Assembly (NCBI GenBank): GCA_023379845.1
Contig: JAMCPG010000042.1
Coordinates: forward strand, 19,187-83,186
Direction of reading: 5' to 3'
Length of the DNA stretch: 64,000 nucleotides
From: Thermoplasmatota archaeon
Lineage (GTDB): Archaea > Thermoplasmatota > Thermoplasmata > Thermoplasmatales > Thermoplasmataceae
Part shown: piece after piece, positions 1-64,000 of the stretch
Layout of the letters: each line of letters opens with the position of its first letter
How positions within the stretch are numbered: position 1 is the first letter of the stretch
Notes under the pieces: generated by a model
What the model was told of the DNA's origin: nothing
Databases searched by the model: none
Seen by the model: only the letters and a program-made list of their open reading frames with translations
Translations under genes and position numbers: made by a program

Positions 1-698
1 TGACCGGTTACAAACCATATCATTGCTAGCAATACGCACACTATGATGAACTTGGTATCTTTTGTAGGAAAGGAAAATTTTCCTGAGACAGATGACTTGT
101 GAACCGGCTCCTGAATGTACTTGTAGAAAAGTACGAAATCCAGCACGGAAATTATTGCCGGAGCCATAAACACAAACCCGTAATTCAGGTAGGCCAGGTA
201 TCCACCCATTGCCGGCCCAATCGAGAAGCCAAGGTTTGCGGCAATCCTAAGCAAACTGAACGCATCATTCCTCTTCGTGTCCTCAACTATATCGGTTACA
301 AGAACATTATCAACGATGCCCTGAATCGTAACCAAAGGTTCTATTGCAACAAATGATGCAAAAATGACTATCAGTGGAAGTCCCAGGAACACCGAAACCG
401 AAAGTGCAGAAAAGACGAATACCAGGATAGGCGGCATAATTATTCCGACTCGCCGCCTGCCCAGACGGTCCAGCATATTGCCGCCGAATATGCTCACCGG
501 CAGGGAAATCATGGCTGTGCTGAAAAACAGGAGCCCAATGTCAAAGTACTGGACATGCCTTATGAGTAAGAGGTAGACTGGTATGAATATCCAGACCTGT
601 GACCTGCCCAGGGTTCTCACTAACTGTGTTATTGCCAGAACTGAGACAGCCCTGTTCGACAGTAGTTCCCGGTAGACCTGCCTGGATGTATTTGCCAA
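1..698 (-). CDS. MFS transporter, C-terminus truncated by window edge (probable TTG start)
   Basis: Minus-strand frame reads ANTSRQVYRELLSNRAVSVLAITQLVRTLGRSQVWIFIPVYLLLIRHVQYFDIGLLFFSTAMISLPVSIFGGNMLDRLGRRRVGI..., with the MFS loop motif GGNMLDRLGRRR; no stop before base 1, so absent from the ORF track. Confidence 0.75.
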   Translation of the reverse strand, partial: MANTSRQVYRELLSNRAVSVLAITQLVRTLGRSQVWIFIPVYLLLIRHVQYFDIGLLFFSTAMISLPVSIFGGNMLDRLGRRRVGIIMPPILVFVFSALSVSVFLGLPLIVIFASFVAIEPLVTIQGIVDNVLVTDIVEDTKRNDAFSLLRIAANLGFSIGPAMGGYLAYLNYGFVFMAPAIISVLDFVLFYKYIQEPVHKSSVSGKFSFPTKDTKFIIVCVLLAMIWFVTG

Positions 699-961
699 TT
701 TTCAAATCCGGGCGATATTGCAAACACATAGATAAGCAGGAGTCTGACATCATTCTGAACATGTACTGTATCAGTACCTAAGAAAAATAAGGACTTATAG
801 AATTATTTGCGTGCCTGAAATAGAAAAAAAGCAGATTCCAGAGAAATCGATTGTATTTGCAGGTAAATAATCCGAAAAAGATAAATATCTTCTATATATT
901 AAAATTGTTTCCACATCTTCTATAGAGAAGAATAATTAATCACCTATTACGTTCACTATGC

Positions 962-2443
962 ATGGATAATAGTCCAGTCCCGGATGGGATCAAGAAAAAA
1001 AGCAGACTGCCTGCCATAATTGCAGTAGTAATTGTAATCGTTGTGATAGCCGCTGGCGTTTCCATCATAGAGCTGCAACATCACAGTACAACAGCCAATA
1101 AGCATCAGACGCTTGTCGTAGAAGTTGGCAGCGGGAGCATGACTGAACAGTACCTGTCAACGGTTGCCACAAACTTCGAGAAAGCCAATCCAAACGTAAC
1201 TGTGCAGATAACAACCGAGGGTTATTCCGACCTTCTCACATCAGAGGAGAGCGCTCTTAAAGGAGCATCAAGTACCCCCAACATAATGATGTATTATGCA
1301 TCGGGCGCCCCAACGCTAGGACCTTATCTCTACAATCTTCCGACGAGTTCCACAGGTGGAAACGGTGTCATCGATCTCTCAAACCAGATAGCCGGGAACA
1401 TGTTCTCGGGTGGTTACAGGATCGCGCCCAACGGAACAATCCTGAGCACTATCGGAGTGCCTATTCACACGGTTATCGGATATATGCTGGTCTACCAGAA
1501 GAGCATCTTTGACAACACAACTCTCCAGACCGCTTTTTACGATAAGTATCATTTCAGCTTCAACCCAAGGACATACCAGAACTGGACTGCGCTTCAGGAT
1601 GCGGCATCCTTCATCAATACAAGCACATCCTTCAATGGCACGCATAATAATTATGCACTTCTCTTCCCGGATCACGCAGCGCACTCAATAATCGACGGAT
1701 TCTATAACCTGGCATACCCATATCTTTCGTCAGATCCGTCAACAGGCGTCCCGGCAAACTCTTCACCCAACTACTGGACATACTTTGGAAACAAGAGCGG
1801 GCACTATGTTGTTTCATACAACAACAGCGCCGGAGTTCAGGCACTCGAAATGTACAAGAACCTGACCCAGTATGAGCCTTCGGTTTCAGTAAGCCCCGTG
1901 GGATACAGCGAACAGCTCACATACTATGAGACAGGGCACTACGCTATGGGCATTGCATGGTCAAGCTTCTTCCCGGACTACTCCAACAGTTCCCAGTCGA
2001 AAGTCGCCGGAAACTACAATGTATCACTGCTTCCTGGAGGATACACCGGCTATTCACCCACCCTGCTTGGAGTCAACCCGCACTCACCAAACCTGACGCT
2101 TGCAGTTGACTTCCTGAACTTTGCAACTTCGTCAGCACAGTATAGCCTTGGAATAACTGATTTCTCCTTCCTTCCTGGAAGCGCAAATGGTTTGAAGGTC
2201 GCAGAATCAGATCCTGGATTTGGTTGGGTCAGCAGCTTTATCAACTACTCTGCAACTATCCATCTCAATCCCAGCTATGCAGCCGTTGTTGGCCAGGTAT
2301 CGCCTCTCTTCAGCACACTGATACCGGATTTCAACACACAGGTTCTTGACTACCTTGAGGGAACCACGACAGCTCCGGCGGCCCTGAACAGTGCGGCTTT
2401 GCAATGGACACAGACGCTGACAAATGACAACATCGTTCTCTAA
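962..2443 (+). CDS. ABC transporter extracellular solute-binding protein (carbohydrate type), N-terminal membrane anchor
   Basis: N-terminal TM segment, solute-binding fold, followed by permease and ATPase genes on the same strand. Confidence 0.85.
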   Translation: MDNSPVPDGIKKKSRLPAIIAVVIVIVVIAAGVSIIELQHHSTTANKHQTLVVEVGSGSMTEQYLSTVATNFEKANPNVTVQITTEGYSDLLTSEESALKGASSTPNIMMYYASGAPTLGPYLYNLPTSSTGGNGVIDLSNQIAGNMFSGGYRIAPNGTILSTIGVPIHTVIGYMLVYQKSIFDNTTLQTAFYDKYHFSFNPRTYQNWTALQDAASFINTSTSFNGTHNNYALLFPDHAAHSIIDGFYNLAYPYLSSDPSTGVPANSSPNYWTYFGNKSGHYVVSYNNSAGVQALEMYKNLTQYEPSVSVSPVGYSEQLTYYETGHYAMGIAWSSFFPDYSNSSQSKVAGNYNVSLLPGGYTGYSPTLLGVNPHSPNLTLAVDFLNFATSSAQYSLGITDFSFLPGSANGLKVAESDPGFGWVSSFINYSATIHLNPSYAAVVGQVSPLFSTLIPDFNTQVLDYLEGTTTAPAALNSAALQWTQTLTNDNIVL

Positions 2444-2453
2444 CTGATGTTGC

Positions 2454-4157
2454 ATGAAGTCACCAAATAAGCGGCAGGCAACCATCCTTGTCCTGCCTGC
2501 CTTTATTTATTTCTTAATTTTCGCAATATATCCAATGCTACAGAATTTTATACTTACATTCCAGAGTCCAAATATTCATGGTACCATAGTCTGGGGTCTT
2601 TCCAACTACATTAATGCATTCAAGATATACGGGCTGACACAGATTTTCTACAATACTTTCCTGTACACGCTTGCGGTTCCGTTCATAGACATACTGCTTG
2701 CTATACCGCTCGCGACTTTCCTGAAGAGGCTCAACAAACCATATCTTCTCCCAATTGTACTCCTCTCCTCTTTCATCCCACTTGTGACAGGTGCCGTGAT
2801 GTGGGTTTTCATGCTCAACCCTACAAATGGCTTCATGTACTACATAGCGAAGGTGGATCTATTCACGTCGCCATGGAGTATTGTGCTTATTGATATCTGG
2901 ACGAGCCTGCCTCTTGCAACCCTTATATTATATTCTGGCCTGAAGGCAATACCTCCGCATATTGAGGAGGCGGCTCACATGGATGGCCTGATAGGCATGA
3001 GGAAGCTTTTCCAGGTGGACCTGCCTTACATTAAGCCAAGTCTTCTTTCTGCGACCGTTTTAATGGTAATATTTGGCTCGTTCACATTCGATCCGATCTA
3101 TGTTGCGCTATCGTCCTCTTCCCCTTTCGCAATAATGGACATATCATATCTTGCGTACAGCCTGTACGAGACAGGGGGTATAGTTGGGCAGGGACAGGCG
3201 GCAGTCCTGATGACCATCATGACAGTTGTTTCAACTGCGATTGCAATTCTCTTTGTCAGGTTATCCTTAAGGGAATCGGCAAAATCCAGGAAGATCAGGT
3301 TCAAGTTCATGCCGAACAGGGAAATGCCCAGGGCGGTGGCTTGGTTCTTCACAATCCTCTATCTTGTGTTCATACTGCTGCCCTTCTCCTGGCTTGTCCT
3401 TGAATCATTCAAGACATTAAGTGAGATCATTGCCATTCCGCCTGTTGTGATTCCTTCGATTGTAACCCTTGCGGGATACTTCAAAAGCGTAACTGTCGGC
3501 GAGCCATACTTTATCACAAGCCTGATAGTGTCGCTTGGTACCTCGTTCCTGGTATTCTTTATCGGGGCTCCTGCAGCCTATTCCATATCCAGGCACAGAA
3601 CTGGAGGTTTAAAGTTCATAGCACTTATTCTTTTCATCTATTCTCTTCCCACTGTGATCTTCATGATACCGATGATTGGAATCATAAAATCCGTCGGGCT
3701 CCTGAACAGCTGGCTCGGACTCATCATATCATATCCAGTCTTTGTCATGCCTATCACGATATGGATGCTTTACAATTTCTACTCAACATTCCCGAAGCAT
3801 CTGGACGAGGCTGCAAATATGGATGGAATGAGCGTATATGGTGCTTTTTACAGGGTTATTCTAAGGCTGAGCGGAGATGGCATTTCGGTCACCCTGCTAT
3901 ACGCGTTCATTATAGCCTGGGGCGCCCTTATATTCCCGCTTGCATTTGCATACACACCATTCAACATGAGCTTCCTGTTCCCCAGCGGGGCGCAGACTAT
4001 AACCATCTTCATTGGCGGCACAATCGGTCATGAGGCATTCAACTACGGCGAACTATCTGCCGCCAGCGTAATCAGCCTGGTACCTTCCATCCTGCTGATA
4101 TACTTTGCAAGGAAAAGAATAGATAAGCTATGGAGAGTTGGAGGTACTGTAGGATGA
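2454..4157 (+). CDS. ABC sugar transporter permease, fused MalF-like + MalG-like domains
   Basis: Two EAA-type loops in one ORF: EEAAHMDGLIGMRKLFQVDLPYIKP and DEAANMDGMSVYGAFYRVILRL; 567 aa with about 12 TM segments. Confidence 0.9.
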   Translation: MKSPNKRQATILVLPAFIYFLIFAIYPMLQNFILTFQSPNIHGTIVWGLSNYINAFKIYGLTQIFYNTFLYTLAVPFIDILLAIPLATFLKRLNKPYLLPIVLLSSFIPLVTGAVMWVFMLNPTNGFMYYIAKVDLFTSPWSIVLIDIWTSLPLATLILYSGLKAIPPHIEEAAHMDGLIGMRKLFQVDLPYIKPSLLSATVLMVIFGSFTFDPIYVALSSSSPFAIMDISYLAYSLYETGGIVGQGQAAVLMTIMTVVSTAIAILFVRLSLRESAKSRKIRFKFMPNREMPRAVAWFFTILYLVFILLPFSWLVLESFKTLSEIIAIPPVVIPSIVTLAGYFKSVTVGEPYFITSLIVSLGTSFLVFFIGAPAAYSISRHRTGGLKFIALILFIYSLPTVIFMIPMIGIIKSVGLLNSWLGLIISYPVFVMPITIWMLYNFYSTFPKHLDEAANMDGMSVYGAFYRVILRLSGDGISVTLLYAFIIAWGALIFPLAFAYTPFNMSFLFPSGAQTITIFIGGTIGHEAFNYGELSAASVISLVPSILLIYFARKRIDKLWRVGGTVG

Positions 4158-5194
4158 GTTCCCAATTTGAGATGCACAATATAAGGAAAACATTCGGCAA
4201 GTTCCTAGCGCTTTCTCTTGATAGTCTGGAGCTTGACCAGAAAACTTATGCCGTTATCCTGGGCCCTTCCGGTTCCGGAAAAACAACACTGCTCCGTATT
4301 GCGGCCGGACTTGAGAGCCCTGACACGGGAAGAGTTGTGATTGGAGGAAAGGATGTTACCGCGCTGCCATCCTGGAAAAGAAGCGTCGGCCTCGTTTTCC
4401 AGAACTATGCCCTGTACCCTCACCTCTCTGTTTACGAGAATATAGCCATGCCCATGACAGTGGAACGCTACACAAACGATTACATCAGGGGGCATGTGCA
4501 TGAACTCCTGGACGTGATGGAGCTGGAAGGTCAGGAGAACAAATATCCCAAGCAGCTGAGCGGAGGCCAGCAGCAGCGTGTCGCACTCGCAAGGGCCCTG
4601 ATCAAGAAACCGGCGATATTGCTTATGGATGAGCCGCTTTCAAACCTTGATGCAAGGGTCAGGATCGATCTGCGTGACTACCTGAAGGAGACGCAGAGGA
4701 AGCTGGGAATAACTGCCATTCATGTTACGCATGACCAGGAAGAGGCTATGGCGCTTGGTGACCAGATCGTCATACTGAACAAGGCAATGGTGATACAGTC
4801 TGGCACGCCGTCTGAAATTTACTCCAGGCCAAAAACACTCTTTGCCGCATCTTTCCTTGGCGGTATCAACCTAATTTCATTCGAGGTACTGCCTGATCTG
4901 GGCATAAAGAAGGATTTTGACGCCCTCGGTGTCAGGATACAGGACATTTCGATTTCTGCCGATAAGGCAAATACGGATATGATTGGAAAAGTCATCAACA
5001 TACAGTACCTTGGGTACCAGTACATTGTGACGCTGGATTTTGCAGGGACGCGTCTCAGGGTGAGAACCGACAACATAAACGGTATCACGGAGAACGCTGA
5101 AGTTGGAATATTTATTGATCTCACAAAGGTCATGCTCTTCAGGGACGGAAACAGGATACCAATCGAGGAGGAGGGCCTGGAAAGCCCGGCCTGA
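4154..5194 (+). CDS. ABC transporter ATP-binding protein (MalK/UgpC-like)
   Basis: Walker A GPSGSGKTT, signature LSGGQQQR, Walker B LLMDEPLSNLDA, C-terminal TOBE-like region; ATG overlaps the upstream stop (ATGA). Confidence 0.93.
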   Translation: MSSQFEMHNIRKTFGKFLALSLDSLELDQKTYAVILGPSGSGKTTLLRIAAGLESPDTGRVVIGGKDVTALPSWKRSVGLVFQNYALYPHLSVYENIAMPMTVERYTNDYIRGHVHELLDVMELEGQENKYPKQLSGGQQQRVALARALIKKPAILLMDEPLSNLDARVRIDLRDYLKETQRKLGITAIHVTHDQEEAMALGDQIVILNKAMVIQSGTPSEIYSRPKTLFAASFLGGINLISFEVLPDLGIKKDFDALGVRIQDISISADKANTDMIGKVINIQYLGYQYIVTLDFAGTRLRVRTDNINGITENAEVGIFIDLTKVMLFRDGNRIPIEEEGLESPA

Positions 5195-5197
5195 GTC

Positions 5198-5854
5198 TTA
5201 CTTCATCGCCCAGTCAATTATCCACGGCGAAAGTTCCTCGATACTTCCGCCAGAAACCGTCGACTCCTTCGGGGCCAGTCCATAAGGATTAACATACGCC
5301 CCATCCCAACCAAGTTTTACGGCAGGCATAATGTCATTTGTGTAGTGATCGCCAACGCTGAGCACCTTGTAGCCTCGATCTAATTTTTCATTTTCAATGA
5401 CCTGCCTGACCATTGGCTCAAATCCAGCAGGCTTTGCCGCACCTGGCCTGATATAACTGAAATAATCATCAAGGGAGTATCGCCTTACAACGGGTTCCAC
5501 ATATGCTGCAGGGGAATTAGAGGCGAGAACAAGAATGGCACTTTTCTTAAGACTTTCGAGAAGCACCTTCACTGCGTCTGGCATGTAGGTCATTTTCTCG
5601 TCTTCCAGCATTTCCCTTCTTGTTAGATGGAATGCAGCGGAGAACTCATCCCTTGTTATGTAATTGCTGGAAAGATTGTAGAGCATGCTCCATCCATCTT
5701 CACCGGGGAAGGGCATGGAATGTGTCAGCGCAGCTTTCACCTTTGACAGAAAAGGTTCCACGACAGAAGATGGAAGTTGCTTTGAGATTATCTCTGCACA
5801 GCGGTAATATGGTTGATCACCCTGGATTATAGTTCCATCAAAATCAAAGATCAC
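5198..5854 (-). CDS. HAD-superfamily hydrolase (phosphatase-like)
   Basis: MIFDFDGTI motif and C-terminal GDHYTNDIMPAVKLGWDGAYVNP. Confidence 0.85.
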   Translation of the reverse strand: MIFDFDGTIIQGDQPYYRCAEIISKQLPSSVVEPFLSKVKAALTHSMPFPGEDGWSMLYNLSSNYITRDEFSAAFHLTRREMLEDEKMTYMPDAVKVLLESLKKSAILVLASNSPAAYVEPVVRRYSLDDYFSYIRPGAAKPAGFEPMVRQVIENEKLDRGYKVLSVGDHYTNDIMPAVKLGWDGAYVNPYGLAPKESTVSGGSIEELSPWIIDWAMK

Positions 5855-6119
5855 AAGGTTTGCCGTTTACCATCACCGTACATACACTGATGAACGAGTA
5901 TCGTATCAAGCATTATTGAATTCTCCTTAAAATTCCATTAGCAGAGAATGATATTCTCATGGTCTATGGATAGTCAGTCATTACTTCGAGGACTATGCAT
6001 ATTCTGATGCGCCAATATGACCTTAATATTCATAATCCTGTATCTGCCACTTCCTGCTGAATTATTAATTGACGTCTCAAACGGTTAAAATATAACAGAG
6101 GAAATTTGGAATAAAGTTG

Positions 6120-6735
6120 ACGACAACAAGGGAAAAATTGTTGTCAATCAGGATGACGTGGTGCTGTCTGCACTAAAAGAAAGTCACGAATCGGACTTGC
6201 CAAAAATAAATGGTTCTCCCGCACAGGGGAAAATGATTCACATACTTGCTTGACCCATATTAACAAAGAGGATTCTCGAAATGGGCACTTTTGGCGTATA
6301 TAGCACAATCTGGCCTGTATACGCACTACCTGATGATGGCGAGATGCTAACGCTGGAGGTCAACCAGAACCCTTACAAGAGCAAATCTTGCCAGGAAGGT
6401 CACAATATCGACAAGCTCCTGCATTGGAAAGCCTGCCTAACCTCTGCAAGAGTGGGTCCAAACCATTTGACTCTATTTTCACAGACGCAGACAAACCCAG
6501 CTATCCTAGTTACTTTGACTGGGCAATTAAGCTGTCACATACTGGTACTCTAATAGTTGCCGATAATGTCGTCCGGAAAGGATCTATAATTGATACCCAA
6601 AGCCTGGACGCTAATGCAGAAGGCGTCAATGAAATGCTTTCCAATAGGCGTGCTTTCAAAAATATCATTGGAACCGTGATTCAGATAGTTGGGGTAAAAG
6701 GATAAGATGGTTTTGTACTTGTCCACGTAACAGGA
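6120..6735 (+). pseudogene. Decayed class I SAM-dependent O-methyltransferase (methyltransf_3 type)
   Basis: DVVLSALKESHESDLPKINGSPAQGKMIHILA*PILTKRILEMGTFGVYSTIW..YALPDDGEMLTLEV, then in other frames RANLARKV and ALESLPNL...FDSIFTDADKPSYPSYFDWAIKLSHTGTLIVADNVVRKGSIID...IGTVIQIVGVKG*DGF; in-frame stops and frameshifts. Confidence 0.8.
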
Positions 6736-7027
6736 AGCAGTTGAAATCCAAACTTATATGCCGGAAAACCAACCAGTGTAGGACTTCCATTAACAATTTT
6801 AATATTCACTTTTCTAAGTTACCGATGACGAATTTACTCTAGCTATTAAGCATAAAAAAGCAATTTGTATTATGCGGGGAAATAAGATTTTAACTCTAAG
6901 TAACAGTAATTGGGTAAATACTGCAATAGAATGCATCAATCAACGAATGTAGTGTTAAGAGACAGCGAATTCAGGAATCAAGTAGCATTATAGTTTTCTT
7001 GGGATATTTATAAGAAAAGTCTTAATA

Positions 7028-7504
7028 ATGTCTAGCCACTACTATTCCATGATCCACATGAAGAAAATGATGACTACCGGTTTATCCTCAATGTTGATCA
7101 TGCTACTTCTTTTCCTGTTTATTCAATTCTTTCTTGGGATGTACATCAATCTTTTCGTAACCATTCCTGTGACGCAACCATTCCTCATGATGGCATATGA
7201 ACCATATGGGGGTTTCCCGATAGTCATGGTTCATATGTTCCTTGGAATACTTATTGGACTGGTATCCATTGGAATACTTTTTCTTTCCATCCGAACTGGA
7301 GGGCCGAAGTTATTGGTAGCTGCCATAAGTCTTTTTTTATCTGTACTGCTTGCTGGTATAGATGGCTTATTTTTCCTTTTTGATGGTCAGAATAATATCA
7401 ACTCATATTTAATGTCAACCGGTTTCATTCTTGCTATGCTATTCTCAATCCTATTACTCTTATTCATATATCAACCAATCTCTCAAGCAGAAGGAAGAAC
7501 CTGA
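7028..7504 (+). CDS. Hypothetical membrane protein (about 4 TM)
   Basis: 158 aa hydrophobic ORF with clear TM periodicity. Confidence 0.6.
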   Translation: MSSHYYSMIHMKKMMTTGLSSMLIMLLLFLFIQFFLGMYINLFVTIPVTQPFLMMAYEPYGGFPIVMVHMFLGILIGLVSIGILFLSIRTGGPKLLVAAISLFLSVLLAGIDGLFFLFDGQNNINSYLMSTGFILAMLFSILLLLFIYQPISQAEGRT

Positions 7505-7839
7505 TTTTTTAACAACATCGTAACTCCAGCTGCCATACAGTTTCCCATGAACGTTTTCAATATCAATTCGGGCTGGCATAACACTTAGCTTCAATGTTAT
7601 GGAATTCTATGACTGGATTTTATTGCTAAAGCCTAAAGACATTGAAGATATGGAAATATCAGGTTGAGGGCTAGGAAACGTCAAACAGAAAATCCGGCAT
7701 GGAAAAAGATTGAAAAACAGATCAAAAGTTATCCGGATACTTTTTAAGAAATACTTGAATAAAGGCAATTAAAATTCTGTGATTGGGGTATAAAAACCTG
7801 CAAGTTTTTCGACCTTATCTATATCCCAATCCGAAATAT

Positions 7840-7913
7840 GGGGTTGACCGGATTTGAACCGGTGGCCTCCCGGTTATCAGCCGGGTGCTCAAACCAAGCT
7901 AAGCTACAACCCC
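7840..7913 (-). tRNA. tRNA-Ile (GAT)
   Basis: Reverse complement GGGGTTGTAGCTTAGCTTGGTTTGAGCACCCGGCTGATAACCGGGAGGCCACCGGTTCAAATCCGGTCAACCCC; 7-bp acceptor stem, T-loop GTTCAAATC, anticodon loop CTGATAA. Confidence 0.97.
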
Positions 7914-7982
7914 TTTATGGAAAGCTTGAATCGGTGAAATTGTAATAAACATTTTGCAACACCGAATCTTTTATGGTTTTTG

Positions 7983-8747
7983 TCATTGGATCGGTGTTCT
8001 GAAGCGCCAGCCATCTATGTTGAACCCATTCATCTTGTTCAGGACATAGCTGGAAAGAAGCGAAGCCTGGTTGAATTTTACCTTTCTGTCTGCTGCTTTT
8101 AACCCCTCTACCATCTTGGCATAGAATTCAATGTCCTTCGGTGGATCGAAGAGATAAGCTCTCCTGTAGTCCAAATTCGAAACATATCTGGTTATTTTGT
8201 TAAGCGGGATGATTTCCTCGCCACTCCATTTGCAATATATCTCGTAAATCTTTGATATAAGTGAAAAATAGTAGATATCAAACGCATTATCGCCAGACTC
8301 GTACAGGGAAGCGAGATTGTCCTGCATATCCCATATCTGATACCTTGCAGTTTCTGCCCACTCCCTGGAAGGAGCAGTGAATTTCTTCTTAATCATCTCT
8401 GAAGCTAACTTCTTCAGCTCCGCGATGGCTCCTTTCCTGTCGAATACAATTTCTCCCATTGAGAACATTCTGGCATCTGTTCTTCTCTGCGCTTCATAGT
8501 CTTCATCCATATACTTTCTTATCATCGAGGGAGGGTTCGCAAAATACTCGACCACATATCCGTCAATTACAAAGTTACCTCTTTCTCTCCAATTATTGCC
8601 TTCGCTCAGCACAATATGGATGTCAATATCTGAATGAGAATCATGGAATTTTGTTACCCTGCTTCCTGTGAGGATGGCACCTTCGACATAATCCTGGTTC
8701 ATCCATTGTTCCAGGAATTGCAAGGCAGTTTGCTTCCAGTCGGTCAT
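7983..8747 (-). CDS. Nucleotidyltransferase-domain protein (aminoglycoside adenylyltransferase-like fold)
   Basis: LTGSRVTKFHDSHSDIDIHIVL matches the GS-x(n)-DxD nucleotidyltransferase motif. Confidence 0.75.
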   Translation of the reverse strand: MTDWKQTALQFLEQWMNQDYVEGAILTGSRVTKFHDSHSDIDIHIVLSEGNNWRERGNFVIDGYVVEYFANPPSMIRKYMDEDYEAQRRTDARMFSMGEIVFDRKGAIAELKKLASEMIKKKFTAPSREWAETARYQIWDMQDNLASLYESGDNAFDIYYFSLISKIYEIYCKWSGEEIIPLNKITRYVSNLDYRRAYLFDPPKDIEFYAKMVEGLKAADRKVKFNQASLLSSYVLNKMNGFNIDGWRFRTPIQ

Positions 8748-8789
8748 GATTACTTCAGTTCTATGGCTTTAATAAAACATGCCGCAAGA

Positions 8790-9725
8790 TCACGGCTGAA
8801 TGTTCTCTCCTGCCGCTTGAAGTTTTTCAAGGTTCCTGCAGACAGAGCATATTTCGGCTTCAGTAGGGCTCCCGCAGATTTTGCATCTGCCGAGTTCAAC
8901 CTTACTTACCTTCGTCTTCAGGGATAGCTTGACAGCGTCGCCAAACTTTGCTATCGAGAAAGCGGTTCCCGGGTGTTTCTCCTCAAGCCCTGTAATAATC
9001 TCGCGTGCTTCGTTCCTTTCAGCCCTGCCGTAATATGGGCACCATATTCTCTCAGCCTTGATACCATTGACGAGGGCATATATCATGACCTCTTTTTCAG
9101 GTATCTTCTTCAGGGGCAATATCCGGGGTATCAGGAGATTGTCAGAATCATCATGGGGAGCCAGTCTTGCCATTCTCTGCACATCGCCTTTTATCACGTT
9201 CATCAGGACCGACTGTGCATAATCGTCAAGGTTCATGCCAAGTGCCAGATAGTCTGCCTGAACCTCTCTGGCAAGAAAGTTGAGTACCTGGCGCCTCATT
9301 GGGCCGCAATGCGAACATGGGATGGTGGCACTGTCCTGGGCTGCAATGTCATCCATTGTCCTTCCATATTTTTCTCTGAAGGAGAGGATTGTGTGCTCGA
9401 TGCCAAGTTCATCGCAGAGTTTGTGGGCCGAAGCCATCTCAACATCCCGGTAACCTCTTATCCCCTCGTCAACTGTTACTGCGGTCAATTCAATGTTCCT
9501 TCTCTTCCCAAGAAGCTTGTGAAGAAGGTAAAGCATAACCGAACTATCCTTCCCACCGGAAAAGGCCACCGCAATTCTTGTCTTCTCCTTTCTGAACGGG
9601 ATCTGAGATCTTATTTCCTGCTTTACCCTTTTTTCTATGCTCTCTTCAAGGTGCTGACGGCAGAGGTTCTCTCCGCTGTAATATACGGAATATATGGCGC
9701 CACTCTGGCATCTGCTGCACATCAT
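8790..9725 (-). CDS. tRNA 2-thiolation protein, TtcA/Ncs6/CTU1 family (TIGR00269-like)
   Basis: Zn-finger CSRCQSG, PP-loop SGGKDSSVMLYLL, C-terminal CKICGSPTEAEICSVC. Confidence 0.85.
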   Translation of the reverse strand: MMCSRCQSGAIYSVYYSGENLCRQHLEESIEKRVKQEIRSQIPFRKEKTRIAVAFSGGKDSSVMLYLLHKLLGKRRNIELTAVTVDEGIRGYRDVEMASAHKLCDELGIEHTILSFREKYGRTMDDIAAQDSATIPCSHCGPMRRQVLNFLAREVQADYLALGMNLDDYAQSVLMNVIKGDVQRMARLAPHDDSDNLLIPRILPLKKIPEKEVMIYALVNGIKAERIWCPYYGRAERNEAREIITGLEEKHPGTAFSIAKFGDAVKLSLKTKVSKVELGRCKICGSPTEAEICSVCRNLEKLQAAGENIQP

Positions 9726-9778
9726 ATATGGTGGAGCCCTGCCTGATATTTAAGATCGGACATGTATAAAAAAAGCAA

Positions 9779-10303
9779 TCATATCGGCAGATTCTTCCAG
9801 TCCATAAGGTCCTGGTTGGTGGGGCTCCTTATCTCAATGGCTTCCAGGAGATCAGTGAAGAGGTCGTCCTCGACCTCTACGTCCTCGACCTTCCGGTTGA
9901 ACCTTTTGTTCAGAAAGGAACCGAATGAATGCCTGGCCATTGCGGCCTGGAGCTTTTGCGCTTTCTCAGAAGTATCCTTTATGTATGAACTGAAAACATT
10001 ATCGAGTTCATCCTTCTTGAGGTCCAGGAGAAAATCATCCACCGCTCTTTCAAGCGTTTTTCCATGTTCATCCGAAAGCAGTATCCTGACCTTGTACTCC
10101 GGATTAAAAGTCAGATGATCCCCATCAAGGTTGAACCATTTTGCAGCGTCCTCATTGAAGAAGACATCCGCGAGCGCTCTGGCAACCTTATCAGGGTCTG
10201 AAAAGTCTATTCCTGATGCAAGGTTGTATACGACGAGATCACCCCTGTCTGAAACCTTCCTTGCGTTCTTGATCTTCTGGGCCACATCATCATTCTCTGG
10301 CAT
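9779..10303 (-). CDS. Hypothetical acidic protein
   Basis: 174 aa ORF in a co-directional cluster. Confidence 0.55.
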   Translation of the reverse strand: MPENDDVAQKIKNARKVSDRGDLVVYNLASGIDFSDPDKVARALADVFFNEDAAKWFNLDGDHLTFNPEYKVRILLSDEHGKTLERAVDDFLLDLKKDELDNVFSSYIKDTSEKAQKLQAAMARHSFGSFLNKRFNRKVEDVEVEDDLFTDLLEAIEIRSPTNQDLMDWKNLPI

Positions 10304-10399
10304 ACTGTATGATAAGCAAAACGAATATATGAACCGATTGGCAGGATCAATCCTGCTTCACCGAACTTCTATCATATATGGTTTCTCTGAATGCTGCAT

Positions 10400-12193
10400 T
10401 CAATCAGCGAGCATGTACTCGACCACTTTTCCGCCCTTTATAGCACGGTACAGTTCCTGCCCGGTATCGCTGATCATCTTTATCCTGATGACCCCTTTGG
10501 AAGAACTTTTTGCCTGCAAGATCAGTATTCCATCCACGTACAGTTTCACGTTCCTGTTGGGAGAATCAACGAAAATGTGGATCACACGGTTCTTTATCTC
10601 TATCTCCGCCTTGTTTCTTGCCTGTATAGTGGCAGATGACGGTTCCACTTCAAGCCTGACGTTCAATCTTTTTTCCAGCTCGCTTATGGTGGATCCTTTC
10701 CTGCCAATCAGCCTCGGTATGTTATCCTCGCTCACCTTTACAAGCGCCTTCTTCCTGCCGAGCATTGAAACATCCACATTTCTTGTTCCAAGGAAGGAAG
10801 AAATCTCTTCCTTGATCCTCTCTGTGTCGAACTTCGCAGCCTCCTCGTCCTCTTCGGCATCAACAGGTACAACAACGACCTGTTCACCGAAGGAATAGAC
10901 TTCGTACCTCGGCTTCTGTTCATAAAAGTCCTTCACTATGATGACTGGCCTGGCAAGGTCTTCCTGGTTCATGCCTGCGGGCACCTTCACGACGTATTCT
11001 GTCGTAAGTACGGTGTCGATCTTTCCAGCAGATATGTAAAGAACTGTGTCAATAATCTGGGGTATCAGCCCAAGTTCCACGCGTCCGATGAAGCGCTGAA
11101 GTGCATCTATTGCCCGCGTTGCATGAACAACTCCAACCATGCCCACTCCAGCCAGGCGGAGATCCGCATAAACAAGGAAGTCAGAAGTTATGCGCATCTC
11201 ATCGAAAACGGTATAATCCGTTCTTACAAGTAAGAGTATATCTCCCGTTTTCTCCATGGATCCTTCGAGGCTCGAATACTGTGTTATCTCCTTCATCAGT
11301 TCCAGGTCACGGGGCTTCTCCATAGTCTTTACAATCCTGCCCTTGCTTGAAATGAACTCGGCAAGTGCCTGTACAAAGGTACTTTTCCCGGCTCCCGGCG
11401 AACCGGCAACCAGTATTCCATGTACCCCGCTTTCAATCCTCTGTAGCAACTTATCATCAATCTTGTAGTCCTCTATTGAAAGCTTGACTATTGGCCTTAC
11501 TGCGGTTATCTCAAGATCATCAGAGAAGGGAGGTCTTGTTATCACTATACGCATGTTCCTTAGCTGAATGACGGTTGCACCATGCATGTCAAGCTCAACA
11601 AAGGACTCATCCTCAAATTTACCTCTCGTAACGAGGTTGCTTGCTATATTTTCAAGCTCCTGGCGTGTCACTGAATTCTCCATTTTCTCCAGCTTCACTG
11701 ATCCGGGTGGTCCCACCTTCACTACGGGACCTGTATCTGGCTTGAGGTGAACGGATGACGTCAGCGGTGTAAAGAACTCCTCTATGTTCCTTACCTTTGT
11801 CTCGGGCGGCTCTATGTATTTGACGCTGATTCCCTTGATCTCCGCAATTTCCTTCTGGACAACGTCGCCTGTCACAAGGGTGGCATTATTTTCAGCAGCA
11901 CACTGTCTTATCATCTCGTCTATCTCACCGCTCTTGGCGCGCTCTATCTGCCATTCTGCCGGTCTTTTACCGTAGAAATCCAGGAATATTTTTTCCTGTT
12001 CATGCAGATCGCGGAGCGCCTTCAACTGGTGAATGGCTGCAAAACCGATTGATCTCCCTTCATTTGCCTGATGCTCTATCTCGGCAACTAGGGCTTCTGC
12101 CAAGATCACATGGGATCCATGGTGTTTAGCGAGAAAAACGGAGAACCTGCCATCAATTATGACAGATGTATCTGGGACATAATCCATGTCCAA
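10400..12193 (-). CDS. PIN-domain / PilT-type ATPase / KH-domain protein
   Basis: N-terminal VPDTSVIIDGR PIN, Walker A GSPGAGKST, C-terminal KH GRKGSTISELEKRLNVRL. Confidence 0.9.
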   Translation of the reverse strand: MDMDYVPDTSVIIDGRFSVFLAKHHGSHVILAEALVAEIEHQANEGRSIGFAAIHQLKALRDLHEQEKIFLDFYGKRPAEWQIERAKSGEIDEMIRQCAAENNATLVTGDVVQKEIAEIKGISVKYIEPPETKVRNIEEFFTPLTSSVHLKPDTGPVVKVGPPGSVKLEKMENSVTRQELENIASNLVTRGKFEDESFVELDMHGATVIQLRNMRIVITRPPFSDDLEITAVRPIVKLSIEDYKIDDKLLQRIESGVHGILVAGSPGAGKSTFVQALAEFISSKGRIVKTMEKPRDLELMKEITQYSSLEGSMEKTGDILLLVRTDYTVFDEMRITSDFLVYADLRLAGVGMVGVVHATRAIDALQRFIGRVELGLIPQIIDTVLYISAGKIDTVLTTEYVVKVPAGMNQEDLARPVIIVKDFYEQKPRYEVYSFGEQVVVVPVDAEEDEEAAKFDTERIKEEISSFLGTRNVDVSMLGRKKALVKVSEDNIPRLIGRKGSTISELEKRLNVRLEVEPSSATIQARNKAEIEIKNRVIHIFVDSPNRNVKLYVDGILILQAKSSSKGVIRIKMISDTGQELYRAIKGGKVVEYMLAD

Positions 12194-12311
12194 TAAGAAA
12201 TTACGCTTAGATAATTGTTTGCTAAAACTTTGTCGGATGAGTTTAGGGATTATCCTTGCATTCGCAATGAATGACGACTTCTATTTATCAGGTTAGCATA
12301 ATGAACAAGCG

Positions 12312-13052
12312 ATGAACATCGATGGCACATCTACCGATCTGGAGACAAACGCATCAAGACTCGCAGTAGCCCTCCGCAGCGCAACTGCAGATATTACGGG
12401 CAATGCGGCTCTGGCTTTCTCCGGAGGGCTTGACAGTTCCATATTGCTCTACCTTTCTCCCGTAAGCATACATCCCTATGTCGTGGGTATTCATGAATCG
12501 AGAGACATTCTTTCTGCCATGGAATCCGCATCCCTGCTCCACAAGGATGTTACTGTAATCGAGGTAACCGAGGATCAGGTCATAGAAGCTGCATTGAATG
12601 TCAGGAAAATCGATCCAGACATAAGGATCACGGATCTTGGATTTGAGACCGTGCTTTACCTCACTCTTTCTGGCATGAGCGAGGACATTCTGGTAACAGG
12701 CCAGGGCGCTGATGAAATATTCTATGGGTACCACCGTTTTCTGTCCGGAAAAGAAGATAACAACACTTCGAGCATGCAAAAACTCCTTAACATAACGCTG
12801 CCAAGAGAAAAGAGAATAGCAGAATCCATGGGCAAGCAGATCCTGACACCATATCTTGAACCTTCGATTGTGAAATATGCTTCGCTGGAACCTTCGTCAC
12901 ATATAGTGAACGGAAAAAACAAGATCATCCTCCGTGAAGCCGGAGCCAGGCTTGGAGTTCCAGACTACATCTGCCAGATGGAAAAGAAGGCTGCACAGTA
13001 CGGTTCGGGTGTGGACAGAGTGCTCAGGAAGAACAAGGAACTCCTGTTCTGA
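12312..13052 (+). CDS. Asparagine synthase-family synthetase domain, stand-alone (no glutaminase domain)
   Basis: ALAFSGGLDSSILLYL PP-loop, GQGADEIFYGYHRF. Confidence 0.82.
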   Translation: MNIDGTSTDLETNASRLAVALRSATADITGNAALAFSGGLDSSILLYLSPVSIHPYVVGIHESRDILSAMESASLLHKDVTVIEVTEDQVIEAALNVRKIDPDIRITDLGFETVLYLTLSGMSEDILVTGQGADEIFYGYHRFLSGKEDNNTSSMQKLLNITLPREKRIAESMGKQILTPYLEPSIVKYASLEPSSHIVNGKNKIILREAGARLGVPDYICQMEKKAAQYGSGVDRVLRKNKELLF

Positions 13053-13148
13053 TCTGGTATCACAAAGCAGGACTATCCACAATGGTCTGGGCGTCTCAGG
13101 GTTAAATATTATTTATGAATATGGTTAGAAATAAAGTTGGAGATTCAG

Positions 13149-13922
13149 ATGGCAAAAATAGGTATAATTGGTGGAAGCGGTTTATACTCGCTTCTTGAGA
13201 ATCATAAGCCCGTTGAGGTAAATACGCCGTATGGAAAGCCCTCATCGGCGCTGGAGCTTGGTGTGATCGATGGAGTTGAAGTTGTTTTTCTTCCAAGGCA
13301 TGGAAAGAAGCATTCGATCCCTCCGCACAAGGTCAACTATCGCGCGAATATAATGGCTCTTCATGATCAGGGTGTTGAGCGGATAATATCCGCCAACGCG
13401 GTTGGATCTTTAAAGCAGGAATTTGCACCAGGCATGATGTTCATACCCGACCAGTTTATAGACTTCACAAGGCGGAGGGAACTGACATACTATGACGGAC
13501 CGGATGTATATCACATCTCATCCGCGGACCCTTTCTGCCCTGAAATGAACGAAGTCCTGGCCGAGCAGTCCAAAGCACTTGGTTACGAGACCCACCTTGG
13601 AGGAACATATGCCTGCATTGAAGGTCCAAGATTCTCGACCAGGGCTGAATCAAAGATGTTCAGGCAATTTGCGGACATTATCGGGATGACGCTTGTGCCC
13701 GAGATTAACCTGGCGAACGAACTCGCAATGTGCTATACATCGCTGGCCACAATCACCGACTATGATGTCTGGGCGGAGGAGCCCGTCGATACAAAAGAGG
13801 TCCTGAAAATACTAAAGGAGAACGAAGACAAATCTCTTAATATCATAAAGCAATCTATAAAATATATTTCTGGAACAAGAAAGTGTGATTGCAAGAGAAG
13901 ACTAGACGATGCAAAGATATAG
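13149..13922 (+). CDS. mtnP: S-methyl-5'-thioadenosine phosphorylase
   Basis: [73 protein letters not shown]. Confidence 0.93.
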
Positions 13923-13934
13923 TGGGTTTTTCAA

Positions 13935-15161
13935 ATGAAGATAAAATTTTTAGGAGGAGCAGAAGAAGTAGGCAGATTAGCGATAAAGATGGATTTTGGA
14001 GGGTCATCGGTGATGGTCGATTACGGCCTCATTCCCGAGAAGCCACCCGAGTACCCTCTTCCACCCGAGAAGGTGGATGGGGTTTTCCTGACACACGCCC
14101 ATCTCGATCATGCTGGGTCGTTGCCTGTTTATTTCAACAAGTACGATTCAAGCTTTTATGCTACCTTAATGACAGCGAACAGCATAAGGCCGATGCTGGA
14201 GGACACAATCAAGATTGCGAACCTCGAAGGATATACAAAGATGTTCAATCATGACGATATTTCACAGCTTTACTCAAGCTTCGTCCCGGTGAACTATGGT
14301 GACGCGGATTCCATCAAGGACCTGGACTTCCAGGCCTTCAATGCAGGTCACATACCTGGATCAACCATGTGGAAATTCACAAACGGTTCGGAATACCTCG
14401 TAACCGGTGATCTATATACGAGGGATACAAACCTGCTTTCGGGGGCTCAGCCAGTCAAGGCAGAAAACCTGATAGTGGAAAGCACATATGCCGGTAAAAA
14501 CCATGAAGAGAGGCAGAAGGTCGTAGAAAGGCTCAGGTCGAGGGTCAGGGAAGTAATCGGCACCGGAGGAAAGGTCATTTTTCCGACTTTTGCGGTCGGC
14601 AGGACACAGGAACTGATCATGATACTGGCCGATATGGGCTTCAACATATATGTGGACGGGATGGGAAACAGCATCACCAGCATTTACCTGCACACACCAG
14701 GGTTTTTCCGATCAGGAAACGAATTCAAGAAGGCGATTAAGAAGACCGTTCCCATCAGGAACCAGAGAGAAAGGCTTGAAGCCAAGAATGCCGACATTAT
14801 AATCACAACATCTGGAATGCTTGACGGGGGTCCAGTCCTGAGTCATATAAGGGGACTTCTTGAGGATGACAAGTCTGCGATTTTCATCACCGGCTACCAG
14901 GTTGAAGGGACAAACGGAAGGAGCCTGCTTGAAAATGGAACGCTCAACATCGACGGATCTTCAGTAAGACCCAAGATGAAGGTTGAATTCTTTGATTTAT
15001 CAGCACATGCAGGTCACGACGACCTTGTCAAATTCATAGATGCAGTAAACCCGAAAAGGGTTTTCCTGTGCCACGGAGAGGCTAGGGAAAAGCTGCTCGA
15101 GGATCTCGCCAACTACGAGGTTATCCTGCCTTACAATGGTAACATGCTTGAATTCAGCTAA
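13935..15161 (+). CDS. Metallo-beta-lactamase/beta-CASP RNase (archaeal mRNA processing / RNase J-CPSF type)
   Basis: LTHAHLDHAGSLP, GHIPGSTM, VESTYAG, FPTFAVGRTQELI, TTSGMLDGGPVLSH, SAHAGHDDL. Confidence 0.9.
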   Translation: MKIKFLGGAEEVGRLAIKMDFGGSSVMVDYGLIPEKPPEYPLPPEKVDGVFLTHAHLDHAGSLPVYFNKYDSSFYATLMTANSIRPMLEDTIKIANLEGYTKMFNHDDISQLYSSFVPVNYGDADSIKDLDFQAFNAGHIPGSTMWKFTNGSEYLVTGDLYTRDTNLLSGAQPVKAENLIVESTYAGKNHEERQKVVERLRSRVREVIGTGGKVIFPTFAVGRTQELIMILADMGFNIYVDGMGNSITSIYLHTPGFFRSGNEFKKAIKKTVPIRNQRERLEAKNADIIITTSGMLDGGPVLSHIRGLLEDDKSAIFITGYQVEGTNGRSLLENGTLNIDGSSVRPKMKVEFFDLSAHAGHDDLVKFIDAVNPKRVFLCHGEAREKLLEDLANYEVILPYNGNMLEFS

Positions 15162-16401
15162 CCTTCTTGCCGCTGCCCTGGAAATCGATTCCCGCAGTTC
15201 TGATCTCTTTCAGATATAGCAATACAACGGGTATTGTAAGGCATGGAATCAAGCCTATCACTATCCAGGCGATGAGGAATCCACGCTCCAGTATGTATGT
15301 AAATGAGAATACAACTGCGAACCCCAGCAGAATCTGGATTGAATTGAAAAGTCCTGAGTTTAGCGCGACATACCTCCTGTCATTCTCTATGAAAACGACA
15401 GTCGAATATTCAAGTGACGATATTGATACGGTGAGCATTCCAACTATAAGGGCAGAACTCCACATTCCTGATACTCCAAGGAAAGGGATCCATATGACGG
15501 CGAAAGAAAGTATGACCACCATCCAGATTGCCGTGCGAATGAAATTTTCAGGTTTCAGCCTTCCCGAAAAGAAGGAGCCGAGTATTCCAAAGAACAAGAC
15601 GCTGCTGCCAAGTGCTCCGGCGTAGTATGATGGCAGGCCGGTGAAAGTGGCATAAGTCTTCATGTACTCTGAAAAAACGTAGGTTGTGGACCAGAACCCG
15701 GAAAATGCTATTGCAAGCGTCCATATTTTCGGGTTCATTATCCGCTTCCTGAGAACGCCCGGTTCAAAATTACCTATATGCTCGCTCTTCGGTATAAATG
15801 CAAGAAGGGATATGGCAGAAATGGCAGTCAATATTGCCTGGATAATCTCATTCCATTTCAGGCCGTAAATTACCGTTATGGGCGTAAAGCCAAGTATACC
15901 AATTCCGCCCCCTATATCAAAAGCTGCGTTATAGTAGCCCATCATCATTCCAAGCTTCTCCGGATAGATTTCATTCAGGACTGCAACTGCTGAGGAAAAG
16001 TAGAATGCCGCCCCGGTTCCGCTGAGAAACCTCAGGACAAGAAGAGTGGTGAACGAATTTGTGAAAATGGAAACCAACCCGGTCACTGACATCAGGGATA
16101 ATCCAATTATGCAGTTGGTTCGAGACCCTATTCTTGCTGCCAGTATGCCCGCTGGGACTTGGAACAGCCCGGCGCCCAGCAGAAAGAAGGCAAAAATAAG
16201 GCCTGCAACACTCACCGTCACTCCATACTCCGATGAGATCTGAATGAGTGCAGGCGACAGGTTATACCAGTTCATTGAGTACACCAGCCTGGAGATCATA
16301 AGGACAGTTACGGGCAAACTCTTCCCTGGCACGATTCGGGAAGATAAGAAGATGAATAAGCATTTTGAAACAACAGGCTTAGAAAATAATATAATATTCA
16401 A
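15154..16401 (-). CDS. MFS transporter
   Basis: 12-TM ORF with GILAARIGSRTNCIIGLSLM and FLSGTGAAFYFSSAVAVL. Confidence 0.85.
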   Translation of the reverse strand: MNIILFSKPVVSKCLFIFLSSRIVPGKSLPVTVLMISRLVYSMNWYNLSPALIQISSEYGVTVSVAGLIFAFFLLGAGLFQVPAGILAARIGSRTNCIIGLSLMSVTGLVSIFTNSFTTLLVLRFLSGTGAAFYFSSAVAVLNEIYPEKLGMMMGYYNAAFDIGGGIGILGFTPITVIYGLKWNEIIQAILTAISAISLLAFIPKSEHIGNFEPGVLRKRIMNPKIWTLAIAFSGFWSTTYVFSEYMKTYATFTGLPSYYAGALGSSVLFFGILGSFFSGRLKPENFIRTAIWMVVILSFAVIWIPFLGVSGMWSSALIVGMLTVSISSLEYSTVVFIENDRRYVALNSGLFNSIQILLGFAVVFSFTYILERGFLIAWIVIGLIPCLTIPVVLLYLKEIRTAGIDFQGSGKKVS

Positions 16402-16419
16402 GATGCTTTAGATAACTGT

Positions 16420-17028
16420 ATGGCAAATGAAACAGAAATCCTTCAATGGCTGAAGCTGGGCGACGAGTCAACACAGAGGCTCATTGACCTCAAGTGGAAG
16501 ATCACAAAGGCTGAGGGAGGTTATTTCCTTGAAAGTGAAAAGGTTCCATTCACGTTGCAGCTGGGCTTTCATGGCGATGAGCTCATGGAGATCAAACTTG
16601 ACACGAATATTGAGACAGCGACAATGGAAAGCAGGGATCGGCTCGGGACTTACCGTGCCCTTCTGATACTGAACTCACAGATCAGGAAGGTAAAATTCAT
16701 GCTTGAGGGTCTTGGCGAGAACGTTGTTGCCCGGGCAGACTTCGACCTTCCAACAATCACGAAGGAGGAGCTGGACAACGGTCTTTCCCTGCTCTTGTCA
16801 TCCCTATACCTGATGGTAAGGGTTCTCCATCTGGAGGAGGAATTCAACCAGCAGATTGTGGACAGGATGCTCATGCTGGTAAAAGAGCTCCAGTCAAAGG
16901 GCAAGAGCCAGAAGGAGATAATTGATTACCTGGTGCATGATGTTGGTTTCAAGGACGAGGAAGCCAGGAAGATTGTCTCTGAACTTGTGCACGATGACAT
17001 GAAGGGCAACGAGAGACTTTACGGATAG
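16420..17028 (+). CDS. Conserved-looking hypothetical protein upstream of RPA genes
   Basis: 202 aa ORF, near-contiguous with downstream RPA genes. Confidence 0.7.
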   Translation: MANETEILQWLKLGDESTQRLIDLKWKITKAEGGYFLESEKVPFTLQLGFHGDELMEIKLDTNIETATMESRDRLGTYRALLILNSQIRKVKFMLEGLGENVVARADFDLPTITKEELDNGLSLLLSSLYLMVRVLHLEEEFNQQIVDRMLMLVKELQSKGKSQKEIIDYLVHDVGFKDEEARKIVSELVHDDMKGNERLYG

Positions 17029-17036
17029 TGATTGTA

Positions 17037-18122
17037 ATGGCAATAACGGTTGACAAGCTGGGTGAGCAGACTAAAAACGAGACAATGGTGGTAAAGATAA
17101 TTTCCCTCAGGGAGAAGGAGACAAAGACAGAAAAAGGTGAAGGTGTATATCACTACGGTATGCTGGGCGATGGCAGTGGTACGCTTCCTTTTACGGCATG
17201 GTCAATCCCGGCCACAATAAGGGCTGGCGACGTAGTGGAGCTGAAGAATTTCACCGTTAAGAAGTACAATGACGCGCTGCGCGTCTACATAGACTCAAAG
17301 ACCGAGGTTGTGTTGAGGCCCGACGACAAGCTGGACGTCAAGCATGTCTATAAAGAGTATAAAATCAAGGAGCTGAACCTGAAAGATGCATTTGTCTCGG
17401 TGACCGGAATTCTAAAGGATCCGATAGAAAAGACCTACGAGAAGGATGGCCAGGCGAAGACCGTGGTTCATTCAACGTTTGAGGACGACACAGGATCTAT
17501 CCGCATCTCACTGTTCGACAGGAAGCTTGCTCCGGGAAGATACTACAAGATCGACGGTGCAAAGCTTTCAGAGTACAAAGGCAGGTACAGGCTGACTGCC
17601 GGAGACAAGACCCAGATAGCAGAGGTAGGCAGCTTCAGTATTCCGGATATAAAGATATATGATATCAACGAGCTTGCAAGGCCCGTCGACTCGATCAACA
17701 TAACCGGCACTGTTGTCTTCCTGGGCGATAAAGGGGGCCTGATAAGCAGGTGCAGTGAGTGCAGAAAAACCATAGATGACATTCGCTGTCCGGATCACCC
17801 GGAAGCCAAGATATTCCTGGATCTTTATGCATACTTCACAATTGAGGATGGAACCGGGGACATACAGTGCAACGTAGGAAGGGCAGGAATGCTTGAACTG
17901 CTAAACCTGAAGGAAGAGGACCTGAATATTGAAAAGCCGAAGGTTTCAAAGGCAGATGTTTCAAAAAGACTTGCAGAAAAGATCCTTTCGGTTCCGATCC
18001 TTCTGGATGGCGACGCAGTCATGGGGACAAACGGCATATCATTCAGAGCACGCAGAATAAGAAGGATGGACGAGCCGCTCCTCAAGAAGGTCATGGAGGC
18101 ATATGAAGGTGAGATGCTATGA
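17037..18122 (+). CDS. Replication protein A-like OB-fold ssDNA-binding protein
   Basis: Repeated OB-fold segments; zinc-finger region CSECRKTIDDIRCPDH between OB folds; overlapping RPA-associated downstream gene. Confidence 0.85.
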   Translation: MAITVDKLGEQTKNETMVVKIISLREKETKTEKGEGVYHYGMLGDGSGTLPFTAWSIPATIRAGDVVELKNFTVKKYNDALRVYIDSKTEVVLRPDDKLDVKHVYKEYKIKELNLKDAFVSVTGILKDPIEKTYEKDGQAKTVVHSTFEDDTGSIRISLFDRKLAPGRYYKIDGAKLSEYKGRYRLTAGDKTQIAEVGSFSIPDIKIYDINELARPVDSINITGTVVFLGDKGGLISRCSECRKTIDDIRCPDHPEAKIFLDLYAYFTIEDGTGDIQCNVGRAGMLELLNLKEEDLNIEKPKVSKADVSKRLAEKILSVPILLDGDAVMGTNGISFRARRIRRMDEPLLKKVMEAYEGEML

Positions 18123-18943
18123 TGCCCAGGAAGCGTGAAAGTTCAAAGTGGATCTTTTCGAGGGAACTAAAGGATACAACATTCATTGAAGATGTGCCGG
18201 AAGGCGAAAGAGGAAAGCCTTTCATCGTCACTCCGCTTGGCACAAGGGTCAAGAGAATTCTTGTCTCAGGTCTTTTAACCGCAAAAAGCACTGAGGAAAA
18301 TTATACGAAGCTCACCGTGGCCGACAACATAGGTCCTTTCTATGTTACCGTGTTTAACAGCGAATACCAGCCGGAGGTCAAGGAGACCGCCGATAAGCTT
18401 GAAATCAATTCTAAGGTGACCATCATGGGCAGGGTCAACACTTTCAAGACCGATGATGGCGTTATCTATATCAACATAAATCCTGAAAAAATCATGCTGG
18501 TCGATGAAGTTATGCTCAAATACTGGAACAGCAGGTGCCAGAGAATTGCCATGCGCAAGATATTCGCTATCGGAGAGATGGCTAAGCTCGATTCTCCAGA
18601 TAAGGCAAAGCTTGTTGCAATGGGTTATTCAGAAGAAGAGGCAGAATGTGCAATCCGGCACCTTGAGCACTACAAGTCTTATGATCTTCAGGGGTTCAGG
18701 GAGGCAATATCTAGCGCATCAAAGATCCCGATCCCGGAGGCGGACGATTCAACATTGAAGGAAGAGGTCTTTCAGTTTATCAAGACGCACGCAGATCCTC
18801 AGAAGGGCTGCAAGTATGAGGATATCGTTGCTCATATGAAAACAAAGAACGCAGATCAGGCTGAAACCGATGAACTCCTCAACATGCTAGGATCAGAGGG
18901 AGAAATATACGAGGTTGCACTGAAGAGGTACAAGGCAGTCTGA
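18119..18943 (+). CDS. RPA-associated OB-fold protein (archaeal RPA32-like/COG3390-like)
   Basis: OB fold plus C-terminal winged-helix-like region; 4-bp overlap with the RPA gene. Confidence 0.82.
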   Translation: MMPRKRESSKWIFSRELKDTTFIEDVPEGERGKPFIVTPLGTRVKRILVSGLLTAKSTEENYTKLTVADNIGPFYVTVFNSEYQPEVKETADKLEINSKVTIMGRVNTFKTDDGVIYININPEKIMLVDEVMLKYWNSRCQRIAMRKIFAIGEMAKLDSPDKAKLVAMGYSEEEAECAIRHLEHYKSYDLQGFREAISSASKIPIPEADDSTLKEEVFQFIKTHADPQKGCKYEDIVAHMKTKNADQAETDELLNMLGSEGEIYEVALKRYKAV

Positions 18944-18955
18944 TTCACCGCATAT

Positions 18956-20383
18956 CTAACGCTTCAGGATGAGGTCCCTTGTGGCCTTTATCTCGTCCAG
19001 CCTGCCCGAAGCAGTGTTCACGGGATGCTTATGCAACTCTTCCTGTGTTGACGTGACGGCCTCATGAATGAGGTCCGCGAAATCATCCAGGTCTTTCTTT
19101 GTGACGGTCTCCGTGGGTTCTATCATGAGAGCCTCCTTGACTATCAGTGGGAAATAGATCGTCGGTGCGTGCATTCCTGCATCTATGATGAACTTCGCAA
19201 TGTCAAGCGCTCTCTTTCCACTCTCCTCTGAAGAGGCGACAACCTCATGTTTCTTCAATCCAGGATGTGATATCCTGACATCATTTGATATCTTCTTTGC
19301 AAGGTAATTTGCATTCAGCACTGCCCTGTATGAGTTCATCTTTAGGCCATCAGATCCGTTTCTCTTGATGTATGACCACGCACGGAGAAGAACGCCGAAT
19401 GAACCATAGAATGATGCAATATTTCCAAGCTTGTTGTTGCTTCTATCAAGATAGTAACCGCTTTCTCCCTTGCGGACGATGGGTCCGGGGAGCAGGTCTG
19501 CGAGCTTCCTGTTTACGGCTACGGGTGCCGCTCCTGGGCCACCGCCACCATGCGGTGTCGCAAAAGTTTTGTGAAGGTTGAAGTGCACAACGTCAAAACC
19601 CATCAGTCCTGGTGAGGTTATCCCAAGTATCGCATTCAGGTTGGCGCCGTCATAGTAGAGAAGTGCTCCCTTGGAATGCACTATTTCAGCAATCTCACTT
19701 ATGTTTGGATCGAAGATGCCAAGGGTGTTCGGGTTTGTGATCATGAAGGCCGCGGTCTTGTCGGTTACAGCATATCTGAGTGCATCAAGATCCACGGTTC
19801 CCTTATCGTTTGATGGTATCTCCACGACGTTGAAACCGCCCATTGCTGCAGAAGCAGGGTTCGTGCCATGCGCAGAGTCCGGAACGACAATCTCGCGCCT
19901 GGTAGAAAGCTCTTTCCTGAGCTCAAAATACTTTCTTATCAGCAGAACGCCTGTCAGTTCCCCTTGAGCGCCTGCCAGGGGCTGTAATGATACTTCATCC
20001 ATGTCAGATATCTCCCTGAGGTATTCCTGCAGTTCGAACATTACCTGAAGGGTACCCTGGACAGACCACTCTGGCCTCAGTGGATGCATCTCGCTGAAGA
20101 ATGGCATCGATGCTATCTTGTCGGCATATTTAGGGTTGAACTTCATCGTGCATGATCCAAGCGGGTAGAATCCTGTGTCCACGGAATAGTTCATCTGGGA
20201 CAGTCTTGTGAAATGCCTGACCACATCATATTCGGCAATTACGGGAACCTTTGGCTCTTTATTCAGCATGACTGATGGCACTATGCCCTCATCATAATCC
20301 TCTGATACGGTTTCAAACGTAGTCCTGCTCTGGAGATCCTTTATAAACGGCTCATCATATTTAGCCTGCTTGAAAGACATCAT
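18956..20383 (-). CDS. gcvPB: Glycine dehydrogenase (decarboxylating) subunit 2
   Basis: GFYPLGSCTMKFNPK, PDSAHGTNPASAAMGGF, HFNLHKTFATPHGGGGPGAAPV (PLP lysine). Confidence 0.96.
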   Translation of the reverse strand: MMSFKQAKYDEPFIKDLQSRTTFETVSEDYDEGIVPSVMLNKEPKVPVIAEYDVVRHFTRLSQMNYSVDTGFYPLGSCTMKFNPKYADKIASMPFFSEMHPLRPEWSVQGTLQVMFELQEYLREISDMDEVSLQPLAGAQGELTGVLLIRKYFELRKELSTRREIVVPDSAHGTNPASAAMGGFNVVEIPSNDKGTVDLDALRYAVTDKTAAFMITNPNTLGIFDPNISEIAEIVHSKGALLYYDGANLNAILGITSPGLMGFDVVHFNLHKTFATPHGGGGPGAAPVAVNRKLADLLPGPIVRKGESGYYLDRSNNKLGNIASFYGSFGVLLRAWSYIKRNGSDGLKMNSYRAVLNANYLAKKISNDVRISHPGLKKHEVVASSEESGKRALDIAKFIIDAGMHAPTIYFPLIVKEALMIEPTETVTKKDLDDFADLIHEAVTSTQEELHKHPVNTASGRLDEIKATRDLILKR

Positions 20384-21738
20384 ACCGCCTCCAGGGCGTG
20401 TTTAAGCTTCATCAGATCCGTTTCTTCCGTCTTCTCCGTGGTAGAGAAGAAGAATGCATTTTTGAGCCTGTCATATCTGTTCTGAATGATCCTGTCCAGC
20501 TTGACTCCTCCGAATATCTTGTTGTTCCTTAATGTCTGGTTGAGTTTCTCCTCATCGCTTTGAATGAGAAGAGGAACATCTGAAAAGCTTGTTCCGCTGA
20601 ACACGTTTGACTGTACTTTCTTGTTTCCAGATACAATTTGCCTTAGCTTGGCGGACTGGTGAATAGTTGCAAGTGCAATTTTCCTGAGGCCTGATGGTCC
20701 TACCGTAGCAAGATAGGCAAGCGCGGCAACACCCATAAGCGCCTGGTTTGTGCATATGTTGCTTGTCGCCTTCTCCCTCCTGATATGCTGCTCCCTTGTT
20801 TGAAGCGTCATGACATAGCCTCTTCTGCCGGTTGTGTCCGTTGTTTCCCCTATGAGCCTTCCAGGAGACTTTCTTGCAAGCTCCTTTCTATAGGTGAAAA
20901 TGCCGAGGTATGGTCCCCCAAAATTCTGGTGTATGCCAAGCTGCTGCCCCTCGGCCACGGCGATATCTGATCCATAGTCACCTGGCGGCTTCAACACTCC
21001 AAGGCTTATAGGATCCACATAACTTATAAGAAGTGAGTCCCCGATTACGTTCTTTACCCTGAGGACATTTTCGTCGATTACGCCATACGAATTTGGATTC
21101 TCCACTATGACCGCGGAAACATCCCCATCAATCTTGCCGGAGAGATCCTCCAGATCCAGCATGCCGGTCTTCATGTCGAATGAGTATTCCTTGAATCTGA
21201 CATCCAGGCCTGCGCAGTAATTGATAAGGATATTGCGCTTGTTTCTGTAGATGTTATCGGGGATGAGGATTGTCTTCCGGTCGTTGATCCTCACGGCCAT
21301 CCTTGCAGCCTCTCCCAATGCCGTTGGGCCATCGTACATCGATGAATTCGCGGCGTCCATGCCCATCAGATCTGATATAATGCTCTGATACTCAAAAAGC
21401 GACTGGAGCATTCCCTGGGATATCTCGGCCTGGTATGGCGTATACGCTGTCAAGAATTCAGATCTGGAAACAATCGAGTCAACCGATGAGGGGATGATAC
21501 GATCATATACGCCGCATCCCAGGAAATTAGAATATTCGTCGAATCTATTTGACTCAGAAAGCATCGTGGCTTCCTGCAGCAGCTTACACTCCGAACAGTG
21601 GGGGTCCAGATTCAGCTTCTTCTTCCGGATCTTTGGCGATATATCCGAAAAAAGGCCTTCAAAATCCTTGATTCCTAGATAATCGAGCATGGACTGATCA
21701 TAATCCAACATAAAACTCTCGTAGATATCACGTCTCAA
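20380..21738 (-). CDS. gcvPA: Glycine dehydrogenase (decarboxylating) subunit 1
   Basis: YTPYQAEISQGMLQSLFEYQS, SMYDGPTALGEAARMA, GGPYLGIFTYRKELARKSPGRLIGET. Confidence 0.96.
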   Translation of the reverse strand: MRRDIYESFMLDYDQSMLDYLGIKDFEGLFSDISPKIRKKKLNLDPHCSECKLLQEATMLSESNRFDEYSNFLGCGVYDRIIPSSVDSIVSRSEFLTAYTPYQAEISQGMLQSLFEYQSIISDLMGMDAANSSMYDGPTALGEAARMAVRINDRKTILIPDNIYRNKRNILINYCAGLDVRFKEYSFDMKTGMLDLEDLSGKIDGDVSAVIVENPNSYGVIDENVLRVKNVIGDSLLISYVDPISLGVLKPPGDYGSDIAVAEGQQLGIHQNFGGPYLGIFTYRKELARKSPGRLIGETTDTTGRRGYVMTLQTREQHIRREKATSNICTNQALMGVAALAYLATVGPSGLRKIALATIHQSAKLRQIVSGNKKVQSNVFSGTSFSDVPLLIQSDEEKLNQTLRNNKIFGGVKLDRIIQNRYDRLKNAFFFSTTEKTEETDLMKLKHALEAV

Positions 21739-21985
21739 GATATTTTACTTTTCAAACACATATAAACTATTTTGAGCATATTGAAAGAGGAAAAGCACTG
21801 CGATATTTTATCCTGAAGCACATGACACACTGGTCTTTTTGATATTGTCAGGGTTTAGCTTATTACTCTCTCAAAATGAGTGCAATGCTGAACTCATCAA
21901 AACTCCTTTTTTTTTGTCAACAATCTTCTTGTGTTACCAGATCAAGGAAGAAAGGTCAATATAAAAGAATCAAATAGTGATGTGA

Positions 21986-22813
21986 ATGAAGAAAGTCTAC
22001 TGCCCCGAATGTGGCGCGATTAATGATGCATCTTCCATTTCATGCTATTCATGCGGCTCGTTGTTGGTTGGTGCTAAACCCGTAAAGAAGGTCAGGGAAA
22101 CCAAAAACAAGGATAATCTGCAAACACCAGTGCAGAAATTTGAAAAAGGGGAAACGCTTCTTGGTGAATTTCATCCATCACCCGGCCTAAGGAGGTACTA
22201 TATAACTATAGGTGCTCTTTCGACATTCCTTTCTCTATTCGTGCCTGCAACAATCTCCCTCATCGAAAATCTCTCCTCAGCTTCCACCTCTTCCTTTAAT
22301 TCGGTTCTTTACGAAACGATTGTATATGGTGCAACTGCAATTCCTGCGTTCATTTTAGGCGCTCGTCAGATAAATTCAAGGTTTAGGAAGACAAATTACC
22401 TAATCACAAACCAGAGGGTCATACTTAACGTATGGAGGAACGGCCTCAAGGTGAGCATAATACCTTATCAGGAAATTTCCAGCTTACAGGTCGTTCAGCC
22501 CAAGTATTTCAAGAAACATGGTTTTGCTTCCGTGACTATTATTAAGAAAAAAGATTCCAATCGAATTCTGGAAAAGCTAAGGAAAAAAGATCCATTGCTT
22601 GATCCTGAAAAATTAAAGGTCATAAAGGAAGAGGAGCAGGCCATGAAAGTCCAGAAAATCAGGAAAGTTAAACGACTGAAAATCGGAGGGAATGTAATAG
22701 CAGACCTGGATGAGACGGATGCACATACGGTAATAACGCTAATAAGTCAGTACATTCAGAAGCCGGAAGCATCTAAGCCGAAGTCAAATACGTTACCCGC
22801 AGGCTCTATCTGA
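21986..22813 (+). CDS. Zinc-ribbon, TM and PH-like (bPH2-type) domain protein
   Basis: CPECGAINDASSISCYSCGS zinc ribbon; two TM segments; YLITNQRVILNVWRNGLKVSIIPYQEISSLQV. Confidence 0.75.
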   Translation: MKKVYCPECGAINDASSISCYSCGSLLVGAKPVKKVRETKNKDNLQTPVQKFEKGETLLGEFHPSPGLRRYYITIGALSTFLSLFVPATISLIENLSSASTSSFNSVLYETIVYGATAIPAFILGARQINSRFRKTNYLITNQRVILNVWRNGLKVSIIPYQEISSLQVVQPKYFKKHGFASVTIIKKKDSNRILEKLRKKDPLLDPEKLKVIKEEEQAMKVQKIRKVKRLKIGGNVIADLDETDAHTVITLISQYIQKPEASKPKSNTLPAGSI

Positions 22814-22936
22814 TCTGCACGAGACTTCTGGTCATACTGTTGGGTTCAAAACAACTTATGATGATAAATAGAGAACCTTTAAACATCCTTATAATAAAAA
22901 ATTCTCAAGAAAAATATAGGGTCAATTACAAGAAGA

Positions 22937-23206
22937 TTACTTGTACTTGACCTTGCTGGACGCTCTGAATACGAATTTCTTCTTTGACGGCACATCGATT
23001 ATTTTTCTTGTCTGCGGGTTTCTTGCCTTCCTTGCCTGCTGGGTCTTGCGTTCAAATATTCCAAAGCCTGCAAGGTTGATCTTTGATCCCCTGTTTGCTT
23101 CAGCAACGACGTTGTCCAAAAATGTCTTGATGACGTTCCTGGCCTGTTTCTGGGTTGTTGAAGTCTTCTTTGAGACCGTCTTTGAGAGTTCGCTTATTCC
23201 TACCAT
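22937..23206 (-). CDS. HU-family DNA-binding protein (HTa-like)
   Basis: GSKINLAGFGIFERKTQQARKARNPQTRKIIDVPSKKKFVFRASSKVK is the HU/IHF signature. Confidence 0.95.
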   Translation of the reverse strand: MVGISELSKTVSKKTSTTQKQARNVIKTFLDNVVAEANRGSKINLAGFGIFERKTQQARKARNPQTRKIIDVPSKKKFVFRASSKVKYK

Positions 23207-23273
23207 TTGGCACCTCCTACATGTGTATTCACAAATTAGTATTAAAATATTTTGATTAGGTTTTTAATGCGTA

Positions 23274-23296
23274 TGCTAAAATGCGTTATTTTAGCA
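23274..23296. promoter_or_regulatory. Perfect 9-bp inverted repeat upstream of the HTa/HU gene
   Basis: TGCTAAAAT-GCGTT-ATTTTAGCA read directly. Confidence 0.55.
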
Positions 23297-23672
23297 AATT
23301 CAATTATTTGCATAAAAAAAATATCATATAAATAAAGTGGAGGAATTATCATAGCAGTGTTGCTTTCACCTTATATCGTATAGTAAATCCCTAGCCCTTG
23401 AGCATAATATTATTGCACGTGCATAATAGTGAAATGATTCTCTGGAACATAAACGGATGCTCAACTTTATGAATGATAGAGCTTCCAATTTCTATCTGGA
23501 AAATGAGATAACCCAGCTAAATTCAGTTTAGGCAGATCTCAAACGCTTTGCACCTGAAGTCAACCATGCATCAAAAATAATTTCCTTGCACCTAAAAGAC
23601 AAGAAAAACATGGATTCGGGTGCAGTACCGATATCAAATAAATTCTTAAATATTCATTATTGATCAGCGCCA

Positions 23673-24494
23673 GTGAAATTAATAGAGAACTGGTTTTCGG
23701 AAAGATACTCGGACAACCTGCAGCTTTCTTTCAGGGTGAAGGATCAGCTACTATCTGTACGCACTGACTTCCAGCGGATTGATCTTTTCGAGACATTTGA
23801 CTTTGGTAAATTACTCACGATTGATGGTACAGTCCAGCTCACCGAGTATGATGAGCACATCTATCATGAGATGATAACTATGCTGCCCTTCTACGCATTC
23901 GGCATAAAGTCTGATTCTGCTCTTGTCATCGGTGGTGGCGACGGAGGGACCGCCACAGGCCTCTTGTCTCTCGGTTTTAACAGCGTGACTAACGTGGAAA
24001 TTGACTCCCAGGTGGTCGAGGTCTCAAAGAAATTCTTCCCAAACCTCTCCTCTGCATTCAAGGATAAGAGATGCAACCTCATAATAGACGATGGCATTAA
24101 ATACGCAAAGAACTCAAAAAACAAGTTCGATTTTATCCTTGTGGACAGCACCGATCCAGAGGGTCCTGCAGAAGGTCTCTTCTCTGTTGAATTCTACCAT
24201 TCTATTCATGACGCACTCAAGGAAGGAGGTGTTGCGGTTACACAGTCCGGTTCACCACTGTACCAGCCAAAGGCAATAAAACTCGCAAACAGCGGTATGA
24301 AAAAGGTCTTCAAGCATGTGTATACATATTGCTGCTTCATACCAACCTACCCAAGCGGTTTCTGGTCTTTCACGATGGGCTCCGATTCTGACCTGGATTT
24401 CCAGAAAGACGTGCGCCACGGAAAGTACTTCAACTCTGAAATTTTGCATGGGGCACTAAAACTCCCGCAGTTTGTCAGGGACATGATTGAATAA
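23673..24494 (+). CDS. speE: Spermidine synthase / polyamine aminopropyltransferase
   Basis: [61 protein letters not shown] start. Confidence 0.93.
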
Positions 24495-24497
24495 GTT

Positions 24498-24881
24498 TCA
24501 GCCCTTGTAGTTCCAGCGGGTCTTTGCTTCCCGAAGTTTTTCTTCGAATGCAGGGCCCAGCTTGTATGCGATCTGCTCAAGTTCCTTAAGGTTCTTGATA
24601 AAATTCTGCTTGCTGCTTCCGGAAATTATGTTTGTGAATTTCTTCGCATCGGAAAGAAATTTCAGGTAAAGATATATGAAGAGAATAAGGCCTATCATGC
24701 TCACGACAAAAATCCAGTACATCCAGTTCCCTGTCGATGCGAAAGAAAGGCCGGCCTTGATAACTGCCTGGTTTCCGATAAGAAGATTATTGAAGACTAT
24801 GACGAAAATGACTATTGAAACTGCCGCCAGGATGATGTAAACGTATGACTGGATGGATCTGAAGGAGAATTTCATACTCAC
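24498..24881 (-). CDS. Small membrane protein, hypothetical
   Basis: 127 aa, 2 TM segments, abuts speE convergently. Confidence 0.6.
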   Translation of the reverse strand: MSMKFSFRSIQSYVYIILAAVSIVIFVIVFNNLLIGNQAVIKAGLSFASTGNWMYWIFVVSMIGLILFIYLYLKFLSDAKKFTNIISGSSKQNFIKNLKELEQIAYKLGPAFEEKLREAKTRWNYKG

Positions 24882-25048
24882 ACCGTAAATAAAAATTCTA
24901 TTTTAAGGTTCGTCCAAATTTTCAGTATGCATTTACGCTTAAGGATTGGCTTGATGGCATGCGCTTATGACCGAGCAAGCTGAGGAATAGCGCACTCATG
25001 ACTAACGAATTGGATTTCTCCTTATTCACATCCCCTGGACCGGGGACG

Positions 25049-25843
25049 TTAATCATCCCCACTTACGAGAGATTGCAAAGCAGTTCTTACCGCAGGCCTC
25101 ATAGCTTCAATTATCTGCCTTGCACTCCCAGTGTATTCTTCCATCTGTATTGAGCATGTCTTCAATCCAAGATTGATTTCCCTGACCCTGTTGCATATCC
25201 TGAAAACAATCTTTAAGCCCATTTCATTGAAATCATCAGTGATATCATTGCATTGCCGCAAAGCCAGTTCATCCATCGTGGTCACCAGAACAAAACTTGC
25301 CTCTGTCAACCCCTTCCATGTTGCTTCGGCAAGATCTCTCCAGGAATTAATGATCGAGAGAGCTCTGGAAACCCTGAATTTCTTCTTTAGCTTCAGGTAG
25401 AACTTTATGTCCCTGTTTAAGTGGCTATAGAAATCCCTCTCCAGTGCAAGCAGGTGCATCGTTGAAGAGGATGCTGGCGTGTCCCAGACAATGAAGTCGT
25501 ATTCCTTCGACCGTTCAAGTTCAATCAGGTTTGATATTATGAATTCCTCGGGAACACCAGGTGCCGTCGATATATGATGAACGAGTTCATAATCCGCATC
25601 AATGAACTCCCTTGCAATATCCAACACCTCCGCCCCATATTTTTCCTCCCATTTTTTCGCGACCTCACTCTCTGAAAGCTCCATCACAGAAACATTGTCC
25701 TTGGCATTGAAGATAGACTTAAGTGAAGGCATGAAATCAGTTGAGACGATCATCGTTTTACCTGACTTTGAAAGCTCCAGGGCAAAGGCGCTTGAAACTG
25801 AAGTTTTACCCACCCCTCCCTTTCCGACGAAAGCTATGATCAT
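25049..25843 (-). CDS. ArsA/Get3-like P-loop ATPase, single domain
   Basis: GKGGVGKTSVSSAFAL deviant Walker A, STDFMPSLKSIF, FIVWDTPASSSTMHLLALER. Confidence 0.82.
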   Translation of the reverse strand: MIIAFVGKGGVGKTSVSSAFALELSKSGKTMIVSTDFMPSLKSIFNAKDNVSVMELSESEVAKKWEEKYGAEVLDIAREFIDADYELVHHISTAPGVPEEFIISNLIELERSKEYDFIVWDTPASSSTMHLLALERDFYSHLNRDIKFYLKLKKKFRVSRALSIINSWRDLAEATWKGLTEASFVLVTTMDELALRQCNDITDDFNEMGLKIVFRICNRVREINLGLKTCSIQMEEYTGSARQIIEAMRPAVRTALQSLVSGDD

Positions 25844-26048
25844 GACAGGCTATTCCCGATAAGCTATAAAGGGAAACGCATAACTTTTCAGGTCCTTTTA
25901 ATGATCTTCCATCATTTTTGCATTGATAAACTGTTTCCAAAATTCATAATAGAATGTGATTTGCTCGTTACCTCGTACATGGGATGTTGCGGTCCCCTGT
26001 CATGGCTGGGCAAGGAAAAAGTGATTTATCTCCGCTGCATTGTCGGTC

Positions 26049-27554
26049 ATGAACATATTAGCCAGCGTATTCGACAAGAACGGTCTTGACTCCTTTCTCA
26101 AGGAAATTCTGCGGGAAGGGGATGTGGTTTATGCGACCGGAAAAACTGCTGATTTTCTGAACTCATCCAAGATGAATGCGATCAGTACATCCAAGCTTTC
26201 TGGCTTTGATGAATTACTTGGCGGAAGGGTAAAGACCCTTGTGCCTTCAATATTCGCAGGCATACTGTCAAATCGCGACCCCAAGAGCAACGAGGAAATG
26301 AAGGCTATGAAATTCCCGCTCTTTGACATGGTGATATCTAATCTATACCCTTTTAAGGAAGCTGCAGCCAGTGGTGATTTGAACGCAATGATAGAGAATA
26401 TTGACATTGGAGGCGTATCGCTTATACGCGCTGCCGCCAAGAATTATGCCCATGTTGCCGTGATAACATCAAAAGATCAATACGACATGATTTCCAGAAT
26501 CATACACGAGGAGGGTTCAGTTCCTCTCAACGTAAGGCAGGATCTTGCGCTGAAAGCGTTTTGGTTAGCTGCCAGTTATGACATTGAGATATACAATTCA
26601 CTTTCCGGGAAACTGTCGCCGGAACACAAAATGGATAACCTCTTCCTTGGCCTCAACGGAGGAAGAAAGCTCAGGTATGGCGAGAACCCGGATCAGGAAG
26701 CATATATGTACCAGCGAAATGGATTGACAGGAATTCCTGGTGCCTTCCAGATGTCTGGCAAGGAAATGTCCTACAATAACATACTTGACTCAAACGCCGC
26801 ATTCGAGACAGTAACGGAGTTCCAGGAACCAACGATAGTTATAGTGAAGCACCTGACACCATGCGGTGTGGCTTCCGCAAAAAATCTTTCTGAGGCCTAT
26901 ACTAGGGCATTCGAGGCCGATCCGGAATCCGCTTACGGGTTCGTGATGGCATCCAACGCAGATATCGACGCCGAGACCGCTTCACTGATCGCAAAGAACT
27001 TTGCCGAAGCTGTCGTTGCGCCTTCATACTCCAGGGAAGGCTTCGAGATATTGAGGAAGAGGAAGAACCTCAGGATTCTCAGGACCAGCATGAGCCCCGA
27101 TAAAGGATTGAGGTTCCGATCCGTGTCCGGAGGCATACTTGCTCAGACGCCGCTGCTGGCAACCCCTGTTCTTCCCGTCCTGAAGACAACGGTTGCGGCA
27201 AGCGACGATGCAATGTCGGACCTTATATTCGCCTGGAAGGTAGTGGCACATGCAAGAAGCAACGCGATTGTGCTCGCAAAGTCAAGGGCAGTGACAGGGA
27301 TGGGATCAGGGCAGACCTCTAGGATACGGGCATTGAAGATTGCGGGCGAGCTGGCGGGCGAAAAAGCAAAGGGCTCTGTGCTTGCTTCGGACGCATTCTT
27401 CCCATTCTCTGACAGCGTGGAGGAGGCAAGGAGGCTCGGCATTTCTGCAATAATACAGCCGGGTGGTTCTATCAGGGACGATGAGGTCATAGCAAAATGC
27501 GAGGAATATTCGATTCCATTGTACTTTACAGGTAAACGTGTATTCCTGCACTGA
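26049..27554 (+). CDS. purH: Bifunctional AICAR formyltransferase/IMP cyclohydrolase
   Basis: NLYPF, NIDIGGVSLIRAAAKN, LRYGENPDQEAYMY, VKHLTPCGVASA, ISAIIQPGGSIRDDEVI. Confidence 0.96.
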   Translation: MNILASVFDKNGLDSFLKEILREGDVVYATGKTADFLNSSKMNAISTSKLSGFDELLGGRVKTLVPSIFAGILSNRDPKSNEEMKAMKFPLFDMVISNLYPFKEAAASGDLNAMIENIDIGGVSLIRAAAKNYAHVAVITSKDQYDMISRIIHEEGSVPLNVRQDLALKAFWLAASYDIEIYNSLSGKLSPEHKMDNLFLGLNGGRKLRYGENPDQEAYMYQRNGLTGIPGAFQMSGKEMSYNNILDSNAAFETVTEFQEPTIVIVKHLTPCGVASAKNLSEAYTRAFEADPESAYGFVMASNADIDAETASLIAKNFAEAVVAPSYSREGFEILRKRKNLRILRTSMSPDKGLRFRSVSGGILAQTPLLATPVLPVLKTTVAASDDAMSDLIFAWKVVAHARSNAIVLAKSRAVTGMGSGQTSRIRALKIAGELAGEKAKGSVLASDAFFPFSDSVEEARRLGISAIIQPGGSIRDDEVIAKCEEYSIPLYFTGKRVFLH

Positions 27555-27557
27555 AAT

Positions 27558-28487
27558 TCATAACATTGCAAGAAGAAGAGCAACAGCAAAGCCGGCTATG
27601 ACTCCACCATTAATCGCAGGCAGACCCGGCGCAGGTCTCCTCTTCATGAAGAACATCAGGTAGATCATTCCCACAATCCCTCCAACAAACGGCAGGAAGA
27701 AGAATGCCAGTGAAAAGTGCCTGCCGATTCCATAGACCGTAGAAGAGACCACAAGTACCGTAGGAATGGCAACATCGCCAAAACCAAGCAGTACTGCCTT
27801 ATTATCGCCCCTGTTCTCGATCGAAAGCGACGACATGTCGAAGTCTGAAGATTCGGGGACAACGAATAGCATTGGAATGCTTTCGTCCAGTGCAACCTTT
27901 GCCAGCGTGATCATGTGCTTAGTCTTGAACACTGAGATGTAGTCATAGACAGCAAGTATGATCAGCAGGGCTAGGGCAAACCAGACACCGAGGAAAAGGC
28001 TCCATATCGATGCTATACCTATTGCCATTATCAGTCCTGTTATATTGACCACAATCCAGTTCGGCTTCGTGAACAGTTCATAGCCGATAAATGCGGGTGG
28101 AACCAGCCATATGAGATAAAAGTCAACCGTGAACATGTTGGGGAGCTGAGGAAATGGGGTATATATAATATACAGGAAATAATACTGCAGATATGCGTAG
28201 GCATAGTCTGAAACAACCAGTGCTACAAAGAAGACAACGTAAACCATGACAAACAGGAAGACGTACCTGATCGATCTTCCCTTGTTCCTCCTGGCTAGGA
28301 AGAGTATCAAGAGCGTGATCAAGATGGTCGCGACGATATAAACTATAAAGTAACCAAAGCTCTCTGAAGTGCTGGAACTGCCCTGATAACCAGACGATGT
28401 GAGGCCTTCAGTGAAGAGGACTGCGAGCACCGATGCTATGACATATATAATTATTGTCCAGGCTTCAGGACTTAACTTTCTCTTCAT
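27558..28487 (-). CDS. Presenilin/signal-peptide-peptidase-like aspartyl membrane protease (A22 family, archaeal)
   Basis: YD (AVYDYISVFKTKHM) and GxGD (LLGFGDVAIPTVL) motifs in TM segments; start set at MKRKLSPEAW because the longer ORF runs antiframe into topA. Confidence 0.85.
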   Translation of the reverse strand: MKRKLSPEAWTIIIYVIASVLAVLFTEGLTSSGYQGSSSTSESFGYFIVYIVATILITLLILFLARRNKGRSIRYVFLFVMVYVVFFVALVVSDYAYAYLQYYFLYIIYTPFPQLPNMFTVDFYLIWLVPPAFIGYELFTKPNWIVVNITGLIMAIGIASIWSLFLGVWFALALLIILAVYDYISVFKTKHMITLAKVALDESIPMLFVVPESSDFDMSSLSIENRGDNKAVLLGFGDVAIPTVLVVSSTVYGIGRHFSLAFFFLPFVGGIVGMIYLMFFMKRRPAPGLPAINGGVIAGFAVALLLAML

Positions 28488-30765
28488 TTCGAGACTCTTT
28501 TTTCTTTTTATTGTATTCGCAGTCGATCTTCGGGCAGAATTTCCATCTGTAACCCTTTCTTGCCGAGACCAGTATGGGCGCGCCGCAGTACTGGCATTTC
28601 TCTCCTGTGGATGATATGAAACCCATCTGCGGAAGGGGATATGTCTGCGTGCATTTCGGGTAGTTTGTGCATGCAAGGAATCTCTTTCCGCTTCTTGACT
28701 GTCGTATGGCGAGGTCCCCGCCATCAACCGGGCATGCCCCCAGGGATGCATTCTTCGTGTTGTAGGTGCATGCGGGATTCATGCATCTTGTTTCCGGAGC
28801 CTGCCCCTTCCTTATTATTCTTATCATGGGAAGCGAACATTCCGGGCAGTTCTTGTCCTCCACCTTGATAAGGGCATTGTATGGCACATAGAAATCTATC
28901 TTGCAGCCCTCTGTGGTGCACTTTATCTTTGCAGAATCCCGGGCTTTAAGTATGATAAGATCAGTGTGGTGTTCGGGGCAAGTTCCGACAGTGTCGCCCT
29001 TCCTGGCCGAGCTGTTTATCACCTCAACTATCTTCTTCCTGTTTGCCACGAAGTCCCTGAGCACATTTGAAAGCATCTCTCTAGATTCGTTCACAACCGC
29101 CTGCTTTGATATCTCCTTCTTTGTGATCCTGTCCATGTCCTCCTCTAATCTGGCGGTCATCTCAGGTTTTGAGATTGGTGAATTGATCAGGTTTATTGCC
29201 TGTATGAAGCCAATACCGAGATGTGTCGGCCTGACTGGATTTCCCTGGATAAAACCCCTGTCCTGCAGCTTCTGTATTATGTCGTGCCTCGTGCTCTTTG
29301 TTCCCAGCCGCAAAGACTCCATCAACTTCAGGAGGCTTGCCGCATCGTATCTTGGAGGCGGCTTGGTGTGGTCTTCAAGCATCTCCCATTTTACAGCCTT
29401 GACATTCTCTCCTTCGACGAGATCAGGATGATATGATTCGCTCACCTTGCGATATGGATAGAGCGATAGCCAGCCCTCGTCTATGATCTTCGACCCCTCG
29501 GAGATGAAATTGTATCCAGAAACGAGTATAGTCGCCTTTCTGACCTCTTTCTGCCCATCCCTGTACAGGGTAGCAAGAAACCGTCGAACGACCAGTTCGT
29601 ATACCTTGTGGAAATCACCCTTCAGGTCTGCCCCCTTTGGTACCGCCACAGGGTATATGGGTGGATGATCCGTGGCTTCGGTGCGTCCCCTCGACGGGCG
29701 GATAGAATCCTGAGCCAGCACTTTCTCGACATCCTCCTTGAACTCGCCTCTTTGGAGCTTTTTGAGAACGCCGGTAAGGCTGATGCTCCTCTGGTATACC
29801 GTGTTGTCTGTTCTCGGATAGCTTATGTAACCTTTTACGTAAAGATTCTCGGCAATGGACATGGCCCTTGCGGGATTCACCCCTATCCTGCTGGCCTCCC
29901 TTAAGAATTCAGTTGTGTTGAATGGTGCGGGCTTAGGTATCCTCTGAACGCTCCTCTCAAATGTCTTGGTAATACCCGGCTTCCCGTTGACGGCTGAGAA
30001 TACGGCTTCAGCCTCCTTCTTATCGAACATCTGTGTCTTCTCATATACCCCCTGGAAATGCCCGCCTTTGTTGAATGTTACAATTATCTTCCAGAACGTC
30101 TCCTGTTTGAAACCGGTGATCTCATTTTCCCTCTCGACAATGAGGGCAAGTGTAGGTGTCTGTACTCTTCCTACTGAAAGGAAGTCTTTTCCAAGCCTCT
30201 TTGTAGATACAGAGAAAAACCTAGTCAGTACTGCTCCCCAAATCAGGTCAACCTCTTCCCTGGCTCCCGCAGAGTCTGCAAGATCATAATCCACGTCTAT
30301 GAGGTTAGAAAATGCCGTCTCTATCTCCTCCCTTGTAAGCGTGCTGAACTTGGCCCTCCTGATCCTGCCACCTGCCTGGTCTCTATGAAATCCAGCGAGC
30401 TCCAGGGCCTCGGTCCCTATAAGTTCCCCCTCCCTGTCATAGTCGGTAGCAACAATGAATTCACTGTCTTTGGTTCCAAAGTCAAGCAGCGTATTTCCAA
30501 CAGTCCTGTTCTTTAGATTCTTGTTTATTGTTGCGTGAATGAGCTCGTTCAGATCCACGCCGCTCCAGTCGTTCATCTCCTTAGGAAAATCCAGCTCAAC
30601 GACATGCCCGCTCAGTGATATCAGGGCATAGTCGTCATCTCCTCTCTTGAATTCAATATAACTGAGCCCCTTAGACTTTTTGGCTTTCTGCTTTCCATCC
30701 GACAGGAAATATGCGATCCTTCTTCCGGCATCGGCTTTTTCAGCCACAATTACTTTCAAGGTCAA
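28465..30765 (-). CDS. topA: DNA topoisomerase I (type IA) with C-terminal zinc ribbons
   Basis: FIVATDYDREGELIG, SVGRVQTPTLALIVEREN, GYISYPRTDNTVY, multiple CxxC zinc fingers. Confidence 0.96.
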   Translation of the reverse strand: MTLKVIVAEKADAGRRIAYFLSDGKQKAKKSKGLSYIEFKRGDDDYALISLSGHVVELDFPKEMNDWSGVDLNELIHATINKNLKNRTVGNTLLDFGTKDSEFIVATDYDREGELIGTEALELAGFHRDQAGGRIRRAKFSTLTREEIETAFSNLIDVDYDLADSAGAREEVDLIWGAVLTRFFSVSTKRLGKDFLSVGRVQTPTLALIVERENEITGFKQETFWKIIVTFNKGGHFQGVYEKTQMFDKKEAEAVFSAVNGKPGITKTFERSVQRIPKPAPFNTTEFLREASRIGVNPARAMSIAENLYVKGYISYPRTDNTVYQRSISLTGVLKKLQRGEFKEDVEKVLAQDSIRPSRGRTEATDHPPIYPVAVPKGADLKGDFHKVYELVVRRFLATLYRDGQKEVRKATILVSGYNFISEGSKIIDEGWLSLYPYRKVSESYHPDLVEGENVKAVKWEMLEDHTKPPPRYDAASLLKLMESLRLGTKSTRHDIIQKLQDRGFIQGNPVRPTHLGIGFIQAINLINSPISKPEMTARLEEDMDRITKKEISKQAVVNESREMLSNVLRDFVANRKKIVEVINSSARKGDTVGTCPEHHTDLIILKARDSAKIKCTTEGCKIDFYVPYNALIKVEDKNCPECSLPMIRIIRKGQAPETRCMNPACTYNTKNASLGACPVDGGDLAIRQSRSGKRFLACTNYPKCTQTYPLPQMGFISSTGEKCQYCGAPILVSARKGYRWKFCPKIDCEYNKKKKESRNEEKVKS

Positions 30766-30969
30766 CCTGCAATCAACTCCCCAGCAATTGAATCATGTTA
30801 TATATGAATGATCTGCACCACTTCCAAACGCAATTATTGATGCTGGCACACAGCCGTCATACAGAGCCAAATATAAACATTCATTTATATCATTATTTGG
30901 CGGAACATCCCTCGGATCCGCATAGGCAGCACTATAACCATTTAAGAATGTGCGCGACATTAGCTTGGC

Positions 30970-31542
30970 ATGCCTTCCAAAACCTACCTGGGTGTTGCAT
31001 ACAACGCCGAACATCCTGTGTACGTTCCTGCCGAAGACACATTTCTCCTTTTACGGGAAGCGAATTGCCATGGAAAGGTCCTGGAAATTGGCACTGGCTC
31101 GGGGCTGATAGCAATATACCTCGCGAAGCAGGGTTTGCAGGTTGACGCAGTAGACATATCAAAGCACGCGCTTGAATGTGCATCCGCAAACTGTGTTGCG
31201 AATGGCGTCAGTATAAGGCTTGTACAATCAGATCTCTTTCATGATGTTCGGGGAAAGTACGACACGATAATTTTTAACCCTCCATACCTGCCTGTTAACG
31301 ATCAGATCGAAGGAGCGGAAGCATGGAATGGAGGCAGCGACGGTTTCTATGTCATTAGGAGATTTCTTGAAGGTGCCCCTGATCACCTTTCGGAGTCGGG
31401 CGTGATATTCATGATACTATCTGATCTGACAGATATAAACAGCCTGATTAATGAGTTCAGTAACTTCATTTTTACGCGTCTGGGGAGTGAACATTTTGAA
31501 TCAGAAACAATTTACGCATATCAATTGAAGCTAGGGAGATAA
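30970..31542 (+). CDS. HemK/PrmC-type methyltransferase
   Basis: VLEIGTGSGLIAIYLA and IIFNPPYLPV (NPPY). Confidence 0.9.
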   Translation: MPSKTYLGVAYNAEHPVYVPAEDTFLLLREANCHGKVLEIGTGSGLIAIYLAKQGLQVDAVDISKHALECASANCVANGVSIRLVQSDLFHDVRGKYDTIIFNPPYLPVNDQIEGAEAWNGGSDGFYVIRRFLEGAPDHLSESGVIFMILSDLTDINSLINEFSNFIFTRLGSEHFESETIYAYQLKLGR

Positions 31543-31544
31543 CT

Positions 31545-32633
31545 GTGCCGACCATCGAGGAAAGAATCAAGGACATCCAGAACGAGATAAAGAAGACGCA
31601 GTATAACAAGGCTACCGAGCATCACATAGGTATACTCAAAGCCAAGATGTCCCAGCTCATTATCGAAGCCGAATCCCATAAGAAAGGGGGAGGTAAGGGA
31701 TTCTCCATCCAGAAGAGCGGCGATGCGACCGTTGCCCTGGTTGGTTTCCCTAACGTTGGAAAGAGCAGCCTGCTGAATAGGCTTACCAATTCCGACAGCG
31801 AGATTGGAAGCTACGCCTTCACGACACTGAAGGTGATTCCGGGTACCATGAAGTATAATGGCGCAATCCTGCAGATACTCGATCTCCCGGGGATCATAGA
31901 GAACGCAGCGTCAGGATCTGGAAGGGGAAGGGAAGTACTCAGTGCCGTCCGTGCTGCCGATCTTATTCTTCTTGTCACAGATGTGAAGAGCAGTGGCCTC
32001 AACACCATCATACTGGAATTGCGGAATGCCGGCATTGTTGTGGGCAGAAAGAAGAAGAACATCGCAATGAAGAAGACGGGGAGCGGAGGAATCAGGATAT
32101 ATTCCCCAAAGTCCATAAGCGTCAAGGAGGAAGAAATAAAGGAGATACTCAAGGAATTCAAGATAACGAACTGCGATCTTTACATAAGGGAGAATGTCGA
32201 CGTCGATGACATCATTGATTTTCTCCGTGGCAATACCATGCATGTTCCTGCAGTGATTGCGATCAACAAGAGCGACCTTCCACATGAAAGGCAACAGATA
32301 CTCAATTCACTTCCACCCAAGCTTGAATACATTTTTGTTTCAGCAAGCACCGGAGACGGCGTGGAAGACCTCAAGAACCTGATTTTCCAGGGCCTGAAAC
32401 TTGTGAGGATATACCTGAGAGAAAAATCCGGCGAAGTCGATTATGAGAGGCCTCTTATCCTTCGCGGGAAAGTAAGCGTAAGAGAGGTTTGCCGCAGGAT
32501 AAGCAGGGAGATGCTGTCCTCATTCAAATACGCAATAATCCTTAACAGCAAGAGGAAACAGAGTGAGATTAGGGCCGGCCTTGATTTTGAACTCAGGGAT
32601 GAAGATATTGTGACACTTGTTTCAAGGAACTGA
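31545..32633 (+). CDS. DRG-family GTPase (Obg-related, TGS domain)
   Basis: LVGFPNVGKSSLLNRLT, LDLPGIIENAASGSGRGREVLS, NKSDLP, C-terminal TGS-like; GTG start. Confidence 0.95.
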   Translation: MPTIEERIKDIQNEIKKTQYNKATEHHIGILKAKMSQLIIEAESHKKGGGKGFSIQKSGDATVALVGFPNVGKSSLLNRLTNSDSEIGSYAFTTLKVIPGTMKYNGAILQILDLPGIIENAASGSGRGREVLSAVRAADLILLVTDVKSSGLNTIILELRNAGIVVGRKKKNIAMKKTGSGGIRIYSPKSISVKEEEIKEILKEFKITNCDLYIRENVDVDDIIDFLRGNTMHVPAVIAINKSDLPHERQQILNSLPPKLEYIFVSASTGDGVEDLKNLIFQGLKLVRIYLREKSGEVDYERPLILRGKVSVREVCRRISREMLSSFKYAIILNSKRKQSEIRAGLDFELRDEDIVTLVSRN

Positions 32634-33539
32634 TCCAGGAGGTTTCTTAGCATCCTCTGTCATTTTGTTCTTCAGTTTCCAGTATGCCTCTTCGTAGGCT
32701 GCTGTAATCTCATGCACGATCTGGTTGAACTTCTCCAGATCATTGAAAAAGAATATGACCTTAACACTATTGTTATTGAATGTCTTTGTGAAGAAGTACG
32801 ACTGATATTCGAGCAGTCCAATCTTTTCCTTGATTTTATCTATTGAGGCGGTTGCCTCATTTATTATCTGCCTGATTGGCACGTCGGGATTAAAGCCAAT
32901 AAGAATGTTATATGATAAACGATTTTCGCTCACAAGGCTCGTAAATTGCGACTGGCCAAGTAGAGCCGTGTTAGGCAAATCCGTCACCAGGCCATCAGTC
33001 GTACGAACTTTTGTCGTCAGTATACTCACATCCAGAACTTCCCCTACAACCGGGTTGTTGAACAACCATGAGAAGAAAAATATCGGTTCCTTTGGCTTTA
33101 TAACGCCAGAACTTGAGAGCAACAGACCGGAGAGCAGGCTCGATACGGTATTCTGCAGGGCGAACGATATGATCAGGCCACCGATGGTTCCTCCTATTAG
33201 GGCTCCAGTCAGGCTTATTCCAATATACGCGAGAAATGCCGCGATTGCCCCGCCATAGATCACCGCCCTGAATAGTGTGTACAGGCCCCGGTAATTGCGT
33301 TTTCCCGGCTTGGAAGATGCCTTTTCGATGAAGATACCGATTGTCCTGTTGATAATGTGTGCAAACCCAAATATTACTATTGCTACGATTGCATAGAGAA
33401 TATATTTTCTATATGGAACAAGGATAGGCTCGTAAGTGGCGATAAAATCAAAGGCATACCCGGCAGCAATCACGATTACTATTGCTGCGACAATCACTAT
33501 GATTACCCTTCGAGTTTCCTTCCAGAAGCCGTTAGCCAT
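32622..33539 (-). CDS. MscS-family mechanosensitive channel
   Basis: TM3-like LTGALIGGTIGGLIISFALQNTVSSLLSGLLL and GEVLDVSILTTKVRTTDG beta domain. Confidence 0.9.
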   Translation of the reverse strand: MANGFWKETRRVIIVIVAAIVIVIAAGYAFDFIATYEPILVPYRKYILYAIVAIVIFGFAHIINRTIGIFIEKASSKPGKRNYRGLYTLFRAVIYGGAIAAFLAYIGISLTGALIGGTIGGLIISFALQNTVSSLLSGLLLSSSGVIKPKEPIFFFSWLFNNPVVGEVLDVSILTTKVRTTDGLVTDLPNTALLGQSQFTSLVSENRLSYNILIGFNPDVPIRQIINEATASIDKIKEKIGLLEYQSYFFTKTFNNNSVKVIFFFNDLEKFNQIVHEITAAYEEAYWKLKNKMTEDAKKPPGSVP

Positions 33540-33597
33540 CTAGGTAGCATTGGAACATCGCTAATAAATATTATATAGCAGAGCTGATGAAGAGTGC

Positions 33598-34062
33598 CTA
33601 CTGCGAAAGAAGGCGCCACATAACGTGTGCGTCCGAGGAGTCACTGTAATAGTTTCTCATGGTGGAGATGACGACAAACTTCAGCTTCCTGTAAAAGTTG
33701 ATTGCCTCGATATTGTCGATTCTTACTTCCAATCTAACACTCATCATCCCAAGCTGCATACATAGCTTGGTAAAGTCTTCCACCAGCGTGGTGCCGATAC
33801 CGATCTTCCTGAACGAGCTATCAACTGCAAGAAGAAGAATTCTTGCCTCGTTCGATGAATACTTTGCCCCCGCCAGAAAGCCGACAACCCTGTTTCCGAA
33901 TTGATATACCAGAAAGCCGTCCGGCCATTGCCTTGAGAGATCATAGATCAGGTCGACTCCGTAGTATTCGCTGAGCGAACTATTGGCAAGCTCCACTACG
34001 ACGTCAAGATCCGAATCCCTGAATTTTCTTACAAAGGCGTAATCGCCCTTTCCGGTCTGCAT
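33598..34062 (-). CDS. GNAT acetyltransferase (RimI-like)
   Basis: LLAVDSSFRKIGIGTTLVEDFTKLC acetyl-CoA motif A; VRIDNIEAINFYRKLKF. Confidence 0.88.
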   Translation of the reverse strand: MQTGKGDYAFVRKFRDSDLDVVVELANSSLSEYYGVDLIYDLSRQWPDGFLVYQFGNRVVGFLAGAKYSSNEARILLLAVDSSFRKIGIGTTLVEDFTKLCMQLGMMSVRLEVRIDNIEAINFYRKLKFVVISTMRNYYSDSSDAHVMWRLLSQ

Positions 34063-34335
34063 TTTTCCCCTTTGATGTTCCTTTAAGCCCCGCTCAATAC
34101 GCAAGGTGACAGGCTATGTGACGAGAGTGCATTTCTTTCTATTATATCATCATAACCAACTATCTCTATTATATTTATTGGTAATTCGTGTATCTGGAAC
34201 TTCACATATCTGATGGATTTTATGGGACCTCGAAAAAACCAGCTTTCATGTTACAGGAAACAGAGTAAATTATTCTTTGCTTTAATATTGATGAAACAAA
34301 GACCATTCCCGCTTTATAATCTAAAATCCAGGTAT

Positions 34336-34419
34336 GCAGGGGATGGGATTTGAACCCACGTATCCCTACGGAACCAGACCCTCAATCTGGCGCCTTTGAC
34401 CAATCTCGACAACCCCTGC
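34336..34419 (-). tRNA. tRNA-Leu (GAG)
   Basis: Reverse complement GCAGGGGTTGTCGAGATTGGTCAAAGGCGCCAGATTGAGGGTCTGGTTCCGTAGGGATACGTGGGTTCAAATCCCATCCCCTGC; long variable arm, anticodon loop TTGAGGG. Confidence 0.96.
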
Positions 34420-34601
34420 TCTCCCCCGGTAATTTTAAAATCGTATTTAATTTTGCGAACTTTCTCCGCATCAGCGAATGTTAAAATTTTCTACATGCAT
34501 ATCTGGAAACTGGGTGCACGAAGAACTCTGGGCTTCCTGTTGTTATCTGTCATCATTTTCATCATGATAATTATATATTGTTAATGCATTATACGAGGTT
34601 A

Positions 34602-35375
34602 ATGGTCAGAGAATGTAAGAGATGTGGAGCAATCAATGAGGACGTGCTCGAGAACTGCGTTATCTGCGCAGCTATTCTACCTCGCTCGGTTACAGCCGAG
34701 TCAAGAATAAGGATTGACAGGAGGGGCATCTTCACAAGGGGAATGGACTTCCTCAGGTATGCCATGCCCCTCATCATAATAGAAGAGATTCTGTACATTG
34801 TTGCGTCGCCATTTCAGGTCAACCTGCTTTTCAACACGTTCCAGCCATATTATAATCCTACCACCGTGACCATAGATGGCCCAAAACTTGCAAGCCAGAT
34901 GCCCTTGCTTGAGTATACGCTTATCGGCATGATTGTTATATCCATAGCCAGTTTCGTCATAATGAACCGCGGCTTCTCCATGATGAGGATAATCAACTCA
35001 GAGTACAGGACGGGCGTAACTGCAACTTACATCCTTTTTGTGGGGTTGGTTCTTCTTATTCCAGGGGCGATTGTTACTCTCGGCTTCCTGAACTCCTATT
35101 CGGCCACCCAGTTCAGTCTTGCATATCTCTCTGGACATTACCTAACGCTTATTGGCGGTCTCGCCCTTGTCATTTTGGGGGGCCTGGTAGGACTTGTTGG
35201 TTACATAATGGCATGCCTCACCGTTTATAAGCTGGGGGCAAGATTCAACTACGGTCCAGTGAAGATAGGAGCCGTTTTACTATTCCTTTTATCTTTCCTC
35301 GGAGCGATTATCCTTCTCTTCTCTCTCAGGACATTGAAGGCAAAAATACTCGGTGTAAAAGATGAATTCTCTTAA
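34602..35375 (+). CDS. Zinc-ribbon multi-TM membrane protein, hypothetical
   Basis: CKRCGAINEDVLENCVICAA followed by about 5 TM segments. Confidence 0.75.
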   Translation: MVRECKRCGAINEDVLENCVICAAILPRSVTAESRIRIDRRGIFTRGMDFLRYAMPLIIIEEILYIVASPFQVNLLFNTFQPYYNPTTVTIDGPKLASQMPLLEYTLIGMIVISIASFVIMNRGFSMMRIINSEYRTGVTATYILFVGLVLLIPGAIVTLGFLNSYSATQFSLAYLSGHYLTLIGGLALVILGGLVGLVGYIMACLTVYKLGARFNYGPVKIGAVLLFLLSFLGAIILLFSLRTLKAKILGVKDEFS

Positions 35376-35383
35376 TTTAATGT

Positions 35384-36433
35384 TCAGCTGGAGCCCGGTG
35401 GCTTCAACTTGTCAAAGTTCATCGATCCGCCGAATTTCTGGTAGTTGGTGACCCTTCTTTCGAAGAAATCAGTCTTGGTTGAATTCATCGCGGCGAAACT
35501 GTCAACCCATGGCATGGGATGTTTGATCTTTTCATAAGGAGGCTCAAGCCCGATAGATTCGGCCCGCATGTTGCCAAGATACTTGATGTAATTTTCAATG
35601 ATGTTATCCGAGAGCCCAAGTATCTGATTCCTTGTGACATATTTTCCCCAGGAAATTTCATGTTCCACAGCAGTCTTGAGCATTGATGAGAGTTCACCCT
35701 TTATTTCACTCGTGAACCACTCCGGGTTTTCATCCGCCAGAGTACGCAGTATGTGCGTAAAGAGTGCAAGGTGCGTGTTTTCATCTCTCTGGATAAGCCG
35801 AATTAAACTTACTGTTCCACCCATCTTGTCCTGCCTGCCAAGTGCATAGAAGAATGCGAAGCCGCTGTAGAAATATATTCCTTCTAGGAGGTAGTCGGCC
35901 ATGCAGGATCTCAGGAATGCACGTTCATTTGGGTTCTCTATAAACTCCTGGTACTGGTCTGTAATGAACTTATTCCTTGTGAGGAGGTTTGCATCATCCT
36001 TCCACATTGTGTATACCTCATCCCGCGTTATAGAATCAACGACCGATGTAAGGAGATAATCATAGCTCTGAGCATGTATCGTCTCAAAGAAGGCCTGCGT
36101 TTTCAGGCATGCGACGACTTCTGGCGCCGTTATGTAGAGGGCAAGTGCTCCCAGGTTATCGACCTGAATGCTGTCCAGAAAGATCAGGAACGCTAGTGTT
36201 TTCTTGTAAGCTGTCTGCTCAGCCTCAGTAAGTTTCGGATACTGCCTCTTATCGTCTCCAAGCGGTACCTCGTCTGGAATCCAGAAAAACTGGCGCATCT
36301 TCCTGTATAGCTGCTCTGCCCAGTCGTATTTCACGTTTGCAAATTCAATCAGGTTGGTTGATTTTCCTCCAACAAGTCTCTGGAACTTTAAATCCCTTGT
36401 TCCTTCAGGGTTGAATAAGAGCTTTTTCTGCAT
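35384..36433 (-). CDS. nrdB: Class I ribonucleotide reductase beta subunit (canonical R2)
   Basis: FLDSIQ, FFETIHAQSYDYL, LLEGIYFYSGF, QRDENTH: all six metal ligands and the radical Tyr present. Confidence 0.95.
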   Translation of the reverse strand: MQKKLLFNPEGTRDLKFQRLVGGKSTNLIEFANVKYDWAEQLYRKMRQFFWIPDEVPLGDDKRQYPKLTEAEQTAYKKTLAFLIFLDSIQVDNLGALALYITAPEVVACLKTQAFFETIHAQSYDYLLTSVVDSITRDEVYTMWKDDANLLTRNKFITDQYQEFIENPNERAFLRSCMADYLLEGIYFYSGFAFFYALGRQDKMGGTVSLIRLIQRDENTHLALFTHILRTLADENPEWFTSEIKGELSSMLKTAVEHEISWGKYVTRNQILGLSDNIIENYIKYLGNMRAESIGLEPPYEKIKHPMPWVDSFAAMNSTKTDFFERRVTNYQKFGGSMNFDKLKPPGSS

Positions 36434-36444
36434 TTTATGTCACC

Positions 36445-38700
36445 TCAAGCCTGACATGATTCGCATGCCTCTTCTTTGACTTCTTCCTCGTCCTTTGTGT
36501 AATTCCTGAAATAGTAGAGCGTCTTGACTCCCATTTTCCAAGCATCGTAGTAAAGGTTCATGAACTTTTCCTCATCAAGATCCTGCGTTGCATAAAGGTT
36601 CAGCGACTGGGACTGATCCAGGTGCCTTTGTCTGGCTGCAGCCGCCTTGATGCTCCATGTCTGGTCTATTGAATGCGCCTCCTTGTACAGTCGGGCATTT
36701 TCTGGTGTGAGTTCTGGTGCAACCCTCTTTATGAGAAAGCTTTTTTTCTCCTCGGTGAAAACCGGCTTGAAAATTGGATCGACGCTTGCTGTGGATCCAG
36801 CAATTACGCTCGTGCTGCCCGTTGGAGCAATCGCCATGAGGTATCCATTCCTGATCCCGGATGTCTTGACTTTCTCAGCCAGCTCCAGCCACTTCGGATC
36901 ATTATAGCCCCTGATCCTGAAATATTCACCGGTTTCCCAGTCACTGCCCTTGAACAGCGGATAGGATCCCCTCTCCCGGGCCAGATCACAGCTTGCTTTT
37001 ATTGCAGCATAGTTGATGTGTTCAAAGAGTTTGTCAGCAAACGAAACATGTTCTTCGGATTCCCAGTCTATGCCATTCTGAACGAGTAGCTGGTGATATC
37101 CTGACACTCCTACACCGATAGCCCTGTATCTCATGTTGGTCACTGTAGCCTGCGGAACCGGCAGGTTGTTGAGCGTAATGACATTGTCGAGCATCCTGAC
37201 CTGAACAGGAATAACCTCTGACAGCAGGTCCGGTGTATTAGTCCTGCCAAGGTTGATGGAGGACAAGTTGCATACAACCATGTCACCGGTCTTGTACTGC
37301 ATTGTTATCACGTCTTCATTGGTTTGTTCCTGTATCCGCACTGTGGAGGACTGATTCTGCGTTATTTCGGTGCAAAGGTTGGATGAATATATCATTCCAG
37401 AATGCTTGTTTGGATTCAACCTGTTAACCGTATCGCGATTGAAGAAAAATGGGCCTCCGGTCTCATACAGGCTTTTCAATATAAGGCCAATCAGCTCCAG
37501 CGAGCTAATCTCTTTCTTTGGCACGGTGGAATCTGCCACGCATTCAAGGTATCTTTTCTCGAACTCTTCCCCCCATGAATCTTCAAGGGTCCAACCCTTT
37601 CTTATCTTTACCTCATGAGGGTCGAAAAGGTACCAGCTTTCTCCTTTTTCAAGTCTTTTGTAAAAGAGATCCGGTACGCATATTCCGGGAAATATGTCAT
37701 GTGCTTTTCTTCTCTCATCACCGTTATTGGTTTTCAGATCCAGAAAGTCAATGATGTCTGTATGCCATATGTCGAGCCATATGCTTGCTGCACCCGCTCT
37801 CTGTCCGAGCTGGTTCACTGATACTGCTGTATCATTGTAAAGCCTGACCCATGGAACAACGCCGCTGCCCACGCCCGAATAATCCCTTATTGAGCTACCC
37901 AACCCTCTTATGTGACCCAGATATACGCCCATTCCACCACCATTCTGGGATATCTGCGCGAATGCAGTCAACCCATCAAATATGCCTGAGATGGAGTCAT
38001 CCGGGGTATCAATGAAGCATGAACTGAGCTGCCCTTTGGGTCTTCTGGCCTGGGCAAGGGTAGGCGTAGCCATTGTTATGTAGAGGTTCGATAAGACCTC
38101 ATAAAACTTCAATGCCCAATATACCCTGTCCGGCTTAGTTTCTGCAAGAGCAAGGTATATCGACACTCCCATAAAGATGTCCTGTGGGAGTTCAAACCAC
38201 TTGCCATCCTTTGACTGAATTGCATATCTGTCAACCAGGTGCTTCAGGCCCGGGTAGCTAAGAAGCAGATCCCTCTCCGGCCTGATAGCCTTTCCAAACA
38301 TCTCAAAGTCCTCATCAGAATATTCTGAGAGAACCTTGGAGTCATACCTGCCTTCAGCCACCAGTTGCTTTATCAATGTTTTAAAGTTTCCATACGCCTC
38401 ACCCCTCTGGAGTGCAGACTCCTTGTAAAGATGATGAAGCAGAAGCCTCGACGCAACAAAAGTCCAGTCAGGTTCTGACATTTTTACTTTCTCGTTTGCG
38501 ACCCTGATCAGCGTCTCTTGAATTGTTTTAGTGGAAATCCTCTCCGTGAAGTGTATCTGTGCATCAAGTTCAAGTTCCATCGGATCTACATTCAGCCCCT
38601 GGCAGGCTTTTTCAATCACCGACCGGATCTTTGTAACATCGATTGGCACTTCCTTTCCTTCTCTGTTTATCACCTTAGTGGGCTTCATTATAAATTCCAA
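36445..38700 (-). CDS. nrdA: Class I ribonucleotide reductase alpha subunit with N-terminal ATP cone
   Basis: SSCFIDTPDDSISGIF, SSNLCTEI (N-x-C-x-E type), KTLYYFRNY tyrosine pair, C-terminal CESCQA redox cysteines. Confidence 0.96.
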   Translation of the reverse strand: MEFIMKPTKVINREGKEVPIDVTKIRSVIEKACQGLNVDPMELELDAQIHFTERISTKTIQETLIRVANEKVKMSEPDWTFVASRLLLHHLYKESALQRGEAYGNFKTLIKQLVAEGRYDSKVLSEYSDEDFEMFGKAIRPERDLLLSYPGLKHLVDRYAIQSKDGKWFELPQDIFMGVSIYLALAETKPDRVYWALKFYEVLSNLYITMATPTLAQARRPKGQLSSCFIDTPDDSISGIFDGLTAFAQISQNGGGMGVYLGHIRGLGSSIRDYSGVGSGVVPWVRLYNDTAVSVNQLGQRAGAASIWLDIWHTDIIDFLDLKTNNGDERRKAHDIFPGICVPDLFYKRLEKGESWYLFDPHEVKIRKGWTLEDSWGEEFEKRYLECVADSTVPKKEISSLELIGLILKSLYETGGPFFFNRDTVNRLNPNKHSGMIYSSNLCTEITQNQSSTVRIQEQTNEDVITMQYKTGDMVVCNLSSINLGRTNTPDLLSEVIPVQVRMLDNVITLNNLPVPQATVTNMRYRAIGVGVSGYHQLLVQNGIDWESEEHVSFADKLFEHINYAAIKASCDLARERGSYPLFKGSDWETGEYFRIRGYNDPKWLELAEKVKTSGIRNGYLMAIAPTGSTSVIAGSTASVDPIFKPVFTEEKKSFLIKRVAPELTPENARLYKEAHSIDQTWSIKAAAARQRHLDQSQSLNLYATQDLDEEKFMNLYYDAWKMGVKTLYYFRNYTKDEEEVKEEACESCQA

Positions 38701-38819
38701 TCAATCTCTACCTCCAATCGCATGTACAAGGACATAGCCCTCAGTATACTGCAAATGTTTGTAACGTTTTCAATGTTCAAAGATATAAGTTATTTTTGAA
38801 AACCACATATGTTACCAGT

Positions 38820-38842
38820 CATGGTTAAATACCATAACCATG
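38820..38842. promoter_or_regulatory. Perfect 8-bp inverted repeat between R2-paralog and nrdA
   Basis: CATGGTTA-AATACCA-TAACCATG read directly. Confidence 0.6.
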
Positions 38843-38873
38843 TTTGAATACACACTTCAGAAATTATTGTGTT

Positions 38874-39878
38874 TTAGCGGGTTCTGATCTCGGAATAACT
38901 CTCAAACCATGGTATTGGTTGACCACCAACACCCGGAAACAGTGGGTCGAGCGAGAGCATCTTGAGCACCTTATTTGCCTGTGCCTGGGTGAATTTGGCA
39001 TTCATCAGGTTGTTAAGTCCAGGAATCATCCCTTCCGTGAGAAACTGGGTGAAATCGGTTTCCAGGTTGGTAAGATCCCTTATAAGCTTCACAACGTGAT
39101 CTTTTAGCTCTGTGGAATTGAGTGATTGGTTTTCCTCTAACAATTTATGGTATATTGAGGTTAAAATCTTGGAATGAACATCGAGATCCCTCTGAATATG
39201 CCTCAAAATCTCGAACGTTCCAGGTAGCCTACCTCTCCTGGTAAGGGAATAAACAAGGCTCAACTCAGATGGTATCATCACTACCTGTATGAAAAGGCTG
39301 ATAACAAGATCATCAATAAAATTGACCACAAGAGGCTTATTTGTGAACTCGAGGAATCTATTGTTGATCAACTTGTTTCTTTCCCGCATTTTCTCAATTG
39401 TTCTCCAAGAGTTGTATAATGGATCTCTTTCCTGTTGTGTCACGACTCCTCTGACTGCATTTGAAAGTGCATTTGTGTGATTAGCTGTCTGTGCGATCAT
39501 GGCAGAAGCAACAAGTGTACACTCAGGTGCAGTGAAGTACGGGACTATGACGTAATAATTGTCAAGTAACTCACTCTCGAGGAAAACAAGAGAAGCAAGC
39601 ACTCTTTCCACGGTTTTCCTTTCCACTTCAGATACCTGAGAGTAGTCCTTCTCATCCTTGGCCAAGCTGAATTGCTCTCCGTTCCAGTTATTAGCGATCG
39701 CTTTAGCATAGAAATCGTAGATATCCTGGTACTTAATCTCTCCAAGTTCCATAAGATTCGTGTTGCTTCCTGCTATTATTTTCCTTCGACTGATCCATCT
39801 GTCTCCAAGTTCATTAAACAGGAAGCTCCTGGAGAGTCTCTGCTGGAGCGTCAAACCAGATTCTGCGGGGTTTATCAT
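38874..39878 (-). CDS. R2-like (ferritin-fold) paralog of NrdB with degenerate metal site
   Basis: Ungapped alignment with NrdB from FLES...APE to IQRDLDVH; FTAPECTLVASAMIAQTANHTNALSNAV replaces ITAPEVVACLKTQAFFETIHAQSYDYLL. Confidence 0.9.
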   Translation of the reverse strand: MINPAESGLTLQQRLSRSFLFNELGDRWISRRKIIAGSNTNLMELGEIKYQDIYDFYAKAIANNWNGEQFSLAKDEKDYSQVSEVERKTVERVLASLVFLESELLDNYYVIVPYFTAPECTLVASAMIAQTANHTNALSNAVRGVVTQQERDPLYNSWRTIEKMRERNKLINNRFLEFTNKPLVVNFIDDLVISLFIQVVMIPSELSLVYSLTRRGRLPGTFEILRHIQRDLDVHSKILTSIYHKLLEENQSLNSTELKDHVVKLIRDLTNLETDFTQFLTEGMIPGLNNLMNAKFTQAQANKVLKMLSLDPLFPGVGGQPIPWFESYSEIRTR

Positions 39879-40642
39879 TTTTACCTCAATGTTTCATCAC
39901 AGCTCGACCTAATGGCGTAAAAACGTGAACTCGCTAATTCTGCCCCTTCTTACACCACTGAACGATTTTGTAGATATGCCAGATAATATGAAGGATATTA
40001 GTAGATTTTTCCTTTTTAAGAGAAAGTCAAGTTTAAGTGATAGTGTGCTGAATCTGCTGTATAATTGAAAGAACTGTTAAGAGCGTTCTAGAATGACAAC
40101 ATGTAAGGAAAGAGAAAGCACGTTGAACTGTCCCTTAACAGCGTTATGGACCAGGAGGCAAAGGAGCAGGCATTTTCTGCCATATAAGAGCGCTCTGACA
40201 ACGGGAAGGCAGGAATGAATGGAGAAGAGAACGCCGAAAACTAATGAGGGCGATCCTGTACCATGAAAACCGCAGATATGCCTTTCTAGATCTAGGCAAG
40301 GATATTCGAGAGATATTCCCGCGTTGAGAAGCCAATAGAATCCACGTTACTGGCATCATATATCGTGTATCCACAAGAAACTTCAGGGCAGTTCTCAAGA
40401 ACCCAGGCATTTAACAGAACACTTTTCACGTTGACTTTAGATGCCTGTTATTATGATTTTTCATCACCTGCTCAAGCCCTGCGCCTCATTGGATAAACGG
40501 TGACCTAATGGTTAGTCTAATCCTTTTCCCAGTTAACAGTCGAAAAACCAAGCCTCTCAGATCTCTGATAGTTAAGAATTCACCATCGTGGCAAGCATGT
40601 CATTTTGGCTGATATGGCAGCAGGAACCGCAGCTCCAAAAAG

Positions 40643-40825
40643 CTACGCCTTTCTCAATTCATCTTCTCTTATTATTTCCAACTTAACTGGAACCCTTAGG
40701 ATCTTGCTGATTACCCTCTCGTTCCGGACAACCTTTTCTGCCTTTCTTCGGGTGTCGCAGTACTGGAATATCACTCCGTTCCTCAGGACCACGAACCTTT
40801 CCATCATGGTTGAGAATGGAATCAA
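40643..40825 (-). CDS. Small hypothetical protein (60 aa)
   Basis: Charged, well-formed ORF, isolated; weak support. Confidence 0.35.
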   Translation of the reverse strand: MIPFSTMMERFVVLRNGVIFQYCDTRRKAEKVVRNERVISKILRVPVKLEIIREDELRKA

Positions 40826-40945
40826 GCCATTTTACCTTTGACCATCTAAATTCATAAACACCAAATGATAAACTCGCTAAGCAATCAGGAAATGAATCAA
40901 GATGAAATGTATTGTATTTTTCTAATTGTATATGATACTCATGCA

Positions 40946-41842
40946 ATGCAGCTAGTGGAATGCGTTCCGAACTTCAGTGAGGGAAGAAATAAGGAGACCG
41001 TAGATAAGATTGTGTCAGCGATTAGATCCATAGAGGGAGTCAAGATACTGGACCAGGAAATGGATCCCGATCACAACAGATCGGTTGTGTCATTCATTGC
41101 TCCACCGGACGCGGCAAGAAAAGCAGCTTTTGAGGGGATAAAGAAAGCATCTGAACTTATTGATATGACAAAGCATCATGGAGAACATCCCAGGTTCGGC
41201 GCATCCGATGTGATACCGTTCATTCCTATTTCTGATGTTACCATGAAGGATTGCATTGAGATCTCCAGAAAGCTAGGGGAGCAGGTTGGAAAGGATCTGA
41301 ACATACCTGTCTACATGTATGGCAATTCTGCCCTTCTTGAAGCCCGAAGGAGCCTGGAGGATATCAGGAACAAGAACTTCCAGTACGAGGAGCTGTCAAA
41401 AAGCATAGGCGAAGCCAAATGGAAACCAGATTACGGGCCATCTATGGTTGGAACGGCAGGCGCGTCAATCATTGGCTCAAGGGAAGCCCTCATTGCCTAT
41501 AATGTAAACCTGAATACAACAAACCTTGAAACTGGCAGGAAGATTGCGAAGGCTCTGAGGGCAAAGGATGGAGGTTTGACGTTTGTAAAATCGCTTGCAT
41601 TCTTTATCAAGGAGAAGAACATGGTGCAGATTTCCATGAATCTGACGAATTTCTCAAAGACACCAGTTTACAGGGCGTTTGAACTTGTGAGGATTGAAGC
41701 CCTCCGCTACGGGATTACAATAGCTGAATCTGAGGTGGTTGGACTGATCCCAATGGAGGCGATCGTGGAAGCATCCAGGTACTACCTACAGCTAAATTCA
41801 TTTAAGTCTGATCAGATTCTGGAAGTTAGAATGATGGAGTGA
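40946..41842 (+). CDS. ftcD: Glutamate formiminotransferase
   Basis: MQLVECVPNFSEGRNKETVDKI, DPDHNRSVVSF, MTKHHGEHPRFGASDVIPFIP. Confidence 0.94.
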   Translation: MQLVECVPNFSEGRNKETVDKIVSAIRSIEGVKILDQEMDPDHNRSVVSFIAPPDAARKAAFEGIKKASELIDMTKHHGEHPRFGASDVIPFIPISDVTMKDCIEISRKLGEQVGKDLNIPVYMYGNSALLEARRSLEDIRNKNFQYEELSKSIGEAKWKPDYGPSMVGTAGASIIGSREALIAYNVNLNTTNLETGRKIAKALRAKDGGLTFVKSLAFFIKEKNMVQISMNLTNFSKTPVYRAFELVRIEALRYGITIAESEVVGLIPMEAIVEASRYYLQLNSFKSDQILEVRMME

Positions 41843-41848
41843 GTGTGT

Positions 41849-42475
41849 ATGAACCTTGAAAATTTTATAGAACGACTTTCAAGCAAAGAGCCGGTTCCCG
41901 GTGGAGGGGCTGCCAGTGCGCTTGTTGCCATAGTTGGTGGCGCACTCGACTCGATGGTGTCTGCCTTAACATCCGGGAAGAAGGGGTATGAACAGAACCA
42001 GGCGAGGATAGCACAGATAGCTGAGGAGGCATCAAGGTTGAAAAAGGAACTCGAGGACCTGATGAGAGATGATGAAGCAGCCTTCAATGCCATCTCGGCT
42101 ACATGGAAGCTGCCAAAGGGGACTGAAGAAGAAAAGGAGAAAAGGTCAAAGATGCTTCAGGAGGCGCTTAAGCATGCAATACAACCACCATGGAAGATTG
42201 CAGAAAAGGCGCTTGATATCATGGATCTTTCAATAGAGCTCATAAAGATAGGAAACAGGAATGCAGTCACCGACTCGGGATGCGGGTTGATCTTTGGATT
42301 TGCTGCTGCAGAAGGAGCCCTTTTGAATGTAGCAATAAACATAGATGCCATAACAGATCCTAAATTTGCCGAAGAAGAGAGAACAAAAGTCAGGAACCTT
42401 CATTCAAAGCTTGAAACGAGAAGAAGCGAGGGAATGACACTGCTTCTTGGTTCCTTGAAAGCACCTCCTTTCTAG
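41849..42475 (+). CDS. fchA: Formiminotetrahydrofolate cyclodeaminase
   Basis: EPVPGGGAASALVAIVGGAL and SDSG-like TDSGCGLIFGFAAAEGA; adjacent to ftcD. Confidence 0.93.
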   Translation: MNLENFIERLSSKEPVPGGGAASALVAIVGGALDSMVSALTSGKKGYEQNQARIAQIAEEASRLKKELEDLMRDDEAAFNAISATWKLPKGTEEEKEKRSKMLQEALKHAIQPPWKIAEKALDIMDLSIELIKIGNRNAVTDSGCGLIFGFAAAEGALLNVAINIDAITDPKFAEEERTKVRNLHSKLETRRSEGMTLLLGSLKAPPF

Positions 42476-42489
42476 ATACCGGCAGAACC

Positions 42490-43527
42490 ATGACCAAGCC
42501 CATTTCTCCACGGGAGGATCTATTCAAAGCAGTGGGAAGCACCGTTGACACTGGGCTAACTGCAGGCATGACATCTTCTAAAGTTTCAGCGGAGAAACCC
42601 AACATTCAAGGACATCGAAAATACATTTCGCGGCTTCCGCCCGCAGTGAAAGCAAGCGGACCGGGCTTCGAGTCAGGCATCCTCTATCTATGCGACAACT
42701 TAAGAATCATGAGCGCCCTGCCTGACAACTTCATTGACCTGATTTATATGGATCCGCCATTCTTCACCGGCAAGGATCGAAGAGCGAGATCAAGAATAAA
42801 GGAAGCAGAAGATTCATTTGAGGACAAATGGGGATATGACATAGAAGGCTACATAAAGTGGCTAAGTCCACGTCTTATTCAAGCCAGGCGCCTTCTGAAT
42901 TCAACCGGGCTGATATACCTGCACCTGGACTGGCACGCAGTCCACTATGCCAAAGTTGAAATGGATCGCATTTTTGGCTATAAGCGGTTCATAAACGAGA
43001 TAATATGGAGATACAGGACCGGCGGCGTATCCAAAAACATGTTCGCCCGGAAACATGATACCATACTTTCCTACTCAAAAACGCGAATGTATAGAATTGA
43101 GCCATGGAAGGAAAAGGCATATACAAAGAGCCGGTACAGGAAGGCCGGAAAGGTAAACTATGGCTCAGGAGAAGCAGAATTCTTCAGAGACTCAAATGGA
43201 GTATACAACTATGTTAACGCATCAGATGTATGGGAAATTCCTTATATAAACTCTCAGGCCAAAGAGCGGGTAGGATATCCATCACAGAAGCCTGAATCCC
43301 TTCTTGAACGAATTATTTCTTCTTCCACTCATAGAGGGGATATAGTGGCAGACTTTTTCTGCGGATCCGGTACAACCGGGGTTGTTGCACAGAAGCTTGG
43401 AAGGCGTTGGATACTCGCAGACCAATCAATCAATGCACTGGAAGTAGCAAGAATGCGTTTGCGGCAAATTACTGCAGATAATGGCAACAACCATGTAAAC
43501 AACGAAATAACGATACATAGATGCTGA
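42490..43527 (+). CDS. Site-specific DNA methyltransferase (beta-type N4-C/N6-A)
   Basis: DLIYMDPPFFTGKDRR motif IV, VADFFCGSGTTGVVAQKLGRRWI motif I. Confidence 0.93.
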   Translation: MTKPISPREDLFKAVGSTVDTGLTAGMTSSKVSAEKPNIQGHRKYISRLPPAVKASGPGFESGILYLCDNLRIMSALPDNFIDLIYMDPPFFTGKDRRARSRIKEAEDSFEDKWGYDIEGYIKWLSPRLIQARRLLNSTGLIYLHLDWHAVHYAKVEMDRIFGYKRFINEIIWRYRTGGVSKNMFARKHDTILSYSKTRMYRIEPWKEKAYTKSRYRKAGKVNYGSGEAEFFRDSNGVYNYVNASDVWEIPYINSQAKERVGYPSQKPESLLERIISSSTHRGDIVADFFCGSGTTGVVAQKLGRRWILADQSINALEVARMRLRQITADNGNNHVNNEITIHRC

Positions 43528-43642
43528 ACGAACGCATGTTATGGAGCGGCAGCAAAGATTACTTTCTGAGTTTTATTGCATGGAATGATCAGAATATTCA
43601 GATAAATATATATATTATATTCGTAATATCACCCCGATAGAA

Positions 43643-43825
43643 ATGCCATATAAATTTAAGTGTGCCGACATAGGGATGAACTGCGGTTTTAGCGTAAAGG
43701 GAAACAGCCCGGATGAACTGATGCCAAAGATTGCGGAACATGCAAAAACGGCCCACAAGATAGATGAAATTAACGAAGACCTGAAGAAGAAAGTTCAGGG
43801 CGCAATAAAGAAAACAATGTTTTAA
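43643..43825 (+). CDS. DUF1059-like small protein
   Basis: FKCADIGMNCGFSVKGNSPDELMPKIAEHAKTAHKID. Confidence 0.8.
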   Translation: MPYKFKCADIGMNCGFSVKGNSPDELMPKIAEHAKTAHKIDEINEDLKKKVQGAIKKTMF

Positions 43826-44026
43826 CCCTATATTCAAAACCCATAAAAATTTTATAATTTTCAAGGTATATATTACCCGGATGTTGCCACCGGGTTCTGG
43901 ATGGAGAGCAGACTTCGTTACGTTATCTTATAATGTTGACGGCATCAAATCCTTAATTTTTGCATCACCATAAGAAATAACTATTGAGCCGGGATGCAGT
44001 AAGTCAAGCCGGGAGCACATCCACGA

Positions 44027-45352
44027 ATGACATCACCTACTGAGACAGATTCAGCGGGGGAAAACTATTCAAATAATAGCTGGTACCTCGGATATCTTTC
44101 GTCAAACGCAGCCGGTGGCCTCACTACGCCTCTTATACCTTTATTCATAACATTTTACCTTGGTCTCAATGTATTTGATGTAGGAATAACATCAGCCATT
44201 GCTTCTGCGGCATCAGTACCCGCGCTTATATTCTGGGGTCTCCTTTCTGACAGGTACAAGAAAAGGAAGGTATTCATTCTGGTCGGCTTCATGGGCGGCT
44301 TCATATCTTTGCTTCCAATGCTATACGTGCATGCGCTCATGTCCTACATCCTGGTGCTGATAGCATTCCAGGTTGTTTCCATGGCCTCGGTGCCCGTCAG
44401 CACAATGATTCTCATAGAGAACTCAAGCGAGGACAAATGGCCTGCTGTAATGGGGCGGTTTAACTTTGTTGCATCTATGGGAACTGTGATAGGACTTGCT
44501 TTCGGCACGGTATTCATCGCATTTTTTGCCAACAAGAGTTCTGAGCTCCTGGTCAATATTTACATGATATCCGCATTCATATACCTGCTTTCGGCAATCA
44601 TAATATTCCTGGCAATACCTGAGCCGAACAGGACAATTTCAAGGAGAAAGCTTTCTGATATACATTCCATCCGGATAATAGAGCGAATCCGGTTTTTCCC
44701 TTCAACCATCATACACTTCGCGGGCTTAAGAGAAGGCAGGGCACCGTTGGGGAGAGACCTGAAATTCTATCTTTTCTGCACATTCCTTCTGATGTTTGCT
44801 TTCCAGCTTTTCTTTGTACCTTATCCTGTCTTCGCCATAGAGCACCTTGGGGCCAGCGAAGTCGAGATATACATAATGTATATACTCAATTCCGGTCTGG
44901 GAGCTTTCACATACCAGTACACTGGAAGGATAAACAACAGGATAGGCATCAGGAAATCACTTGCATTCGCACTGGTCACAAGAATAGTGATATTTTCAAT
45001 ATTTGGGGCAGTTTCATTCATAATGTTCCAATCGGCGCTATGGCTTATCTTTGCGCTGATCGTCTATGGGGCCCTCGGGTCATTGTGGAGCTTCATAGGC
45101 ATTGCTGAAACTGCTTCTGTGACGTTGATTAGCCCGAAAGCCAGAAGGGGGAAGACCATCGGTTATTACAACTCACTAAATGGGGCAGGCCAGATATTCG
45201 GCGGCCTGCTATCCGGAATAATATCCGAGTACGCAGGTTATTCCATAGACTTCCTGATTGCAGCTGTTCTGGTTATCGTTGGCACCTCGCTAATACTGAA
45301 AAGAACGCCATCAAAAATGATAAAGGGATCTGTAACAAGCGCTCAGGCATAA
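44027..45352 (+). CDS. MFS transporter
   Basis: 12-TM ORF; GLLSDRYKKRKVFILVGFMGG. Confidence 0.88.
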   Translation: MTSPTETDSAGENYSNNSWYLGYLSSNAAGGLTTPLIPLFITFYLGLNVFDVGITSAIASAASVPALIFWGLLSDRYKKRKVFILVGFMGGFISLLPMLYVHALMSYILVLIAFQVVSMASVPVSTMILIENSSEDKWPAVMGRFNFVASMGTVIGLAFGTVFIAFFANKSSELLVNIYMISAFIYLLSAIIIFLAIPEPNRTISRRKLSDIHSIRIIERIRFFPSTIIHFAGLREGRAPLGRDLKFYLFCTFLLMFAFQLFFVPYPVFAIEHLGASEVEIYIMYILNSGLGAFTYQYTGRINNRIGIRKSLAFALVTRIVIFSIFGAVSFIMFQSALWLIFALIVYGALGSLWSFIGIAETASVTLISPKARRGKTIGYYNSLNGAGQIFGGLLSGIISEYAGYSIDFLIAAVLVIVGTSLILKRTPSKMIKGSVTSAQA

Positions 45353-45353
45353 T

Positions 45354-45734
45354 TCAAATCAGGCTGCCGCGAACCTTCTGCTTGTCTATGGCGACGCCCT
45401 TAGGCGTAACTATGATAAGGGATTCTCCCAGCCTGGCTATATCTCCTCCAGAATCCTTGCCAAGCCTTCTCAGCTCTTCCACGACATTCCTGAACAGGCT
45501 CTCTTCTTTGTAAATCTTGCTGCAGTCAACTATTACAAAACTGCCATCATTGACAAACTCCCTGATAAGAAATATATCCTCATACCTGTATATTTCCGCA
45601 ACCTTCACGGTAGTCTTGATTTCTGACGCATCAGAACTGAAATTAAGATCATTGAGATCGATGAACCGCCTCGGCTCCCCGGGCTTCCGGATTTCATTCT
45701 TTGTCTGCTTTTTACGTCCCAAGTGAACTGCCAT
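45354..45734 (-). CDS. SepF-like (DUF552) protein
   Basis: TVKVAEIYRYEDIFLIREFVNDGSFVIVDCSKIYK...GGDIARLGESLIIVTPKGV. Confidence 0.65.
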   Translation of the reverse strand: MAVHLGRKKQTKNEIRKPGEPRRFIDLNDLNFSSDASEIKTTVKVAEIYRYEDIFLIREFVNDGSFVIVDCSKIYKEESLFRNVVEELRRLGKDSGGDIARLGESLIIVTPKGVAIDKQKVRGSLI

Positions 45735-45793
45735 CAGGTCAATTAGCCCTTATTAAAATATAAACATTGCTATTATGTCTGACAACCTAATTT

Positions 45794-46468
45794 TTATTCG
45801 CTGATCCTCTTGATCATCAGGTGAAATAGGTTGGAGAAGCCATCCCTCCAGGTCCGGAGTTTAGGCTTCGTTACCCTGACACCGTACCTGATAGGTATCT
45901 CGATCAATGTGCCGTGCCTGAGTGCCTCTATCTTCATGTCCTGCGAGAATGACATTCCGTCGCTGAGCAGTCGCATCTTATCATACACGCTTTTGCGAAA
46001 TACCCACATTCCGCTCTGCGAATCCTTCAGCGGGAAATTGAAGAGTATTCTTATGAATATATTCAGGACGCTGTTCCCCACGTAATGCAGCGTGGTGTAA
46101 TTCACGTTATTCCTCAGCGTCATGCGATCGCAGGAGATGAAGTCGACGCGGGAACATTCAAGTATTTCTATCAAGGGTTTCACCATGTCGACCGGGTAGG
46201 TGCCATCACCATCCAGGCATACGATTATTTTTCCGTCTGCCCTGCCCAATCCAGTCTTGTAGGCAAGTCCGTAACCACGGTTCGGCTGATCAATGACAAT
46301 TGCGCCGTTCTGGGCTGCAACCTCCTTTGTCCTGTCGCTCGACCTGGTGTCGACAACAATGACCTGGACCGAACCGAGCGCCTTTAGCTTGTTTACTATC
46401 TCTCCTATGGTCTTCTCCTCGTTAATAGTCGGAATGACAACACTGATACCTTCGAATGTCTCCTGCAT
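45794..46468 (-). CDS. Family 2 glycosyltransferase (dolichyl-phosphate mannosyltransferase-like)
   Basis: VVIPTINEEKTIGEIV, CLDGDGTYPVDMVKPLIE. Confidence 0.9.
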   Translation of the reverse strand: MQETFEGISVVIPTINEEKTIGEIVNKLKALGSVQVIVVDTRSSDRTKEVAAQNGAIVIDQPNRGYGLAYKTGLGRADGKIIVCLDGDGTYPVDMVKPLIEILECSRVDFISCDRMTLRNNVNYTTLHYVGNSVLNIFIRILFNFPLKDSQSGMWVFRKSVYDKMRLLSDGMSFSQDMKIEALRHGTLIEIPIRYGVRVTKPKLRTWRDGFSNLFHLMIKRISE

Positions 46469-46518
46469 ATTCCAGTCTATACACTCGTATGCGTAAGTGT
46501 TCTAAAATATATCGGGAA

Positions 46519-49200
46519 TCAGCTTAACACCCTTGAGATGCCGGATTCCTTTGAGACCTCAAAAACAGCATCACCTGCAGATATAAGCTCTGCATGGTGC
46601 GTTATGAGGATGAGCTGGGGCATGTGTTCACTCTCGCCAAGAGCATAATGCAGTATGTTCCTCAGGTTAGCCCTTCGCTCCTCATCCAGGTAAGTCGTGG
46701 GCTCATCCATGAGGAAGCAATTCATGCGCTGCTCCTCATCCAGGAATCTCGATATTGAAATCCTGAGTGCGATTGAAAGTGCAATTCTCTCTCCACCGGA
46801 TAAGGCATCAAGCTCAAGGAGTCCATTTTTCTGGACCGATACGTCGAAGTCTTCGTTAACGAGAACATCGTCAAAATCAAGTGAAAATGACGACAGTATC
46901 TGTCTCGTGCCATTGGTGATGAACTCGGAAGCCTTTTGCCTCAGGTATTTCTGGATGCCATCGACCCCGAATGCCGCACGGAGCCTGTTTATTGTCTCAA
47001 TTGAACTCTTCATTGCCATAACTGTCTTTTCAGTTGCTTCCAATTCACTGATGTTCTTCTTCAGTTCCTCGATCTCATTTTCAATCCTGGATATGCTCTC
47101 CCTGCGTGAACCGACAAGGCTTGTCAGGTCTGCATGTCTACCCCTTACCTTATCGAATTCAGCGTCCAGCCGCTTCACTTCTCCGGTAAGGTCTTCGAGA
47201 GCTGCAACATCTTTCTGCAGACCCCTGATCTCCTCTTCCAATCCTGTTTTAAGCTTCCTCTTCTCCTCAACGGACAGAGAAAGCTGGTTGTACTCTTTCG
47301 CTATGGTCGCGAGCTCAGAGTGACGATGGTAAAGCGAGGATGATTCCTCAACGTTTTTCTGATTGATAGAAAGACCGGTCAAGCTCTCGACATTAGACAA
47401 TGCCTGTTCGTGCCTCCTTATTTCTTCCTCAATGTCGGAAAGCGAACTTTTGGACAGGTTTTGCCTTGCAGCCTCAAGTTTTGTTGCAACCAATGCGTAT
47501 CTGGACTCCTTATCACGGGCACCATCCATTAAGATTTCGAGTTCATCCAGCCTTTTCCTGGTTGCAGCATACTGTGCATGCTCCCCCTCCAGCTTTTCAA
47601 GATCCTTCTCTGTTTCAATCACTGCCTGCTTCCTGCTGCGAAGGTTCTCTGTTCCCTGGATGTAATCGGAAACGTTCCTGGATCGCATACGTGCAAGCAA
47701 GTTCCTCAATTTGTCCTGTTCTGTGGAGAGACTGGATATTTCAGCAGCAGTCTTTCCGATCTCGTCCAAGGTTGTCTCGATTGATTTCTGCACATCTGTG
47801 TGCAGCCTTCTGATATGATCAGGAGACAGCTCGGAACCGCAAAGCGGGCAAACGTTCTTCCCTCTTAGCTGGTCAATCCTGGAGGATAGTTCCCTCTTTC
47901 TTTCGTTGCGTGATCCCAGTTCGCTCTTTTTTGCGTTGATCCTCTTGCCGATATCGTCTATATGTTTCTCGATCTCTTCTATCCGGTTCGAGACTGTGGA
48001 AGCATCCACATCCAGAGAGCCAAAAATTTTCTCGACCTCCGGACCTAGATTTTTGATGCGGGCTTCAACCGTCTTAATTTCTTCCAGGAACAGGGCCAGT
48101 CTATCTGAGGCAATTTTCCATCGGTCGTTCCCAGGCTCTAATGTTTTCAGCGTTCTGGTAAGAATGGCAGACTCTTCAGAATAGCCTGCGTACAGGTCAT
48201 GATCTTTCTGCAGATCCGACAACTGCCCAGTTAAATCATTGAACGTCTTCTCAGCTTCAACAATCTCCTTCTTCCTTTTGGAAAGGTCAACCAGGCGTGT
48301 TATTGAGCCGGATGCTTCCATTATTTCGCCATGGTAAATAAAGAGAGGATTTTCCTCTATTCTTCTATTCTCATTCATCATGGATTCATGTTTCTTCAAA
48401 CTCCCCTCTATAGCAGCAACTTCCGAGGCGAGCCTGCTATATTCAGAACGCCTGGATTCAAGAAGAGCTGACTTTCCCTTAAGACCGGCAAGGGCCTCCC
48501 TTTGGCTGGATAGCAGATCTTTCAGCCTCTTCTCCTCCTCAACAACCTCGCCGATCGAGTCTGCGGCCTTTCCTAGTTCATCTGAAAGCCTCTCTTTCTC
48601 AATCAAGGATCTGGACAGGCTCTCCCTGTAAACTGATAGCCTTTCCAGCTTGCCCTTGGCTTCAGATATAGAGGAGGTGACATCTCTGGATATTTCGCCG
48701 AGCATGGTGGCGGTATTGCTGAGTTTCTCGATACCTATCATCCTGGAAAAGAACTCTTTTCTCTTCCTTGGCTGTTCATTGACAAGATCATCTATTTCAC
48801 CCTGCGCGACAAAAACGGATTTCTCGAAAACGTCCTGTTCCATGCCAATGATCCTTTCAACCGTGGATGTAACCGCGTCCTGTGAATTTGCAATTTCCGT
48901 GCCATTCCTGGCAATGGTGGCCTCCCTGTCTCGCTGCCTCTCCCCGTAAGATCTCATCACATCGTAAGTATCCTCGTCAACCTGGAACGTTAGCTTCACG
49001 TAACATGCGGAGGAGCCATGCGAAACCGGGTTGGAGAGTCTTGCCCTATCCTTGCCAAACATGGCGAACTTTATTGCATCAAGAATAGTGGTCTTCCCGG
49101 CGCCGTTATGTCCCACGATCATGTTTATTCCGCTGTCAAAATACAACGTGGTTTCGCGGTGTGAAAGGAAGTTTTTCAGTTCAAGGCTCTTGATCAACAC
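46519..49200 (-). CDS. rad50: DNA double-strand break repair ATPase Rad50
   Basis: GHNGAGKTTILDAIKFAMFGK, zinc hook NVCPLCGSEL, signature LSGGERIALSIALR, Walker B CFLMDEPTTYLDEE; GTG start (VLIKSLELKNFLSH). Confidence 0.96.
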   Translation of the reverse strand: MLIKSLELKNFLSHRETTLYFDSGINMIVGHNGAGKTTILDAIKFAMFGKDRARLSNPVSHGSSACYVKLTFQVDEDTYDVMRSYGERQRDREATIARNGTEIANSQDAVTSTVERIIGMEQDVFEKSVFVAQGEIDDLVNEQPRKRKEFFSRMIGIEKLSNTATMLGEISRDVTSSISEAKGKLERLSVYRESLSRSLIEKERLSDELGKAADSIGEVVEEEKRLKDLLSSQREALAGLKGKSALLESRRSEYSRLASEVAAIEGSLKKHESMMNENRRIEENPLFIYHGEIMEASGSITRLVDLSKRKKEIVEAEKTFNDLTGQLSDLQKDHDLYAGYSEESAILTRTLKTLEPGNDRWKIASDRLALFLEEIKTVEARIKNLGPEVEKIFGSLDVDASTVSNRIEEIEKHIDDIGKRINAKKSELGSRNERKRELSSRIDQLRGKNVCPLCGSELSPDHIRRLHTDVQKSIETTLDEIGKTAAEISSLSTEQDKLRNLLARMRSRNVSDYIQGTENLRSRKQAVIETEKDLEKLEGEHAQYAATRKRLDELEILMDGARDKESRYALVATKLEAARQNLSKSSLSDIEEEIRRHEQALSNVESLTGLSINQKNVEESSSLYHRHSELATIAKEYNQLSLSVEEKRKLKTGLEEEIRGLQKDVAALEDLTGEVKRLDAEFDKVRGRHADLTSLVGSRRESISRIENEIEELKKNISELEATEKTVMAMKSSIETINRLRAAFGVDGIQKYLRQKASEFITNGTRQILSSFSLDFDDVLVNEDFDVSVQKNGLLELDALSGGERIALSIALRISISRFLDEEQRMNCFLMDEPTTYLDEERRANLRNILHYALGESEHMPQLILITHHAELISAGDAVFEVSKESGISRVLS

Positions 49201-50341
49201 TTCTTTTCTCTCCTTCAAGGATAGCTGCAAGGATCTTTTCCTTTGCAACTTCCTGCGATTCACTTAATGCAGTATTGTATGAGGCAAGTGCAAGATCTGT
49301 CATTCTTTTATCTCCCCTGAAATATTCAAGAAAGAGCGTATTACGGTCGAAATGCTCACCAACCTTGACTGCAGGGGCACTTTCCTTTATCAGCAGCGGT
49401 CTCCTGAATATGGCACGATCCGAGAAGGTGGCGATTTTTTCCTTGAAGTAGGAGAAGTCAGAGCTCCCATGCACCTCTGTGATAATGAGCGGTTTCTTTC
49501 CCGGAACCATGTTTTCATATTTTTCAAGGATTCTCTCAATATCTTCAGAGAAATTTTCCCTTGTTGTTACTATTCTAACCTGGATCCTTGGCCTTGTGAG
49601 TTTTTTTCTAGAGAAGCTGACATCGCCCTTGTCTATGTCCACGATATTAACTCCTTTCCCGTCACGTAGAAAAGCCTCAATCTCAGACATGCTGTTTATC
49701 TCTGTCGATCCTGCATAGGCAAACGGCCTTGGCCTTGCCCTGTATGATGATACATGTACATGCCCGAATGCAAGATACGCGAAACTTCCCGGCAGGTCAA
49801 TCTCCTGTATCTGGACGTCCTCCGGATATGTGTATCCGGAAACGCCCTGGTGTGAGATGAGGATAGAATTCTTGTGATCTCTGGCCATCGCATCTGCCCT
49901 GGCATACATTTCCGGCAGGTTGTCCCGGCGGGGACCTTTCATGTTCGAAATCCCAGCTATGAAGGTATCGGTATCATCAATGTATACGGTTTCAAGATCA
50001 TCAGATCCGAGGAGGGTCAGGCCCAGGAAATCAAAAATGGAGGCAGCAGGATAATCGGTACGCCTTGGGCGGTCATGATCGCCCATCACCATGTAGGTCC
50101 TGATACCTCTTTCCTTGAGTTTCAGCATTGAGTCCTTCAGTTCAGATAATGCCCTGTTACTGGGCCCCCAGGTGTCAAACAGATCCCCGCTGTGTATTAT
50201 GAAGTCAACGTGTTCATCAATCGCAATCCCGACAGCTTCGTTGAATGCCTCGTAAAAATCGTCTTCCCTGAGATCCATCATATATTCCCTGTTTCCAAGG
50301 TGCGTATCGGAGAAGTGCATGAACCTTGGCAATCCTACCAC
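49181..50341 (-). CDS. mre11: DNA double-strand break repair nuclease Mre11
   Basis: FMHFSDTHLGNREYM, IHSGDLFD, VMGDHDRPRR, FGHVHVSS. Confidence 0.95.
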   Translation of the reverse strand: MVGLPRFMHFSDTHLGNREYMMDLREDDFYEAFNEAVGIAIDEHVDFIIHSGDLFDTWGPSNRALSELKDSMLKLKERGIRTYMVMGDHDRPRRTDYPAASIFDFLGLTLLGSDDLETVYIDDTDTFIAGISNMKGPRRDNLPEMYARADAMARDHKNSILISHQGVSGYTYPEDVQIQEIDLPGSFAYLAFGHVHVSSYRARPRPFAYAGSTEINSMSEIEAFLRDGKGVNIVDIDKGDVSFSRKKLTRPRIQVRIVTTRENFSEDIERILEKYENMVPGKKPLIITEVHGSSDFSYFKEKIATFSDRAIFRRPLLIKESAPAVKVGEHFDRNTLFLEYFRGDKRMTDLALASYNTALSESQEVAKEKILAAILEGEKRSVDQEP

Positions 50342-51864
50342 TCCTTGAGTGATTTCTTGAACTCGGATGGATTCTTTCGCTGGTCCCTGATCTTTCTTGC
50401 CTCCCTGAGGAGTGAAATAAGATCAACGTCTCCTCCACCCTCCGCAGTCTCCCTCCTCCTTATTGAGGCAATGACGGGTATCCGGACGAATTCACCCGTC
50501 AAGACGGCTTCCCCTATATTCAGCGAAGGAAGATCCTGGAGCATGGATTCAGACAGGCTTTCGCTGCTTTCCATTATTGCCTTCTGATCAAGCAGGTTTG
50601 TGATTCGGAGAATTATTGCGCTGTTGCACTGGCTAAGTACATCCTGATCGAGCTTGCCTGGCCGCTGGGATATAACGACGAGGAACATGCCGAACTTTCT
50701 CCCCTCGGAAGCGATCTTCCGGAGCATCTGCGCAATAAGCGTTCTTGATCCGGGAGGCACAAAATTATGTGCCTCCTCAACAAATACAAATACCGGGAAA
50801 CCCTCGTTCGCCTCAACCTTGCTTTCATAAATCGTGTTCAGTACCCTGTGTGCGAAGTAGTTGGAAAGCGCCTGGTCCATCCCGGAGAGATCAAGTATTG
50901 AAAGCTGCCCTGGCGACAGGTATTCATCCATAGGAGTCGTGCTCTCAGAAAATATGTTGCTTATCTTCATAAGGATCCTGATCCTGCCTGAAATCTTTGA
51001 CGCATCTTCACCCTTCATCTCCTTATGTGCAGAAAGAAAGGCGGCGAGATCCCGGGGAGGCTTCATGTTATTGTGGATATCGGCCACAATCCTCCTGAGG
51101 GTGCTCCAGTCCTCCTTTATGCCCATAATATCGGATATCTCGTCCGGTTCTAGATCCTGGAACCTCAGCGTGAAGAGCGATGAAATTGTGCCTGTCTGGC
51201 TATTGTATCTGCCGCTGCTGAGCGGAGTCCTGAAAATCCTGATGTCAGATGCGTACCTGGCACCGCTCTTGCCGGTCCGCATAAGCGCATAATCAGCATG
51301 CGGATCAAGAACTATGATCGATGCTCCCTTCTTCAGGAGCTCCTCCATTAGCACTGCAGCCGCATTGCTCTTACCGGCCCCGGTCTGTGCAAGTATGGCA
51401 AGGTGCCTCTTCAGGCCATTTATATCTACGTTCAGGCGCACATCATCCCTGTCAACAAGGTGCCCGATGTACAGCGATCTCTCCTCCGGGTAGCTCAGGT
51501 GACTTTCGAGAAGTTCCTGGGAAGCTCGCCATACAGGTGATCCCGGCGGAATTATCTTCCTTGATAACATTAGCGAATCGCCCTCTACAGATCCAAGGCT
51601 TTTTGCCTGGCACAGAAAAACATGATCTGCCAGTTCGGTGTCGACATATTTCTTAACAGACAAGAAGTCCATGTCCTGGTTCAGGAGATCGCTTCTCGAA
51701 AGCACCTTCTCTATCCTGCCTATGACCTTTCTTTTGCCAATCGCAGCGAAGATATATTCCCATTTCGACACCTCCGAAATATCAGAAACGACAAAAGTAA
51801 ACCTGTCGGAAGAATTCTCACCCACAGTATAGCCTATCGGTTTATCAGATCCTGATTCTTGCAC
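50335..51864 (-). CDS. herA: HerA-type bipolar DNA helicase/ATPase
   Basis: AQTGAGKSNAAAVLMEELL, VFVFVEEAHNFVPPG, VISQRPGKLDQDVLSQCN; proposed GTG start at 51864. Confidence 0.94.
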   Translation of the reverse strand: MQESGSDKPIGYTVGENSSDRFTFVVSDISEVSKWEYIFAAIGKRKVIGRIEKVLSRSDLLNQDMDFLSVKKYVDTELADHVFLCQAKSLGSVEGDSLMLSRKIIPPGSPVWRASQELLESHLSYPEERSLYIGHLVDRDDVRLNVDINGLKRHLAILAQTGAGKSNAAAVLMEELLKKGASIIVLDPHADYALMRTGKSGARYASDIRIFRTPLSSGRYNSQTGTISSLFTLRFQDLEPDEISDIMGIKEDWSTLRRIVADIHNNMKPPRDLAAFLSAHKEMKGEDASKISGRIRILMKISNIFSESTTPMDEYLSPGQLSILDLSGMDQALSNYFAHRVLNTIYESKVEANEGFPVFVFVEEAHNFVPPGSRTLIAQMLRKIASEGRKFGMFLVVISQRPGKLDQDVLSQCNSAIILRITNLLDQKAIMESSESLSESMLQDLPSLNIGEAVLTGEFVRIPVIASIRRRETAEGGGDVDLISLLREARKIRDQRKNPSEFKKSLKEW

Positions 51865-52861
51865 GTCTCTCTCCCCTGGTTTCGTACATGGGTATCCCAA
51901 TCGTCTTCTCAAACTGGCGCATGTATATTCTTTCCACCTCATCAGAACGGAACTTGACCATGTTATCGACCTTAGACAGCCAGATATTGTAAACTTTCTG
52001 TCCGGCATAAGCCCAGAAGACAGTATCAACTATTTTCTCCAGTATACTGTTGTCATAGCCATCTTTAGAAGATACGAAATCAATCTTCATCGGAAGGTCA
52101 TTCAAGTTTGGAAGCAGGTGAAATGACCATATTGAATCGCGGATCTCGATACCGCTCGCCCGGAAATTAACGGGGATGGAATAACCCGGAGACTTGGCGA
52201 GTGATTTTATCAACACGTGATCAACTATTCGACCTGTTCTCAAGGCTTCATCCTGTCCATTGCCAGAATCATTGGTTATTTTAGATACAAGCGAACGCGA
52301 TTCCGAGCTCTTGCTGAGGAACACGATTTCCGATCCCATCTCCCTTGCCTTTTCAATAAGAGCCTTCAGGTTGGAATAGTACTTTTCCTTGAAACCATCA
52401 AGCCGATCTGCCCGGAATTCTCTGTTTCCATGCATAAGGCGGCCAGTCAGGGAGCCATCGAACAGTATAATTTCCGGCCTTTCATGATCGAGCATGTCGA
52501 TCATGGATCGGTGCTCGCAATCCTCCATGATCATCGTCGTAAGTGGTCGAAGGTCGTCCCTGGATACCCATGTTACTTCTGAAAAAAAACTGGCGTAAAC
52601 GGAGGATTCGAATATTGAATATCCTCTTGACAGTATTATCTTCCTGCCGTTGTAGAGTTCCCTTACAAATTCACTGCTGTCGGCAGCAGCAACCGATCTT
52701 GTGTACCTATCTCCTCCAGGTGTGTCTATGTAATACTTCTCGAAATACTTTGAGAAAAAACCGTAGGCTTCTGAGGTGCGGTCTATAATCATTGAAGATA
52801 TTATCTCATCCCTTCTCTCGTTCAGAAAATCAACAAACTTTTGAAATGTCAGGTCCCCCAT
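51845..52861 (-). CDS. nurA: NurA 5'-3' nuclease
   Basis: SVAAADSSEFVRELYNGRKIILSRGYSIF, IILFDGSLTGRLM; co-directional with HerA/Mre11/Rad50. Confidence 0.9.
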   Translation of the reverse strand: MGDLTFQKFVDFLNERRDEIISSMIIDRTSEAYGFFSKYFEKYYIDTPGGDRYTRSVAAADSSEFVRELYNGRKIILSRGYSIFESSVYASFFSEVTWVSRDDLRPLTTMIMEDCEHRSMIDMLDHERPEIILFDGSLTGRLMHGNREFRADRLDGFKEKYYSNLKALIEKAREMGSEIVFLSKSSESRSLVSKITNDSGNGQDEALRTGRIVDHVLIKSLAKSPGYSIPVNFRASGIEIRDSIWSFHLLPNLNDLPMKIDFVSSKDGYDNSILEKIVDTVFWAYAGQKVYNIWLSKVDNMVKFRSDEVERIYMRQFEKTIGIPMYETRGERRARIRI

Positions 52862-52914
52862 ACATGCTCAACATGCTGCTATGACATGGCCGCTATAAAA
52901 ATAATCCCCATGTG

Positions 52915-54012
52915 TCATCCGGATATGATGGGTTTAACAGTAAAAGTGAGAATAAACATTGCAAGGACGCAAGCACCAATTGCATAGTCACGCTTTGAAA
53001 GCTTCTCATAATCGTTCAGCGGTGGCGGATGCGATAGGCCCATGAGGACAGCAAGCAGGACCAGTATGATCCAACCTGTATATTCTAGCGTGAAATAAAG
53101 CATGGCTCCCAAAAACAGGTAACTGACGATATACGATCTTCTCCCCAGCATGCCCCTGGATACATGTCCGCCGTCTAGCTGGCTTATAGGTATCAGGTTG
53201 AGGGCTGTCGCAAACATGCCGACCCAGACGGCAAGCTCCATCGGAAAAATAGGCGCAGTAACGGGTGGAATCAATGTTTTTGGAATGATACCGAAGAGGT
53301 GGTAGATGAGAGGGAACTCAACAACCAAAGGGCTGGTCGGAATTGATACTGGTATGAAGATCTTCTGCAGGTAGTTTGCCACAAAGAGAAGCGGGAGGGC
53401 AACAAGGAAACCAAATATCGGTCCGGCTGCGCCGATTTCAACCATTGCTTTCCTGTTGGGAATTGGATCCCTCAAGGAAATAAAGGCACCAAAAGTGCCA
53501 ATTGATATAGGAACCGGTATAAAGAAAGGGAATGATGCTTTAACACTGTACCTGCGGGCAACAATATAATGGCCTATCTCATGGATACCGAGTATCAGGA
53601 GCAGGGGTCCGGAGAAGAACACGAAACCATAGGCGATGGCATCAATGTCTTGCAATGGTCCTGGTCTTATGAAGCTGAGTGAGAATTGTGATCCGACATA
53701 TATTGTAGAGGCAAGAGTCAATATAAAAAGTATGATGTTGACCTTGTTGCTCCTGTATTTCTCTTCCGGTCTGTGCCGGATAACTATGAACTTCTCCGTC
53801 TCCTCAGAAAGGAATGGAATGTAGCCTTTAGGCACAAGCTCCTTGCGAAGCGATTCAAAGCACTCGTGGAGGTCAGGGTTTTCATCGGGGAAATAATAGA
53901 AGTAGAGATCCAGAGGTGTAACCACAATATCATATGTTTTGATGCACCTCTTAACTGCATCTACCACTTCGGTCAGATCCGGATTCTGTATTTTTCCCTG
54001 CCTGAATTCCAC
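52915..54012 (-). CDS. Site-2 protease, M50 family
   Basis: GIHEIGHYIVARR (HExxH) and NLIPISQLDGGHV. Confidence 0.94.
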   Translation of the reverse strand: MEFRQGKIQNPDLTEVVDAVKRCIKTYDIVVTPLDLYFYYFPDENPDLHECFESLRKELVPKGYIPFLSEETEKFIVIRHRPEEKYRSNKVNIILFILTLASTIYVGSQFSLSFIRPGPLQDIDAIAYGFVFFSGPLLLILGIHEIGHYIVARRYSVKASFPFFIPVPISIGTFGAFISLRDPIPNRKAMVEIGAAGPIFGFLVALPLLFVANYLQKIFIPVSIPTSPLVVEFPLIYHLFGIIPKTLIPPVTAPIFPMELAVWVGMFATALNLIPISQLDGGHVSRGMLGRRSYIVSYLFLGAMLYFTLEYTGWIILVLLAVLMGLSHPPPLNDYEKLSKRDYAIGACVLAMFILTFTVKPIISG

Positions 54013-54331
54013 GCAAATACCTCTTGAAAATTTTCCCCAGGTTAACGGCGATTAATCACCCCTCATAATCCCTGACCCGCTGGGAAGTTTTTGGTTCGCT
54101 GCTGATCGGAACCTCACAGTACGGTGACTCGCCGTCAGCTCATTCCGGAGCCCATAGCAGAACCAGTTTACGTCTCACGTCGTCATATGTGTTCATGAAT
54201 CACACATACTATTAGTGGACAACTTGAAATGCAATTCGGTTTTTTAAGCTTTTTTAATTATTTTTCACTCCAAATGGATGAATTGCAATAAAAGAACACA
54301 TCATACGATCGCGCTTAACGGTTGCAACCCG

Positions 54332-55639
54332 TCACCAGTTATCAGAAAAGCTCACACTCTCTTTCTCCGGTTTATGAAATATATACATGTGGATATCCAC
54401 GATGTACCAGATTATGCCTACCAGGATAAGAATGCCTCCGCTGACCAATGACACAGGCTCCTGAACCCCATAACCCGCCAGTGCAAATGCCAGAACCATA
54501 AGCAGTGTTCCTATGTTAAAAATATAGAAGGATACCGGCTTTATGCGGACCCGTGGTGCCTTCTCTGAAATAATCCCGGGAAGAAGAAGGGGGGCATATC
54601 CCATTATCGTCGATCCAATAAAACCCAGGCCGATAGAATGGATTGAAGCTATCTTGAAATAATAGAGGTTGCCATCAAGGCCATAAGCGATTCCAAACAA
54701 GATGCCAGCAACTATCCAGAAATACGAGATGGCTGCGCTTAATCTGCTGAATCCGATTATTTTCATGGAAAATGCGGAGCGTAACTTGACTTTTTCCTCG
54801 CTCCCCTTGGACCTGATGGCAAGAACAAGTTGAGCCAGGGCAAAACATCCAATTTCAGCAAGGAAAAGAATACCTGCAAAGTAATTGTAGCCGTGAAGGT
54901 TAAAAACAGAAATAAAAAAGTCCGCAAGGACTGCGATTAACGCGAATATCATGGATACTCGAAGGAGGGACTGCCTCAGTTTAGAAGAAGACAATGGGGA
55001 AGTCTTGATCATGACTCCAATTATGACAGAGCCAACAAAACCAACTAGCAGGATGAAAATCATTGGAAGCGTGAAAATATGAGGGTTATACAGGAAATTG
55101 TTCAAGAACATGATAGACGAGAGCAGAAGTGCTGCTCCAGAGAGAGCAAGGAAGAAATCTCCCAAATCAATTTTACGTGCACCTACAGTAGTTCCCTGCC
55201 AGACCAGAAAAATATATCTGATACTGTATACAAGGATACAGGCAAATGCGGCATACATAAAGATCCGCTCTGCGCTCTGAATTGACATGGCTATGATTAT
55301 AAATGCCTGGAATAGAACCATCACCAGGAGGAAAAGATAGTCAACATATCCTGTATTGGGAGTATGCCCCCTGAACGTAGGGACAAGCACAACAGCAACG
55401 CCGCTTACAAATAAGACCAGGAATCCGTAAACCTGCAGAAATGGATGATCGAAGAAACCAAACTGGAATGGACTAACATAGCCGGAGAAGACAAACAGTT
55501 CTATGAGTCCCATTATGGTGCCAATTGCAGCGAATAGGGTTGCAACTATGACATAGTAAAGGAGTACCTTTCTTCGCAAAAGGTAAATATTGCTGAAGTT
55601 ATTTTCCTTTGCTGGCTGTCTCTCAGTTGAATTGTCCAC
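54332..55639 (-). CDS. NnrS-like polytopic membrane protein
   Basis: About 12 TM; HPFLQVYGFLVLFVSGVAVVLVPTF and HSIGLGFIGSTIMGYAPLLLP. Confidence 0.6.
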   Translation of the reverse strand: MDNSTERQPAKENNFSNIYLLRRKVLLYYVIVATLFAAIGTIMGLIELFVFSGYVSPFQFGFFDHPFLQVYGFLVLFVSGVAVVLVPTFRGHTPNTGYVDYLFLLVMVLFQAFIIIAMSIQSAERIFMYAAFACILVYSIRYIFLVWQGTTVGARKIDLGDFFLALSGAALLLSSIMFLNNFLYNPHIFTLPMIFILLVGFVGSVIIGVMIKTSPLSSSKLRQSLLRVSMIFALIAVLADFFISVFNLHGYNYFAGILFLAEIGCFALAQLVLAIRSKGSEEKVKLRSAFSMKIIGFSRLSAAISYFWIVAGILFGIAYGLDGNLYYFKIASIHSIGLGFIGSTIMGYAPLLLPGIISEKAPRVRIKPVSFYIFNIGTLLMVLAFALAGYGVQEPVSLVSGGILILVGIIWYIVDIHMYIFHKPEKESVSFSDNW

Positions 55640-56143
55640 GATTGGATAATATCTGATATAACTAAGCTTTTGTCACACATTTTGGCTTGAGTATTAAAGG
55701 ATTTTTTGAACATGTGTTTTGGAAGACATGTTTTGTCTTGACACTACAAAGAAAATAGTGAAAAACTAATAAAAGGGTTTATGTTAAGACATGGAGTAAA
55801 AAATGGATAAAACAATGAGAATATTCTGCTCAATTTATATGATGCTTGCATTATTTGGGGAGGCTTATTGAAGGCAAATTGGCTTCCAAACATTTCTACA
55901 TTAACCACTTTAGAAGTCGCGGGAACAATGTTAACCACATTGATAATGGTCTTTTACAGAACCAACATTGTTGCAAAAGTGGACGATTTAAATTAAAACT
56001 TCAATTTCTAGTCTCATTTAATAGTGACTATATTTGATAATGTATATGATATTGGTCATGATTAGCTATATGATCAGGTATTAGCACAAAATTAGTAATA
56101 GAAAGTATTTATTGGCAATGGAAGATCAGCAGGATACCGACGA

Positions 56144-58447
56144 ATGGTGAAAAAGATGCAGGATTATATAGTTAAGAGGAACAAAAACCAGGTTCCCTTC
56201 AACAAGGAAAAAATTACAATGGCAGTTTACAAGGCAATGCTTTCAGTAAAGAAGGGCACTATGATCGATGCTGAGCGCGTTACAGATCTTGTGGTGACCA
56301 GGCTGAACGCTCTGGAACACATCCCATCTGTGGAAGAAGTACAGGATACTGTTGAAAATGAATTGATGTCTTACTCAAGAGATGGCATCAGCTTCGCTGA
56401 CGTTACTAAATCCTACATTCTCTACAGGGAACGTCGCAGGATAGTCAGGGAAGAGAAGATGAGGATAGGTGTTACGGATGACCTGAAACTATCTCTTAAT
56501 GCAATAAAAGTACTGGAGTCAAGGTACCTGCTCAAGGACGAAGCTGGCAATGTCATAGAAACCCCTAGGGAACTCTTCCATCGTGTTGCTTACAACGTTG
56601 GCATAATAGAGTACATTTACCAAAACCTCAAAAACAGTTCACCGAATGGAGGCAAACTCGCCCTTGGCGAGCTGCAGGTTAACACTTTAAAAAGGGCATT
56701 TGAAAATCTCAGGAAAGAGGGCTTTGTTAATGGTACCTTCGAGTCCTTTATAGAAAATACTGGCGGCTATACTGTCGAAGTGAACAAGCTTGTTGAAAAA
56801 TTCGAGAAAATGATGACAGATCTTGATTTTGTTCCGAATTCACCAACGTTAATGAATGCAGGAACTCGCCTGGGCCAGCTCTCTGCATGCTTTGTCCTTC
56901 CTGTAGAGGATTCAATCGACGGGATTTTCCGTACGCTTGCAGACACTGCTAAGATTCACAAGTCTGGCGGCGGAACTGGTTTCTCATTCAGTAAGCTCAG
57001 GCCACGGGACGACCTGGTGGGATCAACCAAGGGTGTAGCGTCCGGGGCACTTTCATTCATGTCAATTTTTGACACAACCACCAATGTAATAAAGCAGGGT
57101 GGGAAACGTCGCGGTGCCAACATGGGCATCCTTAGATATGATCATCCAGAAATTGTTGATTTCATATCCTCAAAGGATTCCGCCAACACTATACTCAGCA
57201 ATTTCAACATATCAGTGGGAATTGATAGCGACTTCTTTGAACGGCTTGATCGAGACGATTATGTTGAACTCAAAAATCCAAGAACGCATGCAGTCGAGAA
57301 AAAGATGAAGGCGGCAGATCTCTGGAACATGATTATTGATCATGCATGGACAACAGGTGACCCAGGATTGATCTTCCTTGATGAAATCAATGCCCATAAC
57401 ACGGTTAAGAACCTCGGGGATATAGAGTCGACAAACCCATGCGGTGAACAGCCTCTCCTTCCGTACGAGTCATGCAACCTGGGATCGATCAACCTCGCAA
57501 GGTTCGTTAAGGATGGAAGGATTGATCACGAACGCCTTAAGGATGTTATCTGGTTATCCGTGAGGTTCCTCGACGATGTCATCGACGCCAACCTTTTCCC
57601 GGTTGAGGAAATAGAGCGGGTGTCCAGAACTACAAGAAAGATCGGACTCGGTGTGATGGGATTTGCCGACGCACTTGTACAAATGGGCATACCCTATGCA
57701 AGTACGCAGGCTCTCAAGACCGCAGAGGATATAATGTCATTCCTTCAGGACGAGTCGCATGCGGCATCTGAAGCGCTTGCCAAGGAACGGGGCGTATTCC
57801 CCGGATGGAAAGGATCTTACTGGGAGTCGATAAACCAGAAGATGCGTAACTCAACCACGACCACAATAGCCCCAACGGGAACAATCTCAATAATCGCCGG
57901 ATGTTCATCGTCAATTGAGCCTCTCTTTGCTCTTGCATTTGTAAGGCATGTCCTGGATGGTCAGGAACTTCTAGAGGTAAACCCGTATCTGGAAAAGAGC
58001 CTAAAGGAGCTTGGACTGTATTCAGAGAGACTGATGCTTAAGATCGCACAGACTGGCAATCTTTCGGACACAGCGCTTCCAGATGATCTAAAGAAACTCT
58101 ACCTTACGGCCCAGGAGATAGACTACAAATGGCATGTGCTTATGCAAGCTGCATTCCAGAATTATTGTGATTCCGGTGTTTCGAAGACAATAAATCTTCC
58201 AAACTCTGCTACCAGGGATGACATCGCTATGGCGTACAGGCTTGCCAGAGATCTTCACTGCAAGGGTATAACCGTGTACAGGGACGGGTCTAAGTCACAA
58301 CAGGTTCTATACATGGGCACCAAGGAAAAGAAGCAGGAAGATGCAAAACAGGTGAACCAGGAACTCATCATGTCAGCTCCAGATAACCTGCTTAAAGTGG
58401 ATTCCACATACGACCCTGCATGCACCTCTGGATCATGTACATTATAA
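56144..58447 (+). CDS. nrdJ: Class II (adenosylcobalamin-dependent) ribonucleotide reductase with ATP cone
   Basis: NPCGEQPLLPYESCNLGSINLARF, TTTIAPTGTISIIAGCSSSIEPLFALAF, C-terminal CTSGSC. Confidence 0.95.
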   Translation: MVKKMQDYIVKRNKNQVPFNKEKITMAVYKAMLSVKKGTMIDAERVTDLVVTRLNALEHIPSVEEVQDTVENELMSYSRDGISFADVTKSYILYRERRRIVREEKMRIGVTDDLKLSLNAIKVLESRYLLKDEAGNVIETPRELFHRVAYNVGIIEYIYQNLKNSSPNGGKLALGELQVNTLKRAFENLRKEGFVNGTFESFIENTGGYTVEVNKLVEKFEKMMTDLDFVPNSPTLMNAGTRLGQLSACFVLPVEDSIDGIFRTLADTAKIHKSGGGTGFSFSKLRPRDDLVGSTKGVASGALSFMSIFDTTTNVIKQGGKRRGANMGILRYDHPEIVDFISSKDSANTILSNFNISVGIDSDFFERLDRDDYVELKNPRTHAVEKKMKAADLWNMIIDHAWTTGDPGLIFLDEINAHNTVKNLGDIESTNPCGEQPLLPYESCNLGSINLARFVKDGRIDHERLKDVIWLSVRFLDDVIDANLFPVEEIERVSRTTRKIGLGVMGFADALVQMGIPYASTQALKTAEDIMSFLQDESHAASEALAKERGVFPGWKGSYWESINQKMRNSTTTTIAPTGTISIIAGCSSSIEPLFALAFVRHVLDGQELLEVNPYLEKSLKELGLYSERLMLKIAQTGNLSDTALPDDLKKLYLTAQEIDYKWHVLMQAAFQNYCDSGVSKTINLPNSATRDDIAMAYRLARDLHCKGITVYRDGSKSQQVLYMGTKEKKQEDAKQVNQELIMSAPDNLLKVDSTYDPACTSGSCTL

Positions 58448-58941
58448 TTTTCTAAAATCCATTTTTTTTTAAACATGGATTCTTACGTTTCATAATTTTC
58501 ATTTCTTCATGTTTTTTTGTCCCCAATCTGCCAATGGCCATTAATTTTTCAGGTAACTGGCTGCATTTATAGTGGATACATAACTTATGTTTAACCCTCC
58601 TTAGAAACTCCTGTAATTATAAAAATTAAGGCCAAAGATCTTCTCTTTTCCATCGAGCCTCATAATACATGCCTAATAAAAATAATGGGCGTTTATGTTT
58701 TACTTCCTGCCATGTAGTGTCCAGGATGACGCAGATGCTTGCTGTAATCTTGATCATAATAATATCCGTTAGATTAACAAATCAAGCAGGCAAAAAATCT
58801 CCGACCAATTTGTGTGAATTCTGAAGAACCAGCAAAAATTGTGCTCATTAGTGTAACTCATGATGTTCTGAATTGTATGGGAGAAAAATTGGTCAAAATT
58901 AATTGGATTGATAAAAGAGGTGGGTTATAAAATAACCCTTA

Positions 58942-60246
58942 TTAATTGCTGGGTGGCGTCTGACTTGCGGCTTGTAAATGCTGTTTTACCTTTGGCACGA
59001 CGATAGAGAACCCGATAAGAGCTGCTATAATCATCATTGCACCAGTGAGTAGCAGAGAATTGTGGACACCGTAAGCTGTATAATATACTGCAAATCCGTA
59101 TCCGGCAAACAATCCCGCCACGGCTTTCGCGGTATAAACCAGACCATAGTTCGCACCCGACTTCTTCTCCCCGAAGTAGTCTCCCACCATTGAGGGCCAC
59201 AGAGTAAACAGTGGCCCAGAACAGAATGCAATTATTATAATTACCAGGACAAAGGTTGCAGAAGACTTCATTGAAAACAACGCAAGAAGACCGATTCCTG
59301 CTATACCAAAGAATACTAGCATGGACTCTCTTCTTCCGAGGAAGTCAGAAACGATGCCTGAAACAAGTCTTCCAAGCCCATTTGAAAGTGGGAATACGTA
59401 TACTGCAATATACCCGGCAACGGCCACTCCTGTCACTGTTAAGCCGATGGAAGGCAGCTTCCCGACTATTCCAAGATAGGCTCCCGCTACAAAGAAGAAC
59501 CCGATGTAAATGGCCCAGAATTGCCATCTTGATACCATCTGTCTTGGATTGTCTTCAAGCCCACTCTTCTTCACTCTCTTCCTGACTACTTCAGCCTCTG
59601 CCTCTGTCTTGCCTGCAGGAACGTAACCATCTGGCGGGTACCTTACCAACATACCGAACGGTACAATTACTAGCATCAAAAGCCCAACATAGAGGAATGC
59701 AGCATGGAAATTGTAATTCTTGATTATATACATTACAAGAGGAGAGACTCCGAACGCTCCTGCGCCAAACCCTAGATCAATCAAGCCGACTGCAAGTCCT
59801 CTTGTCTTTCCATGAAACCACTTTAATGCTGTAGAAATACCCACTCCGTACACAATCCCCGGTCCAAGACTTCCTATACCGTAGACAACATACAAGTAGT
59901 ACAATCCGGTCGACTTCGATGTAAACGAACTCAGGATCCAACCGAGACTGGTAAGCACACCTGCAATCACCACAAAGTAGGGTGTAAGGTGTCTTCTCCT
60001 GTCAAGATAACGACCTGAGAAAAACATCGTCAACGACTGCACTATAATATATATGGAGAATGTTGTGGAAATCATGTATCCCGTGGCACTAATGCCAAAC
60101 AATTTCCCAAGTGGTGCAGTAAACAACGACCATGAATACTCATAGGGGCTAACGAAGACCATCGCAATGATCATGCTAAACACAATCAACCATAAGGGAA
60201 TTTTAGTCCCCATCCGTTTTTGATTTTCCGTTTTTGTCATATTCAA
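58942..60246 (-). CDS. MFS transporter, oxalate/formate antiporter-like (OFA)
   Basis: GIGSLGPGIVYGVGISTALKWFHGKTRGLAVGLIDLGFGAGAF; 12 TM. Confidence 0.88.
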   Translation of the reverse strand: MNMTKTENQKRMGTKIPLWLIVFSMIIAMVFVSPYEYSWSLFTAPLGKLFGISATGYMISTTFSIYIIVQSLTMFFSGRYLDRRRHLTPYFVVIAGVLTSLGWILSSFTSKSTGLYYLYVVYGIGSLGPGIVYGVGISTALKWFHGKTRGLAVGLIDLGFGAGAFGVSPLVMYIIKNYNFHAAFLYVGLLMLVIVPFGMLVRYPPDGYVPAGKTEAEAEVVRKRVKKSGLEDNPRQMVSRWQFWAIYIGFFFVAGAYLGIVGKLPSIGLTVTGVAVAGYIAVYVFPLSNGLGRLVSGIVSDFLGRRESMLVFFGIAGIGLLALFSMKSSATFVLVIIIIAFCSGPLFTLWPSMVGDYFGEKKSGANYGLVYTAKAVAGLFAGYGFAVYYTAYGVHNSLLLTGAMMIIAALIGFSIVVPKVKQHLQAASQTPPSN

Positions 60247-60445
60247 ATACCTCCAAAATCAAATCAAACAGTCGGACCAAATAATAAAAAGGCCCATTCA
60301 TAAAGTTCAAGCAAAAAATGCGAAATCAAATGAAGTTACGGAGGGCCGCACTTCAATGAACAGATATTCTTTCTGCAGACCATAAACTATAGATATTTTC
60401 TAAAAACCTCTATAGAATCTTCAATACCATCCAAAATGAATTATC

Positions 60446-61616
60446 ATGATCATGTTCTCAGGAATCCGTATTTCAGCAGATAATCTGTATAATTTTCAAC
60501 GGAAAGCTTTATTCATGCGATCCCGATCATTATCCATGGACATAATGAATTACGGTCTCCGCGAGAAATATGAACAGTTGAAGAAGTTTGGTGACAGGCT
60601 TTCAGACATGAAGGATACAATAGATTGGGATCGGATCAAGCCACTCCTCTCTGATCTTTACAGAAACGATACTGAGAAAGGTGGCAGGCCAAACTTTGAT
60701 CCTGTATTCATGATGAAGATCATGTTCCTCCAGTCGTTATACGGTCTTGTTGACGAGACCATGGAGATCGAGCTCTACTCGAATATAAGATTCATCAACT
60801 TCCTGGACTACCCGGAATCCGTACCGGATGCAAGGACCATATGGCTATTCAGGGAGAGGATAGCCAATAACCACAAGGACAAGGAGATATGGAAAATGAT
60901 CTGGAAGCAGTTCCTGGAGAAGGGAATAACTGTCAAGCAGGGCACGATACAGGATGCCACTTTCATTGAATCCAATCCAGGACATGGGAAAACCAGGAAA
61001 GGCGATGGTACGATGCCGATCGATCCGGAACTTCCCGATAAACAGGCTGAGCAGGAAAAACCTGAAACTGAGGCGTCAAAGAAGGAAATGAAGGCGGCGA
61101 AGAGGATCGAAAAGGAACGGAAAAAGAAGGAGATATCGGAGGAAAGGAAGAACGCGAAGACAAGGAGATCTAAGGATGGCACATGGGCTGTCAAGAATGG
61201 GAAAGCGCATTTCGGTCACAAGTTACACACGTCACAGACCGTCGAGCATGATATCATTGCCAATTACGCCGTAACAACGGCATCCATTCAATTCACGGAT
61301 AGATCTTTCAATACCAGGCATCGTAAATTACAAGGACAAGGGATATTTTGGCGTTGAAGGAAGAGGAATAGATGCAACCATGGATAGATCCTCAAAGGTT
61401 ATAAATTGCCTGTGGAAAGCATCCGCCGCAACATGCGGATAACAAGGAAGCGATCCAGGGGTGAAAGACCCTATTCAGTGATCAAGACAATATTCCATGG
61501 TGGTCATGTCTTTGTTACCACTATCCCAAGGGTAAGGGTGAAATGCATGTTCATGTGTCTTGGGCACAACCTCATGTGCATGATAAGGATGAAAAAGAAG
61601 GGGATGATAGCGTGAG
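60446..61616 (+). mobile_element. Decayed IS5-like transposase (at least 2 frameshifts)
   Basis: N-terminal GRPNFDPVFMMKIMFLQSLYGLVDETMEIELYSNIRFINFL in frame 1; SRIDLSIPGIVNYKDKGYFGVEGRGIDATM in a second frame; RGERPYSVIKTIFHGGHVFVTTIPRVRVKCMFMCLGHNL in a third. Confidence 0.88.
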
Positions 61617-62211
61617 CTATGGAAATTCCATGAAGAATGGACGAAGATAGGGGAAAATAAGAGATAAAGGGACCATTACCGAAAGCATTGACCATGAATT
61701 CGCTGTAATTTCCCTGAAAGATCAATCAAGAGCCAAAATTAATATGTTGTTAGAAATTGTCTTTAGTTTTATATTGACGCGGTTCCATAACAGTGTTATA
61801 AGCACTCAGGTTAACTTTTCATAACCTCACTCCGTCGTTTTCGAAATTTATGTGCCCTGTCAACTCGTGTGGAAGCTTTACCGACCGTGAATGTACTTTA
61901 AGATATCATCGTTCCCCTTTTGTTGAACACAGTGATTGGTCAGAATGCATAATCGCGGGAAGATAGAGATATAGTTGGGGCGATTCTGAAAAAACTAAAA
62001 CAGTTTAACAAACACCAGGTCAATCTCTGATAACTAAAGTTTTTCCTGAGATACGGGCAGATATGTCAAACATGAAATAATGACAGAAACAAGTTAGCCT
62101 TAAGACTCAAGAGATACATTTAATACATCAATAGAAATCAGAAAAGACGATAATTTCAGAGATTACTGTAAAGCAGAGTGATTGTCCTCACATTGAAACT
62201 AGCGACAGGTT

Positions 62212-62231
62212 TAAGGATCTTTACATCCTTA
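62212..62231. promoter_or_regulatory. Perfect 7-bp inverted repeat immediately upstream of the Bat-like regulator start
   Basis: TAAGGAT-CTTTAC-ATCCTTA, ends 2 nt before the ATG. Confidence 0.5.
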
Positions 62232-62233
62232 TA

Positions 62234-62845
62234 ATGCACACCTCGTATGATAGTTCCAGGCAAACCATGTTTTCCTTTTTTTATTCACCAAGCGAGGAAA
62301 AACTAGACGAGGCTCTGAGATACTTCTCCAGCAGACCCCAGGTAAAGAATCTTTCTGTGATTTCGAAGCAGGGAGCCATGGCAAATCTATTCTACACCTC
62401 CACAGCAACCTCAATGTACAATAAGCTGGGAAACGTCGGTTTCAGGATTCATCCTGTTGTGGTTCATAACGGAGTGGAGAAATGGTTTTACATAAGCAAT
62501 GGTTCCCCGGTAAAGCCTGAAGCAATCAATGACGAGAATACAACAGTAATATCCATGCAGAGCATATCGCAAAAGAGGTTCATTTCTGACTATCCTTCTA
62601 TTTTCTACCAGCTAAATCTTATGAACATTATCAACAGGCTGAGTGAAACCGAAAGCACGATTCTACTGAATGCCATGGATCATGGTTATTTTGAGTGGCC
62701 AAGAAAAATAAGCATGTCCGAACTCAGCAAGAAACTGCAGATCCCGAAAAGCACATTGAGCTATCATTTCCGATCAATTGAAAGAAAAACATTCAACGTG
62801 CTTCTATCGAGCGATTATTCATTCATGAAGACTGAAAAAATATAG
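62234..62845 (+). CDS. HTH_10 / Bat-like transcriptional regulator
   Basis: C-terminal HGYFEWPRKISMSELSKKLQIPKSTLSYHFRSIERK. Confidence 0.87.
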   Translation: MHTSYDSSRQTMFSFFYSPSEEKLDEALRYFSSRPQVKNLSVISKQGAMANLFYTSTATSMYNKLGNVGFRIHPVVVHNGVEKWFYISNGSPVKPEAINDENTTVISMQSISQKRFISDYPSIFYQLNLMNIINRLSETESTILLNAMDHGYFEWPRKISMSELSKKLQIPKSTLSYHFRSIERKTFNVLLSSDYSFMKTEKI

Positions 62846-62889
62846 ACGCAGGGCTCAAAGGCCCTGGCATAACGACAAACAAAAAAAAA

Positions 62890-63885
62890 TTATTTTTTAA
62901 CTTTAAGGCCAGCCTTTATCGGAAGAATGCCCGGCAGTTCCCACTCGTCCCACATTTCGTCGACCTTGCTCTGAACGTAGTCATAGTCTTCGTCAAGGAA
63001 GTGGCTGAACCTGCCCTGCTTCTCGAGATATTCCCTGACGGGTGTTCTCTTCTTATTCCTGAGATCGTATGTGTACCTGACCTCGCCATTAACTATTTCG
63101 TAGTCGGCGAATATGCCTGTTTTTATTGCAAGCTCCCCTAATACATGGGAATACCTTGGGTGATAGTCCCAGCCTTTCGGGCATGGATCAATCGTGTGGA
63201 TGAGCGTAGGTCCACCAATGCTGAGAGCCTTCTTTACCTTGTTCATGTAGTCTGTTGGAGGGAATGTAGCGCAAGATGTTGCTACGTATTTGACATTCGG
63301 GTGACCAATAGCCATCATAGCTGCCAGGTTCTTCTTCCACCTTTCATGCATTATCCTCTTAACTGGGCCGGTTGGGCTGAAAGTTGTCTGCGCCCCCCAG
63401 GTAGTCAGGCCCGATGCCTGAATATCGGTGTTTGCGGCAGACTCATTATCGTAGACTATCACGAGGAGGTCATAAGGGCTCTGCATTGCTCCAGAAAGAC
63501 CTCCAAGACCCTCATCGCCTGCTCCAAGATCACCAGAAAAGTTGATCACGTTGATCTTCTCTTTGGGTATCTTTCCTTTCCGCATCAGCGCTTTGAGGCC
63601 GGCAGCCATACCAACTGCCGAGGCTCCACCAGCTGCCAGCTGTGTGTGCATCCATGGCACGATCCAGGGAGTTGTCATGTACGAAGTATTAGCTACGTAC
63701 ATGCATCCCGTGGCTCCAGTGACAACTGTCCTTGGACCAGATGCCTTGACAAAGTCTCTCATAACAAGGGCGCTCTCGCATCCCTGGCATGTCCTGTGTC
63801 CAGATGTGTAAAGCTCTTCTAAATCCACTGCGTGTACGCCTTTGTACAGATTTGCATTCTTAAATTCTTCAACTTCTTCAACCAT
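62890..63885 (-). CDS. porB: 2-oxoacid (pyruvate):ferredoxin oxidoreductase beta subunit
   Basis: SGHRTCQGCESALVMR, NFSGDLGAGDEGLGGLSGAM (TPP motif), YDNESAANTDIQASGLT, IDPCPKGWDYHP. Confidence 0.94.
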   Translation of the reverse strand: MVEEVEEFKNANLYKGVHAVDLEELYTSGHRTCQGCESALVMRDFVKASGPRTVVTGATGCMYVANTSYMTTPWIVPWMHTQLAAGGASAVGMAAGLKALMRKGKIPKEKINVINFSGDLGAGDEGLGGLSGAMQSPYDLLVIVYDNESAANTDIQASGLTTWGAQTTFSPTGPVKRIMHERWKKNLAAMMAIGHPNVKYVATSCATFPPTDYMNKVKKALSIGGPTLIHTIDPCPKGWDYHPRYSHVLGELAIKTGIFADYEIVNGEVRYTYDLRNKKRTPVREYLEKQGRFSHFLDEDYDYVQSKVDEMWDEWELPGILPIKAGLKVKK

Positions 63886-63900
63886 TTTTTTCTACCTCCT

Positions 63901-64000
63901 TCACTCCCTCAAGCCGATCCATGAAACCTTTGGAGATTTCTTGTCGGCAGTCATTTCGTACATCTTTCTTACTTCTTTCTTTGAAATTTCCCTTCCACCG
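63901..64000 (-). CDS. porA: 2-oxoacid:ferredoxin oxidoreductase alpha subunit, C-terminal end (truncated by window)
   Basis: Minus-strand frame GGREISKKEVRKMYEMTADKKSPKVSWIGLRE*, directly upstream of porB. Confidence 0.65.
   Translation of the reverse strand, partial: GGREISKKEVRKMYEMTADKKSPKVSWIGLRE

Follow-up and report, generated by a model that had tools for sequence, protein, structure and literature searches.

The window, a stretch of 64,000 nucleotides from a Thermoplasmatota archaeon, lies on contig C42 of a metagenome-assembled genome (1.5 Mb, 84% complete). It includes a class I ribonucleotide reductase (RNR) locus transcribed from the minus strand in the order beta', nrdA, nrdB, where beta' stands for an R2-like paralogue of the small subunit, and a class II gene located outside of the beta' locus:

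38874..39878, minus strand: beta', R2-like paralogue; ATG start, 334 aa, metal site dismantled, C-terminal tail absent
38821..38841, minus strand: perfect palindrome ATGGTTA-TGGTATT-TAACCAT with 7-bp arms, in the beta'-nrdA gap
38783..38797, minus strand: BRE/TATA-like element AAAAATAACTTATAT upstream of nrdA, named from resemblance to the consensus only
36445..38700, minus strand: NrdA, large subunit of class I (751 aa when counted from a TTG start, with an ATG 12 nt in), carrying one ATP-cone
35384..36433, minus strand: NrdB, the canonical small subunit of class I (349 aa), with all six ligands, Tyr122, the tail and its Tyr356 present
56144..58447, plus strand: NrdJ, class II (B12-dependent) ribonucleotide reductase; its orthologue matched NF005010/TIGR02504

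With the class II NrdJ, this organism possesses an oxygen-independent enzyme besides the oxygen-dependent class I one. When the window NrdA was compared with those of L046, L043 and L056, the NrdA proteins of genera g1 and g3 showed an N-terminus about 130 residues shorter, and a single ATP-cone was present in the window NrdA against two such stretches in the NrdA of G014 and G006. In G034, an intein bearing a LAGLIDADG domain interrupts the NrdJ sequence (L048:464-3781).

Judged by its sequence and predicted model, beta' keeps the helical fold of R2. It matched PF00268 (Ribonuc_red_sm) over the full length in the profile search (E=1.2e-49, 170 bits against a cut-off of 33.6), and its AF2 model (mean pLDDT 83, pTM 0.86) could be superimposed on the Aquifex R2 7ail with a TM of 0.85. 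The nearest solved structures, both by sequence and by fold, were the R2 proteins of Aquifex aeolicus (7ail), Clostridium botulinum (6zjk) and Bacillus halodurans (2rcc), and the best model match was the prokaryotic NF007184 NrdB group, while the match to the Rnr4 structure 1jk0_B (2.5e-5) was far weaker. The alignment to the adjacent NrdB, described as free of gaps over more than 130 residues in the first-pass annotation, contained a single gap over 319 residues, of which 79 were identical (25%; BLASTP, 141 bits).

The residues were numbered according to E. coli K-12 NrdB, which served as the ruler, and their columns were taken from a 40-sequence L-INS-i alignment in which 18 beta' copies and 21 neighbouring or related NrdBs were scored. 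In the window protein D84 is replaced by Glu, E115 by Thr, Y122 by Leu, E204 by Gln and E238 by Leu, while H118 and H241 are kept, together with W48, R236 and D237. The positions 84/115/118/204/238/241 thus read E, T, H, Q, L, H, which is not the ligand set of a functional class I R2. The assignments at 84, 115, 118, 122, 204, 238 and 241 had all been made correctly in the first-pass annotation, and its central claim, that of an R2 fold whose metal site is dismantled while the neighbouring NrdAB is intact, is borne out by the PF00268 match, the residue check and the intact NrdB. Its wording that three of four bridging ligands were gone needs a correction: from the four carboxylate ligands (D84, E115, E204, E238) three are indeed lost and one is changed to Glu, but the bridging pair in the established R2 structure is E115/E238, both of which are lost.

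The same site is altered throughout the family. E238 is substituted by Leu, Val or Ile in all 18 copies, E204 is lost and D84 changed to Glu in 17 copies each, and E115 is lost in 14 copies but retained in the other 4. No copy deviates at H118 or D237 (18/18), R236 is kept in 17 copies, and position 241 is occupied by His in 11 copies and by Gln or Asn in the remaining 7. W48 varies, and the hydrophobic pocket F208/F212 is not conserved. The loss of the radical Tyr, correctly noticed beforehand in the window protein (L122), turned out not to be a defining property: the Y122 to Leu change is limited to the window's genus (6/6), and the other 12 copies keep the Tyr. The strongest conservation was found in the C-terminal part (282-324), which is not a metal site. 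Chance or misalignment can be excluded, since the same columns align in all 18 beta' copies and the NrdBs have all six ligands and Tyr122 intact in 21 cases out of 21. The most divergent copy, that of G007 (locus L042), kept E204 and carried R236N, H241N and W48S. With E238, E204 and mostly E115 lost, beta' is not expected to build a dinuclear metal cofactor. The retained E84-H118-D237 set may, as a conjecture, form a structural hydrogen-bond network replacing the metal.

The second missing part is the C-terminus. All 18 beta' copies end 8-10 residues past the conserved PW motif (10 in the window protein), while the family NrdBs extend 38-43 residues past it, including Tyr356 and the presumed R1-binding end, so that the whole tail of a functional class I R2 is absent from the window protein and from every other copy. 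A Tyr was aligned at 356 in 20 of the 21 family NrdBs; the exception, G011, came from a locus with broken frames. Tyr356 is conserved across all characterised class I RNRs (PMC8463856), and with the tail missing, beta' is not expected to pass a radical to NrdA or to dock on it in the normal way.

The missing Tyr356 also bears on the idea that beta' keeps a remodelled redox site, either with a mononuclear metal held by E84/H118 together with E115 or H241, or with a modified Tyr122 as in class Ie. Such a site could draw on the nearly invariant E84, H118 and D237, and on Tyr122, E115 and H241 in the copies which keep them. However, no full ligand set is conserved family-wide, the window's genus having Leu122 and Thr115, no Lys is present as in the class Ie VPK/QSK substitutions (PMC11846895), no PF07972 match indicating an NrdI gene was found in 9 genomes, and the Tyr needed for radical transfer is gone with the tail, which makes a redox role quite improbable.

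The search was run on 117 genomes of the order, on a sample of 400 from the class and on one of 393 from the phylum (the last with PF00268). Beta' was found only in this family, in 17 genomes of 5 genera (all 6 species of the window's genus and 4 further genera) with 18 copies, one of them probably misbinned. Within the order, 15 genomes had both beta' and NrdB, 2 had beta' only, 6 had NrdB only and 94 had neither, i.e., the two genes co-occur (Fisher p about 2e-12, kinship ignored). The two genomes with beta' only (G007 and G046) were 76-77% complete and no RNR large subunit of any class was found in them; being incomplete in this way, they are uninformative on beta' without NrdB. Four of the six NrdB-only genomes belong to genus g2, whose NrdB (71-73% identical) occurs together with NrdA but without beta'. 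Since the g2 NrdB nests within the family NrdB tree beside the beta'-bearing genera, this points to a secondary loss of beta' in g2; no remnants of the gene were found in the examined loci of genomes lacking it. An extra beta' at L049 (G035:C31) was 97% identical to that of G046, and the NrdB at L060 (G094:C56) was identical to that of G001 despite belonging to another family; both probably lie on misbinned contigs.

In a tree calculated without eukaryotic R2, beta' formed a single clade with 100/100 support and a long stem, its branches largely following the genera, as do those of NrdB. A topology with beta' and the family NrdB as one clade was not rejected by the AU test (p 0.22), and both a split from the family NrdB and an earlier one are compatible with the data. 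The dN/dS of beta' was 0.026-0.070 in five of the six close pairs with measurable dS; the value of the sixth pair (0.19) is inflated because its alignment took in N-terminal sequence preceding the likely start. The corresponding values were 0.006-0.029 for NrdB, i.e., a tighter constraint than on beta', and 0.024-0.080 for NrdA, while the dN of beta' was about three to seven times that of NrdB. The faster evolution in comparison with NrdB and the identity of only 25% to it are what a relic, an nrdB duplicate decaying by drift, would display, but the low dN/dS (about 0.03-0.07), the intact reading frame in 18/18 copies and the age of a fully supported clade common to 5 genera make this reading hardly credible, and the pseudogene interpretation was ruled out on the basis of dN/dS and conservation. 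Judged from these substitution patterns, beta' is under purifying selection and evolutionarily maintained, not decaying. Absence from relatives or signs of drift had been named beforehand as observations that would speak against the initial claim; instead, genus and family have both retained the gene. The proposed co-conservation with NrdAB likewise held in 15 genomes, but the same substitutions were shared only in part, the Tyr122 loss being confined to one genus.

In all 15 genomes with beta' and NrdB, beta' immediately precedes nrdA in the same orientation, and usually it is divergent from a glutamate formiminotransferase-like (FTCD) gene, so named from sequence resemblance only. In G011 the order is FTCD-nrdA-nrdB without beta' in between. 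The recurrence of the same gene order in independent assemblies rules out misassembly or contamination. An origin from viruses or plasmids was also rejected: viral contigs gave no beta', the phage and plasmid tblastn matches listed did not exceed about 30% identity, and the ones inspected at the sequence level were ordinary NrdBs with intact ligands. The linkage in 15 genomes, the tight co-occurrence and the absence of beta' from the 94 genomes of the order in which NrdB was not found either argue against a homodimer with its own non-RNR role, such as a ferritin-fold scaffold or binding protein merely adjoining nrdAB. That interpretation would suit the conservation maximum at 282-324, away from the metal site, and also G007, in which beta' has no adjacent nrdA and lies in a rearranged neighbourhood, co-oriented with the FTCD-like gene; but with this assembly only 76% complete and devoid of any RNR large subunit, even that of class II, the orphan state probably results from assembly loss. 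Overall, a role apart from RNR appears rather unlikely.

The beta'-nrdA gap varied from 162 to 1617 nt, while nrdA and nrdB were adjacent or overlapping; in G043 (L051:5413-6687) a transposon-like ORF was inserted between beta' and nrdA. The element AAAAATAACTTATAT was largely conserved in the aligned intergenic regions of the window's genus, which suggests that nrdAB has its own promoter. From the size of the gap and this promoter-like element before nrdA, beta' is probably transcribed separately, despite its linkage to nrdAB. The palindrome, a candidate operator or transcript hairpin by its sequence, is present in a single copy in the genome and was recognisable in 5 of the 6 species of the genus. 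The NrdJ gene is situated away from nrdAB in the window's genus (56144-58447), in contrast to genera g10, g14 and g15 (loci L043, L044, L045, L050, L053 and L055), where it directly follows nrdB, so that classes I and II are clustered.

Separate transcription would also suit a negative or tuning regulator, which would swap into the NrdB dimer and thereby remove one NrdA-binding tail and one radical site, so that the class I enzyme would be weakened under low oxygen, low iron or a low demand for dNTPs and the flux shifted to the class II NrdJ. The genomes do carry NrdJ, and the tail lost from all 18 copies would lower the avidity for NrdA. On the other hand, the palindrome near nrdA is single-copy, and the strong conservation of beta' suits a subunit equally well as an inhibitor; we consider regulation an unlikely explanation.

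Being stripped yet constrained, and found almost only with nrdAB, beta' is most plausibly a partner protein acting on NrdB or on NrdA. The reading that we prefer, and to which we assign an even chance, is that of a non-catalytic, tailless partner heterodimerising with NrdB, Rnr4-like in its action and apparently of independent origin. Beta' would take the second seat of the R2 dimer beside NrdB and would stabilise NrdB or its metal loading, and the resulting asymmetric alpha2-beta-beta' enzyme would be left with a single radical site and a single tail for binding NrdA. Such an arrangement with only one competent beta would be feasible, since class I RNRs show half-of-sites engagement, i.e., engage one half at a time (PMC8463856). 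The more specific proposal of an independently evolved archaeal beta-beta' class I RNR, in which a beta' without cofactor and tail makes the enzyme obligatorily asymmetric, with a single radical source and docking tail, is put forward more tentatively, at somewhat below an even chance. Several points count against the heterodimer. The NrdB and NrdA of g2 occur without beta', so that an NrdB of the family type needs no such partner in general. The variable gap, the transposon-like ORF in one genome and the apparent own promoter of nrdA mean that stoichiometric co-expression is not assured. Finally, the retention of H118, D237 and usually Tyr122 is not obviously needed for pure scaffolding, and beta' evolves faster than NrdB, with a dN about three to seven times as high.

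In the literature searched, nothing relevant was found on class I RNR in the Thermoplasmatales or on an archaeal beta', and no report on such a protein in archaea or bacteria; because this literature was mostly without subscription papers and the profile search was confined to the phylum, priority among prokaryotes is not claimed. In the accessible literature, a heteromeric R2 with a cofactor-poor partner has been described only for eukaryotes. If true, a conserved archaeal beta' would mean that such a heteromer evolved at least twice, and its tailless form would naturally put to the test whether a single functional R2 half suffices, the half-of-sites question of class I RNR. Besides, R2 folds that lack a full metal site but keep H118, D237 and, in many copies, Tyr122 are useful for probing the non-catalytic roles of those residues.

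Among the known R2 types, the structurally nearest proteins of Aquifex, Clostridium and Bacillus halodurans (7ail, 6zjk, 2rcc) differ from beta' in having the six ligands, Tyr122 and the tail Tyr intact. R2lox is also an R2-fold paralogue not serving as an RNR radical generator, but it keeps its metal ligands; the lost ligands of beta' and a match to the R2lox model NF006200 restricted to a 44-residue stretch (24.8 bits against a cut-off of 194) rule out this assignment, in line with the first-pass annotation. The same applies to class Ie, a metal-free R2 with a DOPA radical, which resembles beta' in the substitution of three carboxylate ligands. It is defined by VPK/QSK substitutions including Lys, a Tyr to be modified and an NrdI partner (PMC11846895), and it has the tail Tyr; none of these is present in the window protein, which has Gln at 204, Leu122 and no C-terminal Tyr, and NrdI is likewise missing from the 9 genomes searched for it.

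The eukaryotic heteromers are closer. Yeast Rnr2/Rnr4 and Plasmodium PfR2/PfR4 are precedents of alpha2-beta-beta' with a second non-canonical R2 (PMC3824934). The apicomplexan R2_e2 (PfR4) forms its own clade and has lost the radical Tyr in several species, and PfR4 has been found to interact with PfR1 and PfR2. By its residues, the beta' family is more fully dismantled, since most of the metal ligands and a conserved C-terminus for R1 binding are still present in R2_e2 (PMC3824934), while beta' lost both ligands and tail. Saccharomyces cerevisiae Rnr4 is likewise an R2 paralogue without key diiron residues beside a canonical R2 (Rnr2), with a structural/chaperone role assigned to it (PMC3824934, PMC6277125, PMC11149843), and the corresponding pairing of a cofactor-poor paralogue with a canonical R2 in one genome was found here in 15 of the 17 beta' genomes. 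The parallel with Rnr4 drawn in the first-pass annotation therefore stands in this respect, but it overlooked the loss of the tail, which makes beta' less like PfR4 and probably less like Rnr4. Moreover, Rnr4 belongs to the eukaryotic R2 clade, while beta' is a tailless archaeal protein nearest to the NrdB group of the NF007184 type, and its heterodimer is putative. By analogy, beta' may nevertheless work like Rnr4 or R2_e2.
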